NCBI GenBank assembly: GCA_019636385.1
Contig: JAHBXT010000002.1
Span: 186,001-250,000 of the forward strand
Length of the DNA stretch: 64,000 nt
Direction: 5' to 3'
Source of the DNA: Pirellulaceae bacterium
Lineage (GTDB): Bacteria; Planctomycetota; Planctomycetia; Pirellulales; Pirellulaceae
The notes beneath the pieces are model-generated. The model made no database searches and was not told the DNA's origin. It saw only the letters and a program-made list of their open reading frames with translations. Each line of letters begins with the position of its first letter. Position 1 is the first letter of the stretch. The translations under genes were made by a program, and so were the position numbers. Shown in pieces: positions 1 to 64,000 of the stretch.

Positions 1-1
1 G

Positions 2-424
2 CTGATCGTGGTTACCAAGTTGTCGGATACTGGGGCCTACTTTGTTGGCCGTAGCCTCGGGCGAACCAAGTTGTGTCCGCGCGTTAGTCCAAACAAGACC
101 GTCGAGGGGCTAGTGGGCGGAATGCTGGCTGCCTGTTTGGCAGCTTGGATATATTTTGGACTATGCGCACCTTGGGCTTTTGGCAGTCAGCAAGTCGCAG
201 TCAGTTGGCAAGGGGTGCTAGCGCTGGGGGTAGGATTGACGTTGGTTGGCTTGGCCGGCGATCTAATGCAGTCAATTTTCAAGCGCGAGATGGGGTGCAA
301 GGACAGTGGACGGCTCTTGCCTGGATTGGGCGGATTATGGGATGTTACCGATTCGCTCTTGCCGGCGGCCGTGGCCGGTTATGCGATCATCGCCAGTGGT
401 TGGATTCGTGGGCCAGGTCAATAG
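2..424 (+). CDS. cdsA: Phosphatidate cytidylyltransferase (CDP-diglyceride synthase), C-terminal part
   Basis: Cut by the left edge; the frame is open from base 2, so the true start lies outside. CdsA makes CDP-diacylglycerol from phosphatidate and CTP in the inner membrane, the branch point for phospholipid synthesis. The visible part begins with the conserved VTKLSDTGAYFVGRSLGRTK segment, then PNKTVEG, two hydrophobic segments and the family signature FKREMGCKDSGRLLPGLGG. The end of that signature reads GLGGLWDVTDSL, where well-studied members have GHGGxLDRxDS, so the usual His and Arg are replaced. Members from related phyla may also vary here, so I do not treat this as loss of function. 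The stop is 36 bases before phoH on the same strand, so co-transcription is possible. Family assignment is confident. Confidence 0.85.
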   Translation: MIVVTKLSDTGAYFVGRSLGRTKLCPRVSPNKTVEGLVGGMLAACLAAWIYFGLCAPWAFGSQQVAVSWQGVLALGVGLTLVGLAGDLMQSIFKREMGCKDSGRLLPGLGGLWDVTDSLLPAAVAGYAIIASGWIRGPGQ

Positions 425-460
425 TCGTCATGGGCCAGGAGGTAAAGCAAACTTAAATTC

Positions 461-1471
461 ATGTCAGAAGCCAACATTCATTTGAACGATCCGGCGGCGA
501 TACTAAGTTTGTTTGGGCCGCAGGACCGTTATCTCAAACTCATCCGCAATCACTTTGGAGTAGCCATCACGCATCGCGATGGCAAGTTGAAGATCATTGG
601 CGAAGAGGAGTCGGTTCGTCATGCTACGGCGCTGTTGGAGAACCTGCACTTGCGGGCGCAGCAGGCTGGCGGGCTTACCAGCCAAGATGTAGAAGGTGCG
701 TTGGGCGCGGCGCGAGCACCCGCTTCCGACGTCGGATCACTTGCCAACAATGTACCGCGCAGTTTGGAAGTGAATGTGCCTCAGATGCAGCGGCGGATCA
801 AGCCGAGAACGCAGGGGCAAGCCGATTACATCCAAGCGATTCGCGCTAGCGATCTGGTATTTTGCCGAGGACCAGCGGGCTGTGGCAAAACCTATTTGGC
901 TGTGGCTCTGGCGGTGGAAGCCCTCAAGAGCCGCACATGCAGCAAAATCGTGCTAGTCCGACCAGCCGTCGAGGCCGGCGAAAGCTTAGGGTTTTTGCCT
1001 GGTGACTTACAGGCCAAACTCAATCCCTACCTGCGACCGCTGCTGGACGGGTTAAACGAGATGCTAGACTATGATCAAGTGAAGTATCTGATGGAGCACG
1101 ACGTGATCGAGGTCATTCCGTTGGCCTATATGCGCGGCCGTACCCTGAACAACGCCTTTATCATTTTGGATGAAGCTCAGAACACCACTTCGGCACAGAT
1201 GAAAATGTTTTTGACCCGCATGGGTGAGGGGTCCAAGATGGTGGTTTCGGGGGACGTCACGCAAGTGGACCTGCCCAACGGTGTCACCAGTGGCCTGCGC
1301 GACGTCTGGCAGCGCCTTCGCGGATTGCAGAATATTAGTTTCGTTTCACTCAACGCCAGTGATATCGTTCGACATCGCCTAGTTCAGCAAATTGTTAGCC
1401 GCTACGAAGCACGCCGAGGCGATGGGCTCGAGTTGGCACCAGAGGAGAGCGAGCCCGACTCGCCCATTTAA
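461..1471 (+). CDS. phoH: PhoH-like ATPase (YbeZ type)
   Basis: A 336-residue PhoH/YbeZ-family P-loop NTPase, a cytoplasmic protein linked in other bacteria to RNA metabolism and to YbeY. The first ~70 residues resemble the KH-like N-terminal region of this family (GPQDRYLKLIRNHFGV, then LKIIGEEESV). The PhoH domain starts near residue 115 (KPRTQGQADYIQAI), with Walker A GPAGCGKT at about 137-144, the conserved RPAVEAGESLGFLPGDLQ segment, and Walker B FIILDEAQN at about 233-241. The length is normal. The ATG at 461 is the first in frame. Only 5 bases separate its stop from the next start, so it is almost certainly co-transcribed with the HD-domain gene and, further on, ybeY. This order (phoH, 7TM-HD, ybeY, CBS protein) is widespread and supports the call. 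Confidence 0.93.
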   Translation: MSEANIHLNDPAAILSLFGPQDRYLKLIRNHFGVAITHRDGKLKIIGEEESVRHATALLENLHLRAQQAGGLTSQDVEGALGAARAPASDVGSLANNVPRSLEVNVPQMQRRIKPRTQGQADYIQAIRASDLVFCRGPAGCGKTYLAVALAVEALKSRTCSKIVLVRPAVEAGESLGFLPGDLQAKLNPYLRPLLDGLNEMLDYDQVKYLMEHDVIEVIPLAYMRGRTLNNAFIILDEAQNTTSAQMKMFLTRMGEGSKMVVSGDVTQVDLPNGVTSGLRDVWQRLRGLQNISFVSLNASDIVRHRLVQQIVSRYEARRGDGLELAPEESEPDSPI

Positions 1472-1476
1472 GCCGT

Positions 1477-3828
1477 ATGGCCTCATCCAATCCAGTACGC
1501 ACGCGCAGCGAACGCGTAGCCTCCTTGCAGCTTGAACCCAGTGCTCTGCGCCGTCAGTTGAATAAACTGCTGGCTGGTAAGTCGCTGCTGCACCTGGCGA
1601 TCGCGGTTGGCTCAATTGGCATCATTGTGTTCACGCTGCAAGGCTGGGTACCGCCGTTTACCTATCGCGAAGGACAAATTCCGGATCGCGATATCGTGGC
1701 CCGTGTAGCTTTTGACTTAGTAGACGACCAGCAGACCAAATTGCTTCGCGATCAACGACGTCGAGAAACATTGTGTACTTATGAAAACCGAACCCAGGCC
1801 ATCACGCAGCTTCGCAGCGCTCTCCAGAACCAGATGTTATCGTTGGTGACTGCTAAGTCGGCGGCGGAACTAACAGCCGAGCAGGCACGCGATTTAGAGT
1901 TGTTAATCAAAAATCTGGGATCAGATCCGACGCCGCTGACAAGTGAAGCGGCGCTGACCCATATTCGCTCGCTACTGAGCGATTCAGATCAATCGACGAA
2001 ATTCAACCAGGCATTGCAACTGATCCTCAATCCCATCGCTGAATCTGGCGTCATCAAGTCGCTCAGTCACGATAGTGATCAAGGCAGTCAACGTTCGATC
2101 ATTGTGATTCCTATCGGCTCACCCACGGATGAAGTGTTTGTCGATGTGAGCAAGGTGCGTTACGCGGATGTCATTGCCACACTCTCTAGCCGCGTTAGCG
2201 AGGTGCTGCAGCGAGAATTCAGTTCGCCCGATGTTCCGGCCGTGGCTAGAATTGTGTCTCACTATCTAGTGCAGAATCTGCCGGAGACACTCACCTACCG
2301 CGCGGATTTGAGCGAGAAGGCACGCATTAGCGCAGAGGCTGCCGTACCCGACGCTATGGTTTCGTATTTCCCCACGGTCAGTCGGCTCGCTGCCGCCGGA
2401 CAGCCAATTACGCGACAAAACCACTTGCCGTTGTTGCGCGCCGAATATGATGCCTGGGTCGCTCAGTTGGGAGCTGGCGTCAAGGTGACCCGCTTGCTCT
2501 GCATTCTGGGGATGATTTTGGCGTTCTATACGTTTTGCGGCGCATACATCTATTACTTGCATGATGCCAAGCTACTCACGCAAACCGTGCCCATGCTGCG
2601 GCTGCTGAGTTTGGTTTTGTTTGGTTGCGTTGTCAGCAAGTTTGCTGCCTCCGATCCCTGGCAGGCAGAGATCGTGCCGGTGTTAATCACCGCCATCGTG
2701 ATGACGATTACCTTTGGTCGACAGTTGACGATCTTAATCTCCATCTGCTCAGCCCTGATGGTCAGCTTGGCCGTGGGGCTGAACATGGTCCAGCTGGTGA
2801 CGATGTGCAGCGGTAGTTGTGCGGCAGCCATGTTCGTAGGCCGCATTCGAACGCGGTCTAAGTTGATTTACGTCGGGTTGGCTACCGGAGCGGTCGTGGC
2901 AATAACACATTTGGGCGCCGATACCATCATCGGAACATTCCTACCCAGAACTCTGGATGCTGGTGCCGAAGCATCAACGGCTGCCTGGACCACGCTAATG
3001 GCATCGGTGGTGGGCGAGCCATTGCGAATTGGCGCCCTGGCGTTTCTGGCGGCTGCGGTGGTTGCCGGAGTTTTGTCTTTCATAGAGCCGGTGTTTGGTG
3101 TACAGACAGACCTCAGGCTCCTAGAACTGGGGGATGCGAGCCATCCGCTCTTGCGTCAATTGGCACAGCGGGCACCCGGCACATACAACCATTCGATCAG
3201 TGTCGCGGCTATCGCCGAAGCAGCTGCCGACAGCATTGGAGCCCACGGGTTGTTGACCCGCGTGGGTGCCTACTTCCATGATATCGGCAAGATGTTCAAG
3301 CCGAATTATTTCGTGGAGAATCAGGATGCCAGTGGCAACTGTCACGATACATTGCAGCCCGCTATGAGTACCTTAGTGATCATCGCACACGTGAAGGATG
3401 GTTCCGACTTGGCTCGACAGCATCGTCTGCCGACACGCATCGTCGATTTTATCGAACAACATCACGGCACGACCTTGGTCGAGTATTTCTATCGCGAGGC
3501 CACCAAACGCAGTCAGGACGACCCAAACAAGGAGGAGGTCTCGGAAACCGCGTTTCGCTACCCCGGCCCCAAACCGCAAACTTTGGAGGCGGCGGTATTG
3601 ATGCTGGCCGACTCAGTGGAAAGCGCCAGTCGCACGCTGGTTGAACCGACTGTGTCGCGATTGCAAAGTCTGGTGGACAAAATTGCCATGAGCAAGTTGT
3701 TGGACGGACAATTCGATGAATGTGGATTGACGTTACTGCAACTGGATCAAGTAAAATCTTCGCTAGTGAAGTCGCTGACGGCCATCTATCATGGGCGCGT
3801 CAAGTACACTGGTCAGGCCTCGGCATAA
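1477..3828 (+). CDS. 7TM-HD family phosphohydrolase (PgpH/YqfF-like)
   Basis: A 783-residue membrane protein of the 7TMR-HDED / 7TM / HD family. Gram-positive PgpH members hydrolyse c-di-AMP; the substrate here is inferred only. One hydrophobic segment near residues 38-58 is followed by a ~280-residue extracytoplasmic region, then a block of several membrane segments (about 330-520), then a cytoplasmic HD domain. The HD domain shows APGTYNHSISVA and the metal-binding HDIGK at about 601-605, followed by KPNYFVENQ, typical of this family. A later EQHHGTTLVEYFY segment gives further conserved histidines. The start is the ATG 5 bases after the phoH stop. A 6-bp hairpin (3827-3842, AAGCGG/CCGCTT) overlaps the stop codon, without a T-run, so it is more likely a processing or pausing signal than a terminator. 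Confidence 0.9.
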   Translation: MASSNPVRTRSERVASLQLEPSALRRQLNKLLAGKSLLHLAIAVGSIGIIVFTLQGWVPPFTYREGQIPDRDIVARVAFDLVDDQQTKLLRDQRRRETLCTYENRTQAITQLRSALQNQMLSLVTAKSAAELTAEQARDLELLIKNLGSDPTPLTSEAALTHIRSLLSDSDQSTKFNQALQLILNPIAESGVIKSLSHDSDQGSQRSIIVIPIGSPTDEVFVDVSKVRYADVIATLSSRVSEVLQREFSSPDVPAVARIVSHYLVQNLPETLTYRADLSEKARISAEAAVPDAMVSYFPTVSRLAAAGQPITRQNHLPLLRAEYDAWVAQLGAGVKVTRLLCILGMILAFYTFCGAYIYYLHDAKLLTQTVPMLRLLSLVLFGCVVSKFAASDPWQAEIVPVLITAIVMTITFGRQLTILISICSALMVSLAVGLNMVQLVTMCSGSCAAAMFVGRIRTRSKLIYVGLATGAVVAITHLGADTIIGTFLPRTLDAGAEASTAAWTTLMASVVGEPLRIGALAFLAAAVVAGVLSFIEPVFGVQTDLRLLELGDASHPLLRQLAQRAPGTYNHSISVAAIAEAAADSIGAHGLLTRVGAYFHDIGKMFKPNYFVENQDASGNCHDTLQPAMSTLVIIAHVKDGSDLARQHRLPTRIVDFIEQHHGTTLVEYFYREATKRSQDDPNKEEVSETAFRYPGPKPQTLEAAVLMLADSVESASRTLVEPTVSRLQSLVDKIAMSKLLDGQFDECGLTLLQLDQVKSSLVKSLTAIYHGRVKYTGQASA

Positions 3829-3891
3829 GCGGAGCGCCGCTTCGAAATTATCCTGTCCAGACGCCCCCTAGCTCACTCCAAAGAATGCCTC

Positions 3892-4374
3892 ATGCCACAC
3901 ATCGAATTGGAAGTTGAATTCCATGTGGAAGTTGACGCAACGAGTGAAGTTCAATTGCGGCAACGGTTTCTTCAGGCGGCTACCTGGATTGTTCAGCGAT
4001 TTAGCATACAACAGTTCATCGTAAGCATATCAGTGGTGGATGATGTCACAATCCGGCAGCTCAATCAGCGTCATCTACAGCACGACTGGGCCACGGATGT
4101 GCTGAGCTTTGTGTTTGAGGCGGGTGCCATCATCGATGGCGAGATCATCGTCAGTTGGGATACTGCCAGTCGTCTAAGCGTGGCAGCCGGCTGGGACGCT
4201 GCAGACGAATTGTTATTGTATGTGCTACATGGAATGTTGCACTTGGTTGGTTTGGATGACCGGGATGATGTCGGCCGCACGGCAATGCGGGCCGAGGAAT
4301 GTCAATTCTTGCGGGAGGCACAGGTAGCCGGTGCCGATACCTACCTGGCTCGGTTTAATGATGTATCCTACTGA
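3892..4374 (+). CDS. ybeY: Endoribonuclease YbeY (rRNA maturation factor)
   Basis: A 160-residue UPF0054 protein. YbeY is a metal-dependent single-strand endoribonuclease that takes part in 16S rRNA 3'-end maturation and ribosome quality control. The family core is present: VDDVTIRQLNQRHLQHDWATDVLSF (read in two halves) and the zinc motif HGMLHLVGLDD at residues 113-123. The usual motif is H-x3-H-x5-H (HGxLHLxGYDH); here the third ligand position is Asp rather than His. Asp can bind zinc, so activity may persist with altered metal affinity. Placement two genes after phoH matches the common ybeZ-ybeY neighbourhood. It lies 63 bases after the HD gene and 41 bases before the CBS protein. Family assignment is confident. 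Confidence 0.9.
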   Translation: MPHIELEVEFHVEVDATSEVQLRQRFLQAATWIVQRFSIQQFIVSISVVDDVTIRQLNQRHLQHDWATDVLSFVFEAGAIIDGEIIVSWDTASRLSVAAGWDAADELLLYVLHGMLHLVGLDDRDDVGRTAMRAEECQFLREAQVAGADTYLARFNDVSY

Positions 4375-4415
4375 ATTTAGGGTGTCCCCAAGATTCGCTG
4401 GTCCATAGTCGCGCT

Positions 4416-5753
4416 ATGAGTATCTATTGGTTTTCAACCTTGATGACCGTCGGCTGCATGTTGACGCTGATTGGCGGGCTGGGGGTGCATCTAATTGAGA
4501 ACTACAACGGTCGCCGATTGGAAGCCTACTGTCGCCTGCGTCGCAAGCCGCAGCGGTTTGGTGAAGTGCTGGACAAGCAGGAAGCTGCTTTCGCTGCCGC
4601 CACCTATCTTTTGGTGACCGGTTTGGTTGTGGGCTCGTTAGCAGCTGGCGTTTGGTTTGCTCACCAGGGTCGTGTAGAATTTGCCGAATTAGCCGTCCTT
4701 AGCCAGCGTGGCATTGTGTCTCATGCCGTTGGCGCGGTGGGGTGGTGGCTGGCCAACATGCTAGTTGGCTTGTGGCTCCCACGAATGATCGTCCGTCAGC
4801 GGACATCACCGTTTCTGTACCACACTTGGCCCTTCTGGAAAGCTGTTGCCTATGCGGCTAGCCCTCTGGCAGTTTCGGCCAAGATATTCGATTGGTTGGG
4901 CCAGAGATTGAGCGACTTACCGGAGGACAAAGAGTTGGACGAAGAGCTGCTGCAAGACGATATTCGCAATCTGGTCCAAGCGGCTCAGCGTGATGGAGTC
5001 GTGTCGGCTGTTGTGCCGGATATGATCGAAGGCGTCATGCAGTTGCGCCACGTCGAGGTAGCCACCATCATGACACCGCGCAGTTCCGTCGATGCACTGG
5101 ATATTCTTCAACCATGGTCCGAACTGGTACGCCAGGCAGTTGAGTGCCGACGCACACGTATTCCCGTGTACCGCGGTTCAGTAGATCAGGTTATCGGCAT
5201 TCTGTTCGTCAAGGACCTGCTAGTGCAATTGGCCTCGCCCGAAACGCTGGGGCAATCGCCGGCAATTGAGTCGTTTTTGCGCAAGCCCTGGTTCATTCCT
5301 GGCAATAAGACAGTCGATGAACTCTTGCGGATTTTTTTGCACAATCGCAATCACATGGCCATCGTGGTCGACGAGTACCAGCAGATGATGGGTGTGGTGA
5401 CTATCGAAGACGCTCTGGAAGAAATCGTCGGCGAAATCGCTGACGAATTGGATTTGGAAGAAGACAGCCAGATTGTTTACGACTCGCAAACCCACGAACT
5501 GGAAGCTGAGGGTAAGGTGCCAGTTGAGCGAATTCGACAGATTTTAGGAATCGAGCTACCGGAGTCCGACGATTACGATACCATCGGCGGTTTAGTGATT
5601 CACCGTCTATCAGAAATCCCCAAAGAGGGTACGCAAGTCGATTTTGCTGGCCTCCGCATCACTGTTCTGAAAGCTACGAAACGGATGGTTCAGCGTGTAC
5701 GACTGCAAGTGGTCGGAGCCAAGGGGTTGGAAGACAAGGCACACGGTCAATAA
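4416..5753 (+). CDS. CNNM/CorC/HlyC-type membrane protein with CBS pair
   Basis: A 445-residue protein with the build of the CNNM/CorC family, linked to Mg2+ or Co2+ efflux and often labelled hemolysin. By eye there are three or four membrane segments in the first ~150 residues (for example around 5-25, 65-90 and 105-130), then the conserved MIEGVMQLRHVEVATIMTPR entry into a CBS pair (about 205-335; FVKDLLV and VVDEYQQMMGVVTIEDALEE are typical). A C-terminal transporter-associated CorC_HlyC domain follows (about 355-435; YDTIGGLVIHRL). It ends the phoH-ybeY gene group in the place held by ybeX/corC in proteobacteria, though membrane-anchored. The transported ion cannot be read from the sequence. 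Confidence 0.85.
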   Translation: MSIYWFSTLMTVGCMLTLIGGLGVHLIENYNGRRLEAYCRLRRKPQRFGEVLDKQEAAFAAATYLLVTGLVVGSLAAGVWFAHQGRVEFAELAVLSQRGIVSHAVGAVGWWLANMLVGLWLPRMIVRQRTSPFLYHTWPFWKAVAYAASPLAVSAKIFDWLGQRLSDLPEDKELDEELLQDDIRNLVQAAQRDGVVSAVVPDMIEGVMQLRHVEVATIMTPRSSVDALDILQPWSELVRQAVECRRTRIPVYRGSVDQVIGILFVKDLLVQLASPETLGQSPAIESFLRKPWFIPGNKTVDELLRIFLHNRNHMAIVVDEYQQMMGVVTIEDALEEIVGEIADELDLEEDSQIVYDSQTHELEAEGKVPVERIRQILGIELPESDDYDTIGGLVIHRLSEIPKEGTQVDFAGLRITVLKATKRMVQRVRLQVVGAKGLEDKAHGQ

Positions 5754-5876
5754 GAACATACCGCTAGCCAGCGTCGCCAAATGGTGGACATTCCATTTAC
5801 CGACCGCCTAGCGGCACTGGCTGCTGGTACACTGCACACTGCCAGCACTAGGAGTCCGGATAGCGGTGAACAAAAA

Positions 5877-6635
5877 CTAAAACTCGCCGGTTGATCCGAA
5901 TCGCTCTAAGGTTTGCTTCCGGAATTGACTGGCGGCAGCGTTAATGTCGTTAAGCATTTCAGAGGGGGATTTGCCAAAGCTGTTTCGCGCGGCAGAGATC
6001 AGCGTTTGGCATTCGTGGACATCCATCTGAACAGATGCGGTCAGTAAACGCTGCTGGTCTTCTTGAGGTACTGAAATGAAACCATGTTTGTCGGCATGGA
6101 TCAGTTGTCCCGGTTCGACTCGGGTACCAAACACTTCGACATTGCACCCCCAACGAACCGGGGTGCTATGCGCGTGACCCACACACAGTCGGCGGGCCAG
6201 TGCTTTGAAACCGGCGTGTGTCATTTCGTCGACATCTCGAATTGCACCATCGACGATCGTGCCTACACAGCCCAGACTGCGATGCACGGTTGCGTTGACT
6301 TCGCCCCAAAACGACCCGATCACATGCGGTTTGTCCAGGTCTTGAACCACCACGATCTTGGATCCCGGAATGCTGGCGACATAGGCCCGGTAGTCGGACC
6401 AAGCCGACGTGTTTTGCTTGTGGGATGACTGGCTGGGCTGGATGACAAGCGTCACTGCCCAACCGACCATGGCTCCCATTTGCGGCATGAAATCCTGAGT
6501 GACTTCCAAGTTTGTTACTGGGGCGGCCGCGTCGCGTGACGTTATCTGCTCCCAACCGTTGTAAATAGTGGGGGTGTTCCAACGTCGCAGTTGCAACAGT
6601 TCGGCTTCGGATAAGGCTCGGGAATGTTGGCTCAT
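5877..6635 (-). CDS. RraA-like / HMG aldolase family protein
   Basis: A 252-residue RraA-like protein. This fold covers class II 4-hydroxy-4-methyl-2-oxoglutarate/oxaloacetate aldolases and the RNase E regulator RraA, often mis-named dimethylmenaquinone methyltransferase. The diagnostic segment is visible: GEVNATVHRSLGCVGTIVDG followed by AIRDVDEM, holding the Gly-x3-Glu and Arg-Asp pair that bind metal and substrate in aldolases. A second conserved piece, VEVFGTRVEPGQLIHADKHG, follows. The N-terminal TPTIYNGWEQIT is also family-like. These residues favour an aldolase or decarboxylase role over a purely regulatory one. It lies 92 bases downstream of nagB on the same strand and might share its transcript, but a repeat element (6709-6732) lies between them. 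Substrate not known. Confidence 0.82.
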   Translation of the reverse strand: MSQHSRALSEAELLQLRRWNTPTIYNGWEQITSRDAAAPVTNLEVTQDFMPQMGAMVGWAVTLVIQPSQSSHKQNTSAWSDYRAYVASIPGSKIVVVQDLDKPHVIGSFWGEVNATVHRSLGCVGTIVDGAIRDVDEMTHAGFKALARRLCVGHAHSTPVRWGCNVEVFGTRVEPGQLIHADKHGFISVPQEDQQRLLTASVQMDVHECQTLISAARNSFGKSPSEMLNDINAAASQFRKQTLERFGSTGEF

Positions 6636-6708
6636 AGTTGATTGCGGCGCAAGGAATGAGTTGTTTGATTGGCGGGCGGTTTGAGTTGCAAGTTTAGTCC
6701 TGGGAGTC

Positions 6709-6732
6709 CGCGCTCTGCTGCGCGTAGCTACG
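6709..6732 (+). repeat. REP-like palindromic repeat, single copy at nagB end
   Basis: One copy of the intergenic repeat family described in the findings. GCGC-tctgct-GCGC (6710-6723) is followed by GTAGCTACG. The last part overlaps the 3' end of nagB: the TAG stop of nagB (minus strand, 6730-6728) lies inside the TAGCTA palindrome. The loop departs from the usual TGGC. The hairpin could also terminate or stabilise the nagB mRNA, but no T-run follows it. Confidence 0.6.
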
Positions 6733-7525
6733 ATTTTGATAAGGATCTGCCCTCCAGTTCAGATTGAATCTGCTCCATCTGTTGGTAATAGTCACGGCGC
6801 TGGAGCAGGCTGGCTGCATCGGGATCTAGCAGCACAGTTACTTTCGGGTGCATTTGAAGCCCCGAAGCTGGAACCATGCTGGATACCGGTCCCTCGATGA
6901 AATCGCGAACGGCCGCAGCTTTGCGCTGTCCTGTAGCTAGCAGCATGATATGCTCGGCTTCCATGATCGTCCCCACGCCCATAGTGATGGCCAGTCGAGG
7001 CACTTGGTCGATCGAGCTGAAAAACCTGGAATTATCCTGACGTGTGCGTTCGGTTAGTCCCTTGACACGCGTCCGGCTGGCCAACGACGAGCCCGGTTCG
7101 TTAAAACCAATATGACCGTCAGAGCCGATGCCTAGCATTTGCAGGTCAATGCCACCCGAATCGTCGATCAATGCTTCGTACCGCAGGCATTCGGTGTTCA
7201 AGTCAGCGCATTGTCCGTCGGGCAGGTGGCAGCGCTGCGAGTCGATCTGTACGTGGCTAAAGAAATTCTGGTGCATGAAGGAATAGTACGTTTGCTCATG
7301 ATGTCTTGGCAATCCAACGTACTCATCCAGGTTGAAGGTGACAACTTCGGAAAAGTCGACCTGCTGTTGGAAGTAACGTCGAATCAACTCTTGATACGTG
7401 CCCAGCGGTGTACTGCCCGTCGCCAGTCCCAGGACCGCGTCCGGATAGCTATTGATCAACTCGCAAATATAATCAGCGGCCCGCAAGCTTACCGCTTGCA
7501 TATCTGGCAATATAACGACACGCAT
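6728..7525 (-). CDS. nagB: Glucosamine-6-phosphate deaminase
   Basis: Converts glucosamine-6-phosphate to fructose-6-phosphate and ammonia, feeding amino sugars into glycolysis. With the start at the ATG 7525-7523 the protein has 265 residues, almost exactly the length of E. coli NagB, and begins MRVVILPDM like the family; an in-frame upstream extension to 7597 has no family counterpart. Visible motifs are LGLATGSTPLGTYQ (phosphate binding, about 32-45), FNLDEYVGL with the catalytic Asp67, and GIGSDGHIGFNEPGSSLASR with Asp136 and His138. The gene diverges from the Gfo/Idh gene at 7774, and a 16-bp inverted repeat (7679-7694) lies between them. Its stop codon lies in a dispersed repeat. Confidence 0.95.
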   Translation of the reverse strand: MRVVILPDMQAVSLRAADYICELINSYPDAVLGLATGSTPLGTYQELIRRYFQQQVDFSEVVTFNLDEYVGLPRHHEQTYYSFMHQNFFSHVQIDSQRCHLPDGQCADLNTECLRYEALIDDSGGIDLQMLGIGSDGHIGFNEPGSSLASRTRVKGLTERTRQDNSRFFSSIDQVPRLAITMGVGTIMEAEHIMLLATGQRKAAAVRDFIEGPVSSMVPASGLQMHPKVTVLLDPDAASLLQRRDYYQQMEQIQSELEGRSLSKS

Positions 7526-7678
7526 AATCGATGAATGCAATGGAATTCTGGTGAGGGAATTATCAGACGGTTGGCCATCCGGGCGATTGTACTGCAAGCT
7601 TGTCGTTGTTCAATCTGAGCCTTAGTACTGCCCGCAGAATAAGCTTGGCAACCCGTTCCGTGGCAAACGAAAGTTGAT

Positions 7679-7694
7679 ATAACAGCTTTGTTAT
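7679..7694. promoter_or_regulatory. Candidate operator: 16-bp inverted repeat between nagB and Gfo/Idh gene
   Basis: ATAACA-gctt-TGTTAT is a perfect inverted repeat with a 4-base spacer in the 248-base gap between the divergent nagB and oxidoreductase genes. It is 80 bases upstream of the oxidoreductase ATG and ~155 bases upstream of nagB. Its size and symmetry suit a dimeric helix-turn-helix regulator. No regulator gene lies next to it, and I could not assign a convincing promoter. The assignment is an inference from symmetry and position only. Confidence 0.35.
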
Positions 7695-7773
7695 GGTGGC
7701 AGCAGCCCAGCAGGTATCGTGATTTTGGATTGTATGTTGAATTCAAGTTCACGCCAGTCGGAGAATTTTGCAA

Positions 7774-8823
7774 ATGACAGTCGGTTTTGGAATCATCGGG
7801 TGTGGCATGATCGCCCATTTTCACGCGCGAGCCATCGCAGAAATTGAAGGTGCGCGACTGGTGGCCTGTTACAGCCGCACCAAGGCCAACGCCGATAAAG
7901 TAGCTCAGCAGTTTGGTTGTCAGGCCTATGATGACCTGCAGCAAATGTTGAAACATCCCGGTTTAGATGTGGTCACCATTGGAACTCCTAGCGGTGCGCA
8001 CTTGGAGCCCTGCTTAGCGGCTGCGGCTGCTGGCAAGCACGTTGTGGTCGAAAAGCCGCTGGAAGTCACACTGCCGCGCTGCGATCAGATGATTGAGGCA
8101 TGTGATCGAGCAGGAGTCAAGCTGGCGACCATATTTCCCTCGCGGTTCCATCGCTCCAGCCAATTGATGAAGCAGGCTGTTGATGCTGGCCGATTCGGCA
8201 TTCTTGCCTTGGGGGACGCATATGTAAAATGGTTTAGGACTCAAGCGTATTACGATAGCGGGGCGTGGCGCGGAACATGGCAATTGGATGGCGGTGGCGC
8301 CCTGATGAACCAGGCCATTCATACCGTCGATTTGTTGCTGTGGCTAATGGGACCGGTCGTCGAGGTCTCTGCACACACCGCAACGCTGGCTCACGAGCGC
8401 ATCGAAGTTGAGGATGTGGCCACGGCGAGCCTGCGATTTGCCAGCGGCGCTTTGGGGGTTATTGAAGCGACCACCGCCGGATTTCCAGGTATGCTCAAGC
8501 GCATCGAGTTGAGCGGTTCTACCGGCACTGCGATCTTAGAGGAAGAAGACATTATAAAATGGGAGTTTGCCCAACCAGCATCGGGGGATGAAACGATTCG
8601 GCAGGAGATGTTGGGGCGAACCAAAACTGGAGGCGGCGCAGCCGATCCAGCGGCCATCGGGCATCAGGCGCATGCAGCTCTATTTCGCGATGCCCTACAC
8701 GCCATCCAACACGGTGGCCCGCCCGCGATCGACGGCATTCAGGGACGGCGGAGCGTAGAATTGATCCTGGCGATCTACCAAAGCGCAGCCAGCGGCCGAT
8801 CGGTACGGTTAGCTAAGGTCTGA
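7774..8823 (+). CDS. Gfo/Idh/MocA family NAD(P)-dependent oxidoreductase
   Basis: A 349-residue oxidoreductase. The Rossmann nucleotide-binding site is at the N-terminus (VGFGIIGCGMIAHFHARAI), followed by the family's VVTIGTPSGAHLEPCLAAAA and the active-site segment HVVVEKPLEVTLPRCDQMI, where EKP carries the conserved catalytic Lys. The C-terminal substrate domain includes GGGALMNQAIHTVDLLLWLMG with the usual His-Asp pair. The start is the ATG at 7774 with GGAG about ten bases upstream; a TTG two codons earlier is less likely. There is no export signal, so it is probably cytoplasmic. Planctomycetes carry dozens of such sugar or inositol dehydrogenases; the sugar cannot be predicted, but divergence from nagB hints at amino-sugar or sugar use. 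Confidence 0.88.
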   Translation: MTVGFGIIGCGMIAHFHARAIAEIEGARLVACYSRTKANADKVAQQFGCQAYDDLQQMLKHPGLDVVTIGTPSGAHLEPCLAAAAAGKHVVVEKPLEVTLPRCDQMIEACDRAGVKLATIFPSRFHRSSQLMKQAVDAGRFGILALGDAYVKWFRTQAYYDSGAWRGTWQLDGGGALMNQAIHTVDLLLWLMGPVVEVSAHTATLAHERIEVEDVATASLRFASGALGVIEATTAGFPGMLKRIELSGSTGTAILEEEDIIKWEFAQPASGDETIRQEMLGRTKTGGGAADPAAIGHQAHAALFRDALHAIQHGGPPAIDGIQGRRSVELILAIYQSAASGRSVRLAKV

Positions 8824-8888
8824 TCCGATGAGGGTCGTCACTTGCTTGAAGTGCAAGGTGGCAATGGGCTCGAGTTTTGAGTTGTAGT

Positions 8889-9950
8889 TCATAGCCAGCG
8901 GCTTTGACCGGTGCCGCTGCGGGCGGTGCCGACGATGGATGCGGTATGGCCCAACGAGTGGGCGATGTCCAAGACCGTGTTGGCGTAAAACGGACTGACA
9001 ACCAGAATCAGGCCTAGGCCCATGTTGAATACCTGCTCCATCTCCTGGCTGTCGATCTGCCCCAACTGTTGCAGCCACGGAAAGACGGCTGGAACAGGCC
9101 ACGAGCCGGGTTGAAAAACCAGGTCGATCTTGTCATGTAAAATGCGCTGTGAGTTCTCAAGCAATCCTCCGCCGGTAATATGCGCGATGCCGTGGACGAC
9201 GTTCTTGACTTTGTAGTGCCCCAAAACCTTGCGCGTCAATTTTGCATAGATCAGCGTGGGGGTCATCAACGCTTGGCCTACAGTTTGGTTCAAATCGTCA
9301 ATTCGATCCGTGACCGACAAACCAGCTTTGTCGAAAACGACCTTGCGGACCAAGCTAAAGCCGTTGGAATGGAATCCACTGGAGCCAATACCAACCAGCA
9401 CATCTCCATCGCTGATTTGTTGACCGGTAATCAGATGCTGCTTTTCAACTACGCCGACACAGAAGCCAGCCAGATCATAGTCGTCGGCTTGATAATGGTC
9501 GGGCATAATTGCTGTCTCACCGCCCAAGAGCGAGCAGTCGGCGCGCACGCAGCCTTCGCTAACGCCACTGACGATTTGCTCCAACATCGGCGGATTATCA
9601 CGGCTCATCGCCACATAATCCAAAAAGAACAACGGCTCGGCTCCACAGCACAGCACATCATTAACGCACATGGCCACTAGATCGATTCCCACCGTGTCGT
9701 GCTGGCCGGTCATCTGAGCGACTCGTAATTTGGTGCCGACGCCATCCGTACCAGACACCAATACCGGCTGTTTGTAGCTTCGCGAAAAAAGAGCGCCACC
9801 AAAGTCCAGTTCAAACAGACCAGCAAAGCCCCCGTCGTTACGCAGTACCCGCGGGCTAAAGGTCCGATGCATTAAACGTGGCAGCTTCTGCATCGCCTGC
9901 TCATACAGCTCCAGGTCAACACCGCTGTCCTTGTAGGTTGTGGGGCTCAT
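8889..9950 (-). CDS. purM: Phosphoribosylformylglycinamidine cyclo-ligase (AIR synthase)
   Basis: The fifth step of purine synthesis: ATP-dependent closure of FGAM to aminoimidazole ribotide in the cytoplasm. The 353-residue length is normal. Conserved pieces in order are TYKDSGVDLE at the N-terminus, LVSGTDGVGTKLRVA (ATP/substrate loop), GIDLVAMCVNDVLCCGAEPL, LLGGETAIMPDHYQ, GIGSSGFHSNGFSLVRKV, and HITGGGLLENSQRIL. The C-terminal part, MEQVFNMGLGLILVV, is also typical. It stands alone among purine genes in this window, convergent with the oxidoreductase and 261 bases from the end of lpxB, with a 9-bp-stem inverted repeat in that gap. Assignment is confident. Confidence 0.96.
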   Translation of the reverse strand: MSPTTYKDSGVDLELYEQAMQKLPRLMHRTFSPRVLRNDGGFAGLFELDFGGALFSRSYKQPVLVSGTDGVGTKLRVAQMTGQHDTVGIDLVAMCVNDVLCCGAEPLFFLDYVAMSRDNPPMLEQIVSGVSEGCVRADCSLLGGETAIMPDHYQADDYDLAGFCVGVVEKQHLITGQQISDGDVLVGIGSSGFHSNGFSLVRKVVFDKAGLSVTDRIDDLNQTVGQALMTPTLIYAKLTRKVLGHYKVKNVVHGIAHITGGGLLENSQRILHDKIDLVFQPGSWPVPAVFPWLQQLGQIDSQEMEQVFNMGLGLILVVSPFYANTVLDIAHSLGHTASIVGTARSGTGQSRWL

Positions 9951-10029
9951 GTTTGAAAATGCTCGCCGAAGTCAGTCGTCGCAATCGCGCGGGGAGAATT
10001 GAGGTACTGGCCACTGGCATACAGTGTCC

Positions 10030-10073
10030 GTCCTTCAGTGCGCTCGCGATATCTGCCGTTCGTTCTGAAGGAC
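10030..10073. other. Inverted repeat between lpxB and purM (9-bp stem)
   Basis: GTCCTTCAG (10030-10038) and CTGAAGGAC (10065-10073) are perfect inverted complements separated by 26 bases. Both flanking genes run on the minus strand, so the element lies downstream of lpxB and about 80 bases upstream of the purM start. No T-run follows on the minus strand. It could be a weak terminator, a leader structure for purM, or a protein-binding site with widely spaced half-sites. It is not a recognised riboswitch as far as I can see. Confidence 0.35.
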
Positions 10074-10211
10074 TACGAATTATGCCGCGAAGCCCACGTT
10101 TTGCCCACTCGGGAGCCGGTCGAAAGCCGCCTGAAATAAGCCTAAGTCGCCTTATAATCTGTCAGAATCTTAAAACTTGTGGTTCATCAGCAGCTCGGAG
10201 AAGGTCTCCCA

Positions 10212-11396
10212 TTAAGCGGCGCGAACCAGCGACTGACTCGGCTGGGACGCGTCGAGTTCCGAAAGAATCAATTGCGCTGCCCGGTCGCTGGCACCGGCGG
10301 CTGCGATACTTTGGTTGAGTTCCAGCAGTTCGCGGCGCTGTCGAGCCCGTTCGTGGGGATCGGCGATCAATCGCTCCAGGGCTTGAGTCGAGGTGTGAAT
10401 GGCTTGATCGGTCGCGCCGACCGCTAAGTGCTCGCTCATGACTTGACGGCCAGCCAAGATATTGGGCAACGAGAAGCAGCTGAGGTCCGTCAAGCGACGA
10501 GCGATGTGATAAGTCATCCGTCCGATATGATAGACTACGACGCTGGGGACGCCGCGCGCCATCATTTCCAGACTGACCGATCCGGATTTCATGAGCGAAC
10601 AATCCGACAATTTGATGATTTCACTGGTCCTGCCCACAAAGAATTGAATGTCCAGGTCGCGGTCAGCTTCGGTCAGCTGTTGCCGACACCACAGGCAATG
10701 CCCGTCCTTCAGGCATGCGACCATGAAACGGACATGCGGATGTTTGTGAGCCAATCGACGTATCGCTTCAAGTTGCATCGGCCAGATGTAACGTACTTCG
10801 CGAGCGCGCGATCCAGGCAGCACCGAGACCTGAACCCCGGGATGATGGCTCCAGCGGTCGAGAAACTTCTGATCCAGCTGGCCTTGAAGCACCTCGTCGA
10901 AAAACGGATGACCTACGTAGTGCGCCGGAATGCCGTGCTGTTGATACCACTCCAGCTCAAAGGGCAGGTTGCACAGTACATGATCAACAGTACGACGCAT
11001 CTTGCCGATACGCCAACGGCCCCAAGCCCACAACTGCGGAGGCAAGTAATAGAATACGGGAATCCCGCGCCGCTTGGCGCGTTTGGCAATGTGCCAGTTG
11101 AAGCCTGGGAAGTCAACCAAGACGACGGCATCGGGGCGATGCTGGTCAAAGGCTGCCGAAGCCATGTCCGCCACGCGCACAAATTGCATTAGCTTTGGCA
11201 GGACTTCGGCGAAACCAACTACCGCCAGATCGGTAAGCGGGTATCTGATGTGGCAGCCTGCCTGGGCCATCAACGGACCGCCAAATCCATGAAAGCTCAG
11301 CCCGCGGCTGTGGTTACGCAAGCAGTCAATTAGCTTGGCGGTATGCAGGTCGCCGCTTGGTTCTCCCACGGAAAAAAATATCGAACGTGCGGTCAC
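10212..11396 (-). CDS. lpxB: Lipid-A-disaccharide synthase
   Basis: A glycosyltransferase (GT19) that joins UDP-2,3-diacylglucosamine and lipid X to form the lipid A disaccharide, at the cytoplasmic face of the inner membrane. The 394-residue length is normal. Family marks are the N-terminal FFSVGEPSGDLHTAKLI, DAVVLVDFPGFNWHIAKRAK, the signature YYLPPQLWAWGRWRIGKMRR, PFELEWYQQHGI, VSVLPGSRAREV, and the donor-binding CSLMKSGSVSLEMMARGVPS. Its presence means this planctomycete makes lipid A or a related lipid, in line with a Gram-negative envelope. The start is the ATG at 11396, with divergent transcription relative to the gene at 11767. A seven-A run lies just downstream of the start. No other lpx gene is nearby. 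Confidence 0.95.
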   Translation of the reverse strand: MTARSIFFSVGEPSGDLHTAKLIDCLRNHSRGLSFHGFGGPLMAQAGCHIRYPLTDLAVVGFAEVLPKLMQFVRVADMASAAFDQHRPDAVVLVDFPGFNWHIAKRAKRRGIPVFYYLPPQLWAWGRWRIGKMRRTVDHVLCNLPFELEWYQQHGIPAHYVGHPFFDEVLQGQLDQKFLDRWSHHPGVQVSVLPGSRAREVRYIWPMQLEAIRRLAHKHPHVRFMVACLKDGHCLWCRQQLTEADRDLDIQFFVGRTSEIIKLSDCSLMKSGSVSLEMMARGVPSVVVYHIGRMTYHIARRLTDLSCFSLPNILAGRQVMSEHLAVGATDQAIHTSTQALERLIADPHERARQRRELLELNQSIAAAGASDRAAQLILSELDASQPSQSLVRAA

Positions 11397-11766
11397 GGTA
11401 GTTATCTGCGGGATGGGGTGAAGGACATTATCGCTCGCAGATTAGCAGCCGTCCTGGCACTGCGTCCAGCCCGACCTGCCCTCCTTGAGGTGGCGCTGCG
11501 GACTGCTCCCAAGTGTCGCCAACCAAACGACTTGCGACAAGTAAATAGGTGTCAGGCCTGAAGCGCGACTTTTTCTCGCCCTTCAAAACTGCGCAGCAGC
11601 AGTCGAGCCTAGACATTTTGGCTATACGAATATGCACTTTTCTACGGTTTGTGTTAGCATGTTAAACAGGGACGCAAGCTGGTAGCCGAGGCCTTGATGG
11701 GTTCGCAAAGGTTGGCGTTTCCAAAATCCGAGACGTTTTTTGGCTCAGCAGAGATATTGATGTTTC
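11397..11766. other. 370-base divergent intergenic region
   Basis: Lies between the divergently transcribed lpxB and the gene at 11767 and should hold both promoters. Short open frames occur on both strands, but none has a ribosome-binding site, coding-like composition or a recognisable product. A possible -10-like TAGCAT lies near 11655, without a clear -35. No repeat-family copy was found here. Confidence 0.5.
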
Positions 11767-12846
11767 ATGAGTCTGCTTGCGCGCTGGTTTCAACGATCGA
11801 CCGCTTTCACCCGTAGCTGGGGGCGGGCCAGCGTCCATATATCGCTGATAATTACGCTGGTATTGTTGTCGCTGAGTCTGCTGATATTGGGCTGGTCTCG
11901 CCCAGCAATGGCGGAGCTGCGTTGGCTGGCCTTCAGTCTGCCCATTGTATGGGTTGTCGGCTTGACGGTTCGCATTGCGGCACAGAATTGGGCGGTCGGT
12001 TCGTATTCGCAGGAACTGGAAACTAGGCTGGGCCCGAGCGGGAATCTGGCGACCGAATACGAGTACATGCCGTCGCCAATTATTTTCCGCTACGCCCTGG
12101 CGGGTCACTTGGCAACCTTTGGTTTGGCTGCGCTGGGGCTGATCGTCACAGCCACCCTGCTGCCTCTGGAGAATACTCGGACAGGTTGGACTAGCTTGCT
12201 GGACGTTCGCGGTGGTTGGAGCAGTTTGGCCTGGGCCACGCAGATTCTGTGGGTGAATGTGCTCTTGGGCATCATCAACCTGTTGCCGACGATTCCGTTC
12301 GACAATCGCGCACTGTTGTACGCGCTGGCTATGCGCAAACCGTTTGGTGCTGAGTCCGCCGTGCTGCGTCGATTGGGCTTGATCGACTCGCATCTAGCCT
12401 CGGCATTGCTGGGCTGTGGATTGACAATACTAGTGTTCGCCAAGGCGACGAACAGCGAATTCCATTTCGGTTGGTATGCTGTCTTGGCTGCAGCCGTATA
12501 TTTGTACGTGGCCAGCCGTTGGGAAGCGTCGCGTGCTGTTCATTTGGAAGAGCAATACATGCCGTTTCACACTGCTAAGCACGAGCACCGGTCGCGCAAG
12601 AAGAGTCAACGAGAAGTCGAGCCCGAGAGCGGGGATTCATTGCCCGTTGTCAAGACATCCAAACGTCGTGATTCTGCCGCACAGGTAGGCCGCGAGTCGA
12701 GACGGACGGTGATTAGCGAAGCCTATTTGGACGAGATTCTTCGCAAATTACATCGCGAAGGCACGGCATCGTTGACGGCGCGAGAACAAGAGGCGTTGCT
12801 CACAGCCAGCCAGCGTCTCAAGGAAAAGCGTCAGCGTACGCAGTAA
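11767..12846 (+). CDS. Site-2-protease-like (M50) membrane protein lacking the catalytic motifs
   Basis: A 359-residue membrane protein of about five or six hydrophobic segments and a charged C-terminal tail (about 275-359). By eye its layout follows cytoplasmic/CBS-type site-2 proteases: RASVHISLIITLVLL matches the VHxSxLLLL first helix; the helix that should carry HExxH reads VVGLTVRIAAQNWAVG (63-78), with Arg, Ile and Gln in place of His, Glu and His; LAGHLATFGLAALGL matches the AGPxxN helix; and NLLPTIPFDNRALLYALA (about 171-188) matches NLLPxxPLDGGRxL, with the Asp kept but GG replaced by NR. It therefore looks like a non-proteolytic member of the family. The role is unknown; binding or holding membrane clients is one possibility, as for rhomboid pseudoproteases. 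The upstream region is divergent with lpxB. Confidence 0.7.
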   Translation: MSLLARWFQRSTAFTRSWGRASVHISLIITLVLLSLSLLILGWSRPAMAELRWLAFSLPIVWVVGLTVRIAAQNWAVGSYSQELETRLGPSGNLATEYEYMPSPIIFRYALAGHLATFGLAALGLIVTATLLPLENTRTGWTSLLDVRGGWSSLAWATQILWVNVLLGIINLLPTIPFDNRALLYALAMRKPFGAESAVLRRLGLIDSHLASALLGCGLTILVFAKATNSEFHFGWYAVLAAAVYLYVASRWEASRAVHLEEQYMPFHTAKHEHRSRKKSQREVEPESGDSLPVVKTSKRRDSAAQVGRESRRTVISEAYLDEILRKLHREGTASLTAREQEALLTASQRLKEKRQRTQ

Positions 12847-12876
12847 AACGTACGCAGCAGGACGATGCCGTCGAAG

Positions 12877-13821
12877 TCATCCGGCCAAATGCTCTCGCAG
12901 CATTTTCGGTAGCTCAGTGTGCTGGAAGGTGAACCCTGTTTCCAGTAACCGCTGGGGCACGGCCCGACAGCTGGCCAGCAGCAATTCGTCGGCCATTTCG
13001 CCCAACGCACAGCGCAATACCCAGCCAGGCACGGACATGATTGCCGGACGGTGTAGCGCCTTAGCGAGATGCGCAGTGAATTGTCGGTTTGTTACGGGAT
13101 TGGGGCTAACGACATTGTACGGGCCGCAGGCGTCAGGCAATTGCAACAGGTGCATCAGCGCGCGGCAACTGTCCTGCAAGCTGATCCAACTTAGATATTG
13201 TTGGCCTGTCCCGAGTCGCCCGCCCATTGCCCAGCGAAAGGCCGGAAGCATCTTAGCGAGCGCCCCGTCGGTTGGTGCCAAAACCACGCCAAACCTCGCG
13301 TGAACGACTGCGATCCCGTGTTCGGTCAATGGTGCCGCAGCAGCTTCCCAGTCCCGGACCAGTTGTCCCAGGAAGGTTTGTGCGGCACAAGCGGTGTCTT
13401 CCGTCACCTGGCGGCCACCGCAATCCCCGTAGAAGCCAATGGCTGAGGCGCCTAAGAAAAGTCGCGGTTTTGCTTGCAGGTTGCCTAATTGCTCGGCCAG
13501 CCGCTGCGTAGCGGTGACTCGCGACTCAACGATCCGCTGTTTTTCGGCGCGTGTCCACCACCCTGAATTCACCGAGCGGCCAGCCAAATGAATGATCGCG
13601 TCAAATCCTTCCAACTGTTCTGGCCGTAGCACACCGCGCGACGGTTCCCAGGCAATATCTGGCGAGCAATGCGCCTCAGACTTTGCTTGAGATTCCACTC
13701 GTCGCAGGCAGACGACGTTTGCTGGCATTGTCCGGAGGCGACGCAAGAGTTCAGAACCGATCAGCCCAGAGGAACCCGTGACGGCGATCCTGGGTAGCGG
13801 GGTTTGGGGTGAGCTGCTCAT
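12877..13821 (-). CDS. TIGR01777 family NAD(P)-dependent epimerase (YfcH/SDR39U1-like)
   Basis: An extended short-chain dehydrogenase of 314 residues. The Rossmann motif is TGSSGLIGSELLRRL near residue 15; later marks typical of TIGR01777 are DAIIHLAGRSVNSGWWT, KQRIVESRVTATQRLAEQL, LFLGASAIGFYGDCGG, and the C-terminal ALGEMADELLLASCRAVPQR. The biochemical role of this family is not well defined. I chose the ATG at 13821 rather than the longer frame opening at 13959, because the extra N-terminus runs through a dispersed repeat (13950-13970) and has no family counterpart. Its end is convergent with the gene at 11767, with only 30 bases between stops. Confidence 0.85.
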   Translation of the reverse strand: MSSSPQTPLPRIAVTGSSGLIGSELLRRLRTMPANVVCLRRVESQAKSEAHCSPDIAWEPSRGVLRPEQLEGFDAIIHLAGRSVNSGWWTRAEKQRIVESRVTATQRLAEQLGNLQAKPRLFLGASAIGFYGDCGGRQVTEDTACAAQTFLGQLVRDWEAAAAPLTEHGIAVVHARFGVVLAPTDGALAKMLPAFRWAMGGRLGTGQQYLSWISLQDSCRALMHLLQLPDACGPYNVVSPNPVTNRQFTAHLAKALHRPAIMSVPGWVLRCALGEMADELLLASCRAVPQRLLETGFTFQHTELPKMLREHLAG

Positions 13822-13949
13822 TCTTCCCAACTTGTCTTGATTCTTTGAGTTAAATTCGTCAAACAGCATCATTCGAGCAGTGCGTCTCCCCGGGTCACTC
13901 TGCAGCATTCCAAGGCAATCAACCTGCGTCAGCCAAATAATACCACTTA

Positions 13950-14006
13950 GCTCTGACAAGCCTAGCTACCGAATTTAACGGTGTGGCTGGCGAGCCGTAG
14001 TTACCG
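13950..14006 (+). repeat. REP-like repeats, two copies in a divergent promoter region
   Basis: Copy one (13950-13970): GCTC-TGAC-AAGC then CTAGCTACC, a slightly decayed member. Copy two (13985-14006): GGCT-ggcg-AGCC then GTAGTTACCG. Both lie between the divergent epimerase (start 13821) and PPIase (start about 14023). They show that open frames extended upstream of those starts on either strand read through repeat DNA rather than coding sequence. Confidence 0.55.
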
Positions 14007-14022
14007 ACTGGAAGAAATCGTT

Positions 14023-15612
14023 GTGAGCATATTGCGTCATCTAAGGCGTTCTCGCAAGACCAGCCCACCTGGGCTTTCCTTCTCGCGACGGAAGGTATCG
14101 CAGCCGATGTCGACTGTCGCATGGTTCGTGCTTTGCTGTACAGGGCTGTATCAGGCCAGAGCGCAGGGACCGATAAACAGCCAGCCACCTGCCGTAGCTC
14201 CCGGCCCTGGTGTGTCTTCAGTTTCGATGATTCCGTTTGATTCGAATCAGGTCGCCGGCTATAGCGCGGTGGACCTGCCTCCGCCTGCACAACAAGTCAG
14301 CCTTCAAGCTGATGCGCTCGCAAGCCCGCAATTGCCGACGATTGAAACTGCAGGACTATCGCGTCCCAGCCTGTCCAGTCAGCCTCGATTGCCAACCGCC
14401 GGCCAACTTGCTCCGCAGTTTGGTCAACTACCAAGCGGATCCAACTCATTTGCTGACCAAGGCTTACCCCCGCTGCCTAGTTTTCCCAGCATGGCTCAGC
14501 CTCAGTCACCATCGGTAACTAGCCAGCCTACTGCAGGTACATTGGCAAGTTTCTCTAGCTCAACCGATTTCAATCGCCGCCCGCAGCCGGCCGCTATACA
14601 CACCGATTTTACGGCGGGCCGAGTGGTAGCCGTTGTGGGTACAGAACGAGTGTTGGCCGGAGATTTGGCGGCGGTCATTGAACCGGTTATTCAGGAGAAC
14701 AAAGACCGATTGACCAGTGCGGCCCAAGAGGAAATGGCACGCTCCACTTTGTTGCGGCAGGCGCTGCCTCAGCATGTGGAAATGAAAGCCATGCAGCAGG
14801 AATTCTTCCGTGATTTGGCCGGCAATGCCTCACCCAGCGAATTGCGAAAGACCAAAGAGCAAGTCACTACACGAGCCACGCGAATGTTTTACGATCGCTT
14901 TGTGCCGTTGGACTTGTTCAAACGCCATAAGGTTGAAGACTTAGCGTCGTTAGAGGCCAAACTGCAAGAGTCTGGTCTGTCATTAGGTATCATCAAGAAC
15001 CATTTCTTGATGCAGGTACTGGCCTCTCAGATCGAAGAAAAGTACGTTGGCCAAGACTTTGAAATACCTCCCCAAGAGATTCTGGCCTACTATCGTGAGA
15101 ACATGGAAAAGTGGCAAATCCCGGCGCGCGCCAAATGGCGGCAGATTACCATTCGCTTTGATCGAATGCCCAGTCGCGAGACCGCTCAGGAACGCATCCG
15201 TCAACTGTTTGACGAAGTATACCTCGGCGGCAAACCCTTTGAGGCGGTCGCCAAGCAGAGTTCGATGGGCTATACCGCAACTGAGGGTGGCTGGTATGAC
15301 TGGACATCGCAGGGCAGTCTCAAGTCGGCAACTTTGGACTCAGCCGTGTTCTCGCTGCCACTGAGGCGTTTGAGCAACATTCTTGAGGACGAGATCGGAC
15401 TACACTTTATCGAAGTTCTTGAACGCGAAGCGGCGCGCACACAGGATATGGCCGAAATACAAAGTGAAATACGCAAGACGCTCTCCAAGGTGCGACGACA
15501 AGAAGAAGTTCGCAAGTTGCGTGACCGAATCACAGCTCGCGTGCCGGTGTGGACTCTGTGGCCCGAAGATATTCCCGGTAGCCGACCCTTGGAAGAAGTT
15601 CTCGGACCCTAG
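14023..15612 (+). CDS. Secreted peptidyl-prolyl cis-trans isomerase, parvulin type (SurA/PrsA-like)
   Basis: About 529 residues. A long basic n-region precedes a hydrophobic stretch MSTVAWFVLCCTGLYQARA, a plausible signal peptide cut after ARA, so the protein probably works outside the cytoplasm on protein folding. Residues ~50-190 are rich in Pro, Gln and Ser and probably disordered. A SurA-N-like helical region follows (VVAVVGTERVLAGDLAAVI onward), then a PPIC/parvulin domain (about 365-465: ARAKWRQITIRF, GKPFEAVAKQSSMGYTATEG, VFSLPLRRLSNILEDEIGLH), and a final helix. Start choice: GGAAG lies 8 bases before GTG 14023, while an earlier in-frame GTG at 13981 is inside a dispersed repeat. ATG 14107 is the alternative. 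Close to the epimerase promoter, divergent. Confidence 0.82.
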   Translation: MSILRHLRRSRKTSPPGLSFSRRKVSQPMSTVAWFVLCCTGLYQARAQGPINSQPPAVAPGPGVSSVSMIPFDSNQVAGYSAVDLPPPAQQVSLQADALASPQLPTIETAGLSRPSLSSQPRLPTAGQLAPQFGQLPSGSNSFADQGLPPLPSFPSMAQPQSPSVTSQPTAGTLASFSSSTDFNRRPQPAAIHTDFTAGRVVAVVGTERVLAGDLAAVIEPVIQENKDRLTSAAQEEMARSTLLRQALPQHVEMKAMQQEFFRDLAGNASPSELRKTKEQVTTRATRMFYDRFVPLDLFKRHKVEDLASLEAKLQESGLSLGIIKNHFLMQVLASQIEEKYVGQDFEIPPQEILAYYRENMEKWQIPARAKWRQITIRFDRMPSRETAQERIRQLFDEVYLGGKPFEAVAKQSSMGYTATEGGWYDWTSQGSLKSATLDSAVFSLPLRRLSNILEDEIGLHFIEVLEREAARTQDMAEIQSEIRKTLSKVRRQEEVRKLRDRITARVPVWTLWPEDIPGSRPLEEVLGP

Positions 15613-15699
15613 GCAATTCCGATTGAAATTGAAGATTTTCGTATGCCGTGGCCTTAGCACGGGGCGAAGTGTCAGACTCTCATAAGGCGATCATTGGCG

Positions 15700-16479
15700 A
15701 TGGATGGGAAAGTGGTTACGGCGGGGGCCAGACGCGCCATCGTGCTGGATGTAATTCGCTGTGCCTCCAAGGTACCGTCGTTTCCGGTTGAGCGCAGCTT
15801 CCAAATGTTCCGGCTGGCCGAGGCACGCCATCAATGTGCGACGCGCATTTCATGGACTGCTCTGTTCGCTCGAGCTTACGGGTTGGCCTCACGCGTTCAT
15901 CCGCAGCTCAGGCATGTCTTTGTCGCCTGGCCGTGGGCTCGAATATACCAGAGCCCCGAATGCGTGCTCTCGATCGCTGTGAATCGTCAAGTCGACGGAG
16001 GCGAACGACTATTCTTTGGCCGAATGCGACATCCCGACCAGCGCTGTCTGACTGAATTGCAGGCGGATCTGGATGCCTTTCAAAACGGTGATCCGGCGCG
16101 AGTATTCCGTTCGCAGTGGCGCGGAGCTAAGCTGCCCAGCGCGGTACGCCGAGTCTGTTGGTGGTGGCGGATGGATGTGGACTTCCGCAATCGGGCGCGG
16201 CGCGTTGGCACCGGCAGCATTAGCGCATTGGCTGGCCAGGGCGTTACCAATCGGCTTCATCCGTGTTTGCTTACCAGCAGTCTATCCTACGGACCAATTG
16301 AGGCTGACGGACATTGTCTGGTGACTCTGCAGTGCGATCATCGACTACTGGATGGTGCTGCAGCCGCCCGAGCACTCAACAGCATTGACCAACATCTAAA
16401 TGGCCAAGTGCTCAACGAACTCTTAGTTATCGCTGGCAGCCAGGCTCCAGCGGCGAGAATCAAGCAGCGGGTGGCCTGA
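15700..16479 (+). CDS. 2-oxoacid dehydrogenase E2-type acyltransferase domain protein, no lipoyl domain
   Basis: About 259 residues. It matches the catalytic domain of dihydrolipoamide acyltransferases: PVERSFQMFRLAEARHQ at the front, ISWTALFARAYGLASR, a mid-region with LSIAVNRQVDGGERLFF, and the diagnostic C-terminal QCDHRLLDGAAAARALNSI, where DHRxxDG holds the catalytic His and Asp. There is no lipoyl domain and no E3/E1-binding domain, and no E1 or E3 gene nearby, so it is not a standard pyruvate dehydrogenase subunit. It may be a chloramphenicol-acetyltransferase-like acyltransferase with another acceptor. Start uncertain: AAGG lies 7 bases before TTG 15694 and 13 before ATG 15700. Base composition is like its neighbours. 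Confidence 0.7.
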   Translation: MDGKVVTAGARRAIVLDVIRCASKVPSFPVERSFQMFRLAEARHQCATRISWTALFARAYGLASRVHPQLRHVFVAWPWARIYQSPECVLSIAVNRQVDGGERLFFGRMRHPDQRCLTELQADLDAFQNGDPARVFRSQWRGAKLPSAVRRVCWWWRMDVDFRNRARRVGTGSISALAGQGVTNRLHPCLLTSSLSYGPIEADGHCLVTLQCDHRLLDGAAAARALNSIDQHLNGQVLNELLVIAGSQAPAARIKQRVA

Positions 16480-16674
16480 TCGCGCAGATGACGTAACCGC
16501 TTAGGGATTCGTTGGGTGAGACAAGCCGGACGCAGGGCAACCACAAAACTGTGACAAAGTTTGACCAGTTGCACAACCATCAAGCACAACTAACCCAAGG
16601 TTCCGCCGCGCGACGGCCCACCCAGATGCGCACAGTATTCGACCCAAACCGTTAAAAGTTGGACGGCGAATTGT

Positions 16675-17349
16675 ATGGACGATCCACACTGGCTTAACCT
16701 CAAGACAGAAATCGAGCGTAGCGTCAAGCTGGAATCGACAACGATCCAGTTGGGAGAGCGTAGCTTCGAGTGGTATCGTGTAGCCGAGCCGGATCAGCTT
16801 TTAGAAGCGGCTGTCGCCAGTCAGTTACCCGCCGAAGATGTCGATCCGTTTTGGGCAGCTTCATGGCGTGCAGCAAGAGGGCTAGACAGATTCTTGCAAC
16901 GCTTGAATTGCCAAGGGCTGCGAATTCTAGAACTGGGGTGTGGCTCCGGTCAGGCTGGTGTTGCAGCGGCAGCTCGTGGTGTTCAGGTAGTCATGACCGA
17001 TGCAGTACCGTTGGCGCTGCAAGTCGCACGTCTAAACGCCTGGCCTGTGTCCGAACGCATTCGTTTTCAGGTCTTGAAATGGGGCCAACAACGGTTGGCT
17101 AGTGAATCGTTTCCCATTGTGATCGGTTCAGACCTGGTTTACGATCCTGCCCTGTTTCCAAAGCTCGAAGCCTGTGCACGTCAGCACCTGGAGCCGGACG
17201 GCCGACTGTTGCTAAGCGAACCGCATCGGCACACCGGCGATAAGTTTGCCAGTTGGATTGTGGATGCTGGTTGGCGTATAGAACAACACGATGTGCATCT
17301 GGACGACCAACGCGTGCCCATTCGCATCTTCGATTGCTACTTGCCGTAA
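16675..17349 (+). CDS. Class I SAM-dependent methyltransferase (MTF16/METTL21-like)
   Basis: A 224-residue methyltransferase. Motif I is LRILELGCGSGQAGVAAA (about 82-99), the acidic end of strand two is VVMTDAVPLAL, and the post-motif segment IVIGSDLVYDPALFPKLEAC contains the D-x-x-Y pattern typical of the methyltransferase-16 group, which includes protein lysine methyltransferases. The preceding VDPFWAASWRAARGLDRFL is the usual W-rich lead-in of that group. Target not predictable. It follows the acyltransferase gene after a 195-base gap without a clear terminator and may be transcribed alone. It is convergent with the aminotransferase at 17451. Confidence 0.78.
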   Translation: MDDPHWLNLKTEIERSVKLESTTIQLGERSFEWYRVAEPDQLLEAAVASQLPAEDVDPFWAASWRAARGLDRFLQRLNCQGLRILELGCGSGQAGVAAAARGVQVVMTDAVPLALQVARLNAWPVSERIRFQVLKWGQQRLASESFPIVIGSDLVYDPALFPKLEACARQHLEPDGRLLLSEPHRHTGDKFASWIVDAGWRIEQHDVHLDDQRVPIRIFDCYLP

Positions 17350-17359
17350 ACTGGGTTAT

Positions 17360-17382
17360 CAAGGGACCAGCAACTTCCCTTG
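17360..17382. terminator. Hairpin between convergent genes
   Basis: CAAGGGA (17360-17366) and TCCCTTG (17376-17382) form a perfect 7-bp stem with a 9-base loop, 10 bases after the methyltransferase stop and before the convergent aminotransferase stop. No T-run follows on either strand, so intrinsic termination would be weak. Confidence 0.35.
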
Positions 17383-17450
17383 CTATCGCAACTGGCTAAG
17401 AAAGCTTCCGGGTTAAAGTCTGCTAGAGCGTGCACAAGCCAAATCGAAAT

Positions 17451-18626
17451 CTAGGCTGCCAGGCGGTGGCAAGCTGACTGATAGAAGCCTACGATTCCTT
17501 GAACAACAACTACTTGCTCGGCCTGGGTCAGGCCGGGGTAAATCGGCAGATGCAGAATTTCCAGCGATGCCTGGTGTGTGTGTGGCAGGTCGCTCGGCGA
17601 ATATCCCAAGCGACGAAAACACTCTTGCTCGTGCAGTGGGATCGGATAGTAGATTTCACTACCGATCTGCTGTTGTCCCAAGTAGTCTCGGAGGGCGTCG
17701 CGACGACCCTCGCCGATACGTAAGCTGTATTGGTTCCATACGTGATAGGCCGCAGGGTCGTGCAAGGGCAGCTGGACAGCGCCGGAGTCAATTAGTCTGG
17801 TTTCACTAAGCAGCTGGTTGTAAGTGGCAGCAATCCGCTGCCGTTCGTTGGTATAGCTTTCTAAGTGCCGAAACTTGATGGCTAGTGCGGCAGCTTGCAG
17901 GGTATCCAATCGGCTGTTGATACCGATTTCGCGATGATGATAACGCGGTCTCATACCGTGACCAGCCAACAGTCGTAGCCGATCGGCCAATGTATCGCTA
18001 CTGAGCACCATCATGCCACCATCGCCACAGCCTCCGAGATTCTTGGTCGGGTAAAAGCTCAAACAGCCTATTTGGCCCCAACTGCCCACAGGGCGACCAT
18101 GATACGCGGCGCCGATGGCTTGAGCTGCATCTTCGATTACCGGAATATCCCAGTCGCCAGCGATGCCGCAGATTTCGGGCATGGAGGCCGACTGGCCAAA
18201 GAGGTGTACCGGAATGATGGCCCTAGTTCGCGAGTTGATTTTGGTGGCTAGATCGTGCGAGCAGATGTTGTACGTTCGAGGGTCGATATCTGCAAATACG
18301 ATCTTTGCTCCTAGTCTCGCAACTGCGCTGGCTGTGGCAAAGAAGGTGAAGCTTGGTACGACCACCTCATCTCCCGGACCGACATCCAGTGCCATCAGCG
18401 CCAGCAGCAAGGCGTCGCTCCCCGAAGCGCACCCCACCGCATGTCTGACCTGGCTTAATCTGGCCACCATGCCTTCGAATTGGGCCACTTGAGGGCCGTA
18501 CAGGAATTTACCACTATCATACACAGCAGCCATCGCCACCAAGATTTCGTCGCGTACTTGTTGATTGGTCCGGCTGATGTCTAACAGGGGCACCGCTTGA
18601 ATTGTCATGAGTTTGGGTCCATCCAT
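17451..18626 (-). CDS. DegT/DnrJ/EryC1/StrS family sugar aminotransferase
   Basis: A 391-residue PLP enzyme that usually transfers an amino group to a keto-sugar nucleotide for surface polysaccharide or glycan synthesis. Marks are PLLDISRTN at the N-terminus, GCASGSDALLLALMAL (cofactor phosphate site), DEVVVPSFTFFATASAVARL, VIEDAAQAIGAAYHGRPVG (the Asp that pairs with the pyridine N), and SFYPTKNLGGCGDGGMM with the Schiff-base Lys at about 195. The next YHHREIGINSRLDTLQAAAL is typical. The start may be ATG 18626 or ATG 18608; neither has a strong ribosome-binding site. A sugar-nucleotide epimerase gene lies 42 kb away in the window, with no other glycan gene beside this one, so the product sugar is unknown. 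Confidence 0.88.
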   Translation of the reverse strand: MDGPKLMTIQAVPLLDISRTNQQVRDEILVAMAAVYDSGKFLYGPQVAQFEGMVARLSQVRHAVGCASGSDALLLALMALDVGPGDEVVVPSFTFFATASAVARLGAKIVFADIDPRTYNICSHDLATKINSRTRAIIPVHLFGQSASMPEICGIAGDWDIPVIEDAAQAIGAAYHGRPVGSWGQIGCLSFYPTKNLGGCGDGGMMVLSSDTLADRLRLLAGHGMRPRYHHREIGINSRLDTLQAAALAIKFRHLESYTNERQRIAATYNQLLSETRLIDSGAVQLPLHDPAAYHVWNQYSLRIGEGRRDALRDYLGQQQIGSEIYYPIPLHEQECFRRLGYSPSDLPHTHQASLEILHLPIYPGLTQAEQVVVVQGIVGFYQSACHRLAA

Positions 18627-19083
18627 GGCCAGTAAGGTTTGATCGATCAGCCGTGGTTGACGGCCCGCAGGTCAATTCTGAAACCGACGCAGTTCAAATG
18701 CGCAGGGGAGGATATCTTTTCCTAGAAATTGGATCAAGCCAGACTATGCTGGTCCAACATGGAATCCTACGATGCATTAAGCCTTCAAAATAAGGCCCTG
18801 TAGTACGCTATAGCGCATAATTCCCGGGCGACTGCAGGCGAATTCACGGTGAATGCGTGGGCTATCAAGGTGTCCTGAACCTAACCAATTGCCCGTGTTC
18901 ATCCTGGTTTGTTGGATTTGTTGGCTGTACCACGTTCCACCCTAGCCAGGAGCTGGGCAACGGGTAGAGTAGACAGTTTGTCGCAGTTGTTAAGATATTG
19001 GTGACTCGGCTGTTTGGGATGTTTGGCGGGTATTTGCTGCAACTTAGCGGTATTGTGATACTTGGTTGCTTACCCGAGGCAAG
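18627..19083. other. 457-base intergenic region, nothing recognised
   Basis: Separates the divergent aminotransferase and DUF2062 genes. It contains no repeat-family copy, no strong hairpin with a T-run and no recognisable small gene. A frame on the minus strand over 18865-19203 overlaps the DUF2062 start and shows no protein features. Promoters for both flanking genes are expected here but I could not place them. Confidence 0.5.
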
Positions 19084-19701
19084 ATGGCGGTTGCTGGAAA
19101 TTGCATCGCGATGAAGTTCGTTAGTGACAAGCTGATCTCCTATTGGCGTAGAACTAAGCATTTCTGCGTTTGTAAGATTCTTCATGCGGATGACCCGCCG
19201 CACACGCTAGCGCTTGGCATTGCCATTGGGATTTTTGTGGGATTCTTACCACTGATGGGCATACAAATGGCACTGGCCGTTGGTATTGCTTGGCCTTTCC
19301 GAGCCAATAAATTGATTGCTGGATCGCTGGTGTGGATTTCCAACCCGCTGACGATGGTTCCGATTTACTATCCGGGCTATTGGCTAGGCTGCAAACTACT
19401 GAACGAGCCGCTGACTGGCGGTTGGCTGGAGATATTACAATCGGACGAAAGCTCAACCGTCAAATTGCGGAATTTCCTTGAGAATTTGGCTGACTTTGCG
19501 GGTCCACTGATGTTGGGTACGTTCGTGCTCGCATCAGTGGCAGGCGTCATCAGCTACTACGCTTCGCTGGCGATTATCCGCACTTATCGCCTGCGCCGTT
19601 GGGGACAATTGATCCCTCCAGCGGCGACCCCCAGGCATTCAAGTTCAGATGATCCTCCTGATTCTGCCAAGCATTCTCCGGGTTCCGAAACTGCGGCCTA
19701 G
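19084..19701 (+). CDS. DUF2062 domain membrane protein
   Basis: About 205 residues. The DUF2062 core is clear: DPPHTLALGIAIGIFVGFLP, GIQMALAVGIAWPFRANKLI, GSLVWISNPLTMVPIYYPGY and a final membrane segment MLGTFVLASVAGVISYYASL. The family consists of small inner-membrane proteins with three or four helices and no established role; some are fused to glycosyltransferases. The C-terminal ~40 residues are polar and Ser/Pro-rich. Start uncertain: ATG 19084 has GAGG 7 bases upstream, while ATG 19111 (MKFVSDKL) is also possible. Confidence 0.8.
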   Translation: MAVAGNCIAMKFVSDKLISYWRRTKHFCVCKILHADDPPHTLALGIAIGIFVGFLPLMGIQMALAVGIAWPFRANKLIAGSLVWISNPLTMVPIYYPGYWLGCKLLNEPLTGGWLEILQSDESSTVKLRNFLENLADFAGPLMLGTFVLASVAGVISYYASLAIIRTYRLRRWGQLIPPAATPRHSSSDDPPDSAKHSPGSETAA

Positions 19702-20029
19702 CGCATTTTGCCAGCAACTTCCGCCGCAATGAAGGAGCGTTCGACTTTCAGGAAGGGCTTCATTTCTGCTCGTAGCTTCCAGGTCTACGGTCCGGGCAGA
19801 TCGGATCGCAATTTGGCCTGCGCGCAAGGCAGAGCCCTATACAAGTGTCAGAGTGGAGCGACGACAATCGACCGCTGTTTGCTGCGGTCACAACAATGGC
19901 AATAGGATTGCTGGGCGTTAGGTCGCACACCGATTGCCGTGGTTCCCGATGCTGGGGCTTGGGCGTATATTGTGCACTCTTGCTGATCCCGAATGAACGG
20001 CTTCTTGAGTTGTGGGGAATTTCCCAGCG
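19702..20029. other. 328-base upstream region of the transhydrogenase operon
   Basis: Non-coding as far as I can tell. It contains a hairpin GACCGC-tgtttgct-GCGGTC (19870-19889). A -10-like TATATT lies near 19968, but I cannot pair it with a good -35. The transhydrogenase operon promoter is expected here. Confidence 0.45.
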
Positions 20030-21187
20030 ATGAAGATTGCGGTAGTTAAAGAAAGTTTTCCTGGCGAGCGGCGCGTAGCCTTGACGCCTGCTAATGTTCC
20101 GCAGCTTGCTAAAGCTGGCGTGGAAGTCGTTGTACAATCTGGAGCGGGGCAGTCCGCCGGATTTCCCGACGCCCAGTATAGTGACAAGGGAGCCACGATC
20201 GCCGATGGGCTGCAGGCAGCGGTAGCGATGGCAGATATCGTGGCGCAAGTGCGCTCGGCCGGTTACGATCTGGACGGCGGAAGCAAGATACGAGAATTAT
20301 TGCGGCCAGGCCAGATTGTAATTGGCGCGTGCGATCCACTTGGGCAACCCGCTACCATCGCGCAGTGGGCCCAGTCGGGGATGACACTGTTCGCGCTGGA
20401 GCTGATTCCGCGCATTACGCGGGCGCAAAGCATGGACATTCTTTCGTCGCAGGCGACCATTGCGGGATACCGCGCGGTCCTGTTGGCTGCCAGCGAATTG
20501 CCCAAGATATTTCCGATGATGATGACGGCGGCCGGAACGTTAACTGCCGCCAAAGTATTTGTCATTGGAGCCGGTGTGGCCGGTCTGCAGGCCATCGCCT
20601 CGTCGCGCAAGATGGGGGCTGTCGTGCATGCTTACGATGTGCGTCCAGCCTGTCGCGAACAAGTGGAAAGCTTGGGGGCTAAATTCGTTGAGGTGCCTCT
20701 GGATGCCGGTAGCTCTGAAGACAAGGGAGGGTATGCCAAGGCGATGGACGAGGCCTTCTATCAGCGGCAACGCGAGTTGATGGCCAGCGTAGTCGCGCAA
20801 AGTGATGTCGTCATTACCACAGCGGCCATCCCAGGCCGTCCCAGTCCTAGATTGATAACCGCCGACGCGGCCCGGGGAATGGCCCCTGGTAGCGTGATCG
20901 TCGACTTAGCTGCCGAACGCGGCGGCAATTGCGAACTGACTAAGGCTGATCAGCGTGTAGTCGATCAGGGCATAACCATTCTTGGACCTACAAACTTGCC
21001 TGCCGAGGCCCCGTTTCACGCCAGTCAGATGTTCGGAAACAACGTTGTCAAATTCTTGCTCAATATGGTCAAGAAAGGACAAGTGGAATTGAATTTACAA
21101 GATGAAATCATTCGCGACACGATGGTGACGCATCAAGGACAGATTGCCAGTCCTCGCATTGCCCAGTTGTTGGCACCAGCCGGTTGA
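20030..21187 (+). CDS. pntAA: NAD(P) transhydrogenase subunit alpha, part 1 (NAD-binding)
   Basis: The NAD(H)-binding dI component of proton-translocating transhydrogenase, which uses the proton gradient to make NADPH from NADH. It has 385 residues from ATG 20030 (MKIAVVKESFPGERRVALTP, the canonical N-terminus); a GTG six codons upstream is less likely. Other marks are AGYRAVLLAASELPKIFPMM, VFVIGAGVAGLQAIASSRKMG (Rossmann loop), VHAYDVRPACREQVESLGA, and the mobile-loop region MAPGSVIVDLAAERGGNCEL. It opens a three-gene operon with pntAB and pntB, the split-alpha arrangement known from Rhodospirillum and many others. The protein acts at the cytoplasmic face of the membrane. Confidence 0.95.
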   Translation: MKIAVVKESFPGERRVALTPANVPQLAKAGVEVVVQSGAGQSAGFPDAQYSDKGATIADGLQAAVAMADIVAQVRSAGYDLDGGSKIRELLRPGQIVIGACDPLGQPATIAQWAQSGMTLFALELIPRITRAQSMDILSSQATIAGYRAVLLAASELPKIFPMMMTAAGTLTAAKVFVIGAGVAGLQAIASSRKMGAVVHAYDVRPACREQVESLGAKFVEVPLDAGSSEDKGGYAKAMDEAFYQRQRELMASVVAQSDVVITTAAIPGRPSPRLITADAARGMAPGSVIVDLAAERGGNCELTKADQRVVDQGITILGPTNLPAEAPFHASQMFGNNVVKFLLNMVKKGQVELNLQDEIIRDTMVTHQGQIASPRIAQLLAPAG

Positions 21188-21266
21188 CGGTCGCGCCCAT
21201 CAGTCGCAGGTTCATTCACAGCAATCATGAATTTAGACCGAGGCCCTAACCTTGCTAGTGACTACC

Positions 21267-21764
21267 ATGAAGCCCTATTCAAAGTTCGTGAAAGCCCAAT
21301 CAGGGCAGCTTGCCCGTCATAGTCTATTGCTATTGGGGTGCTTGTTTCTGGTCGCAGCATCGCCTTCAGTTGTTGCCAAGGATTCTGCCGCGCCAGCCGC
21401 TGTGGCGGTAGCAGGCCAGGAGGATCAGACAGTCGAAGCCTCGCCGGCCGTGGCGACCTCTCGTCATGAGGCGGGAGTAAGTCGCGGAGCTAAGTTAGTG
21501 GCCAGTTTCACCGTTTTCTTGTTGGCTGTGTTTGTGGGGTTCGAGGTGATAACAAAAGTTCCGCCCACGCTGCATACACCCCTGATGTCGGGCTCCAATG
21601 CAATCAGTGGTATCACCGTGATTGGGGCAATTCTGACAGCGGGTCACGTCGCCGGTGGTTGGGGATCCTTCTTGGGTATGTTAGCGGTCGTGCTGGCAAT
21701 GTTGAATGTCGCGGGCGGCTTTTTAGTCACGCGTCGCATGCTCGTGATGTTCAAGAAACGGTAG
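21267..21764 (+). CDS. pntAB: NAD(P) transhydrogenase subunit alpha, part 2 (membrane)
   Basis: About 165 residues. The last ~95 form the normal PntAB membrane domain, with GAKLVASFTVFLLAVFVGFE, KVPPTLHTPLMSGSNAISGI, and further helices to VTRRMLVMFKKR. Unusually, ~70 residues precede it: a basic start, a hydrophobic stretch HSLLLLGCLFLVAASPSVVA that looks like a signal peptide, and a polar Ala-rich linker. Typical PntAB proteins are ~90-110 residues and have no such leader. ATG 21267 is taken; a TTG five codons earlier is possible. It lies between pntAA and pntB (79 and 60 bases), so a single transcript is likely. It forms part of the proton channel. Confidence 0.9.
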   Translation: MKPYSKFVKAQSGQLARHSLLLLGCLFLVAASPSVVAKDSAAPAAVAVAGQEDQTVEASPAVATSRHEAGVSRGAKLVASFTVFLLAVFVGFEVITKVPPTLHTPLMSGSNAISGITVIGAILTAGHVAGGWGSFLGMLAVVLAMLNVAGGFLVTRRMLVMFKKR

Positions 21765-21824
21765 CTCGCTCCGCTACCAGTGTGCAACATTAGAACACAT
21801 CTCAATTACTGATAACCAAACATC

Positions 21825-23216
21825 ATGTCTCCCTCTGTAACGCTCCTGTTGGCCTATTTAGCTGCATCCTTGTGCTTCATTTTGGGGCTCAAGCAGATGT
21901 CGCATCCACGCTCAGCAGTCCGCGGAATTGTTATCGCCGCCATCGGGATGCTTGTGGCCATTGTGACGACACTGTTGGACCCGCGTATTGACGGATATGC
22001 CTACATCCTTGTGGGCTTGATTGCCGGTGGCGTCGGCGGAGCCTATCTGGCGTTGACCGTAGATATCAAGTCGATGCCGCAATTGGTTGGTTTATTAAAC
22101 GGATTTGGCGGGGCGGCGTCTGCACTCGTCGCCTGGGCGGATCTGATTTTGAACCCCGGCCATCCTACGGATGCACTTGTGGCAGTCGGTCTGTCCGGCC
22201 TGATCGGCAGCGTCACCTTCAGCGGCAGCATGATTGCCTATGCCAAACTGGAAGAATTCAAGCAATTTCGTCAGCCGTTCAGCTTGCCGGCCCAACCGCT
22301 GATCAATGCGGGGTTATTGCTGCTGACACTCTTGTTCGTGACATTGCTGGTAGGCAGTGATGGCGCAGGAGGGCAAGTTAGCTGGTACATCATGACCATG
22401 TTGGTAGCGCTGGTATTGGGGGTGTTCCTGGTATTGCCAATTGGCGGAGCCGATATGCCGGTGGTGATTTCGTTGATGAACTCCTATTCGGGATTGGCTG
22501 GCGCGGCTACCGGATTCGTCATTCAAAATGATGCGTTGATCATTTCGGGCTCACTGGTGGGTGCATCGGGGATCATCTTGACCCAGATCATGTGCAAAGC
22601 CATGAATCGCTCGTTGCCGAATGTGTTGTTTGGTAGCATGGCGGGTAGCGGAAAAGTGGCCAGTGCCGATGAAGTTTACGCCAACGTGCGCAGCACCTCG
22701 CCAGAGGATGTGGCTATGATCTTGGACGGGGCGCAGCGAGTCGTCTTTGTGCCAGGTTACGGCATGGCGGTCGCGCAGGCGCAACACGCTGTTCGCGATT
22801 TGAGCAAGTTGTTGGAAGCTAAAGGCTGTACTGTCGAATATGCAATTCATCCCGTGGCCGGCCGCATGCCGGGTCACATGAACGTGTTGCTGGCAGAAGC
22901 CGATATCAGCTACGACAAACTGAAAGAGATGGACGAGATTAACCCGACGCTCGATACCGTAGACGTTGCCATCGTGATCGGTGCCAACGATGTCGTCAAT
23001 CCGCTGGCCAAGACGGATCCACAAAGTCCCATCGCGGGCATGCCAATTATTGAAGTCGACAAGTGCCGCACGGTGATCGTCGTCAAACGCAGCCTCAGTC
23101 CGGGGTTTGCCGGAATTCCCAATCCGTTGTTTGCGCTACCACAGACGCTGATGCTGTATTCCGACGGGCAGGAAGCGATTTTGAGCATCGTCAAGGAAAT
23201 CAAGGCTAACGGCTGA
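21825..23216 (+). CDS. pntB: NAD(P) transhydrogenase subunit beta
   Basis: A 463-residue protein that carries the remaining membrane helices (about 1-265, eight or nine segments by eye) and the NADP(H)-binding dIII domain. Family marks are GGVGGAYLALTVDIKSMPQL, LNGFGGAASALVAWA, LMNSYSGLAGAATGFVI, and in dIII FVPGYGMAVAQAQHAVRDL, HPVAGRMPGHMNVLLAEADI, VIGANDVVNP and IEVDKCRTVIVVKRSL. All expected nucleotide-site residues appear present. It ends the pntAA-pntAB-pntB operon. A nested inverted repeat downstream (ACTCGC at 23224 with GCGAGT at 23262, enclosing GACGA/TCGTC) may help end the transcript. Confidence 0.95.
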   Translation: MSPSVTLLLAYLAASLCFILGLKQMSHPRSAVRGIVIAAIGMLVAIVTTLLDPRIDGYAYILVGLIAGGVGGAYLALTVDIKSMPQLVGLLNGFGGAASALVAWADLILNPGHPTDALVAVGLSGLIGSVTFSGSMIAYAKLEEFKQFRQPFSLPAQPLINAGLLLLTLLFVTLLVGSDGAGGQVSWYIMTMLVALVLGVFLVLPIGGADMPVVISLMNSYSGLAGAATGFVIQNDALIISGSLVGASGIILTQIMCKAMNRSLPNVLFGSMAGSGKVASADEVYANVRSTSPEDVAMILDGAQRVVFVPGYGMAVAQAQHAVRDLSKLLEAKGCTVEYAIHPVAGRMPGHMNVLLAEADISYDKLKEMDEINPTLDTVDVAIVIGANDVVNPLAKTDPQSPIAGMPIIEVDKCRTVIVVKRSLSPGFAGIPNPLFALPQTLMLYSDGQEAILSIVKEIKANG

Positions 23217-23346
23217 GTAACATACTCGCGCGTAAAGACGACTGGATCGTCCAAGGACCGGGCGAGTTTGACCGAGCGTAGCGGTCGCCCATTGGATTGA
23301 TTAGGCGAGGTGCAGCGCAACAACCATCATCACAACATCAGATGCG

Positions 23347-25299
23347 TTACGCGGTCGGCCCAATGCATTTGCGCTCGCGCAGTAATTCGAGTATCTGACT
23401 AACGCACTCAGCAATTGATAGTTGATCAGTTCGCAGCACCAAGTCAGCTTCTGCGGGAGCCTGATAAACGGTACCGGCTCCCGGCATTCGTGGCATTTCG
23501 CCCTGTGAAGCTTGTTGGTAATGGCCGCGAGGATCACGCTGCTGGCAGACTTCGAGCGGCGCATCCACGTGAACTTCGATAAAACGCTCGCGTCCAATCA
23601 GCTCGGCAACTTTTTCACGAACCGCTGCATCGGGAGCTACCAATGCGGCCAGACACAAGAAGCCATTTTCGTTTAACAGTCGCGCGATGTGTGCGCAGCG
23701 TCGCAAATTCTCGGAGCGATCTTCCGGGGTATAACCCAGATCGCGACTCAGCCCCCGCCGCAGGTCTTCTCCGTCCAAAACGATGGACAACCTGCCTAGG
23801 TCAAACAGAGCCCGCTCGACGCCACGCGCGATGGTGCTCTTGCCACTGCCGCTCAGTCCGGTCAGTAAGATCGTGGCTGGCAACTGGCCCAGCCTAGCTT
23901 GTCGTTCCTGAGATGTCACAGGTCGGATAGCATCGTTGTCCGTTTTTTCGGTGGCCGCTTCAATTTCCCAGGGAGCCAGTGCGTGCTTGTGATCGGCTTC
24001 CCGCGACGAAATCATCCCGGCACCGACCGTGATATTAGAAATCTTGTCGATAATTACGAAGGCACCCGTCGCTCGATTGTGGCGATAGGCGTCATAGTAA
24101 ATCGGCTGGTTGAGTGTGATCGAGCAGCGGCCGATTTCATTGAGTTGTAATTCGGGAGCCGGGGAGCGGTGTAGCGTGTTGACATCTACGCGGTAACGCA
24201 GGGTGTCGATCTGGCCGGCGATGGTTTGCGTGGTGTGTTTGAACAAGTAAGACTTGCCAGCAACCATGGGTTCGGGTGACATCCACACCAGCATGGCTTC
24301 AAACGAATTGCCGACGCGTGGTACATTGCCCGGGCGCACGATCATATCGCCTCGACTGCAGTCGATTTCGGTTTCTAGCGTCAGCGTGACTGATTGGGGC
24401 GTGAAAGCTTCCTCGGGATTGCCATCGTAGGTCACAATATCTTTGACGCGGCTGGTTTGTCGCGACGGCAGCACCATGATCTCTTCGCCGCCGCGAATGA
24501 TGCCCGAAGCAATCGTGCCGCAGAATCCTCGAAAATCCAAATTCGGTCGATTGACATACTGGACGGGGAAGCGAAAGTCTTGGAAATTGCGATCCGAACC
24601 GATGTACACCGTCTCCAGGAAATTCATCAGCGTATTGCCCCGGTACCACGGCATGTGGGGGCTAGCGTCCACCACATTATCGCCGTTGAGAGCCGAGATG
24701 GGAATGAAATGCAAATCGGGTAGGTCCAGGCGAGCTGCAAAGTCGCGGTAGGCTTCGCAGATTTCTTCAAAACGCTGTTGACTAAAGTTCACCAAGTCCA
24801 TTTTGTTAATGGTCACTACGACGTGGCGAATGCCCAACAGTGAGACAATAAAGCTGTGTCGTTTGGTTTGAGTCAGTACGCCGTGACGGGCATCCACCAG
24901 AATAATGGCCAAGTCAGCGGTCGAAGCCCCCGTGGCCATGTTGCGCGTGTACTGCTCGTGCCCCGGCGTATCGGCGATGATGAACTTGCGTTTGGCCGTT
25001 GAGAAATAACGGTAGGCCACATCGATCGTAATGCCCTGCTCTCGTTCGGCTTTCAGTCCGTCGGTGACCAACGCCGGGTCGAACTTACCGCCGGTGGTGC
25101 CATGGACTTTGGATTCACTTTCCAGTTGTGCCAACTGGTCTTCGTACAGCATTTTCGAGTCGAATAGCAAACGCCCGATCAGCGTGCTCTTGCCATCATC
25201 GACGCTGCCACAGGTGATAAACCGCAGCAACTGCTTACGTTCGTGCTGGGCCAAGTAGGCTTCGATATCGGTAGCTATCAGTTCGCTTTGGTGGCTCAT
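23347..25299 (-). CDS. cysNC: Bifunctional sulfate adenylyltransferase large subunit / APS kinase (CysNC)
   Basis: A 650-residue fusion. The N-terminal ~450 residues are the CysN GTPase of ATP sulfurylase, with G1 [17 protein letters not shown]3 [18 protein letters not shown] and G4 [10 protein letters not shown], and EF-Tu-like beta barrels after it. The C-terminal ~180 residues are APS kinase: P-loop [17 protein letters not shown], then [20 protein letters not shown] and [12 protein letters not shown]. The segment that is usually FISPxRxxR reads [15 protein letters not shown], a departure from the textbook APS-binding loop, while the two substrate Arg motifs are kept. Together with CysD it makes APS and then PAPS for sulfate assimilation or sulfation; planctomycetes handle many sulfated glycans. 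It is 79 bases after cysD. Confidence 0.93.
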
Positions 25300-25378
25300 C
25301 GTACGTTGTTTGAAAGACTTCGATCAGAGGGTGATGTTTACCGAGCACAGCATGGGCACCAGTTGGGTGCCGACAATT

Positions 25379-26290
25379 CTAAAAATATCCCTGCTTCTTT
25401 TTCTCTTCCATGCCTGCGCCACCGGCATCGCGGTCGATGACGCGGCCTTGGCGTTCGCTGGTCTTGGTGAGCAACATTTCTTGGATGATTTGCGGCAGGG
25501 TGGTGGCCGACGATTCAACGGCACCGGTCAAGGGGTAGCAACCCAAAGTACGAAATCGGACCATGCGCTTTTCGAGCTTCTCGCCCTCGCGGAGTTGCAT
25601 ACGATCATCATCCTTCATGATCCAGGTGCCGCCGCGATTGACGACTTCGCGCTCGGCTGCAAAGTATAGGGGGACCAGCGGAATGTTTTCCAAGTGAATA
25701 TATTGCCACACGTCCAGTTCCGTCCAATTGCTGATCGGAAAGACGCGAATGCTCTCACCGGGGTTGACCCGGCTGTTGTACAGATTCCATAGTTCCGGGC
25801 GCTGGTTTTTGGGGTCCCAGCGGTGGAAACGGTCACGGAACGAGAATACACGCTCTTTAGCGCGAGATTTTTCTTCGTCACGGCGCGCACCGCCGAAGGC
25901 CGCATCAAATTGGTATTTGTTCAGAGCCTGCTTGAGCGAGTCGGTCTTCATGACTTCGGTATGTTTTTCGCTATTTTCAAAGGGGTCGATCCCCAGTTTC
26001 AGCCCTTCGTGGTTGATATGTACCAGCAGGTCCAGTCCCAACTGCTTCCGCACATAATTCTCGCGAAACTCGATCATTTCACGGAATTTGTAAGTCGTGT
26101 CTACATGCAGAAAAGGAAAGGGAGGCTTGGCTGGATAAAAGGCTTTGAGTGCTAAGTGCGTCATGACCGCCGAATCTTTGCCGATGGAATACAGCATTAC
26201 CGGCTTGGCAAACTCGGCGGCAACCTCGCGGATAATGTGGATGCTTTCGGCCTCCAGCAGCTTGAGGTGAGTCAGCGAATAGGATGTCAT
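25379..26290 (-). CDS. cysD: Sulfate adenylyltransferase small subunit
   Basis: A 303-residue PP-loop ATP pyrophosphatase-type subunit that forms APS from ATP and sulfate in partnership with the CysN GTPase. Marks are [20 protein letters not shown], the PP-loop [70 protein letters not shown] and the end segment [19 protein letters not shown]. All are close to the E. coli protein, so function is confident. It lies between rsmG (42 bases upstream) and cysNC (79 bases downstream) on one strand, so the three are probably one transcript. Confidence 0.96.
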
Positions 26291-26332
26291 GAAACTACGT
26301 CAGTCTGGATTGTTTAGGGTTGGAATCGGAGA

Positions 26333-26986
26333 CTAGCTAGCATTGGCGGTTCGCTTGGGCGTCATACATAAGATGGCCGAATCGGACTGAGTGCCGGGCA
26401 TGTTATAGGTTTCTAAACAGCGCAAGTCTATGCCTCTCAGCAGCCCGCGATGCCTAGCTTCGGCGCGTTCCTCGGTCCAGCGAGGCCCTTTGATGGCCAA
26501 CAGCCGATCGAACTGCAACCATTGCCCATCCAGCCATTGCAGTAGGCGGCTGATACTGCCGGTTGCTCGAGTAATCAAGGCGTGAAAACGTAGGTCTTCC
26601 AAGACGGTTTGCACATTCTGGTGATAGACCGCGACAGGCAACTCTAAAGCCTGGACGATCTCCTGAACGATGCGCGCCTTCTTGAGGGTGCTATCGCACA
26701 GGCTGACATTCAAGTCTGGGCGCAGAATCGCCAGCACTACGCCGGGTACTCCCCCGCCAGTACCAACATCCAATACCTCATGCCCCTCCGGCAAGTGGCT
26801 TGCCAACCGGACCGTATCCAGCAGGTCGCGTCGGGCAAACAGCTGGAACGTGGTATGGCGTGTCAGGTTGACTTGTTCGTTCCAGGCCCACAGTCGGCGA
26901 CAGTACTCGGCCAGCGGCTCAATGGCTGCGTCGGGAACGCTGATGTCCAGTTCGCGGATGGCCGCTTCTAATTCGCTGTTTTGCAC
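26333..26986 (-). CDS. rsmG: 16S rRNA (guanine-N7) methyltransferase RsmG
   Basis: A 217-residue class I methyltransferase that methylates G527 (E. coli numbering) of 16S rRNA. Marks are RRLWAWNEQVNLTRHTTFQ near the N-terminus, the SAM site HEVLDVGTGGGVPGVVLAI, the DSTLKKARIVQEIVQALEL segment matching the family DSxxKKxxFL motif, and ALITRATGSISRLLQW where others read RAVAxLxxL. Some positions in the last motif are unusual, but the order and length fit. It heads an apparent operon with cysD and cysNC. No gidA/mnmG is next to it, unlike many bacteria. Confidence 0.9.
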   Translation of the reverse strand: MQNSELEAAIRELDISVPDAAIEPLAEYCRRLWAWNEQVNLTRHTTFQLFARRDLLDTVRLASHLPEGHEVLDVGTGGGVPGVVLAILRPDLNVSLCDSTLKKARIVQEIVQALELPVAVYHQNVQTVLEDLRFHALITRATGSISRLLQWLDGQWLQFDRLLAIKGPRWTEERAEARHRGLLRGIDLRCLETYNMPGTQSDSAILCMTPKRTANAS

Positions 26987-27352
26987 CGGATGTATTTTCC
27001 AATCAGTTGGGAAAGGACGGCGATCACGCCAGACAAGTCATCGTGAGGCGCCAGGCCAATAAGAAGGCATTCGTTACCCCTGCCCACCGACCGTGGAAGC
27101 CCTGTTCGCCGACCGTCTGGCAACGTTAGCCGCCAATCGGTTCAGGCGCCTCAAACCGCACAATTTAACGATTGTTCCAAAAATTCAAACGGCCTCGGAC
27201 GGATATCGCTCCCTCAAGTAGCGGGTAAACCGTGGGCCTGGACTCACTATCTTTCACATATTGGTCGTATTTTTTCGGTCACCTATCGATTTGTGAACTA
27301 GGTTTCACATTGGGCGGCAATGTTTTGCCTGATGCTCCACGAGAACTCCCAA
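26987..27352. other. 366-base divergent region with one decayed repeat
   Basis: Lies between rsmG and the first TadE gene. A weak copy of the dispersed repeat is at 27113-27134 (CCGTC-TGGC-AACG, then TTAGCCGCC). A T-rich patch near 27265-27275 could be part of a promoter for the tad genes. I see no small gene. Confidence 0.45.
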
Positions 27353-27805
27353 ATGTCGATTCAACAGCAAGAGCCAGTTCGGGCCGTTGGCCCATACAAG
27401 TCCCTGCGCGGCGTATGTCGCGACATGTTTCGACGTGGTGCCGCCACGATCGAAACCGCCGTGACGCTACCAGTGTTGGTGTTGCTGGTGTTTGGTTCGA
27501 TCGAAATTGCCAACGGGGTGTTTTTGAAGCAGACTTTGACGGTAGCAGCTTACGAGGGGGCTCGTGTGGCAACGCGGCCAGGTGCCACTCGAGCTCAAGC
27601 CCGACAGAGAGTTCAAGAGATACTGGCCGCCCGCAATGTCAATAATCGTACCATCACGATTTCGCCTGCAGTAGATGCTAACACCAGCCGTGGGACGCGC
27701 GTTACCGTAACGGTCAGTTCCAACGGCAGTAGCCAGTCGTTTAATCCGCTGGGATTATTTATGCAACGAACTCTGACAAAGTCGGCCATCATGGTTCGGC
27801 TGTAA
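27353..27805 (+). CDS. TadE-like pseudopilin
   Basis: About 150 residues. A short polar N-terminus is followed by the TadE signature RRGAATIETAVTLPVLVLLV (RxGxxxxExA, then a long hydrophobic helix, about 38-65) and a C-terminal domain with KQTLTVAAYEGARVATRPGA, the usual YEGAR motif of TadE proteins. TadE/F proteins are minor pseudopilins processed by a prepilin peptidase and used by tight-adherence (Flp) pili. Start uncertain: ATG 27353 is taken, while ATG 27332 or 27320 would add 7 or 11 residues; none has a strong ribosome-binding site. It is followed by a TadG-like and a second TadE gene, so the three form one cluster; no pilus ATPase or secretin is nearby. Confidence 0.85.
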   Translation: MSIQQQEPVRAVGPYKSLRGVCRDMFRRGAATIETAVTLPVLVLLVFGSIEIANGVFLKQTLTVAAYEGARVATRPGATRAQARQRVQEILAARNVNNRTITISPAVDANTSRGTRVTVTVSSNGSSQSFNPLGLFMQRTLTKSAIMVRL

Positions 27806-27887
27806 GCACTCGGCTCCCGACAGATTTTTCCGTGAGATGCCTTAACCCAACAACCGATTCAACTTGCCAGCAACGAGAGGAGCATCC

Positions 27888-29099
27888 ATGAGATCCCTAA
27901 ATAAACCGAACCCTAAACCAGTGGATTGGTCAGGCAACAAGAAAGGGCAACGCTGCGGCGCCGCAGCGATTCTAGTTGTCAGCATGATGGTTGTCTTCGT
28001 GTTGACGGCTGCAATCACTGTCGACTACGCCCACATGCAACTCGTCCGCTCTGAACTACGCTTGGCAACCGACGCAGCCGCCAAAGCTGGCGCCGAAGCG
28101 CTCTCGCGAACCCAAAGCACATCACAAGCCACCAATCAGGCGATTGAATATGCGTCGCTGAATCCGGTAGCAAACAGGCAGGTACAGGTGACTCCCCAAG
28201 ATGTGATTTTTGGGCGAGTGACCCAAGGGCAAGCCGGTCGTTGGCAGTTTCAGGCTGGTGCGACTCCCTTTAATTCCGTGCGCGTCAACTCCAGACTCGA
28301 TTCGCCGCTGTTCTTCGGACGATTATTGGGAACTCAGTCGTTCTCACCACAAGAGTCTGCGGTGGCAGGACAAAAGCAATTAGAAGTCTGCTTGTGCCTG
28401 GATCGCTCCGGTTCAATGTTATTCGATATGTCCGGAGTCGATTATGCCTATCCGCCGAATAATCCTCGCTTAAGCAACTTCACGTCGTGGGGAACAATCT
28501 GGCAGAACCACCTGTCGCCACCGCATCCAACCGCCAGCCGCTGGGCGGTCTTGGAGCGTGCCGTTCAGAGTTTTTACACTGAACTAAACAACATAAGTAG
28601 TCCGCCGTACTCATGCTTGGTAACCTGGGGTTCCAACTACACGATGCCGATTGCTCCCGCGACCGTTTTTCCAGCAGCTCGCACGGATGTTGAGTTACCA
28701 CGCGAAAGCAATTTCATAGCACAACGCCAAACGATCTCCAACGCTATCTCCCAGTTAGGTACTCAGCCGATGATGGGAGCGACGAATCTGTCGGCCGGGC
28801 TTGACCTGGCCGTAGCCAGGATTACTGGTCCACAAGCGCGGCCCACGTCCGATAAAGTTGTGCTCCTATTAACAGATGGTGAATGGAACGAAGGTCGGTC
28901 GCCTGTATTGGCGGCTCAGGATGCGCGCGCCCGCGGGGTCACAGTGTATGTGGTTTCGATGTTAACCGGCTTCCAACCCGTACTGCAGCAGGTTGCGCAA
29001 ATCACTGGAGGGCAGCATTATACAACCAGTAACGAAGCCCAGCTTCACCAAGCGTTTCGCGATATCGCCAGCAGCCTGCAAGTCGTGTTGGTCGAGTAG
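27888..29099 (+). CDS. TadG-like pilus protein with von Willebrand factor A domain
   Basis: 403 residues from ATG 27888, which has AGAGGAG well spaced upstream. The N-terminal RCGAAAILVVSMMVVFVLTA is the TadG-type membrane anchor, followed by DYAHMQLVRSELRLATDAAAKAGA, typical of TadG proteins. From about residue 165 there is a vWA domain: the metal-binding DRSGSM (MIDAS DxSxS), TNLSAGLDLA (T-x4) and VLLLTDGEWNEG (TDG). The vWA part suggests an adhesive or metal-dependent binding role at the cell surface. It lies between two TadE genes, with spacing of 82 and 41 bases, consistent with a single operon. Confidence 0.87.
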   Translation: MRSLNKPNPKPVDWSGNKKGQRCGAAAILVVSMMVVFVLTAAITVDYAHMQLVRSELRLATDAAAKAGAEALSRTQSTSQATNQAIEYASLNPVANRQVQVTPQDVIFGRVTQGQAGRWQFQAGATPFNSVRVNSRLDSPLFFGRLLGTQSFSPQESAVAGQKQLEVCLCLDRSGSMLFDMSGVDYAYPPNNPRLSNFTSWGTIWQNHLSPPHPTASRWAVLERAVQSFYTELNNISSPPYSCLVTWGSNYTMPIAPATVFPAARTDVELPRESNFIAQRQTISNAISQLGTQPMMGATNLSAGLDLAVARITGPQARPTSDKVVLLLTDGEWNEGRSPVLAAQDARARGVTVYVVSMLTGFQPVLQQVAQITGGQHYTTSNEAQLHQAFRDIASSLQVVLVE

Positions 29100-29140
29100 T
29101 CGGGGCAACACGATTCGGTCGTACACCTGAAAGTCCCAAA

Positions 29141-29557
29141 ATGAGTGGTCGCATCCAATCGAAACAGAATTCTCGGCCGGTAGCCAACGCCGATCGACGT
29201 GGGGCCACCACAGTTGAATTTGCGCTCGTCGTGCCACTCATTCTGACTCTCTTTCTGGGGGCCGTCGAAATCACACGATTAAATTTCTTGCGTCACACGG
29301 CCGCCAACGCTGCGTACGAAGGCGCCCGTGCTGCGATCGTACCTGGCGGCACGGTGCAAGAGGCCGTGACAGCAGCCACCAATATCCTGACGATGGTTGG
29401 GGCAGGACAAGGTGTCAATGTAAACGCTGTACTCAATGCAACTAGCGTCCAGGTGACCGTCACGGTCCCGGTCAATAGAAACAGTTGGGGAGTCGGACGC
29501 TTCAGCAATGGATTTAATATCGTCCAAGCTTGCATTCTACAGCGCGAGATCAATTAA
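29141..29557 (+). CDS. TadE-like pseudopilin (second copy)
   Basis: A 138-residue pseudopilin. RRGATTVEFALVVPLILTLF (about 24-43) is the TadE processing site and helix, with conserved Glu at +5 relative to the expected cut; AANAAYEGARAAIVPGGTVQ is the TadE-family AYEGAR segment. It is similar in plan to the TadE at 27353 but not a close copy. Last gene of the TadE-TadG-TadE group. Its last 21 bases overlap the tail of a decayed frame on the other strand (29537-29875). Confidence 0.87.
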   Translation: MSGRIQSKQNSRPVANADRRGATTVEFALVVPLILTLFLGAVEITRLNFLRHTAANAAYEGARAAIVPGGTVQEAVTAATNILTMVGAGQGVNVNAVLNATSVQVTVTVPVNRNSWGVGRFSNGFNIVQACILQREIN

Positions 29558-29875
29558 CCCAGCCAGCCAAGCACACAGTCGGTATCTGACAGATCGACGA
29601 TTTTCTTCATTGACATGCAGGCCGTGCAGTTGCAGTAGACTGTTGACAATGCCTAAATCCGGAAGATCGTGATACACCACGGGGTGCACCTCTTACAGAC
29701 TAAATTCGGCGCGCAGGGCTGTCAGCAGGGCTTGCCCCCCTGCCCCGCCCCAACGCACCAGGTTTTCGTCAATGTCATACAGCAGTACCAGTTCTGGATT
29801 TGTAATAACGGATGATCTCGCGCGAGACTGTCCCGTGTACTGATGGATGCTGGCTTCAGCGGTGCCGATGTCAAT
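29537..29875 (-). pseudogene. Possible decayed gene: one frame interrupted by a single stop
   Basis: On the minus strand one frame stays open from 29875, just at the end of the DUF1080 gene, to a TAG at 29539-29537, apart from one in-frame TAA at 29695-29693. The first part (60 codons) has no ATG, GTG or TTG start until near its end; the second part could start at GTG 29689 (50 codons). Fragments such as NPELVLLYDIDENLVRWGG and VVYHDLPDLGIVNSLLQLHG read like real protein. I recognise no family. It could be the remnant of a ~110-residue protein, a chance open frame, or the lost C-terminal part of a longer neighbour. It fills the 313-base gap between the second TadE and the DUF1080 gene. Confidence 0.3.
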
Positions 29876-30740
29876 TCAGGATTTGCAGCTCAATCTTGCG
29901 AAACTCCGTCGGATGGCTCTCGGCCTGAATGGCGATGAAGCCTTCGCTCAGTTGCAACTCGCCGCCACGAGCCTCAATTAACCTCTGGCTATGCGCATCG
30001 CGACCGTCCAGTTGCGGCTGGTAGTACTCCAACACCACTTCGCCTTCCATCAGATGGCGAATCACTTTATTGCCGCGAACCTCGACTTCCACCGTGACCC
30101 ATTGGTCACCATGGTAGGTCTGTGAAGTCGAATTGGTGCAGTGAGGCAGAAACAGTTTATCTTTGTAAATTACGTTCGTCCCCGGTGTGCATAGGTTGGC
30201 CGTCGAGCGCGGACGCTGGCCATCGCCTCCCAACAATTGCACCTCGATCGACGCCGGAAAATCTTGATCGACGCCCATCAACTTGGGGTCTTCGCAGTGC
30301 AACATCAACCCGTTGTTACGGACCGCCCAATTCGGCCCGCCTGGGCACTGCTGGCCCACAAACCGGTACTCGACACGTAGCCGATAACTCGAATACGATT
30401 GATGATAGAACAAGTGTCCGAACCGCTCGCCATAAGTCGGGTAAGCCTGTGGATCGTAGACTACCTTGAGAACGCCATCTTCCACTTGGAACGTATTGCC
30501 ATAGTTTTCCCCCAGTGGGCTATAGCGGACCTTGGGTATCCAGCCGGCTAGGTCTTTGCCGTTGAAGAGCTGAATCCACGCGGACGGCTTTGGCTCTGAA
30601 ACGGCACCAGCCGTCTCGCCAGTCGCCGAGGCCACCGCCACAAGCTCCGACGCCATGATTTGCCCGAAGTTTGACCCAATAAGGCAACTTAACAACACAA
30701 CAGTCGATGAGGCAACTTTGACACTTATTGGCCGGAACAT
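29871..30740 (-). CDS. DUF1080 (3-keto-disaccharide hydrolase-type) secreted protein
   Basis: A 289-residue protein with a signal peptide (hydrophobic VASSTVVLLSCLIGSNFGQ near residues 9-27, cleavage probably near ASE). The DUF1080 domain follows: WIQLFNGKDLAGWIPKVRY, LKVVYDPQAYPTYGERFGHL, HQSYSSYRLRVEYRFVGQQ, NNGLMLHCEDPKLMG, SIEVQLLGGDGQRPRSTANL, and DQWVTVEVEVRGNKVIRHLM. The domain has a concanavalin-like fold; some members are 3-keto-glycoside hydrolases, and planctomycetes encode very many. Probably extracytoplasmic, acting on carbohydrate. It is divergent from the DsbD-like gene and isolated from other carbohydrate genes. Confidence 0.87.
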   Translation of the reverse strand: MFRPISVKVASSTVVLLSCLIGSNFGQIMASELVAVASATGETAGAVSEPKPSAWIQLFNGKDLAGWIPKVRYSPLGENYGNTFQVEDGVLKVVYDPQAYPTYGERFGHLFYHQSYSSYRLRVEYRFVGQQCPGGPNWAVRNNGLMLHCEDPKLMGVDQDFPASIEVQLLGGDGQRPRSTANLCTPGTNVIYKDKLFLPHCTNSTSQTYHGDQWVTVEVEVRGNKVIRHLMEGEVVLEYYQPQLDGRDAHSQRLIEARGGELQLSEGFIAIQAESHPTEFRKIELQILN

Positions 30741-30897
30741 TATCTGGGTTTCCTATTCACGTCAGAAGGGGTGGTTAAGCTGGCAAAATTGAATGGTACT
30801 CGGCAATTTTGTACCTTCTAGCTCTTACGTGGGTTATCACGATCCCAAGCGTGGGGAAATTTACAAATCGCCACTGACAGTCTACGTTGACCTAATA

Positions 30898-30920
30898 ACG
30901 CAATTGCGTGTAAATATAAC
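30898..30920 (+). promoter_or_regulatory. Candidate promoter/operator for the DsbD-like gene
   Basis: ACGCAATTGCGT (30898-30909) is a perfect 12-base palindrome, followed by TATAAC (30915-30920), which matches five of six positions of a -10 hexamer and lies 48 bases before the ATG at 30969. No good -35 is at the right distance. The palindrome would overlap the -35/-10 spacer, where a repressor or activator could act. Inference from sequence pattern only. Confidence 0.35.
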
Positions 30921-30968
30921 GGCTGGTCGCGGCAATTGATATCGCCCAGTCCGAAGGGATTCTTACGC

Positions 30969-33344
30969 ATGAAATACAGTCAGCATTTTTTTTGCTTAGC
31001 GTCGTTTGTGTTATTGCTGACTGCGGCTACTACCGGCTGGACGCAGTCGGATATTGCGTTGCCTGGATTGCCATCCCTCTCAGACCGTATGCGGGCGCTG
31101 CCCAGCAGCCAGCCGAAAGTCACATTTGAAGCCAGCTATCAACTGGACGAATCCGGCCCAAATGGCCACATCCAGTTGACCGCCAAGATCGCTCCCAAGC
31201 ATCATATCTATTCGACGACACAGGCAGCTGGTGGACCCAAGCCTACGAAAATCACCCTCCTGTCAGACAACACCGAACTTGCCGGTCCGTTTGTGTCTGA
31301 TCACCAGCCCACGGTTTCACGCAGTCCTTATTTCGAGGTCGATATCCAAGAGTTTCACGACTCTGTCCAGTGGACCGCGCCACTTCGCGTTTCGTCAGCT
31401 ACAGGTTCCAGACCAGTTGACCTAGAGCTGGAGGTTAGTGGCCAAGTCTGTTTGGCAGACGGCAATTGCCAGCCGTTTTCTCAAAGAATTTCGGCCACCT
31501 TTGCGGGATACCAGACAAGTGCCCCCGTTTCGTACGAATTGCGGTTGCCCAATACCCACGCGCAGTGGACCGCCACGATCCAGCCGGCTCGATTGTCGCC
31601 TGGTCAGTCTGCCACGCTAACGATTCAAGCGGCAACCGATCCAGGCTACCATGTCTACAAATTTCAGCCCGGCGACACGGATACCAACAATCGAACATTG
31701 ATCGTGGCTAGCCAAAAAGCCGGGCTTCTGTTTGGTGCTCCCCTCTCGCAGCAGAAGGTTATCAGCCTGGATCTGGGCTTGGATCGCCCGTTTGAGTACT
31801 ACGATGGGCAGGTAACTTGGACTATTCCAATCGGCGTACCCCTGTCCGCCGAGCTAGGTCAGCGAAAAATCGAACTACTTGTGGGTTTCAATACCTGCGA
31901 TGACAAAAGTTGCGATCCGCCAGCCGGCCTGCGAATCACTGGGTCTATCGACGTTACCGATCAAGCCAGTGGCCAGCAGCAACAGCTCGCTCTGAGCGCT
32001 GCAACCTGGGATGAGGTAGCTCGCCATCCGAATCTAGCCAACTGGATCGATCAATCCGCCACCAAGCTGACCATTGCTCAGCGACTTGGGGGATCCGGAC
32101 TGCAATTGTGGATGATCGGTGCCGCGCTGTTGGGGGGCTTCATTCTGAATTTTATGCCGTGCGTGCTGCCGGTGGTGGGACTGAAGTTGATGGGATTTGT
32201 CAATCAATCGGGAAACAGTCACGCACGCGTTATTTCGCTGAATCTGTCGTTTGTCGCAGGCATTCTTTCGGTCATGTTCTTGTTGGCGATTCTAAATATC
32301 GCGGCCAAGTTGGCCGGTCATGCGTTTGGCTGGGGCGAACAGTTCACGAATATTTACTTCCAAGTTGGACTAACGATCTTGCTGTTCGCTATGGCGCTAA
32401 GTTTCTTGGGCGTCTGGGAGATACCGATTCCCGGCTTCGCGACCAGCAGTAAGTCCGGTCAATTGATGCAGAAGGAGGGGTTGTCAGGTGCATTTTACAA
32501 AGGTGTGCTGACGACTGTCCTAGCGACGCCTTGCTCCGGTCCATTTTTGGGGACGTTATTTGGTCTTACGCTAACCCTATCTGGCTGGTCGATCGTGGCG
32601 CTGTTCATGTTGGTCGGCATTGGTCTGGGCTCACCGTACTTGGCGCTGTGTCTATGGCCGGACTTCGTAAAACTGTTGCCCAAGCCAGGGGCCTGGATGG
32701 AGACGCTCAAAGAGGTGCTGGCCTTTCCTTTACTGTTGTCCGTCGTTTACTTCATTTCGGTGATTGATCCCGATTACAGAATCGCGACACTCGGGCTGCT
32801 GATGGTCGTCTGGTTCGCGTGTTGGCTGATCGGCAGAATTCCCGCGTTTGCTGAGCGCAAGCAAATTTTCACCGGATGGTTGAGCGGATTAGCGGCCTGC
32901 GTACTGGCAGGCTTTGTGAGCTTCAACTATTTTGGACCAGCCAAACATCATCTGCCCTGGATGGAATACTCCGAGTCCGCCTTGGCTGAGAATCGCGCGG
33001 CGGGGAAAGTGGTCATGGTCGAATTCACAGCCCGCTGGTGTTTGACCTGCCAGTACAACATGCGCGCCGCCATCGACCGGCCGGCAGTGGCGGAACTGGT
33101 CAAACAAAACAATGTCGTCACGTTGCTGGCCGATTGGTCATCGCCCTCGCCTGCGATCGAAAGCAAGCTCCGCGAATTGGATAGTAATTCCATACCCCTT
33201 CTGGCTATCTACCCCGCTGATCCGGCTGCCGAGCCGATCATTTTGCGAGATGTCATAACTCAGTCGCAGTTGCTGGACGCCCTCCAACAAGCCGGTCCCA
33301 GTCAATCCGCCACTCATCTAACGGCCAAATCGCAATTCGACTAA
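30969..33344 (+). CDS. DsbD/ScsB-like thiol:disulfide interchange protein
   Basis: 791 residues from ATG 30969 (GAAGGGA nine bases upstream). A signal peptide is followed by a large extracytoplasmic region with two Cys-pair segments, SGQVCLADGNCQPF and FNTCDDKSCDPPAG, as in the N-terminal domains of ScsB/DsbD. The membrane domain of about eight helices has Cys398 in NFMPCVLPVVGLK and Cys522 in TPCSGPFLGTLFG, the pair that passes electrons across the membrane. A C-terminal thioredoxin-like domain carries FTARWCLTCQYN (Cys691, Cys694). It moves reducing power from cytoplasmic thioredoxin to extracytoplasmic partners, for cytochrome c assembly or disulfide repair. A T8 tract (30987-30994) lies within the signal-peptide codons. 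Confidence 0.9.
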   Translation: MKYSQHFFCLASFVLLLTAATTGWTQSDIALPGLPSLSDRMRALPSSQPKVTFEASYQLDESGPNGHIQLTAKIAPKHHIYSTTQAAGGPKPTKITLLSDNTELAGPFVSDHQPTVSRSPYFEVDIQEFHDSVQWTAPLRVSSATGSRPVDLELEVSGQVCLADGNCQPFSQRISATFAGYQTSAPVSYELRLPNTHAQWTATIQPARLSPGQSATLTIQAATDPGYHVYKFQPGDTDTNNRTLIVASQKAGLLFGAPLSQQKVISLDLGLDRPFEYYDGQVTWTIPIGVPLSAELGQRKIELLVGFNTCDDKSCDPPAGLRITGSIDVTDQASGQQQQLALSAATWDEVARHPNLANWIDQSATKLTIAQRLGGSGLQLWMIGAALLGGFILNFMPCVLPVVGLKLMGFVNQSGNSHARVISLNLSFVAGILSVMFLLAILNIAAKLAGHAFGWGEQFTNIYFQVGLTILLFAMALSFLGVWEIPIPGFATSSKSGQLMQKEGLSGAFYKGVLTTVLATPCSGPFLGTLFGLTLTLSGWSIVALFMLVGIGLGSPYLALCLWPDFVKLLPKPGAWMETLKEVLAFPLLLSVVYFISVIDPDYRIATLGLLMVVWFACWLIGRIPAFAERKQIFTGWLSGLAACVLAGFVSFNYFGPAKHHLPWMEYSESALAENRAAGKVVMVEFTARWCLTCQYNMRAAIDRPAVAELVKQNNVVTLLADWSSPSPAIESKLRELDSNSIPLLAIYPADPAAEPIILRDVITQSQLLDALQQAGPSQSATHLTAKSQFD

Positions 33345-33560
33345 CTGGGCCGCATTCAATCGGCCGGCGATCTGAATTCACGCCTTTTCAGGTTTTTGAC
33401 AGCGTCGTGGGATTCGAACAGAAACGCCCAAAAAGTTTGAAATGTCTTGCCGGCCCTCTTGCTTCTGACGACCGCCATGATTACCAAGATTGAAACTGCC
33501 AGCAATTGATGGTGGTCTCGGCTTGAACTTTGATGGCTGAAATCCAGTTTAAGAGGGACG

Positions 33561-34655
33561 ATGATTATGAGCATTCGCACCTGTTATTGGTTCACTTTGT
33601 TTGGCTTTGCCATCACAGTCGCTTCAACACAAATTGCGCACGCCCAATCTCGCACGATTGAGGCCTCAGTTCTAAACCTCCTCAATTCGAATAACACAAA
33701 TCTGGTTGGACAATGGACTCCAGCCCCGGCAAACGCAGTCTTGGGTGGAGGTCCGAATAACTCACAAGCTCAGGCGACTCAGTCGTCGTTCATTTTACTG
33801 TCAGGGCCAAGCGGTTTTACCGCTTTTGGCGCAGGTTCGGCGAGGGCATTTACCGGAACAGCTACCCCATTTGCTCCGGCAGCTGCGCAATCGAATCTCA
33901 GTTTTGATATCAATCCAACTTCAATAACTCAAGTTGCCTACACCTATGAGCTGGGTATTGCCCCCAGCCCTGCCGGTTATGTCCAATACAAGTCTGAATT
34001 TCAAATCGGCAGTTTTTACGTTGCCCAAACTACACCAGGCACGACCGGACCTCAAAGTGGCTTACTAACCTTAACTCCAGGTGCTTATACCGTTGGGGTG
34101 AACGCCTTGGTGGTTTCGGAGCCTAACTCACCTACCACACTGGCATCTGCTGGACAAGCAGTGTGGGACTTGACTGTTCAGGAGTGGAGTGGCACGACGC
34201 AGAACACAGCCTTCCAACCAACGGTAATTTCTCCGGGGGTTTTCCAATTTCAAGGTTTACCTGGCCAGCGTTGGTTCGATCCGATTGCCACCTCGGGTTT
34301 TGAATTTACCATGGATTCTCCCAGTACCTACTTTACCCAGGCAGGAATGCCCACTGGTTTGGGGGACAGTAACAATAATTACTTGTTGAGCTACATGGAT
34401 GGGGTAAATCCCATAGATGTGTGGCTGGCTCCTGGGGCGCTGCACAATTTCCCAGGAGGCATTGCCAGCTTCAAGGTGACGGACATTTTCCCCACCGTGG
34501 ATGCTGAAAATCCGCTAGCGTTTCCCATCTGGTTGGATTTCAGTGAAGCCACTGCTGACTTCACGATGTCTGCAATCCCAGAACCAGCCTCGCTTGCACT
34601 GGTCGGTTTCGGCATTGCCCTGGCTGGTCTCAGACGTCGTCGGTCCTCATTGTAA
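33561..34655 (+). CDS. PEP-CTERM sorting domain protein
   Basis: A 364-residue exported protein. Signal peptide: WFTLFGFAITVASTQIAHA, then mature start near QSRT. The body is low in Cys and Lys, rich in Thr, Ser, Gly and Asn, and shows no enzyme motif. The C-terminus is a textbook PEP-CTERM: IPEPASLALVGFGIALAGL then RRRR, that is the Pro-Glu-Pro box, a membrane helix and an Arg cluster, recognised by exosortase and probably removed on transfer to the cell surface. The start may be ATG 33561 or ATG 33567; GAGGGACG lies just upstream. No exosortase or polysaccharide gene is in this window. Function of the surface domain unknown. Confidence 0.88.
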   Translation: MIMSIRTCYWFTLFGFAITVASTQIAHAQSRTIEASVLNLLNSNNTNLVGQWTPAPANAVLGGGPNNSQAQATQSSFILLSGPSGFTAFGAGSARAFTGTATPFAPAAAQSNLSFDINPTSITQVAYTYELGIAPSPAGYVQYKSEFQIGSFYVAQTTPGTTGPQSGLLTLTPGAYTVGVNALVVSEPNSPTTLASAGQAVWDLTVQEWSGTTQNTAFQPTVISPGVFQFQGLPGQRWFDPIATSGFEFTMDSPSTYFTQAGMPTGLGDSNNNYLLSYMDGVNPIDVWLAPGALHNFPGGIASFKVTDIFPTVDAENPLAFPIWLDFSEATADFTMSAIPEPASLALVGFGIALAGLRRRRSSL

Positions 34656-34803
34656 AGGGTGTCTCATCAATGTCAGACCATGCCGGCTGAGCTGTTTGTT
34701 GCAGTGTGACCGGTTGGAATCGGATGAGTAACCGTTGGACGCTGACGAGCTGTTAGTTCAGACCGATTGTTTGGGCACTGGCTTCATCGGCTCGGTGCCT
34801 AGT

Positions 34804-35391
34804 TTAACGCACGCCGCGATAGACCAGGGCGGGTGGTAAATTTCGCCATACAGTGCGGCTCTTGGTGACTGTTGTAAAATTCTTCTTAAGCAGTTTCGAG
34901 AAGCGAATGCCGGCTGGTAAACCTAGCCCCTGTAGGTAAGCAAAAGTCGCGAAGCGGCCACCGGGCCTAAGCATGCGAAACATGGCTTCAAAAATGTCGT
35001 TCTGAAGTGATGTACTGAAGCTGGCCCATGGCAGCCCACTGACGACGGCATCTAAATGCGGGATGCCCCGCTCATGGCACAACCGCTGGACGTCCGTCAC
35101 GCATCCGTGGACGATGTCGGCGGTAGGACAGCGCCGCTGCGACAACGCGACAAACTTGGGGCTGCGTTCAATCGCAAAGAACTTTGCGTCTGGCCGTAGG
35201 CGATCGACTATCAGCTGTGTCGCCACACCTGTGCCAGGTCCAAATTCTACGACGTACTGAACTTCGTTCCAATCAAACGAATCGACAAGCATCTTGCACA
35301 GTCGCTGGCTACTGGGGGCCACCGCGCCAACCTGCGCGGGACGTCGTATGAAGGTATTGAGAAACATGATCTGTTCTCGAAGTTTGGACAT
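34804..35391 (-). CDS. PmtA-like phospholipid N-methyltransferase family protein
   Basis: A 195-residue class I methyltransferase. LNTFIRRPAQVGAVAPSSQR is the characteristic lead-in of the PmtA / rRNA-dimethyladenosine-like group, VVEFGPGTGVATQLIVDRL the SAM site (about 47-65), FFAIERSPKFVALSQRR the second motif, and LDAVVSGLPWASFS the catalytic-loop region. PmtA enzymes methylate phosphatidylethanolamine towards phosphatidylcholine; related proteins have other lipid substrates. Substrate not determinable here. It has no operon partner; two copies of the dispersed repeat lie upstream, toward the MoxR gene. Confidence 0.78.
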   Translation of the reverse strand: MSKLREQIMFLNTFIRRPAQVGAVAPSSQRLCKMLVDSFDWNEVQYVVEFGPGTGVATQLIVDRLRPDAKFFAIERSPKFVALSQRRCPTADIVHGCVTDVQRLCHERGIPHLDAVVSGLPWASFSTSLQNDIFEAMFRMLRPGGRFATFAYLQGLGLPAGIRFSKLLKKNFTTVTKSRTVWRNLPPALVYRGVR

Positions 35392-35506
35392 TATGGCTCC
35401 TAATTAGGTAGGCCGCAATCGACCGCTGAATTTGGAATGCGGCATCGGGGGAGAGTTGATCAGCGGCGGTGGTGTTTTGTCGGGGGATTGATTCGTACAT
35501 CGTACA

Positions 35507-35583
35507 CCGTCTGGCGACGGTAGCTACGCCCGCCACAACGTGGATTCCGGCTAGCTTCCACCGTCTGACGACGATAGCCACGG
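35507..35583 (+). repeat. REP-like repeats, two direct copies
   Basis: Copy one (35507-35528): CCGTC-TGGC-GACGG then TAGCTACG, the consensus form. Copy two (35561-35583): CCGTC-TGAC-GACG then ATAGCCACGG, with several changes. The copies start 54 bases apart in the same orientation, between the PmtA-like gene and the MoxR gene (both on the minus strand). The first copy can also pair with the ACCGTC preceding the second to give larger structures. Confidence 0.7.
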
Positions 35584-35641
35584 AAGTGCAAGCCATAAAG
35601 CTGATTGTATCCGATGATTTGTATTCGTTCTATTGCCGATG

Positions 35642-36601
35642 CTATTGGTCAGAATCTTCTTCGGGGTCTTCGTAATCGGGATGTAACGGATCGGAGGGAT
35701 CAAAAAAGAAGTCTCCCAGGCCCAGTGGCAGCGAGCTACCTCCCAAATCCCGCCGTTTCCGCTCCGCCAACGTGTTCAAATCGAGGGCATCATCGCCTAA
35801 GCAGTACAACAGCGCCTCCCGCCAGGCCGCGTCTTTGTTGACAGGGTGCCCCTCCTGTTGGGCCAATCGCTTAATGGCATACCGCAATAAATTCAGGCCG
35901 TCGCGCGCCGAAAAATCGAGTTTCAATTGATGCGCTTGCTGCAAGAAATCCACCGTCAGTGCCAGCATCTCCGGCTCGGCAAACGGCAAATGGTAGTGCA
36001 GAATTGACAATTCATCTTGCCGATTGGGAAAGCCCAGCGGCAACGTGGGCTGCAGCCGGCTTAGGATGTAATCTGGAATCTCGTATGTCGAATCGTCTTG
36101 ATTCATGGTCACCGCGCAGCGAAAATCCTGGTGAGCCTGAATGACAATGCCCGCCACGATAGACTCGACGTACCGCCGTTGGTCTAGCAGCGGTGCCAGG
36201 CTCGCCCATGATTTCTCATTCATGCGGTTGCCTTCATCCAGGATGCAGACCGCCCCCCGAAGCATGGCGGTTACCAGTGGCGACGCGTGATAGGCAATTT
36301 TGCCGCTTTCTCCCAAAACCGGTGTAACCAGCAGGTCTTCGGGTCGAGTGTCGGCGGTGCACTGGAAAACGTACAGCTCTTGCCCCCGCAATCCGGCTGC
36401 GGCCATCGCTAAGGCCGTCTTGCCGATGCCCGGCACGCCAACCAATCGCGGTGCCAGCGGCAAATCTTGGTCATCAACGACCAGCCAACACGCCAGCAAC
36501 TGCTGCAAGACTTCACCTTGGCCGATCCATTTGGAACGATTCTCCAGCGGTGCGGCCAAGCGTAGCTGAACTCCCTGAATCTCGACAATCTGTTGGCTCA
36601 T
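35642..36601 (-). CDS. MoxR-type AAA+ ATPase
   Basis: 319 residues from ATG 36601, which has GAGG nine bases upstream; a longer in-frame extension lacks family features. Walker A is [10 protein letters not shown] (55-64), Walker [12 protein letters not shown] (about 117-127), followed by the family's [17 protein letters not shown], sensor-1 [11 protein letters not shown] and the Arg-containing [19 protein letters not shown]. This AAA_5/MoxR group remodels partner proteins, usually with a DUF58 or vWA protein encoded beside it. No such partner is adjacent, so it is an orphan in this window. The last 40 residues are very acidic. It is divergent from hrpB. Confidence 0.85.
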
Positions 36602-36833
36602 GCCGCCTCGCTCTTGACACTGTGTGATCGCTGCAATTGAAACAGGGGGCTTTTCGATTTGTCCCCTAAGAGAACAATCTAACCCCGACCAACCCGAAGC
36701 GCCAACCCGCCCAACCAGCAGGTGGCCGGTAAGGTGCACCACAGGAATTAGGCCAATTCGTTGTTGTATTCATGTAAACAGATTGACATGAACGATCACT
36801 CATTTTCATTATTCGCAGTATAGGTCGCCAAGT

Positions 36834-39374
36834 GTGACACTTCAGTTCTTACCCATTGATCCATTTTTGCCAGAACTTGGCCGCACGCTCAGCGATCACA
36901 ATTGTCTGATCGTCCAGGCACCTCCGGGCTCAGGCAAGACAACGCGCGTTGCACCGCTGTTACTGGAACTAACTGCGACGCCTGGTTGTATCGCCCTCAT
37001 CCAGCCGCGTCGCATCGCGGCTCGTGCCGCTGCCGCACGCATTGCTGCCGAACGCGGAGGCTCGCTTGGAAAAATGGTTGGTTATCAAGTGCGTTTCGAT
37101 TCGCAATGCGGGCCAGACACTCGGTTGATCTCGATGACACCGGGCATTTTGCTACGGAGATTGCAATCTGATCCGACACTGGATCGTTTCTCGGCGATCG
37201 TGTTGGACGAATTCCACGAGCGTTCCGTCGAAATGGATTTGCTATTGGGCATCCTGCGGCGGCTGCAAGTGGACCTGCGGCCCGAGTTGCGTATCGTAGT
37301 CATGTCGGCCACTTTGAATGCACAGGAAATTGCTAATTATTTAGGGCATCCGCCGCAGGCCGACATTCCGACGCAATGTTATCCAGTTCACATCCGGTAT
37401 CAACGATTTGAACCACCAGCGCGCACCAGTATTACTCGAAAAATCGTTCAGACGGCCAGCCAGGCGATCCTGCAAGCCAGCCAGTCAACCGACGGGGACA
37501 TGCTGGTGTTCTTGCCTGGCGTTGGCGAAATCATGCAAGTCAAGCGAGACCTGGAGCCTCAGGCCGAGCGCAGCGGTTGGGACTTGTTGACATTGTATGG
37601 CGATCTACCCCCCGAGTACCAAGATCAAGTTCTGCAACCGGGTTCGCGTCGGCGAGTTATTCTATCCACCAATGTTGCTGAGACGTCTCTGACGATCGAC
37701 GGCATTCGTGTGGTCGTCGATAGCGGCTGGGCGCGCGTCAAGCGGTTCGATCCCGCCTCGGGGCTGGATGCGTTGCAACTGGAACCAATTTCACAGGCAT
37801 CAGCCGATCAGCGCGCCGGTCGTGCCGGTCGTACCGCACCCGGTGTGTGCTTTCGACTGTGGGATGAAATCACAGGTCGTAGTCGGTCCGTACAATTGCC
37901 ACCTGAAATCCTGCGAACTGACCTCACCGGACCGGTACTGCAGTTGCTCGGTTGGGGCGAATCACCCGAACATTTCAACTGGCTAACGGCCCCCAGTCCG
38001 TCGGCAGTAGAGCAGGCGCGCGGTGTACTCCAGCAAATTGGCGCAGTTGCTGGTGACAAAGTTACAGCATTGGGGCGGCTGTTGCTGAAGTTCCCATTGC
38101 AGCCACGACTGGCCAGATTGCTGGTCGAATCACACCGCCTAGGTGTACCGGCATCAGGCTGTATGGCGGCAGCCCTGCTGGGTGAACGAGACTTGTTTCT
38201 CAAACCCCAAGACCCATCCGCCCGCGCGGGACGTGGTGGACGCACTCCTCCCACAACGACCGCCCGCCAGTGGAGTTGTGATGTTACCCAACGTGTTTTG
38301 GCTTGGCAGCGTTACCAGCAGGATCATCAAAGCGAAACTGTGTTTGGAACGGTCAATCACCAAGCCGCCCGCAATTTGGCTAGCGTCAGTCGGCAATACC
38401 TGCAGATCGTCGAACAAGAACTGGGACCTCAGGAAGAAGAGCGGCTGGACGATCAACTGCAGCGAGCACTGTTAGAAGCATTCCCGGACCGCTTGGCCCG
38501 CCGCCGTAGCCCCAGCTCTCACAAAGGGTTAATGGTTGGAGGCAAGGGAGTCCAGTTGGACAGTGCGTCTGGCGTACGCGATGACTTGTTTTTGTGCCTG
38601 GATGCCGACGGTGGTGGTACAGAGGCTAAGGTGCGTTGGGCCAGCGGGATCGACAGCCTGTGGTTAACCGCCCCTGGCCTACGTGAGGGCGATGAGCGGT
38701 TCTTCAATCCAACCACGCGATCCGTAGTGACTCGCCGCTGCCGATACTGGCACGACCTAGTCCTGGACGAGCAACCTGCCGCGACGCCACTGGATCGTCA
38801 GACCGCTGAGCTGCTTGCGCGCGAGGCTGCCGCACAGTTTGATCGATTGCTTCCAGCCAAAGACAAGCAACTGCACAGTCTGCTCGATCGCCTGCGCTGG
38901 TTGTCGGCAGCCATGCCCGATGCCGATCTGCCTCAGTTCGACATCCCTTCATTGGCTGGGATGCTAGTAGATTGGTGTGTGGGGCTACGGTCACTGGCGG
39001 AGGTCCAACAATTGCCCTGGAATCGCTTGATCGACAGTTTGTTGTCCACGTCACAGCGGCGACTACTGGATCAACACGCGCCACCGTCGATCCGGCTGCC
39101 TGCGGGGCGAGAGCAAATGTTGCAATACGAGCCAGGTAAGTCGCCGGTGCTGGCAGCGCGGATTCAAGAACTGTTTGGATGGAGCGAAACGCCCAAATTA
39201 GCCGGCGGTCGCGTGCCGCTGACGCTACATCTCCTGGCACCCAACGGTCGTTGCCAACAGATTACAAATGATTTAGCCAGCTTTTGGAAAAACACCTACC
39301 CCGTGGTGCGCAAGGAGCTGCGCGGTCGCTATCCCAAGCATGACTGGCCAGAAGACCCGCTGCATGATCGGTGA
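36834..39374 (+). CDS. hrpB: ATP-dependent RNA helicase HrpB
   Basis: An 846-residue DEAH-type helicase of the HrpB family. Motif I is QAPPGSGKTTRV (about 28-39), Ia IQPRRIAARAAAARIA, II DEFH (125-128, in VLDEFHERSVEMDLL), III VVMSATLNA, then VFLPGVGEIMQ, V STNVAETSLTIDGI and VI QRAGRAGRTAPGVCFRLW. The helicase-associated and HrpB C-terminal domains follow; the C-terminus, PNGRCQQITNDLASFWKNTY with RYPKHDWPEDP, is diagnostic of HrpB. The start is GTG 36834. Its precise RNA role is unknown in any organism. Convergent with the PQQ protein, with only 6 bases between stops. Confidence 0.95.
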   Translation: MTLQFLPIDPFLPELGRTLSDHNCLIVQAPPGSGKTTRVAPLLLELTATPGCIALIQPRRIAARAAAARIAAERGGSLGKMVGYQVRFDSQCGPDTRLISMTPGILLRRLQSDPTLDRFSAIVLDEFHERSVEMDLLLGILRRLQVDLRPELRIVVMSATLNAQEIANYLGHPPQADIPTQCYPVHIRYQRFEPPARTSITRKIVQTASQAILQASQSTDGDMLVFLPGVGEIMQVKRDLEPQAERSGWDLLTLYGDLPPEYQDQVLQPGSRRRVILSTNVAETSLTIDGIRVVVDSGWARVKRFDPASGLDALQLEPISQASADQRAGRAGRTAPGVCFRLWDEITGRSRSVQLPPEILRTDLTGPVLQLLGWGESPEHFNWLTAPSPSAVEQARGVLQQIGAVAGDKVTALGRLLLKFPLQPRLARLLVESHRLGVPASGCMAAALLGERDLFLKPQDPSARAGRGGRTPPTTTARQWSCDVTQRVLAWQRYQQDHQSETVFGTVNHQAARNLASVSRQYLQIVEQELGPQEEERLDDQLQRALLEAFPDRLARRRSPSSHKGLMVGGKGVQLDSASGVRDDLFLCLDADGGGTEAKVRWASGIDSLWLTAPGLREGDERFFNPTTRSVVTRRCRYWHDLVLDEQPAATPLDRQTAELLAREAAAQFDRLLPAKDKQLHSLLDRLRWLSAAMPDADLPQFDIPSLAGMLVDWCVGLRSLAEVQQLPWNRLIDSLLSTSQRRLLDQHAPPSIRLPAGREQMLQYEPGKSPVLAARIQELFGWSETPKLAGGRVPLTLHLLAPNGRCQQITNDLASFWKNTYPVVRKELRGRYPKHDWPEDPLHDR

Positions 39375-39380
39375 GCGTTG

Positions 39381-40730
39381 TTATTTGCCCTCGGCAAAGC
39401 AGTACAAGTGCTCGTGGCTGCGAATCAAAAGTCGCTGACCGCTGATCGCTGGCGTAGCATCAACAGGTTCCCCTAGTTCAACCCGATGAACTTCGTCGTA
39501 CCGCGGGCCATGCTTCAAAACCACGATCATCCCGCCACGACCAACTGCATAAACATGGCCGCCAGCGGTTACCAGCGAAGCGTACATCTGATCAACACCA
39601 GGCAGACGTTGTTGGTCAATTACAGTTTCGCCGTTGGCAACATTGACCGCCGAAAGAATGCCCGAGTTGCCTTTAACCAAGTAGACAGTATCGTCCACCA
39701 GCGTAGGGCTAGCGATATAGGGAGCTGAATCGGATCGCTTCCAGGTAACTCGATCCGAATCGGTTACGTCGCCCGCAGCGTTCAGCGCTATCGCTTGAAT
39801 CGAGAATCCGCGGTGGCCTGTCATGCAGATCGTGGTGTCCTTCCAAATCAGGGGCGTTGGAATCGGATTGGTGGTCTGTCCGCCGCACTGCCACAGAAGT
39901 TCGCCCGACTTCAAATCGTAAGAGCGAATGGTCGTACCATTGGCTATTACCTGTACGCGGCCAAATCGCTCGATAATTCTGGGTGTCGACCAACTAGTCA
40001 GTTCATTGCGATCTTGTCGCCATAAATCTTCGCCAGTTCGCGCATTGACGGCTAAAATATACGAATTTTGCTCTTGATCCCACGGAATCACCAACACGTC
40101 GCCATGAACGGCTACCGATGCGCCTTCGCCGAATTGATTACGAGTCGTCATCTGTCCCAGGTCCTTGTTCCAGATAACATTGCCATCCAAGTCTAAGCAC
40201 CACACACCTTGGCTGCCAAAATTGCACCATAGATAACGACCGTCGGTAACCACAGATGCCGACGCATAAGTGTTGGAACGATGGCCGCCTTCGTGTGGCG
40301 TCGCCCTACAAACCGTTTGGTTCCACACCGTCTTGCCATCACTTAAGTCCATGCATAAGACGTTGAAACTAAACTCTGCGGTTGGCTTGGGATTGTTCAT
40401 GCCTGCCAAGCCGCGACGCCTGCCTGCGGATTGTTCATCGGACTGGTTAGCCGATGGCGACGCATCTTGCGGTTGGTTTTCAATAGCAGTCATCAGATAG
40501 ATCCGACCATTCCACACGATGGGACTACTGTGGCCACGTCCCGGAACAGGTACTTTCCATTGCAGGTTTTGTTCGGGGCCGAATTTTAGGGGAGGATTTG
40601 CCGACGCAGGCGCGACACCATTTCCATCCGGGCCACGAAAGGTGGGCCAGTTCTCAGAGGCACCGACAGCCGCTGTCCCCATCCATGTTGTCAGCATCCC
40701 GCACCACAACGCCCAATGACCAGCTCGCAT
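39381..40730 (-). CDS. Secreted PQQ-like beta-propeller protein
   Basis: 449 residues from ATG 40730 (GAGGTG upstream), with a short signal peptide (WALWCGMLTTWMGTAAVGA). NWPTFRGPDGNGVA is the usual entry to planctomycete outer-membrane-assembly/PQQ-like propellers. Repeated blades contain W-x(2,5)-G-type strands, for example IVWNGRIYLMTAIEN, DGRYLWCNFGSQGVWCLDLD, LAVNARTGEDLWRQDRNELT, SYDLKSGELLWQCGGQT, and LSAVNVANGETVIDQQ. No Cys-Cys or metal-site residues of PQQ dehydrogenases were recognised, so it is more likely a binding or scaffold propeller than an enzyme. Probably periplasmic. No operon partners. Confidence 0.82.
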   Translation of the reverse strand: MRAGHWALWCGMLTTWMGTAAVGASENWPTFRGPDGNGVAPASANPPLKFGPEQNLQWKVPVPGRGHSSPIVWNGRIYLMTAIENQPQDASPSANQSDEQSAGRRRGLAGMNNPKPTAEFSFNVLCMDLSDGKTVWNQTVCRATPHEGGHRSNTYASASVVTDGRYLWCNFGSQGVWCLDLDGNVIWNKDLGQMTTRNQFGEGASVAVHGDVLVIPWDQEQNSYILAVNARTGEDLWRQDRNELTSWSTPRIIERFGRVQVIANGTTIRSYDLKSGELLWQCGGQTTNPIPTPLIWKDTTICMTGHRGFSIQAIALNAAGDVTDSDRVTWKRSDSAPYIASPTLVDDTVYLVKGNSGILSAVNVANGETVIDQQRLPGVDQMYASLVTAGGHVYAVGRGGMIVVLKHGPRYDEVHRVELGEPVDATPAISGQRLLIRSHEHLYCFAEGK

Positions 40731-40902
40731 ATCACACCTCAACTTTGCACAAGTCCTCGCGACGTCCTCAAGCCGTCCATCATAACGCATCGCATCGAGG
40801 CAGCAATCAGGTACAGTGGTGGCTAGGCTGGTCGAAAGCTGTGCTACGAAGGTGGCTGGGATGGCCAGAGCATCGTTGAGCTAGATATTAGTCGCAATCT
40901 AC

Positions 40903-40955
40903 CGCCTTCAGGCGACACTTGCTACGGATACCATCGCCCGGCGACTTTAGCTACC
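40903..40955 (+). repeat. REP-like repeats, two copies, one overlapping a stop codon
   Basis: Copy one (40903-40927): CGCC-TTCA-GGCG, then a stretch ending TTGCTACGG. Copy two (40934-40955): TCGC-ccg-GCGA then CTTTAGCTACC. The TAGCTA of copy two supplies the TAG stop of the prepilin-peptidase homologue (minus strand, 40953-40951), as a copy does for nagB. Confidence 0.6.
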
Positions 40956-42153
40956 AGTACTCAACCAGTCGGCGCCAAAGCAGATGATGTATCATGAACG
41001 CCAGTATCAGGCAGGCTGTCCACGGTATTCGCCGCAAGTGTTGGCGACCAAGCGGAAGCAGCAAGGCGCGCATGGCACAGGTTAACAGTGTAATTGCAAT
41101 TACCGCCTGCCAGCCCAGCCCCAGGCCAACTAGCACCAGTGCCATGGTCAACTGGCCGGTCTGGCCCGCAGTAACAGCTAACAGCACTCCCACTGCAGCT
41201 CCAATGCCGCCACCGATCAGGCTTACCGCAAGCGCCCCCTGCCATTCCGGTGGCTGCCCGCCAGATTCTGAACTATCCGATAGTGGAAAGCTGATTGGAA
41301 TCGGCGTGAGACTTGGGTCAAGCGCTGGTGGGACAATCAACAAGAGCGCCATGATACACAGCGCCAACCAGCCGGCGCGCTGGCCATCGACGTCCATCAG
41401 TATCAAAGCCAACAGGCACGACACCAGCAAACAGTGAAATCCATACAGCGCAATCAGCTGCCAGTGCGGTGCGAAGATGATCCATTCGATGCCGGTGCGC
41501 AACGGGACGTCGTAAAACGGGATGTTCGCTCCTCCGCTGGTCAACTGAAAGAGAAACAGGACGAAAAATATGCCCGCCGTAAGACCTTCAACAAGTGGAT
41601 AACGCGGTGAAATTGCCATCCGACAGTCGCGGCAACGTCCACCCAGTAGCAACCAGCCAAGCACCGGAATGTTATCGCGGGCTCTAATGTGCGACTTGCA
41701 AGACGGACACTGCGACGGCTGAAAGACCAAGGATAAGCCACGCGGCAGTCGGTAAGCTACCACGTTTAGGAAGCTCCCGATGGAAGCTCCAAATGTTAGA
41801 AACCACAAACCTGTGAGCCACTGCATGACGAGCTGTTGAGCAGCTTCTGCTAGGGGGGGGGCGATCGTGTATATGTTGAGCCCTGTTGCGGTGGGGCTCA
41901 GCCACTGCGCAGTCCACGGTGAAACGAGCCAGATGACAAACAGTAAGCCGGCCATCGCCCACACGAGAACTTTTCTTTGGGGGGCAGAGGACTGGGTAGC
42001 CGCATCGTTCCCCTGTTCGGCAGTACTACCATTTGAGGATTCGGAACATTGCTCAGAATGCGGCTGGCTTGGAAGCAGTTGCGAATCACCGTTGGCCGAG
42101 ACGCTTGCCAACGGAATGTCTGGCCGACCCGTGGGGGGGGGGAGGTCGCTCAT
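40951..42153 (-). CDS. Prepilin peptidase (A24) homologue: CxxC domain kept, peptidase aspartates apparently lost
   Basis: 400 residues from ATG 42153. A polar Ser/Gln-rich N-terminus (~70 residues) precedes several membrane helices. The methyltransferase-type domain is intact: ASIGSFLNVVAYRLPRGLSL, CPSC, ARDNIPVLGWLLLGGRC and CRDC, PRYPLVEGLTAG. In the peptidase domain the first-aspartate segment reads LILMDVDGQRAGW, where LPD or IPD is expected after DxDxxx, and the second, GxGDxK, reads AGQTGQLTMALV; I see no aspartate there, though GLGLGWQAV aligns with the conserved end. So it may methylate or bind prepilins without cleaving them. Codons 4-7 are a C10 run and a C9 run lies at 41853-41861. 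It sits 29 bases after the duplicated transporter, in one operon with the ketosynthase gene. Confidence 0.72.
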   Translation of the reverse strand: MSDLPPPTGRPDIPLASVSANGDSQLLPSQPHSEQCSESSNGSTAEQGNDAATQSSAPQRKVLVWAMAGLLFVIWLVSPWTAQWLSPTATGLNIYTIAPPLAEAAQQLVMQWLTGLWFLTFGASIGSFLNVVAYRLPRGLSLVFQPSQCPSCKSHIRARDNIPVLGWLLLGGRCRDCRMAISPRYPLVEGLTAGIFFVLFLFQLTSGGANIPFYDVPLRTGIEWIIFAPHWQLIALYGFHCLLVSCLLALILMDVDGQRAGWLALCIMALLLIVPPALDPSLTPIPISFPLSDSSESGGQPPEWQGALAVSLIGGGIGAAVGVLLAVTAGQTGQLTMALVLVGLGLGWQAVIAITLLTCAMRALLLPLGRQHLRRIPWTACLILAFMIHHLLWRRLVEYW

Positions 42154-42182
42154 GGTCGTCGCGGTAGCCTGCGTCTCAAGAG

Positions 42183-43244
42183 CTAATGAGTGGGTTTCGG
42201 AAGCGGTTTGGGAGCCGTCATTAGTACGGTAACTGCACCAGCGATCACTATCGCTAAGCACGCCCAGAACAGCGGCTGAACCAGATGCCAGGTTCCCTTT
42301 TCGCTTAAAGAGATAAAGGTGTTGACGACGGGAGCAAAGCCGAACACCAGTGGCATTACATAATGCGGCTTGCCGCCGGCATTGAAGGCCAAGATGACTC
42401 CCAGCGCGCCTACAGCTCCGGCAATTCCCGCCAAGACCGACCAGCTCATGCCTAACATCGTCCAACTACCGGTATCAGCGGCGCGACCGTAGATCAACAC
42501 CATCGGAGCGATGACGGCGATGAGAAAATAGGCGATGCCCACGCAGATAAACGGGCGCAGGCGACTGCCGGACATCTTGGCTTGACCCAGATGCAGCATC
42601 GGGCCATATGATCCCCAGCAGACGGCGGCCATGATGATTGACATGATAATGCGCGGCAGATCCCGCGGATTGGACTTCTCGTTGCTACCGTCGTCAGACG
42701 TTGGACTGTCTGACTGAGTGTCAGCTGTTTCTGGAACAGGGGTCTCTTGATCGGTGGTGGTTTGCTTCGCCGCTGCACTTGCGGCCGGCGCACGAAAGGT
42801 CAGCACGCCAACAGCCCCCAAAGCAACTGCCAGAATACCCATCAGAAAGACGGGGCGAATCTGTTTGAAGGTACCGCCTAGCAGTGTGCTAACCAGCGTA
42901 TTGACGACGGGAGCAAAGCCGAACACCACGGGCATCACAAATACCGTTTCACCGCCATAGCCCAGCGCCAAAATAATCCCCAGCGCCCCCAGCGCGCCTA
43001 CCGCTCCGGCAACCAGCGAAAACAGTCCGCCGCCCACGGTCCACCTGCCGGGTTCGGCACCCATTCGGAGTATTCCGAGCGGAATGATGACGGCCACCAA
43101 AAAATATGCCAAGCCTACACCCACGAAGGCACGAAGCGAGTCATGTTGTAGTCCTTCGGACCCGTGATGTAGCGTCGGTCCATAAGCACCCCAGGCGACA
43201 AAGGTCATCGCCGTAAACAGCAATACCAGCGGCAGGCCTTTCAT
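42183..43244 (-). CDS. Duplicated multi-pass membrane transporter-like protein (DMT/GRP-like)
   Basis: 353 residues, about ten membrane helices in two similar halves of roughly 150 residues joined by a polar linker (residues ~155-200). The halves share VAWGAYGPTLHHG / VCWGSYGPMLHLG, VGLAYFLVAVIIP / VGIAYFLIAVIAP, GAVGALGALGIILA / GAVGALGVILAFN, and VMPVVFGFAPVVNT / VMPLVFGFAPVVNT. Such inverted or tandem repeats are typical of drug/metabolite transporters and the glucose/rhamnose-type porters; the substrate is not known. DNA identity between halves is very high at one point (28 identical bases). The start ATG is 3 bases after the ketosynthase stop; the prepilin-peptidase homologue begins 29 bases after its stop. 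Confidence 0.72.
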   Translation of the reverse strand: MKGLPLVLLFTAMTFVAWGAYGPTLHHGSEGLQHDSLRAFVGVGLAYFLVAVIIPLGILRMGAEPGRWTVGGGLFSLVAGAVGALGALGIILALGYGGETVFVMPVVFGFAPVVNTLVSTLLGGTFKQIRPVFLMGILAVALGAVGVLTFRAPAASAAAKQTTTDQETPVPETADTQSDSPTSDDGSNEKSNPRDLPRIIMSIIMAAVCWGSYGPMLHLGQAKMSGSRLRPFICVGIAYFLIAVIAPMVLIYGRAADTGSWTMLGMSWSVLAGIAGAVGALGVILAFNAGGKPHYVMPLVFGFAPVVNTFISLSEKGTWHLVQPLFWACLAIVIAGAVTVLMTAPKPLPKPTH

Positions 43245-43247
43245 CAG

Positions 43248-44399
43248 TTACTCGCTCAATGAGGGTTCAAGTTGCGTGGCAGGCGCTACATTGGCACCCG
43301 TCGCGCTCGTCAAGTGTTGCAATGCGTTTTGGTCTAATTGTCCAGCGACGATCGGCTGTCGCCAATGAGTCATCATCATTAGTGAATTGATCCCTGATCC
43401 AATTCCAAGTAATGCCACGTTGCTGTCAGTGTCAACAAAGCCACTGTGCAATGCCATCGCCAACGCCGTAGGCAACGCCACTGAGCCGGTATTACCCAAC
43501 CAATGGAAGGTGCTGTAGTCGCGATCGCTGGGCAGACCTAGCTGCTGAAGCATCAGGCGACGGTGTGTCGAGCCGACTTGATGGCAGACGCTGAAGTCGA
43601 TGCCATCGGGTGACCAACCAGTGCTGCATAAGTCGGCAAAGGCACGACGACCGACGTCGATACCGGCTTGCAGCAACTGTTCACTGTCGGTGTGCATCAG
43701 TGGCTGCATGCCCTGGCCAGCCTGATCGGTGTCGCTCTGGCACAGTCCATGATGTTGAGTTTCAGCCCGGATCACGCAGTCGCTCAATAAGTTGCCTGTC
43801 TGGCTGAGGTCCCGATCAACCAGCAGCATGGCACAGCTACCTGATCCAATCGTCAGGGATGCAAACGAGGGTTTGATCGACTGGCGAGTCAGCGACTGAT
43901 CTGCATTTAGCGCGGCGATCGTGGATTCAACCAACCCAGAGCCACTCTCGGTTCCGACTACGATCCCGGCGCGAATCATACCTTGCTCGATCATCGTAGC
44001 GACTTGCACCATACCACTCAGCAAACCCAGGCACGCGTTTGACAGATCGTAGACCCAGCAATTGGCTGGTAGGTCTAGCCCAGCGTGTACGCGACACGCA
44101 GTAGCGGGTTCCAAATAGTCGCGACATACGCTGGCGTGAATCAAACAGCCAATCTGCTCTGGCAGTACATCGGCGGCTTCAAGCGCCAGTCGAGCGCTAT
44201 TGATGCTCGGCCCGCTGATTGGCGTACCGTCCGGCCAGAAGCGACGCTCGGAAATGCCGCTCATCAATTCCAAGCGACCCTCAGACAGCTTCAAACGCTG
44301 ATAAGCTGGAGCCAATCTGCGCTCAATCTCCGCTGACGTGACGATTTCCGAAGGCAAGGTAAAGCCAATCGACTCCACGGCAACACGCTGGAATTTCAC
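43248..44399 (-). CDS. 3-oxoacyl-ACP synthase III-like ketosynthase (FabH/OleA-type)
   Basis: A 383-residue thiolase-fold enzyme. The catalytic triad is readable: Cys123 in YDLSNACLGLLSGMV, His273 in VCHQVGSTHRRLML, and Asn303 in HWLGNTGSVALPTALAMA. The N-terminal VAVESIGFTLPSEIVTSAEI and GISERRFW are as in FabH-like proteins. Long-chain condensing enzymes such as OleA, and planctomycete FabH-like paralogues, share this pattern; the acyl substrate is not determinable. No other fatty acid or ole gene is adjacent. It heads a probable operon with a membrane transporter-like protein (3-base gap) and the A24 homologue, a combination I do not recognise as a known pathway. The upstream region carries four repeat copies. 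Confidence 0.83.
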   Translation of the reverse strand: MKFQRVAVESIGFTLPSEIVTSAEIERRLAPAYQRLKLSEGRLELMSGISERRFWPDGTPISGPSINSARLALEAADVLPEQIGCLIHASVCRDYLEPATACRVHAGLDLPANCWVYDLSNACLGLLSGMVQVATMIEQGMIRAGIVVGTESGSGLVESTIAALNADQSLTRQSIKPSFASLTIGSGSCAMLLVDRDLSQTGNLLSDCVIRAETQHHGLCQSDTDQAGQGMQPLMHTDSEQLLQAGIDVGRRAFADLCSTGWSPDGIDFSVCHQVGSTHRRLMLQQLGLPSDRDYSTFHWLGNTGSVALPTALAMALHSGFVDTDSNVALLGIGSGINSLMMMTHWRQPIVAGQLDQNALQHLTSATGANVAPATQLEPSLSE

Positions 44400-45006
44400 T
44401 TTGTTGACATCTCCTGAATTGATTCAACTTCTCGTAAAGTAGCTACCGTGGCCCGGCGCTGTGTGGTCTGTAGTTGCCGTCACTCTGGCGGTGGTGGATT
44501 GAAACTGATATCCAGCACGACCAAGCTCTGGCGAGCTTAGCTACGACTCTCTGGCGAGAGCGGTGATAAGTGTTGCAATGCTAGCACAGTTGATTGAGTG
44601 GCGCTGGGTGTGATGCACTAAATGTGGTGTGGTACTGGAAAAACGTTTCAGGCAGGGTAGGCTGCAGTCAGTTCAGCAAGGGCTGCTGAATGGGCAGGAA
44701 TTGGCTCTTCACCGAAAGAGCAAACTTCGCAGGGAATTTGCGAGAACAACTTTGATGTCGCTTCCAACGCAGCGCTCAATCAGGCGTCGGCTTGCAGCCA
44801 GCAAGTCATCAGCAACTAGTGTCGCAGATTGCGCGCTAAAGACAAGCTCAATCCGACAGTCAACGGTTCTGTGGACCGTTGGTTTGGACGGGATGATTGC
44901 TTGGCAAGTCTTAACCGACGCTGAGTCAGCCGGTCCCAGCAAGTTTCAGTCGAAGTGTCTTTCCGCCACTCTTCGTACCGCTACTTGATCTGAATAGGAG
45001 TTTCAG
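44400..45006. other. 607-base intergenic region with a repeat cluster
   Basis: Between the ketosynthase (minus) and the PuuD-like gene (plus). The first part holds four copies of the dispersed repeat (44439-44559). The remainder contains a plus-strand open frame at 44629-44988 without protein-like features or a good ribosome-binding site; I do not regard it as a gene. The ribosome-binding site of the next gene (AGGAG) ends the region. Confidence 0.5.
44439..44559. repeat. REP-like cluster, four copies in both orientations (BIME-like)
   Basis: Reverse-orientation copies: GTAGCTACCGTGGCCCGGCG (44439-44458) and a decayed GTAGTTGCCGTC-act-CTGGCGG (44469-44490). Forward copies: GCTC-TGGC-GAGC then TTAGCTACG (44524-44544), and CTCTC-TGGC-GAGAG (44546-44559). 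The two forward copies have different but self-complementary stems around the same TGGC loop, which is the clearest compensatory change at a single locus. Confidence 0.7.
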
Positions 45007-45768
45007 ATGACCCGACCAATTATTGGTATTAATTCTGATTACCGATCGGCTACACACAATCAGGCCGCGTTTTCCTACATAGCGGCAGGTTATTTTGACG
45101 CCATCGCTAAGGCCGGTGGACTGCCGATTGTCGTGCCGCCAGCGTTGGACGACGAAGCAATTGAACAGCTAGTGGAACACCTGGATGGATTCATGTTGAT
45201 CGGTGGTGCCGATCTCGATCCACGTAACGACGGTTTTATGTTGCATCACACCACCAAGCCGATGGAATCTCGCCGCGAGCGATTTGACCGGCGATTGGCC
45301 ACGCAAATTGCCGAACGTCGCGTGCCGGTCTTGGCAATAGGCGCGGGCATGCAGTTGCTGAACTGTGTGTGTGGCGGGAATTTGTTCTTGCATATCCCGG
45401 AAGACATTCCGGGAGCACTGCCGCATCGCGATGCTCAAGATACTCAGCATCGCCACTCACTGGTCATTCAATCTGACTCGCTGATCGGTCGCGTTTACGG
45501 AGAAGGCGAAATCCGCGTTACCAGTCGCCACCACATGGCCATCGATCAGTTGGCCGCTGGCTTCCGCGTAACGGCTCGCTGCCAAGATGGTGTGATCGAG
45601 GCCATCGAAAGCGAAATGATCGACTGGTTCGCAGTGGGGACTCAATTCCATCCCGAATGCACGGAAGCCAGTGCGCTGGACGTACGCATCTTCGAAGAAT
45701 TCATCGAAGCTATCGTCGAGCGCAAGTCACCTGTCGGCTGCTTGCAATTGGAAACCTCGGCCGCGTAG
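45007..45768 (+). CDS. PuuD-like class I glutamine amidotransferase homologue lacking the catalytic Cys
   Basis: A 253-residue member of the gamma-glutamyl-GABA hydrolase (peptidase C26) family. RPIIGINSDYRS, YFDAIAKAGGLPIVVPP, LDGFMLIGGADLDPRN, and the C-terminal FAVGTQFHPECTEAS (His215, Glu217) match well. The nucleophile elbow, normally GICRGxQ, reads LAIGAGMQLLN: the Cys position (112) is Gly and the Arg after it Ala, while the His/Glu pair is kept. It is therefore predicted to lack amidohydrolase activity, or to use another mechanism. A binding or regulatory role is possible. The ribosome-binding site AGGAG is eight bases upstream of the ATG. Stands alone between repeat clusters. Confidence 0.83.
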   Translation: MTRPIIGINSDYRSATHNQAAFSYIAAGYFDAIAKAGGLPIVVPPALDDEAIEQLVEHLDGFMLIGGADLDPRNDGFMLHHTTKPMESRRERFDRRLATQIAERRVPVLAIGAGMQLLNCVCGGNLFLHIPEDIPGALPHRDAQDTQHRHSLVIQSDSLIGRVYGEGEIRVTSRHHMAIDQLAAGFRVTARCQDGVIEAIESEMIDWFAVGTQFHPECTEASALDVRIFEEFIEAIVERKSPVGCLQLETSAA

Positions 45769-45790
45769 AGTGCAACCAGTTAGCGGAGCG

Positions 45791-45852
45791 GTAGCTGCGC
45801 TCGCCAGAGCCTGGAGACGCCTGCTATCCACCTTTGGGCGCAGGTGGCTACG
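45791..45852. repeat. REP-like repeats, inverted pair
   Basis: A reverse-orientation copy, GTAG-CTGC then GCTC-GCCA-GAGC (45791-45810), is followed by a decayed forward copy, CCACCT-ttgggcgc-AGGTGG then CTACG (45828-45852). They lie between the convergent PuuD-like and DUF1570 genes, 23 bases after the former's stop, and could end both transcripts, though no T-run is present. Confidence 0.6.
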
Positions 45853-45871
45853 TTAAATACAAGTCATATGG

Positions 45872-46978
45872 TCACGGTGAACGCAACAGCTGTTGGATTT
45901 GCAGTGCCAGTTGTGGCGGTGTAGTTTCAAAGGCCGCGCGAAAATCGAATTGGCGGTCGCCTTCGGCATAGGCATGGAAGCCTCGTTGCCGTTGGCGATC
46001 GACCAGTTCAAGATACTTCTGCGGCAATCGCTCGATCAAATAGTAGTTCAGCGCCCAGCTGAGTGCATAAGCGATTTGAGGGTCGGACTGAAACATTTGA
46101 TCGCTGGCAATCAAGCTTTCCAGTCCGGCTGCCAAAGCGTCTGTATCGTGCAATAGATGCTTGATATGGCTGTATTTCTCAGGGTGCACACGATCTTTGG
46201 GCGATGGTTGCCCCAAGCTGACTTCGTACACGGCAGGCACTTCAAACAGCGTAGCCAAGCCTTCTACGAACCACAGTGGGTGAGCGAACAATCGTTCGTG
46301 CAGGCCGGTGTTATAGGCCAGTTGATGAATCGCTTCGTGCACGATGGTCGCCTCAGTGACTTCCCAGTTGGTTGGGGAGTTGCCGATGCTGATGTTGTAC
46401 AGCAGGCAGCGGTTGGTACGCGGTACATACATGCCGACCAAATTGTCATTGATCACTCGGCCACCGACCTCCTGTGATCCCCAGCGAACAAATTCCTGCC
46501 GGGTAGGCAGGACAATGACTACCAGCGGAAAGTCCGGGGCTCGCAGCGGCCAGCCCCGGACTTCAAAGAAGCGCTGATAGCCAGCCAGTAGACTGCGGAA
46601 CCGCGTTTCCCAACGCCGCGCTTGGTTCTGCGGTGCTCCGATGACATACGGTCCAGCGACCAGTGTTTCAAAGCTGGGGCCCAGCTCAGCTTGCAGCGCC
46701 AGCTTGGCTTGCTGTGATGACTGCGGCTGAAAGACTTCTCCCAGTAGTTGATGCTGGTCGATCTCGGCCTGTTCAAACAATTCGATTCTGCCGCTTGTCT
46801 GCAACAGTGCCGCGTCGTGGCGTCCCCAATGTATTGGCAGGCCCACGAAGCGTCCCTTCGCGCTGTCCACCTGAAGGTTGCGCGGCGGTTGCGCCCAACC
46901 AATCATGCCGTTGGACGTCGCAAAAATGGCCAACGCCAATAGCAGGCCGCGCTGGTAGGAAACATTCATGTTTCTCAT
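45872..46978 (-). CDS. DUF1570 protein, putative secreted gluzincin-type metallopeptidase
   Basis: About 368 residues from ATG 46978 (46969 is an alternative). Signal peptide: RGLLLALAIFATSNGMIGWA. The DUF1570 domain has PDFPLVVIVLPTRQEFVRW, then the zinc motif VHEAIHQLAYN (HExxH at about 214-218), and 20-odd residues later WFVEGLATLFEVP, where the Glu of EGLA is the expected third ligand of a gluzincin. The family is common in planctomycetes and has no demonstrated substrate. Predicted to act outside the cytoplasm. It is divergent from the secreted protein at 47127. Confidence 0.83.
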   Translation of the reverse strand: MRNMNVSYQRGLLLALAIFATSNGMIGWAQPPRNLQVDSAKGRFVGLPIHWGRHDAALLQTSGRIELFEQAEIDQHQLLGEVFQPQSSQQAKLALQAELGPSFETLVAGPYVIGAPQNQARRWETRFRSLLAGYQRFFEVRGWPLRAPDFPLVVIVLPTRQEFVRWGSQEVGGRVINDNLVGMYVPRTNRCLLYNISIGNSPTNWEVTEATIVHEAIHQLAYNTGLHERLFAHPLWFVEGLATLFEVPAVYEVSLGQPSPKDRVHPEKYSHIKHLLHDTDALAAGLESLIASDQMFQSDPQIAYALSWALNYYLIERLPQKYLELVDRQRQRGFHAYAEGDRQFDFRAAFETTPPQLALQIQQLLRSP

Positions 46979-47126
46979 GAAGCTATCGCATGGAGTGATG
47001 GAATTGCGCCCCACCAAAATCTAGTACGGTTGGCGCGCACGGTCCTATCGCGACAAAAGTTGTTACTATAAAGGAGTTGGAACCGGAGGATGATTAAGCA
47101 GATTATGCGGATTGTTTGAGCTTACT

Positions 47127-48620
47127 ATGAAACCGTCCAAGGCAATTCTGGTTATGGCCACTAAGTGGCAACAGCGTTCCGCTTCCCTAGGCAATGCGGC
47201 CCGCCGTGCACTTCAATGCGTTTGTGGACTGCTGCTGTATATGAACTTTCTGGCAACTGCCGCAGGACAACAAGCGGGGCAGCCCGCTAGCGCGGTTCCG
47301 GATACCAAGGTGCAATCTAATCCTCTGTCCCCTGCCACAGGTCAGTCATCTACACCTGTCGCCGGTGAAACGGTGACTTATGGCCAGTTGCGTGAGCTGT
47401 TGCGCGATCTCGAGAGTCGCGAGTTGAAATTACGGGATCAAGCTGAGGTGCAGATCATTGCCCTGGGGGCACCCGCGCTGCAGTTCCTGCCAGCAATCAC
47501 GGCCCAGATGTCGGGCGAAATGAAGCAGCGGTTGCACAGGATTCGCCAGGCATTGCAACAACTGGATATTCACAATTATTTTCAGGCCAGCACGGTTACG
47601 CTGGCTGGCAATCTTGAGTTGTCGAAAGTTCTGGAGCAGATGCAGCAGCAGACGGGAAATCAGATTCACACATCGCCAGGCGATGTGGCCTCACCGCAGT
47701 TGTTGATCGAAGTGAATTGGGATCGAGTACCGTTTTGGAAAGCCATTCAAGATGTGATGGACCAAACTTTCATGGGACTGGGGCCTCATCATTCTAGCGA
47801 TCGCCAGGTCCTGCTAGTGCCCGAACAGGGACCGACGCTGATCGAGCCGCATTTCTTTGGTCCCTATCGACTGGATGTGCAGAGCGTGCACACGGAACGG
47901 TTCTTCGCGTCGTCGATTGATGGACAGATGCGAGTCAGTTTGATGTTGTCGTGGGAGCCCCGCCTGGAACCACTGTTCATGCGCGTTCCGATGCAGGATG
48001 TTCGTGCCTGGGTGCGGAGCGAGGCTGACTCAGGCTCCACAGTCAAGCAGCAGGAGAATGACGCTCAGCCCAACACGCTGTTGCTGGCCACTAACCCTGA
48101 TGCAGCTCCCGAAATTCGTTTGAATTTGGGTGGGTGCAGTGCCCAGTTCGATTTGCAGTTTCAGCTCCCCGATCGACAAGCCCAACAACTAGTGCGACTG
48201 ACTGGGCAGTTGTTGGTTTCTGTGCCCGGAGGACGGCACGCGTACGAATTCCAGAAGCTCGCTTCTGGCGGTCGCCAGTCACAGAAGTATGGTGATCTGT
48301 CGGTCACGCTGGAAGCCTTTCGGCGCAACGGTCCGGTGCACGAAGCCAGACTGTTTGTCGAGCTGGGCAATCCCCAGGATTCCTTAGAGTCGTATCGCAA
48401 CTGGATACTTGATAGTCGTCCGCATCTCCTGGATGCCCAGGGCAAACGCTTAGAAAACGTCGGCTTTCAGACCTATAGTGCTACCGGTCGCGGCGTGGGT
48501 ATCGCCTACCTGTTTCAATTGCAGGACGATCCTGACAATTGCAGGCTGATCTACGAGTCCCCATCGTCGATCAAACAGCAGACCATCGAGTATCAGCTAC
48601 AGCACATTCCGCTTCCGTGA
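47127..48620 (+). CDS. Secreted protein of unknown function (planctomycete type)
   Basis: About 497 residues from ATG 47127; a TTG five codons earlier is also open. A hydrophobic segment, ALQCVCGLLLYMNFLATAAG, probably serves as a signal peptide after a long basic n-region. Residues ~85-145 look helical with a HEAT-like pattern (RELKLRDQAEVQIIALGAPA, LQFLPAITAQM). The middle part (NLELSKVLEQMQQQTGN, then PFWKAIQDVMDQT) resembles the short domain often found before beta-rich secreted domains, in the style of STN/secretin modules. The C-terminal ~270 residues are beta-rich. I do not recognise a family. A strong terminator (48656-48683) lies 35 bases after the stop. Confidence 0.75.
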   Translation: MKPSKAILVMATKWQQRSASLGNAARRALQCVCGLLLYMNFLATAAGQQAGQPASAVPDTKVQSNPLSPATGQSSTPVAGETVTYGQLRELLRDLESRELKLRDQAEVQIIALGAPALQFLPAITAQMSGEMKQRLHRIRQALQQLDIHNYFQASTVTLAGNLELSKVLEQMQQQTGNQIHTSPGDVASPQLLIEVNWDRVPFWKAIQDVMDQTFMGLGPHHSSDRQVLLVPEQGPTLIEPHFFGPYRLDVQSVHTERFFASSIDGQMRVSLMLSWEPRLEPLFMRVPMQDVRAWVRSEADSGSTVKQQENDAQPNTLLLATNPDAAPEIRLNLGGCSAQFDLQFQLPDRQAQQLVRLTGQLLVSVPGGRHAYEFQKLASGGRQSQKYGDLSVTLEAFRRNGPVHEARLFVELGNPQDSLESYRNWILDSRPHLLDAQGKRLENVGFQTYSATGRGVGIAYLFQLQDDPDNCRLIYESPSSIKQQTIEYQLQHIPLP

Positions 48621-48651
48621 GCTGCTCAGTAGAATTGCGCCGCCGGTTTTC

Positions 48652-48725
48652 GTAGCCACGGTTGCCAGACCGTGGGGGTTTTTGACGCGAGATTCTGCAT
48701 CCACGCTCTGGCGAGCATAGCTACC
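48652..48725. repeat. REP-like repeats, inverted pair, one acting as terminator
   Basis: Reverse copy (48653-48675): GTAG then CCACGGT-tgccag-ACCGTGG. Forward copy (48705-48725): GCTC-TGGC-GAGC then ATAGCTACC. The pair lies between the gene ending at 48620 and tatD (48814). The reverse copy's loop contains TGCCAG, close to the reverse complement of the consensus loop. Confidence 0.65.
48656..48683 (+). terminator. Intrinsic terminator formed by a repeat copy
   Basis: CCACGGT (48656-48662), loop tgccag, ACCGTGG (48669-48675), then GGG and TTTTT (48679-48683). A 7-bp G+C-rich stem followed by a T-run on the plus strand, 35 bases downstream of the stop of the secreted protein gene. The stem is the palindrome of a dispersed repeat copy. 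Confidence 0.7.
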
Positions 48726-48813
48726 CGTACACCTTAGCTACCCAACACTTGGTGTCCTATCCGACTCGCGTTGCTGCATTACATCGTCGCACTCCTACAG
48801 AGCCTACACCATC

Positions 48814-49593
48814 GTGATTATCGATACGCATGCACACCTTACTAACCCGCAGCTTATGCGTGATATCGACGGCTATTTGCAGCAGGCTCACCAAGCCCAG
48901 GTGCAGGGTATTTTGTGTGTTGGAACGACGCTGGAGGACTCTCGTCGCTGCGTCGACTTAGCCCGAAACTATCAGCAACTGCGCGCTGCGGTGGGGATTC
49001 ACCCGAACAACTGCCATCAAGCCGAGTCTGGCGACTGGCGCATGATCGTTGAGTTGTGTGGTGATCCGCGAGTCGTCGCGTTGGGCGAGACGGGACTGGA
49101 TCGCTACTGGGATGACTGTCCCTGGGAAGTCCAGCTCGACTATTTTGGTCGCCACATCGAACTATCGCGACAGACCGGATTGCCCTTGGTGATTCATACA
49201 CGGGACTGTGGGGATGAGGCGCTGCAGATACTGCGCGAGGCCGCTCAGCACGGATCATTCACCGGCGTGATGCACTCGTTCAGCGGTTCGTGGGAGGTGG
49301 CCAAGGGCTGTTTGGAACTGGGGTTATACATTTCTTTTGCCGGCATGATAACCTTCAAGAATGCCGGTCCACTCGGCCAGGTGGCTCGGCAAATACCCGA
49401 CGATCGGATACTCGTCGAAACCGACAGCCCTTATCTCACGCCGCATCCGTATCGAGGCCAGCGCCCCAATCATCCCGCGCTGGTCACACACACGCTGTTA
49501 AGCCTGGCCGAGCTACGAGGCGTCTCCCCTGCACTGTTAGCCGAGCAGACCACTGGCAACGCTCACCGCTTATTTAATCGCTGGTCAAAGTAG
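48814..49593 (+). CDS. tatD: TatD family metal-dependent hydrolase
   Basis: A 259-residue TIM-barrel metallohydrolase of the TatD/YcfH family, reported to act as a DNase in some organisms and as a D-aminoacyl-tRNA-related or unknown hydrolase in others. Metal ligands are visible: IDTHAHL with His6 and His8, ALGETGLDRYWD with the bridging Glu, PLVIHTRDCGDEAL, MHSFSGSWEVAKG, and LVETDSPYLTPHPYRGQRPN with the conserved Asp. The length is normal. The start is GTG 48814, reading VIIDTHAH; no ATG fits better. It follows the terminator and repeat pair, so it probably has its own promoter. Confidence 0.92.
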   Translation: MIIDTHAHLTNPQLMRDIDGYLQQAHQAQVQGILCVGTTLEDSRRCVDLARNYQQLRAAVGIHPNNCHQAESGDWRMIVELCGDPRVVALGETGLDRYWDDCPWEVQLDYFGRHIELSRQTGLPLVIHTRDCGDEALQILREAAQHGSFTGVMHSFSGSWEVAKGCLELGLYISFAGMITFKNAGPLGQVARQIPDDRILVETDSPYLTPHPYRGQRPNHPALVTHTLLSLAELRGVSPALLAEQTTGNAHRLFNRWSK

Positions 49594-49813
49594 GATTACG
49601 GTAGCCAACCTGTCCTGCACACTCCTAGTAGCAAAAATTACATCGACCTTACTCGTTCCGCCGCCCAAAGCCTCAAAATTCTCAGTCCTAGCTTGGCAAA
49701 TCACTGGACTGGAACGCGCAGGTCTGCGACAATAGACACGTGGGGACACGTCTAGGAAAGTACGTCAAAACGGATCGAACTGCTCATCATCACCACTAGT
49801 TCAGGGGAACCCC

Positions 49814-50887
49814 ATGCGCACCGCACCACAGCGAAACGCCTTTACGCTGGTTGAATTGCTCGTCGTTATCGCCATCATCGGCGTCCTGGTGGGTCTGTTG
49901 CTACCAGCAGTTAACGCTGCCCGCGAAGCGTCCCGCCGCACCTCGTGTTCGAATAACATTCGGCAGATTGCAATGGCGGCGATTAACTACGAAACAACCA
50001 AGAAAAAACTGGTGCCATACCAAGATGACTTTGGGCCTTCAAGCGCACCCAAACGTGGCTCTTGGGCGGTGTCGCTCCTAGGAGGTATCGAGCAGCAGCC
50101 TATACGTGATGAATGGGACGACGGTGCGATCCAACCCGGCAATAATGACCGGCTACGTCCGAATATTCCGCTCTTTCAATGTCCGTCAGACAATGACAAC
50201 AATGATGAATCGTACGCGCGTAATAGCTATGCAATAAACGTTGGTCACTTGTGGGAACTAATGGACATTATGAATAGGCTTCCCATGTTGGACTACGTCG
50301 ATGATTCAGTTGCCAACTGGAAACATCTCAACACGGTCAATGCTACTCAGATTGATAACTCAATTTCATATAACCACGCGAAGGGATCGGAAGGATTTCA
50401 AAGTAAGGGATTGCAAAGCGGGGGAATAAAGGACGGCAACTCCAATACTCTGTGGTTTGCTGAAAACTTGCAAGCCGATAGTTGGGGATACAGCGCGAGT
50501 GATGATTCAGTTCGCTATCGTCTTGGGGTTGGCTGGGTGTATGCTTTGGGAAGCGTGCCAGATTCAGATCTTCAAGGATCAACAGTGGTAACAATTCCCA
50601 AATTGACGGAGGTTCCAGTTGCTCCATCACACGCAGATGCCGCCAAACTCAATGCTTTGCCTATCAATGGCAACAAGTTGACAATTGCCAAGGGTGAGTT
50701 GTTCGCCGCAAGGCCTTCGTCGAGCCACGCTGGTGGCGTGGTGGTAGTGGTAATGGCAGATGGCTCGGTTCGTGTACTGTCAGAGGGCTTGGAGTATCAC
50801 GTCTATCAGGCTCTGCTAACGCCGAACACTCGCAAGAGCGATGTTCCATACAACCGCTATCTGCTCAAGGCAGACGACTACGAGTAG
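49814..50887 (+). CDS. DUF1559 domain protein with type IV pilin-like N-terminus
   Basis: A 357-residue protein of the DUF1559 (SBP_bac_10) family, greatly expanded in planctomycetes. The N-terminus is pilin-like: a short basic leader (MRTAPQRNA), then FTLVELLVVIAIIGVLVGLL, with Glu at +5. The residue before the cut is Ala instead of the usual Gly. AREASRRTSCSNNIRQIAMA is the typical DUF1559 continuation, and the C-terminal FAARPSSSHAGGVVVVVMAD and DGSVRVLSEG match the family's GxHPGGxNxxxxDGSV ending. Probably processed by a prepilin peptidase and displayed on the cell surface or in pseudopili. GGGGAA lies seven bases before the ATG. It is a single gene with no partners. Confidence 0.9.
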   Translation: MRTAPQRNAFTLVELLVVIAIIGVLVGLLLPAVNAAREASRRTSCSNNIRQIAMAAINYETTKKKLVPYQDDFGPSSAPKRGSWAVSLLGGIEQQPIRDEWDDGAIQPGNNDRLRPNIPLFQCPSDNDNNDESYARNSYAINVGHLWELMDIMNRLPMLDYVDDSVANWKHLNTVNATQIDNSISYNHAKGSEGFQSKGLQSGGIKDGNSNTLWFAENLQADSWGYSASDDSVRYRLGVGWVYALGSVPDSDLQGSTVVTIPKLTEVPVAPSHADAAKLNALPINGNKLTIAKGELFAARPSSSHAGGVVVVVMADGSVRVLSEGLEYHVYQALLTPNTRKSDVPYNRYLLKADDYE

Positions 50888-50907
50888 ATCAGTTCAGCTT
50901 TCCTCAG

Positions 50908-51705
50908 TCATGAGTTGACTGCGATGCAGTCGCCGAGTGCGGTGGCTAAAGGGTCGAAATTGGGCTCAGAGAGTCCAAGATGAATATGCCGTCGCCAGCC
51001 TTCGGCGTGCGTAAAGGTCGTTATCGGTGAAGTAACGCCAGACCTGCGGCAGAGGCTGGCGACCTCGCGATGTTGCTGGACCATGGTTTCTAGATAGGCA
51101 CTAATGCCCTGCGTGGCGTCGAGCCACTGATCCTGGCTGGCATGAGCGGCTAAGAGTTGCCGCTTGAGGTCCATGTGCCCGCTGACGTCCACAAAATGTG
51201 TAGGGCAGACCAGCGTGCCCAGCGGTTCACGATTGCCATGCGGCTGCGCATGGTAGATGGCCAGGTCATTCTGATACGGCGCTACCGGAGGATCGCTAAC
51301 GAAATTCGGCATGGCCCGCACAAAGGCTCCACCAAGGGCTAGTCGAGCAGCATTCTGGTGGTCTTCCATGTAATCCAGCGGAGCGTGGGTCAGAATGATA
51401 CTTGGTCTGGCCTGACGCACCACAGCGGCGACTCGTCGATGCAGTTCGGGCGTGTAAAACACCTCCAGGTCGTCGCAAATCGGCGGATAAAAGACTGCTG
51501 GTAGTAGGCTGGCCGCCCGCTGGGCCTCGGCCAAACGCACGGCAGCGCACTGCTGGCGATCGAGCGTCGTCGAGCCGCAACAGCCATTAGCAATATTGAA
51601 ATAATGCGCCTGCCAGCCTCGCTGGACCAATTGCAACATCGTGCCCGCCATCACAAATTCGATGTCGTCAGGGTGCGCGGCAATAGCCAAGACCGATGGC
51701 TTCAT
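50908..51705 (-). CDS. PIG-L/LmbE family deacetylase
   Basis: A 265-residue zinc-dependent N-deacetylase-fold protein. VLAIAAHPDDIEFVMAGTM holds the metal motif AHPDD (His11, Asp13, Asp14), NIANGCCGSTT the common linker segment, RLAEAQRAASLL the helix after it, and THAPLDYMEDHQNAARLAL the third-ligand region (HxxxxDH). Such enzymes deacetylate GlcNAc conjugates, as in bacillithiol, mycothiol or GPI synthesis; planctomycetes hold many paralogues, so the substrate is unknown. Convergent with the DUF1559 gene, 20 bases between stops. It may share a transcript with the zinc-ribbon gene upstream, 47 bases away. Confidence 0.87.
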   Translation of the reverse strand: MKPSVLAIAAHPDDIEFVMAGTMLQLVQRGWQAHYFNIANGCCGSTTLDRQQCAAVRLAEAQRAASLLPAVFYPPICDDLEVFYTPELHRRVAAVVRQARPSIILTHAPLDYMEDHQNAARLALGGAFVRAMPNFVSDPPVAPYQNDLAIYHAQPHGNREPLGTLVCPTHFVDVSGHMDLKRQLLAAHASQDQWLDATQGISAYLETMVQQHREVASLCRRSGVTSPITTFTHAEGWRRHIHLGLSEPNFDPLATALGDCIAVNS

Positions 51706-51752
51706 CGTTTTGCTCCGTTATGCATGACGATCATCTAGTTGTGGGCACAAGG

Positions 51753-52385
51753 TCATCTTCTATCATCATCGCCCAAGATCAATTGCTCGGCTTGCTCAAT
51801 GCAGTTTTCGATTTCAGACTCAGACAGTTCTAGGATTCGCCCAGCGCCCAGCAGGCTTGAAAGTCGCCGTTGGGATAGCTGACCTTCGGCGCTGGCCGCC
51901 AGGAAGATAATCTGCAGAATCATCAGTCGCAGATCGCGACTCCAGCGATTTCGACCAGACCACAGAAAGCCGCCTATGCTCAATCCGCGGGTTCGCAAAG
52001 TCGAACATACGCTACCCAATTCTGCCCGGTCGATATGCACACCACCAACGCGCTGGAGCGCTGCGATTGTTTGCACGATTTCGGGTTCGGTGACGTGTTG
52101 GTCTTCCAGAATGGTCAGGGCTGCGGCCTTGATCAGATCGCTTTGAACCGTGCGTTCATTTTCAGGTACTGAGTCACCCAGGATCGAGGTCTCGAACTGG
52201 CTCTTGCACTTGCGGCACTGGACTTGTTCCTGCCGCCGTCCAATCGGAATGACCGGGATGAAATACAGCGTCAAAAACGGTCGCACGCGCCGTCGACGAT
52301 AATTCTGCTGAGAATCGCAGGCCGGGCAATAAAAAATGCCGGTCTCAATCGTCTTCGGCCAATCCCACGTACCAATCACGATCAT
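51753..52385 (-). CDS. Zinc-ribbon protein with TerB-like C-terminal helices
   Basis: A 210-residue protein. The N-terminal ~65 residues form a zinc ribbon of the zinc_ribbon_15 type: IFYCPACDSQQNYRRRRVRP, TLYFIPVIPIGRR, QVQCRKCKSQF, with Cys20, Cys23, Cys57 and Cys60 as likely ligands. The remainder is helical, with LIKAAALTILEDQHVTEPEI and RLMILQIIFLAASAEGQLSQ reminiscent of TerB-like modules. No enzyme motif. Function unknown; a cytoplasmic regulator or adaptor is possible. It lies upstream of the deacetylase on the same strand. A repeat cluster separates it from fmt. Confidence 0.6.
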   Translation of the reverse strand: MIVIGTWDWPKTIETGIFYCPACDSQQNYRRRRVRPFLTLYFIPVIPIGRRQEQVQCRKCKSQFETSILGDSVPENERTVQSDLIKAAALTILEDQHVTEPEIVQTIAALQRVGGVHIDRAELGSVCSTLRTRGLSIGGFLWSGRNRWSRDLRLMILQIIFLAASAEGQLSQRRLSSLLGAGRILELSESEIENCIEQAEQLILGDDDRR

Positions 52386-52465
52386 GCACTGGAACCCGAT
52401 AGCTGCGCGGAAAAAATCTCTCGGTGGCTAAATTCGCCAGAACCTAGCGCGTTGGTCGAAACCCA

Positions 52466-52520
52466 CCGTCTGGCGACGGTAGCTACGTCATGGTGACGTT
52501 AGCTACGGTTTGGCGAGGGT
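52466..52520 (+). repeat. REP-like repeats, two direct copies and a partial third
   Basis: Copy one (52466-52487): CCGTC-TGGC-GACGG then TAGCTACG. Copy two (52485-52508): ACGTCA-TGG-TGACGT then TAGCTACGG, a third version of the stem that still pairs. Partial copy three (52507-52519): GGTTTGGCGAGGG. They abut the 3' end of fmt (stop at 52525-52523). The two complete copies share the TAGCTACG end while their stems differ. Confidence 0.75.
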
Positions 52521-52522
52521 TC

Positions 52523-53599
52523 TTAAGGGTGCAGTTCAGCCAGCGGACTGGTTGGCAGTTCAAATCGTGTTCCAGGCTGCAGCGGATGCCCTCTCAAGAA
52601 CTCGGCTACAGTCATATCGCGTTTGCCCGAGGGTTGCAAGCGGCTAATTGCCAATAGTCCTCGTCCGGTACGGACGACCATCACCTGGTTCCAGGGTGCC
52701 GCCCAGTCTAAGCCCAATTGTTGGCTACTACTCTGCCAGACATGTCCAAGCACTTCGTTATCTGCAGTGCAAATTGCTTCTATCGATTTACTGTCCGGTG
52801 GCAGCGGGCTGTCTAGATATCTGGCCGCTTTGATGGACAATCGCATCCTTTTACCACCCGGCCACAGCAGCTCAGCAAATGTACCGGGCCAAGGCTGGCA
52901 AGCGCGTATCAGGCGTACTAAGTATTCCGCAGGCAAACGGAAATCTAGCTGTCCATCCTGCTTGGAAAAGCGTCGCGCACGTGTCATCAAGGTTGTATCT
53001 TGGCGCTGGCCTATTGGTGACTGGCCGTCCCAATCCTCAAGCAAGTCAACCGCCTCGACAGTCGCTTGCACCCCCAGCACAGCCAATCGCGGTTCCAGTT
53101 CGCCGGCCGTTTCATCCGGCAAGATGGCAGTCGCTCGAATGGAAATGGCTGGGCCGGAATCCAATCGCGGAGTCATGTGAATCACGGTCACACCAGCCAG
53201 CTTGTCGCCGCACAGCAGACTCCACTGCACCGGTGCGGCCCCACGATGGCGAGGTAACAACGAGCCGTGTAGGTTGATGCCTCCCAGTCGAGACGACGAT
53301 AGGCAGTCGGCCGACAGTATCTGACCGTAGTCGCATACGAACAGCAGGTCACAACGTAGCTCACGCAACCGCTCGATGGCCGGAGTGTCGTTGATCGACG
53401 GAGGTTCCCAGAGTGGCAAGTTGTGCCGTGCAGCCCAGTCAGCAACGGGACGATTGGGCAATTTGCTGCCAGTCTTGGACTGCAACAGGCTGGCTGGAAC
53501 AGGTCGCGTAACGACCAGTGGAATGTCGTGCCCCAATGTGCGCAGCGCTTCTACAGATGGTACCGCAAATGGCCCTGTTCCCAGCACGACAATCCGCAT
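52523..53599 (-). CDS. fmt: Methionyl-tRNA formyltransferase
   Basis: Formylates initiator Met-tRNA using 10-formyl-tetrahydrofolate, in the cytoplasm. 358 residues, within the family's range. Marks are VVLGTGPFAVPSVEAL at the N-terminus, CDLLFVCDYGQILSADCL, the active-site GGINLHGSLLPRHRGAAPVQ (Asn109 and His111), VIHMTPRLDSGPAISIRA with Asp147, and a C-terminal tRNA-binding domain with ACQPWPGTFAELLWPGGKRM. Usually found with def and priA; neither is adjacent. It is 50 bases after the small zinc-finger-like gene on the same strand and may be transcribed with it. The repeat cluster lies at its 3' end. Confidence 0.94.
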   Translation of the reverse strand: MRIVVLGTGPFAVPSVEALRTLGHDIPLVVTRPVPASLLQSKTGSKLPNRPVADWAARHNLPLWEPPSINDTPAIERLRELRCDLLFVCDYGQILSADCLSSSRLGGINLHGSLLPRHRGAAPVQWSLLCGDKLAGVTVIHMTPRLDSGPAISIRATAILPDETAGELEPRLAVLGVQATVEAVDLLEDWDGQSPIGQRQDTTLMTRARRFSKQDGQLDFRLPAEYLVRLIRACQPWPGTFAELLWPGGKRMRLSIKAARYLDSPLPPDSKSIEAICTADNEVLGHVWQSSSQQLGLDWAAPWNQVMVVRTGRGLLAISRLQPSGKRDMTVAEFLRGHPLQPGTRFELPTSPLAELHP

Positions 53600-53649
53600 C
53601 GAATTTGTTGCTTGGCGTTTGAGTAAGAGAATAATAAGTTACGTCGCCA

Positions 53650-54072
53650 TTAGGAGCTAGGTGGCAGTCGGCTAGACAGATAACCAGCACTGGTTTGAAA
53701 ATACTTGCGGCGGCGCGATTGAACAGCGGACTGATTGGCCGAATTCTGTTGTTTCAAATCATCCAGATTCGCCAGGCAGTAACGGCATTGGACGGTCTGC
53801 AGATGGAAGCGAATGTAATCCAATTGTGCATCGTCCATTGCCGACAACAAAAAGCTGCCAAGCTGTTGTCGCGAGGGGCAAGTCAGTCGTTGGCGGCGCC
53901 AAATCTCGCCCAGTCCATGTACCCCCGCTTCGCGCGTTGCCGCCACCTGGACCAGCCGATCGCGGAGTGCGGCATCGCTGCGCAAAGCCTGTTCGATTTG
54001 AACCATCAGCTCACTGGCCAATATCTCATCCAGATAGCCTTGCAGTTGTTGGTTGGTAAAACGGTTGCTCAT
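53650..54072 (-). CDS. Small protein with anti-sigma-like zinc-finger pattern
   Basis: 140 residues from ATG 54072; a longer upstream frame lacks support. The N-terminal part is helical (NQQLQGYLDEILASELMVQI). Near the middle, RLTCPSRQQLGSFLLSAMDD is followed by YIRFHLQTVQCRYCLANLDD, a His-x4-5-Cys-x2-Cys arrangement like the zf-HC2 domain of anti-sigma factors and planctomycete sigma-associated proteins. No membrane segment and no neighbouring ECF sigma gene, so the partner is unknown. The last 30 residues are polar and Ser/Arg-rich. Located 50 bases upstream of fmt on the same strand. Confidence 0.6.
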   Translation of the reverse strand: MSNRFTNQQLQGYLDEILASELMVQIEQALRSDAALRDRLVQVAATREAGVHGLGEIWRRQRLTCPSRQQLGSFLLSAMDDAQLDYIRFHLQTVQCRYCLANLDDLKQQNSANQSAVQSRRRKYFQTSAGYLSSRLPPSS

Positions 54073-54240
54073 AACTACGATCGTAAATTTACGCGCCTGT
54101 GGTGGGCCGGCGCGGGACCACGTTGACTGCAATCAAGCAAAGCTTCTCTTCCACGACACACATTTCGTTTCACCACTCCCAGGCACCGGCGCCGATTGTG
54201 CCACCCTACAGTTGGCGTATACGGTTATCTAACTGTTACG

Positions 54241-57126
54241 TTACGGCAACGATGTGGTTTCAGCAACGGGAGTTTCAGTCGCGGGAGAAACTTGCGCATT
54301 GGCCGCAGTTACTGCTGATGGCGGCAAGAACTCGATCCAATCCACGTTCATCAGCCCTTGTTGGGATTGCTGGTTCTTAAATACCGCAAATACGTCGCAG
54401 CGTAACTGTTGAGGCTCAATGGGGCACTCGATTTGATAAAACTCTTCCCAGTGCCCGTTGACCGTTACTTCCAATGTCCCCAGCAATGTGCCGGTACGTG
54501 ACTCAGCCCGGAACTCGATGACCCCGCCTGCTCCGGCACTGGCCACTGAGGCGCGAATTCCACCAATCTGGTCCAGCCGCACATCGGGAAACATCAAGTA
54601 GCCACGATGTTCGATGGCTCCCATAAATCGTCCGCCTTCGGCCTGTTTTGAATCCAGCGCCTTGGTGCGGCGGTGTTTGGCCGCATGTTCGGCTTGTATT
54701 TTCCGCGAGCGGAGCACAATAGAAGTGGTCGAGGTCATGGCCGGTACATCGCCACGTCCCCCATCGGTATAGCTGGCCTCCAAGCGTATTGCCTGAGCAT
54801 CTGAGGGTACCGTCAGCTCATTGCGCAATCCAATCGCTGTTGGCGGGGACGATTCTTCGCTCACGCTGTAGACATACTCGACCATTGTCTGGGCATCGGC
54901 CAACGAGTAATGTTGGTGAGGCAACATCGGAACCTTGCCCCACACCCCGGTAGAACCTTTGAGCACACGCTGAACCGATTGTTCCTGTGCGCCAGCTTGA
55001 TCGCGATACTTGCGAGCAATTTCGACAAATGATGGCCCAACCAGCGGGCGATTGGCAGCATGGCAGTTCAAGCAGTCCGACTGTCGAATCAACCTCAGGC
55101 CAGGAGGTAAATCGCTGTCACCGATTGGCTGGCCATCGGCACCAACCGACGTCAACTGAACGTTCATTCGACTAACGGCCGATGGGTTAAGTTCGCTGAG
55201 TTGTGGATCTTGATCAACGGCTGCATAGTTGCTGGTGCCGTCTTCAAAGTCTGTAATCTCCAACTCGTAAGCGATCGCCTGCCCCGGCATAACGAAATCG
55301 AACTCGGTGGGTCTCAGGAACTTGATCTCGGGCGGTTGATTGCCAACGATAACCGTCGCCAGCGCGTGACCGCTAGCAGCCGAATCGTCCCAGGCTTCCA
55401 AGTAAATGGTGTATACGCCAGGGTCGGCGATTATCAATTCTTGTCGCTCATTGGCTCCGACCACTTCATCCACCGCAGGTAGACCATTGCTCAGCGTTGG
55501 TGATGCCGTTGAATTCCTGTCCCCAGTAGCATGTCGGACCACGGAATAGCTCCACAGATACTCTAGCAAATCGCCATCCGGATCGGTTGATTTAGCAGCC
55601 GATAGTTGAATTCTAAGCGGCTCACGTCCGAAGGTGCGATCGATGTCGATGACAGGGCGCGGTGCACGATTGCCGCGCACGTAATCCAGGCGGACAAGTT
55701 CTGCATCATGGTTGATGCCCCACGTCTCGCCATACAGCAATACATGCAGGACACCGCCGCGATCGAATTTCAGTTGGATGGGGCGCGTGAATTTTTCTGC
55801 CTGGAGAAACGGTTCGATACGATCTACCCGGCCGTCCGCCTTCAGGTGGACGGCCATCAGCCAATTGCGAGACCATTCATGGATAAACAAACAACCTTCG
55901 AAATAGTCGGGCAGGCGGTAGGGATGCGGTTGGTAGTCCTGAGCATAAAATACCGGGCCTGCACAGGCTGTGCGTCCGCCCGCACCGAGTTCCGGAAATT
56001 TTTCAAAAGCTGACCCAGGATAATAAATCAGCGCAGGTTGGGCCGGAGGTAGCTGGCGAGTGCCAGTATTGTTGGGAGAATGGTTTTCCGGGGCCAAGGG
56101 ATCCATCGGCTGGCCAGCCATTTTAGTTTCGAAGTCGTAGCTGGAGTAGGCAAAGTTGTCGCCGATAAAGTAAGGCCAACCGAAATTGCCCGCTTGCCGG
56201 GCTTGATTGATTTCGTCGTAACCGCGTGGACCGCGTGGACCATCCTGGCCAGCGTCTGGTCCAACATCTCCCCAGTACACATAGCCGGTTCGCTGATCGA
56301 CACTGATACGCCAGGGGTTGCGACAGCCCATGACATAGATCTCGGGCAAGCCCTGCGATCCATCGGCTGGAAATAAATTGCCTTCTGGAATCGAATAGCC
56401 GCCGCCTGGCTCAGGGCGAATGCGCAGGACTTTGCCATTCCAATTTTGCGAGTTCGCCGATGTGCGCTGCGCATCCCAGGGCTCACGATCGGCCCGTGGA
56501 TCGATCGGCGCGTAGCCTTCGGAAAAATCAAATGGATTGGTATTGTCGCCGGTACCAATGTACAAGCAACCATCCGGACCGAACTCCAGTGAACCGGCAT
56601 GATGGCAACACTCCCGCCGTTGCTCCGGATACTCCAGCAACTGCTGCTCTGAATCCAACAGCAGTCGTCCGTCGCGAAATTGAAAGCGGCTGACTCGCTG
56701 TCCCGAGAAGTCGGGCGGAGAGTACTGCAAGTAAATCCAGTGGTCGTTTTCAAAATCGGGAGCCAGGGCCAGCCCGATCAAGCCGTTCTCTTGTTCGGTC
56801 GTAACTGATAATTCGCCGACTACCGACTGCACACCCGTCTGCGGGTCAATCGTCTTAAGTTTACCCGCTAACTCAATCAAAAAAATTGTGCCATCAGCAG
56901 CAATATCGAACTCCATCGGCTGCTGCAATTGCGAGGCAATTGTTTTGCGTTCGAAACGTGACCAGTCCAGTGTTTCATCGGCAGGTTGCACGAGGCTGGA
57001 GTCTGCCGAGTCAATCAGATCAGCAGCCACACAGGGGCCAAACGCAATGGTCAACGAAAGGCAATTTCCCAACAGCCGCCAGCCTGCATGGAGCGCTGCG
57101 CGAAGACGGTACGTCTGTATATTCAT
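54241..57126 (-). CDS. Large secreted GSDH-type dehydrogenase with a cytochrome c domain
   Basis: 961 residues with a signal peptide (GNCLSLTIAFGPCVAADL). Residues ~45-470 match glucose/sorbosone dehydrogenase: QPMEFDIAADGTIFLIELAG, GLIGLALAPDFENDHWIYLQ, HHAGSLEFGPDGCLYIGTGD, NGKVLRIRPEPGGGYSIPEG and IYVMGCRNPWRISVDQRTGY. A PKD-like beta domain follows (about 520-620, with the DPDGDLLEYLWSY segment), then a class I cytochrome c domain with the heme motif CLNCH near 683 and a likely Met ligand in KVPMLPHQHY. The last ~160 residues look like a CBM6-like carbohydrate-binding domain. It probably oxidises a sugar outside the cytoplasm and passes electrons through the heme. Domain order resembles other planctomycete proteins. 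Confidence 0.83.
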   Translation of the reverse strand: MNIQTYRLRAALHAGWRLLGNCLSLTIAFGPCVAADLIDSADSSLVQPADETLDWSRFERKTIASQLQQPMEFDIAADGTIFLIELAGKLKTIDPQTGVQSVVGELSVTTEQENGLIGLALAPDFENDHWIYLQYSPPDFSGQRVSRFQFRDGRLLLDSEQQLLEYPEQRRECCHHAGSLEFGPDGCLYIGTGDNTNPFDFSEGYAPIDPRADREPWDAQRTSANSQNWNGKVLRIRPEPGGGYSIPEGNLFPADGSQGLPEIYVMGCRNPWRISVDQRTGYVYWGDVGPDAGQDGPRGPRGYDEINQARQAGNFGWPYFIGDNFAYSSYDFETKMAGQPMDPLAPENHSPNNTGTRQLPPAQPALIYYPGSAFEKFPELGAGGRTACAGPVFYAQDYQPHPYRLPDYFEGCLFIHEWSRNWLMAVHLKADGRVDRIEPFLQAEKFTRPIQLKFDRGGVLHVLLYGETWGINHDAELVRLDYVRGNRAPRPVIDIDRTFGREPLRIQLSAAKSTDPDGDLLEYLWSYSVVRHATGDRNSTASPTLSNGLPAVDEVVGANERQELIIADPGVYTIYLEAWDDSAASGHALATVIVGNQPPEIKFLRPTEFDFVMPGQAIAYELEITDFEDGTSNYAAVDQDPQLSELNPSAVSRMNVQLTSVGADGQPIGDSDLPPGLRLIRQSDCLNCHAANRPLVGPSFVEIARKYRDQAGAQEQSVQRVLKGSTGVWGKVPMLPHQHYSLADAQTMVEYVYSVSEESSPPTAIGLRNELTVPSDAQAIRLEASYTDGGRGDVPAMTSTTSIVLRSRKIQAEHAAKHRRTKALDSKQAEGGRFMGAIEHRGYLMFPDVRLDQIGGIRASVASAGAGGVIEFRAESRTGTLLGTLEVTVNGHWEEFYQIECPIEPQQLRCDVFAVFKNQQSQQGLMNVDWIEFLPPSAVTAANAQVSPATETPVAETTSLP

Positions 57127-57447
57127 CTAACGGTATCACTGGCTGGCAAGTGGAACGGTGCATGACTCTCGTCGAAACGTGAGTTCGACGCGGCCCTTAT
57201 TATAACCACAGCCAGTGCAAGCACGAAGCACGTTCCTGCACGCAAACTGCAACTGTCGTCGCCAGCAGGCGATGGCAGGTCCGACCAGTGCGCGCCTGGC
57301 GGTCGCTTCGATGAAGTTTGCTATTACTCAAGTCCAAAAACGTAGCTGTCGTCGCCAGTAAATGGTGTGTGCTCGTCCACCGTCTGGCGACGGTGCCACG
57401 AGGAAGACGGTAGCTACAACTGCCAGGCAGCCAATCAATTCTGGAGA
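57127..57447. other. 321-base region between the GSDH gene and rpoD, largely repeats
   Basis: Both flanking genes are on the minus strand, with rpoD upstream, so this is the rpoD 3' region plus the GSDH promoter. Most of 57252-57417 is dispersed repeats. No gene seen. Confidence 0.5.
57252..57417. repeat. REP-like cluster, at least four copies in both orientations (BIME-like)
   Basis: Reverse copies: ACTGTCGTCGCCAG (57252-57265; head decayed) and GTAGCTGTCGTCGCCAG (57342-57358). Forward copies: CCGTC-TGGC-GACGG then TGCCACG (57380-57400), and a half copy GACGGTAGCTAC (57406-57417). Another partial forward piece lies near 57291 (GCCTGGCGGTCGC). The reverse and forward copies can pair with each other over longer distances, as in bacterial interspersed mosaic elements. 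Confidence 0.7.
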
Positions 57448-59067
57448 TTAGCGAGCTGATTCGGTTCCCACGGTGCTGGGGTCGACTCCATCCACGTAGC
57501 TCAGCAGCGCTTTGTTGCGGTAGGGCTGTTGCAGCTTGCGAACCGCCTTGCTTTCAATCTGCCGAACACGTTCGCGAGTTACCGAGAATATTCGGCCCAC
57601 TTCCTCTAGGGTATAGGAGTAGCCATCGGCCAAGCCATAGCGAAGCTTCAGGATTTCTCGCTCGCGAAAATTCAGTGTCTGCATGGCTTCGTTGATATGT
57701 AGCTTGAGCGCTTCCTGATTGGCCTCCAGTAATGGGTCATACTCACGATGGTCTTCCAGGAATTCGCCGAAGTAACTGTCTTCGTGGTCGCCTACGGGTT
57801 GATCCAGCGACAAGGGCTGCTTGGACATCTTGATAATAACCCGAGCATCCTCGACGGCCATGCCGATGCGAGCAGCGGTTTCTTCGACACTGGGTTCACG
57901 ACCTAGCTCTTGAATGAGTTGACGCGACACCAATCGTACCTTGGTCATGGTATCCATCATGTGAACTGGCACGCGGATCGTGCGGCTTTGGTCAGCGATG
58001 GCGCGAGTAATTGCTTGGCGAATCCACCAGGTGGCGTAGGTTGAAAATTTGAAGCCACGCTGATGCTCGAACTTGTCCACGGCACGCATCAAGCCGGTAT
58101 TGCCTTCTTGAATTAAATCCAGAAAGCTCAGGCCCCGGTTGCGATATTTCTTGGCGATCGACACAACCAATCGCAAGTTGCTGGCCGATAGATCACGTTT
58201 GGCTGCGTCATAGGCCAGTCGATTATTGCGAACGCGCTGAATACGCCGCCCCAGAGTTCGTGGGCTTTCGTAGGTTATACGCATCAGATAGCGCAGTTCC
58301 TCGCGAGCCGATTCCAGCGATCCGCTGATCATGGGAGGCGATTGCAGCGAACAGTCCAATTGTCGCTTGAGCAACTGCATACGACCTTCGATGGCTTCTA
58401 GCTTCTTGAACAGCGGCTCCAAACGATTGGTTCGTAGATTCATTTCTTCGACCAAGCGAACGGCCCGATTACGCCGACGCGTCAGACGCTTCCAAGCAGC
58501 GCGGCGCGTGATCGCGTCTAACCGTCGATTGATAGCGATGAAGTAATCATGGTGGTTCGAGATCAACAGTTGTCGGAGCGTGGTCACATTGGGCACAATC
58601 CGCTTCATGATCGCCTTCTTCTCGGCAGCGTTGGTTACGCTGACTTCGATAGTGCGGTCGAGTCGCAGTTTGCTGTCGCGGACTTGTTCGAGAAGCTTAC
58701 ATGCACCTTGCAACATGAAGTCGGTAGCCAGCATCCAATGGCGATAACGGCTACGAGTGCGGTCGATATGTTTCGCGAAGTCGATTTCCTGCTGACGGGT
58801 TAACAGAGGAATCTCGCCCATCTGCATGAGATACATGCGGACGGGATCGTCCGTGCCGTCCGTGTCGTCATTCAATTCCTCCAGGTCGCCTTCCTCGATG
58901 TCCAGTTCGTCCAGTTCTTGAATCTCTGCCGTCTCGTTGGATTCATCCAGTTCGGCATTCAGCGCATCACCGCCAAAGCTTGCCACGGAATCCAGGTCAT
59001 CTACGTGAACGAATTCAGCTTCAAAGCCATCTTCAAAACCTGTTTCCGAGCGATACTTCTTGTTCAT
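57448..59067 (-). CDS. rpoD: RNA polymerase primary sigma factor
   Basis: 539 residues from ATG 59067, with AGAGAG upstream; an in-frame TTG 20 codons earlier is unlikely. The N-terminus (~75 residues) is very acidic ([19 protein letters not shown]). Region 1.2 is [20 protein letters not shown]; a ~190-residue non-conserved helical region follows, then region 2 ([60 protein letters not shown]), region 3 and region 4 with [20 protein letters not shown] and [18 protein letters not shown]. These are all features of the housekeeping group 1 sigma. No dnaG lies next to it. A -35/-10 candidate is at 59360-59332. Assignment is confident; role as the main sigma is the natural reading. Confidence 0.95.
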
Positions 59068-59574
59068 CGGTGGTCTCTCTGGTGTACAACTGGTTGGCGA
59101 GTCGGTCGTCAAGTCATCTACGGGCAACTTGTCGTCCCGAGGCTATTCGCAAGGAGCACTCGCAATGCCAGTGAACCATGGAGAACTGGTGGGGAGCTGT
59201 AAGTCTTTACGGAGCAATTGTTTGCGCCCGTCGTCGGGTTGGGACGTCCAGTGGCGACGTTTCGATTTAACCTCGTTTAGACGCAGAAGGTTCGATGGGC
59301 GTTTCCTAAAAACAACAACAGTCGGCAACGAATCCTAGGCAGTCCAGGGGGATCGGACAAGTCTTTGAAGGTGGGTGTCGCTGGTCAGGCAGTGATTGCC
59401 AGCTCATAATGCTACCCAACCATAACCAATTCCTCGTTTCGTGGGGTGGGACAAGCGGGGCAGACAAGTTCTGTGTGGCACGTCATAAAACACGCAGATA
59501 CAGGCAGTTCGTTCACATATCAAATGTCTTTCCCCGCGTCCGCCCACCGCGTGCGCTAACAAGAATGTCCCCGA
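59068..59574. other. 507-base divergent region upstream of rpoD and the MBL gene
   Basis: Should contain promoters for rpoD (minus) and the hydrolase at 59575 (plus). A possible rpoD promoter is listed separately. A short minus-strand frame (59143-59328) is rich in Arg and Lys but has no supporting feature. No repeat-family copy here. Confidence 0.45.
59332..59360 (-). promoter_or_regulatory. Candidate rpoD promoter
   Basis: On the minus strand TTGTCC (59360-59355) and TAGGAT (59337-59332) each match four of six consensus bases and have the ideal 17-base spacing. The -10 would lie about 265 bases upstream of the rpoD ATG, giving a long leader. A moderate match by pattern only. Confidence 0.3.
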
Positions 59575-60384
59575 GTGCCCTATCAATTTGACACTTCTGA
59601 CATCACCGGCCAGTTCATTTTGCTGGGCACGGGCACTTCCGTAGGGGTGCCGACCATTGGTTGCGGCTGCGAAGTTTGCCGGAGCACAAATCCGCGAAAT
59701 TGTCGCACCCGAACGGCGGCAATTGCAGGGCTGCCCGAAGGTAATCTGCTGTTCGATACACCGCCCGATTTGCGGCAGCAGTTGTTACGAGAGAACATCG
59801 GAATCGTGCACGCCGTAGCCTTCACGCACGACCACGCCGACCATCTCATGGGGCTGGATGATCTTCGGCTGTTTCCGTTTCGATTGGGTGGGCCTGTGCC
59901 GCTGTACTGTGAACCGAATGTCCAGCAGCGGATCGCCAAGACGTTTGATTACGCATTCAACGACGGACCGCAAACTCATCCTGGAGCCATTCCCAGCCTA
60001 ACGTTTCATGCAATTGGTACTGAGCCGTTTCACGTATTGGGCGCTCAAGTGCGACCGCTAAGAATGTTGCACGGTCCCAATTTCCAAGTTCTTGGATTTC
60101 GGCTCGGTAACATCGCCTTTTGTACTGACACCAATTACATTCCCGAAAGCAGTTTGCAAGTGTTAGCGGGCGTTGAATATTTGATCCTTGATGCACTGCG
60201 CTATCAACCACACCCCACGCATTTTCACGTGGATGCGGCCATTGATGTCATTCGTCAGGTAGGGCCGCGTCAAGCGTATTTAACCCACATTTGCCACGAC
60301 CTGGAACATGAAGAAACGTGTCGGCGCCTGCCCGACGGAATTGACCTAGCCTATGACGGCCTGCGTTTGCCGCTGGTGCTGTAG
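59575..60384 (+). CDS. MBL-fold metallo-hydrolase (PhnP-like)
   Basis: A 269-residue metallo-beta-lactamase-fold protein resembling PhnP and related phosphodiesterases. LLGTGTSVGVPTIGCGCEVC gives the N-terminal strand with a Cys pair (C-x-C-x2-C-type zinc-binding insert typical of PhnP-like proteins), FTHDHADHLMGLDDLRLFPF holds HxHxDH (85-90), and later LRMLHGPNFQVLGFRL, AFCTDTNYIP (the bridging Asp) and YLTHICHDLEH give the remaining ligands. Cyclic phosphate is the known PhnP substrate; no phosphonate operon is present here, so a housekeeping RNA or nucleotide role is possible. The start is GTG 59575. No operon partner. Confidence 0.85.
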   Translation: MPYQFDTSDITGQFILLGTGTSVGVPTIGCGCEVCRSTNPRNCRTRTAAIAGLPEGNLLFDTPPDLRQQLLRENIGIVHAVAFTHDHADHLMGLDDLRLFPFRLGGPVPLYCEPNVQQRIAKTFDYAFNDGPQTHPGAIPSLTFHAIGTEPFHVLGAQVRPLRMLHGPNFQVLGFRLGNIAFCTDTNYIPESSLQVLAGVEYLILDALRYQPHPTHFHVDAAIDVIRQVGPRQAYLTHICHDLEHEETCRRLPDGIDLAYDGLRLPLVL

Positions 60385-60421
60385 CACGCACCGCTGCCGG
60401 TCACACCTAATCGTCATCCCG

Positions 60422-61381
60422 CTAGGACTTGACCGTTAGACGATCTTGCGAGATGCGGCGATAGTAGTCGATCGTCTGCCGCAATCCTTGGTCTAGCGAT
60501 GTTTGCGGTTCATACCCCAAAAGAACGCGGGCTTGGGTGATATCGGCTAAGCTTTCTCGAACATCGCCCACGCGGGCTGGCTGAAAGTTTGGTTGAACCG
60601 ACTGGCCGAGCAGTTCGGAAAGTGCGTTCAATAATTGCAGCAAACTCGTTTGTCGACCTTCGGCCATGTTAAACACTTTGCCGGCTGCTTGCGGTGCTTC
60701 AGCGGCTAACAGATTGCCGTGTACGACGTTCTTGACGAACACAAAATCGCGAGACTGGCTTCCATCGCCGAAAATCATCGGCGGCTTGCCGCTCAGAATG
60801 GCGGTCACAAATAACGGAATGACGGCCGAGTAAGGACTGTTGGGGTCTTGTCTGGGGCCAAAGACGTTGAAGTATCGTAGCCCGACGGTCTCCAAGCCGA
60901 AACTGTGAAAGTAGGCTTGGCAGTACAACTCGCCCGCCAGCTTGGCGGCAGCGTACGGGCTAAGAACTTGGGGTAAGTCCGTTTCACGCTTGGCCGAATA
61001 GGGCCGGTCGCCATAGGCACTACTGCTAGCCGCATACACGACGCGGCGCACCCCGGCTTGGGCGGCTTGGTGCAGTACGTTCAGCGTGCCAGTAACGCAG
61101 GCTCTGTGCGTATCCAGCGGTCGCTCGATGCTCAGCGGAACAGAAGCCAATGCGGCCTGATGAAATACCAGCTCGACATCGCGCACGGCGCGAGCCGTGA
61201 TAGACTCATCGGCAACATCGCCTTGGATGAATTCAATGTCGTCCCACACGTCGGCCAAGTTGTGTTGAAAACCAGCGCATAGATTGTCGAGCACGCGAAC
61301 AGTGTCGCCGCGTTTAACACACGCCTCAGCAATGTGTGAACCGATGAAGCCTGCGCCGCCAGTGACTAGAACTCGTGCCAT
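60422..61381 (-). CDS. NAD-dependent sugar-nucleotide epimerase (UDP-glucose/GlcNAc 4-epimerase-like)
   Basis: A 319-residue extended SDR. VLVTGGAGFIGSHIAEACV is the NAD-binding motif, LVFHQAALASVPLSIERPLD (the AALASVP phrase is typical of GlcNAc/GalNAc 4-epimerases such as WbpP/Gne), YAASSSAYGD the catalytic Ser region, YAAAKLAGELYC the YxxxK catalytic pair, and GLRYFNVFGPRQDPNSPYSA, IFGDGSQSRDFVFVKNVV follow. This supports a UDP-sugar 4-epimerase for surface polysaccharide; exact sugar unknown. It is convergent with the MBL gene and is followed upstream by a long gene-free stretch. Its 5' end is close to nothing else, so it is probably transcribed alone. Confidence 0.88.
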   Translation of the reverse strand: MARVLVTGGAGFIGSHIAEACVKRGDTVRVLDNLCAGFQHNLADVWDDIEFIQGDVADESITARAVRDVELVFHQAALASVPLSIERPLDTHRACVTGTLNVLHQAAQAGVRRVVYAASSSAYGDRPYSAKRETDLPQVLSPYAAAKLAGELYCQAYFHSFGLETVGLRYFNVFGPRQDPNSPYSAVIPLFVTAILSGKPPMIFGDGSQSRDFVFVKNVVHGNLLAAEAPQAAGKVFNMAEGRQTSLLQLLNALSELLGQSVQPNFQPARVGDVRESLADITQARVLLGYEPQTSLDQGLRQTIDYYRRISQDRLTVKS

Positions 61382-62507
61382 CAGGGAGTTGCCTTAAGCC
61401 TTAGAATCCGGTGAGCTAATAGGCGAAATCAGCCTAGCCACCACCTCGCATAACTCTAGCACTCGCCTAGCACCAAACCACTCGGCAGCCGATGACAAGG
61501 CGAGGTATATCGTTCAAATTGTTAGGATTGTGCTGGATGTAGCGGGCCAACTGTAGAACCCGCAGCCCTGTGTCAAAACGCCTCGGACGGAGGACGGGTT
61601 GACTTGGTAATGTCGTCCGGAAGTCGTGATTTGAATTTCGATTCAGCCGGCTCAGACTACACGCCAGCCACCAAACAGGAAACCCCAGAAAACATGCCTA
61701 ATGACCGTGCGTCGCAACCTCATCCCTGAGTACTAAAAACTCGCCTACCTTAACGTTACATTGATACTCTTTCATGAACGCTTGGCTCGCGACCAATTTA
61801 GTCGTTTGACAATCCACTCCGGATCAGGTCGACAGTCCAGAATCGCACATACGTCGCTTCCAACTTCTCCGCAAGCGTCATGCTGCCTTAAGGCAAATCA
61901 ATTGACATGTCTGCGCCTCAAAATTGCCATCAAAAATGATTTTACATTGTGGCCTTGAACGTATCGTAATCTAACCGACAACGGGGTGAGGGCAACGTCG
62001 AGAGTGATAGTGCGATTCCTACCCGTAGATTTTCCATCCCGTCACCGCCGACGGAGCAGAGCGTTATGCAGGGCCGAGTGCGCAGGCGAAGCTGGCCAGA
62101 TGGCCGTATTGTACCAAGAGGAAGGCCGGATGTGTGCCAGTCTGTATGTGGGTTGCACAGAGGGCTGTCCGCCGCCCAAAGTCGGTCGTCACCGAGTGCG
62201 CTGGGGCTCCAACAGTCATCCATTGTTCTGTGCGCAGCGATGAGAAAAGCGTTTGACCAAAGCCATCAGCCTAGGCAGCACGATTTGGCATTTTGGTCGT
62301 CAATCTGTCGCGAATTTGTGTGAAAGCCCAAACAAGTGCTACTGCTCACCCGATGAAAATCCAGCCGACGAACAAATTCAAGAGTGCAATCGCGGCAGCG
62401 TTCTGATGTCATCCGGAACCAACTTCTATGTGCAACCCGCTCGCGCCGGTCCACGATCGGCGCGAGCGGTTGCAAAATAGAAAAAGTCACCAAACCGCAA
62501 ATTCAGC
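61382..62507. other. 1.1-kb gene-poor region between the epimerase and ahcY
   Basis: The longest gap in the window. Several short open frames occur, including overlapping ones on both strands over 61942-62323, but none resembles a protein. The part 61980-62240 is G+C-rich and contains many small inverted repeats (for example GGCC-agat-GGCC near 62090), so a structured RNA or a decayed gene is conceivable; I do not recognise RNase P RNA, tmRNA, SRP RNA or 6S RNA in it. The last part holds a long hairpin (62431-62474). No copy of the dispersed repeat was found. Confidence 0.45.
62431..62474. terminator. Long hairpin downstream of ahcY
   Basis: TGCAAC then CCGCTCGCGCCG (62431-62448) pairs with CGGCGCGAGCGGTTGCA (62458-62474) to form a stem of about 17 bp with one bulged C and a 9-base loop. 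It lies 34 bases after the ahcY stop (minus strand) and is the strongest hairpin I noticed in the window. No T-run follows on either strand, so it could protect the 3' end of the mRNA or assist termination with other signals. Confidence 0.5.
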
Positions 62508-64000
62508 TTAGTAGCGGTAGTGGTCGGACTTGTACGGACCTTCCACGGGAACACCGATGTAGTCGGCTTGATCGGGAGTAAGCTTTGTCAGTTTGACACC
62601 GAGCTTCTCCAGGTGCAGACGAGCCACTTCTTCGTCCAGCTTCTTGGGCAGCATGTAGACCTTGTTGGCGTAGTCGCCCGAATCGCGTTTGGTCCACAAT
62701 TCTAGTTGTGCCAAAACTTGATTGGTGAAGCTGCTGCTCATTACAAAGCTGGGGTGGCCTGTCGCGCAACCCAGATTGAGCAGTCGGCCCTCAGCCAGGA
62801 TCAATACGCTACGGCCAGTCTTCTTGAAGCGATACTGGTCATATTGCGGCTTGATGTTGATCCGTTCGACCTCGCCGGCCTTTTCCAGCTTAGTCAAGCC
62901 GGCCATGTCGATTTCATTGTCGAAGTGACCGATGTTGCCGATAATCGCCTTGTCCTTCATCTGCCGCATGTGATCGACGGTGATGATGTCTTTGTTGCCG
63001 GTAGTGGTGATAAAGAAGTCGGCATATTCGATGGCATCTTCGAGAGTCTTGACTTCGTAACCTTCCATCACAGCTTGCAAGGCGCAGATCGGATCGATTT
63101 CGGTAACGATGACGCGACAGCCTTGACCGCGCAGCGACTGGCAACAGCCTTTACCGACCTCGCCATAGCCACACACTACGGCGACCTTGCCACCCATCAT
63201 CACGTCACTGGCGCGATTCAGGCCATCGACCAGCGAATGACGACAGCCGTAGCTGTTATCGAACTTGCTCTTGGTCACTGAATCGTTGACGTTGATGGCC
63301 GGGAAGAGCAGCGATCCGTTCTTAGCCATGTCGTACAGTCGAGCCACCCCCGTGGTGGTCTCTTCACTGACACCACGAATCGTCTTGGCCATTTCAGTCC
63401 ACTTGCCAGGATTATTTTGCAGTTCCGACTTGAGCAGCGCCAGTACCACGCCCCATTCTTCGGAATCTTTGTCGGGATCAAAGTCGGGTACAACGCCCGC
63501 AGCTTCATACTCGACCCCCTTGTGAATCAACATCGTGGCGTCACCACCGTCGTCGACGATTAAGTCGGGCCCCGAGCCATCGGGCCAAACCAAAGCTTCA
63601 TTAGTGCACCACCAGTATTCTTCCAAGGTTTCGCCTTTCCAGGCGTACACGGCTGATCCCTTGGGCTTGTCCAGCGAACCACCACGACCAACTACCACGG
63701 CGGCCGCAGCGCTGTCCTGGGTCGAAAAGATGTTGCAACTGACCCAGCGCACATCGGCACCCAGGTCGACCAAAGTCTCAATCAGCACTGCAGTTTGCAC
63801 GGTCATGTGCAAGCTGCCCATGATTTTCACGCCCTTGAGAGGCTTCTTGGCAGAGTAGCGTGTACGCAGCGCCATCAGGCCTGGCATTTCGTCTTCGGCT
63901 AAATTGATTTCCTTACGACCCAGGTCGGCCAAGGCCAGCGCTTCGTCACGCTTGCCTTCGGTCAACAAGTCGAATGCACGCACCTTGTAATCTAACCCTT
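62508..64000 (-). CDS. ahcY: S-adenosylhomocysteine hydrolase, 5' end beyond the window
   Basis: Splits S-adenosylhomocysteine into adenosine and homocysteine, which keeps the cell's many methyltransferases free of product inhibition. About 497 codons are visible; the frame is open through the right edge (a GTG at 63983-63981 is followed upstream by in-frame YDLG-type codons), so the start is probably outside. Marks are [80 protein letters not shown], the NAD loop [20 protein letters not shown], and the C-terminal [20 protein letters not shown] with KSDHYRY. Close to proteobacterial and planctomycete AhcY. No metK or metE nearby. Confidence 0.96.

Follow-up and report, generated by a model that had tools for sequence, protein, structure and literature searches.

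Prepilin peptidases consist of a methylase domain, which comprises the first two transmembrane helices, and a peptidase domain, and forms without the methylase domain exist (PMC10191384). In PilD of P. aeruginosa, an Asp pair is responsible for cutting, while a zinc-binding four-Cys domain is needed for S-adenosylmethionine (SAM)-dependent methylation but dispensable for cutting; contributions to methylation also come from a Gly and a basic residue beside the third Cys of this domain (PMC3584216). The 64-kb window, i.e., the whole stretch of DNA that was analysed here, contains a gene for a PilD-type protein, P0001, in which the methylase domain is intact and the A24 protease half is degenerate (Table 1). 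What does such a protein do? As discussed below, the prepilin peptidase/methylase of a whole Planctomycetes order appears to be divided between two genes, and P0001 would represent the methylase.

Table 1. Features of the P0001 locus and of the second PilD-type gene; positions refer to the window unless a contig is given.
Feature	Position	Strand	Remarks
PQQ beta-propeller protein	39381-40790		same direction as P0001
P0001, PilD-type: intact four-Cys methylase domain and degenerate A24 protease half	40951-42153	-	400-aa open frame
QTGQL (residues 331-335) where canonical proteins have M-G-x-G-D; second catalytic Asp absent	41149-41163	-	alignment
D254, aligned with the first of the two catalytic Asp of A24 peptidases	41392-41394	-	alignment
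A24_N_bact/methylase domain of P0001, residues 121-201	41551-41793	-	PF06750, 110.3 bits
C9 tract, codons 98-101 of P0001	41853-41861	-	just before the methylase domain
C10 tract, codons 4-7 of P0001	42133-42142	-	possible slippage site
Transporter-like protein, 353 aa, two internally similar halves	42183-43244	-	no Pfam match at E 0.01
Ketosynthase III	43248-44399		same direction as P0001
DUF1559 pilin-like protein, NAFTLVELLVV, likely client	49814-50887	+	PF07596, 111.8 bits; PF07963, 29.7 bits
P0002, PilD-type peptidase, 472 aa	C3:471725-473140		other contig than P0001

The two halves of P0001

The reading frame of P0001 starts with an ATG codon, and its methylase domain is readily recognised, the Pfam cut-off for PF06750 being 23 bits. 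As the initial annotation had stated, both CxxC pairs are intact, i.e., CPSC at residues 149-152 (C149 and C152) and CRDC at residues 174-177 (C174 and C177), and Gly172 and Arg173 adjoin the third Cys. For the Peptidase_A24 domain (PF01478), no Pfam match was found in P0001 even at an E value of 10. TadV/CpaA peptidases are short A24 proteins that have GxGD but no Cys domain; P0001, in which the Cys domain is present and GxGD is absent, is not of this type.

The loss of both catalytic Asp residues, as originally proposed, is only half borne out. The first acid site reads LILMDVDGQRAGW, and D254, the D of MD, stands in a column that is occupied by Asp in 45 of 45 canonical proteins of the phylum in the alignment. 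This site is followed by AGW where LPD is expected; judged from the alignment, the missing LPD is a neighbouring motif and not the catalytic residue. The GxGD motif and its Asp are indeed gone: the second-site column contains Asp in 12 of 12 canonical proteins versus 1 of 67 members of the P0001 family. Beyond D256, the only Asp residues are D279 and D293, which are located in a loop. With the second acid lost and only D254 left, the active site as aligned cannot be complete, and the prediction that the peptidase half of P0001 is dead is well supported, in agreement with the earlier suggestion of a homologue without protease activity. The loss cannot be attributed to chance or to a sequencing error, because it is shared by 66 of the 67 aligned relatives and because purifying selection is evident in close pairs of these genes (see below). 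The second Asp of the DxD sequence, D256 (41386-41388), is present in 60 of 67 dead proteins versus 4 of 12 canonical ones and, being retained more often in the dead proteins, it may have a distinct role.

AlphaFold2 produced confident polytopic helical models for P0001 and for P0002, a second PilD-type protein discussed below. The mean pLDDT of the P0001 model is 83.4, with values above 90 in the membrane core, over most of residues 111-280 and 311-400, and no structure in the first 57 residues; the pLDDT of the P0002 model is 89.3. Searches for PDB relatives by sequence and by fold gave no usable match, and the statement about the active site of P0001 is based on sequence alignment.

Relatives of P0001 and a second, Cys-less PilD

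In a protein search, 238 of the 248 sampled genomes of the order yielded relatives of P0001. From this search, 29 loci were fetched without regard to Cys content; in all 29, GSFLN and the two CxxC pairs have been retained, and none has GxGD in register. An alignment of 67 proteins was composed of P0001 relatives from the order and from a family of the same class, f21. All 67 rows contain the four Cys, which for most rows is so by construction, as they were selected by the four-Cys pattern; Gly172 is found in 66 and Arg or Lys at position 173 in 67. The Asp counts are independent of this selection: the first Asp is present in 16 rows, the second in 1, and GxGD in register, which the initial annotation had suggested looking for in orthologues, in none. 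The single doubtful row, L191, has kept the first Asp and contains GLGD, shifted by two residues from the register; it counts against a division of the enzyme.

The protease half is not only degenerate but, in some relatives, absent altogether. Several proteins (L021, L026, and L036) end after the methylase domain, and a gene that measures only ~100 aa from start to stop is found in some f7 genera. A stand-alone methylase domain of 101 aa (L221) matches PF06750 with 120.7 bits. These stand-alone domains of ~100 aa correspond to the unit that is equated with the methylase domain in a review (PMC10191384). In close pairs of dead genes, the overall dN/dS is 0.05-0.24 and, where dS was measurable, 0.01-0.14 in the methylase part versus 0.07-0.31 in the rest. 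Mean pairwise identity in the methylase part is 0.536 in the dead family versus 0.532 in canonical proteins, whereas in the relaxed protease part these values are 0.261 and 0.431, respectively. Thus, the P0001-type gene does not behave as a pseudogene, and the constraint on it resides in the four-Cys part.

The initial annotation raised the question of whether the genome contains another, complete A24 gene. Paralogues of P0001 were located by family search; a scan of the contigs with P0001 itself yielded 65 pattern matches, none of which was confirmed. Two other A24 genes are present, both with an intact protease. One (L001) encodes a CpaA/TadV-type protein of about 184 aa with the sequence GMGAGDVKL. 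The other encodes P0002, in which both Asp are intact (FIDFDEQSIPD and GFGDVTL) and which aligns with canonical PilD along its length, including the N-terminal domain (DxxPxxGW...RPxLIE). In an alignment of 27 members of the P0002 family, every member has both Asp, and none has Cys in the four Cys columns or the Gly that is linked to methylation. When a tree was built from the peptidase part, the CpaA-type proteins grouped in a single branch (support 98), and the P0002 rows, whose label was also carried by one row from outside the order, are found among canonical PilD proteins. Nesting with canonical PilD, apart from CpaA, P0002 is best regarded as a PilD minus the methylation residues and not as a TadV.

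Relatives of P0002 are present in 241 of the 248 genomes of the order and occur together with those of P0001 in 232; only G059 has neither. The complementary loss, the co-occurrence, the purifying selection, and the restriction to the order and some sister families can all be read from the sequences. The two genes are not neighbours, which counts against a split enzyme. Furthermore, 10 of the 248 genomes have no P0001 match, and the peptidases of these ten genomes have not regained a four-Cys domain above the cut-off, the sole exception being the P0002-type protein of G138, with a match of 24 bits. Hence, the function is dispensable or lost in these ten, or the gene is missing from draft assemblies. 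Methylation would be absent there, which also speaks against two cooperating proteins, although some of these genomes may be incomplete drafts. In P. aeruginosa, pilus assembly is reported not to depend on methylation (PMC3584216).

Neighbouring genes and poly-C tracts

P0001 was initially thought to form an operon with the ketosynthase and transporter-like genes, as an unusual partnership. Among the loci of 60 relatives, the ketosynthase gene recurs once, the gene for the PQQ protein once, and the transporter-like gene never. The operon hypothesis was therefore rejected, and the lack of conservation of the neighbours lends no support to a functional link. A different arrangement is found in family f1 (genera g2 and g3; L177-L216), where the P0001 relative is followed by genes resembling those for 6-pyruvoyl-tetrahydropterin synthase and MoaB/Mog; this lineage-specific arrangement occurs in 9-10 loci, the gene names being given by sequence appearance only.

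The C10 and C9 tracts are the only G/C homopolymers of at least 8 bases in the window, and both are located upstream of the conserved domain of P0001; the whole 5.69-Mb genome contains 15 runs of at least 9 bases. Slippage by one base at either tract would stop translation after 22-156 residues. Thus, P0001 may be phase variable through these tracts, or they may represent homopolymer assembly errors. Phase variation as a trait of the family was rejected, as the C tracts are not conserved in relatives. A G9 tract around codon 299 is found in a PilD-type gene of family f21 (L142; G396:C204:3300-6400), the frame of which ends before GxGD; here, too, phase variation or an assembly error is possible.

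A putative division of labour between two proteins

The best explanation, which we consider probable, is that PilD has been subfunctionalised and that P0001 is a zinc-dependent pilin N-methyltransferase acting in trans with a methylase-less peptidase. It is the presence of a PilD-type partner without the complementary half that would turn an isolated pseudo-enzyme into a split enzyme. Since P0001 has kept the residues for methylation and P0002 those for cutting, and since clients are present, P0002 would perform the cutting and P0001 the methylation in trans. In such a mechanism, P0002 would cut the leader from class III prepilins, about 37 of which are encoded by this genome, and P0001 would then N-methylate the new N-terminal Phe with SAM as the donor via its cytoplasmic zinc-binding four-Cys domain; its degenerate A24 helices would serve as a membrane anchor and, perhaps, as a docking surface. 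That the P0001 domain still methylates, that it acts on the products of P0002, and that the steps follow in this order is what we infer. The genome encodes 37 prepilin-like N-terminal methylation motifs above the cut-off. One of the likely clients is the DUF1559 pilin-like protein in the window, already pointed out in the initial annotation, which has such a motif besides its two Pfam matches. No recognised SAM-binding motif was identified in P0001, which counts against methylation in trans. More tentatively, it may be proposed that the order has evolved a dedicated stand-alone SAM-dependent pilin N-methyltransferase unlike the known fold classes, which acts in trans on the substrates of a methylase-less PilD, has a two-helix zinc membrane protein of ~100 residues as its minimal form, and is perhaps phase variable via poly-C in this strain.

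Alternatively, P0001 might be a non-enzymatic partner of P0002, with a zinc domain that recognises or presents prepilins or stabilises a heterodimer, methylation having been lost in the order. The authors who studied PilD suspected the zinc motif to be structural or involved in substrate recognition (PMC3584216), and the near-universal co-occurrence of P0001 and P0002 and the retention of most A24 helices in many P0001 relatives would fit a partner of this kind. However, conservation of the Gly and the basic residue that are linked to methylation equals that of the Cys, stand-alone domains without any A24 helix persist in several genera, and P0002 persists in genomes without P0001, which makes this possibility rather unlikely. 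Still less probable is the recruitment of P0001 to a membrane function unrelated to pilins, e.g., zinc or redox handling, perhaps tied to the ketosynthase and transporter-like neighbours: the genes are co-directional here and CxxC pairs are generic metal or redox motifs, but the neighbours are not conserved, the domain shows the same degree of conservation as in canonical PilD, and both a peptidase and clients are present in the genome. That P0001 still cleaves prepilins, using D254, which aligns with the first catalytic Asp, and an unrecognised second acid, is hardly credible, considering that the first Asp is kept in only 16 and the second in 1 of 67 relatives, that D256, although retained in 60 of 67, is Asp in only 4 of 12 canonical proteins, and that some relatives miss the whole protease half. 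For the decoy role that was also suggested at the outset, nothing was found in its favour.

The putative split of PilD is restricted to one order and some sister families. Families f75, f76, f78, and f79 of the same class have canonical enzymes. Elsewhere in the phylum, the ordinary two-domain enzyme accounts for most of the PilD-type proteins that were sampled, and the PF06750 loci with the highest scores among those read outside the class are also of this kind, with AMGxGDVK/HLM. In family f21, three genomes contain a canonical and a dead copy (G325, L134/L133; G345, L136/L135; G369, L139/L138), and a dead copy is also found in family f77 (L256). A single clade of dead copies is not rejected (AU p 0.57) in a tree that is based on 112 columns and is poorly resolved. 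The simplest history would be a duplication, followed by death of the protease in one copy and then, within this order, by disappearance of the zinc site from the other. A few f75 genomes have extra short PF06750-only proteins (L175, L223, and L224) beside a canonical PilD; their presence in an otherwise canonical family suggests that detachment of the methylase domain may have occurred on more than one occasion.

P0001 resembles PilD/GspO (PF06750 and PF01478) in its four-Cys cytoplasmic domain, the methylation-linked Gly and basic residue, its polytopic nature, and the A24 helix pattern, which includes the first Asp and a G-W downstream of the second site. It differs by the absence of GxGD with its Asp and of any PF01478 match, the protease being encoded by a separate, Cys-less gene. 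TadV, CpaA, and FppA, A24 proteins without a methylase domain, provide a precedent for one half on its own, i.e., a peptidase without a methylase, but P0001 is the opposite case, and P0002, in contrast to these proteins, nests with canonical PilD and has kept a Cys-less N-terminal domain. Distribution of one type IV filament component over two genes is also known from the platform proteins TadB and TadC, which have been described as resulting from gene fission (PMC10191384); that is another component, however, and each of the two keeps one copy of the same domain, whereas here two catalytic activities would be separated. In the open-access literature, outside which most subscription journals fall, no description was found of a methylase-only PilD or of a split in planctomycetes.

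In this order, proteins with PF06750 are probably misannotated when they are labelled prepilin peptidases. The purpose of pilin N-methylation has been called a mystery, with no role assigned in more than 40 years (PMC10191384), and the fusion of the methylase to an essential peptidase is part of the reason. If naturally separated, down to a domain of ~100 residues, the methylase could be deleted, purified, and structurally solved with cleavage left untouched, and the separated domain would reveal where the catalytic centre is located.
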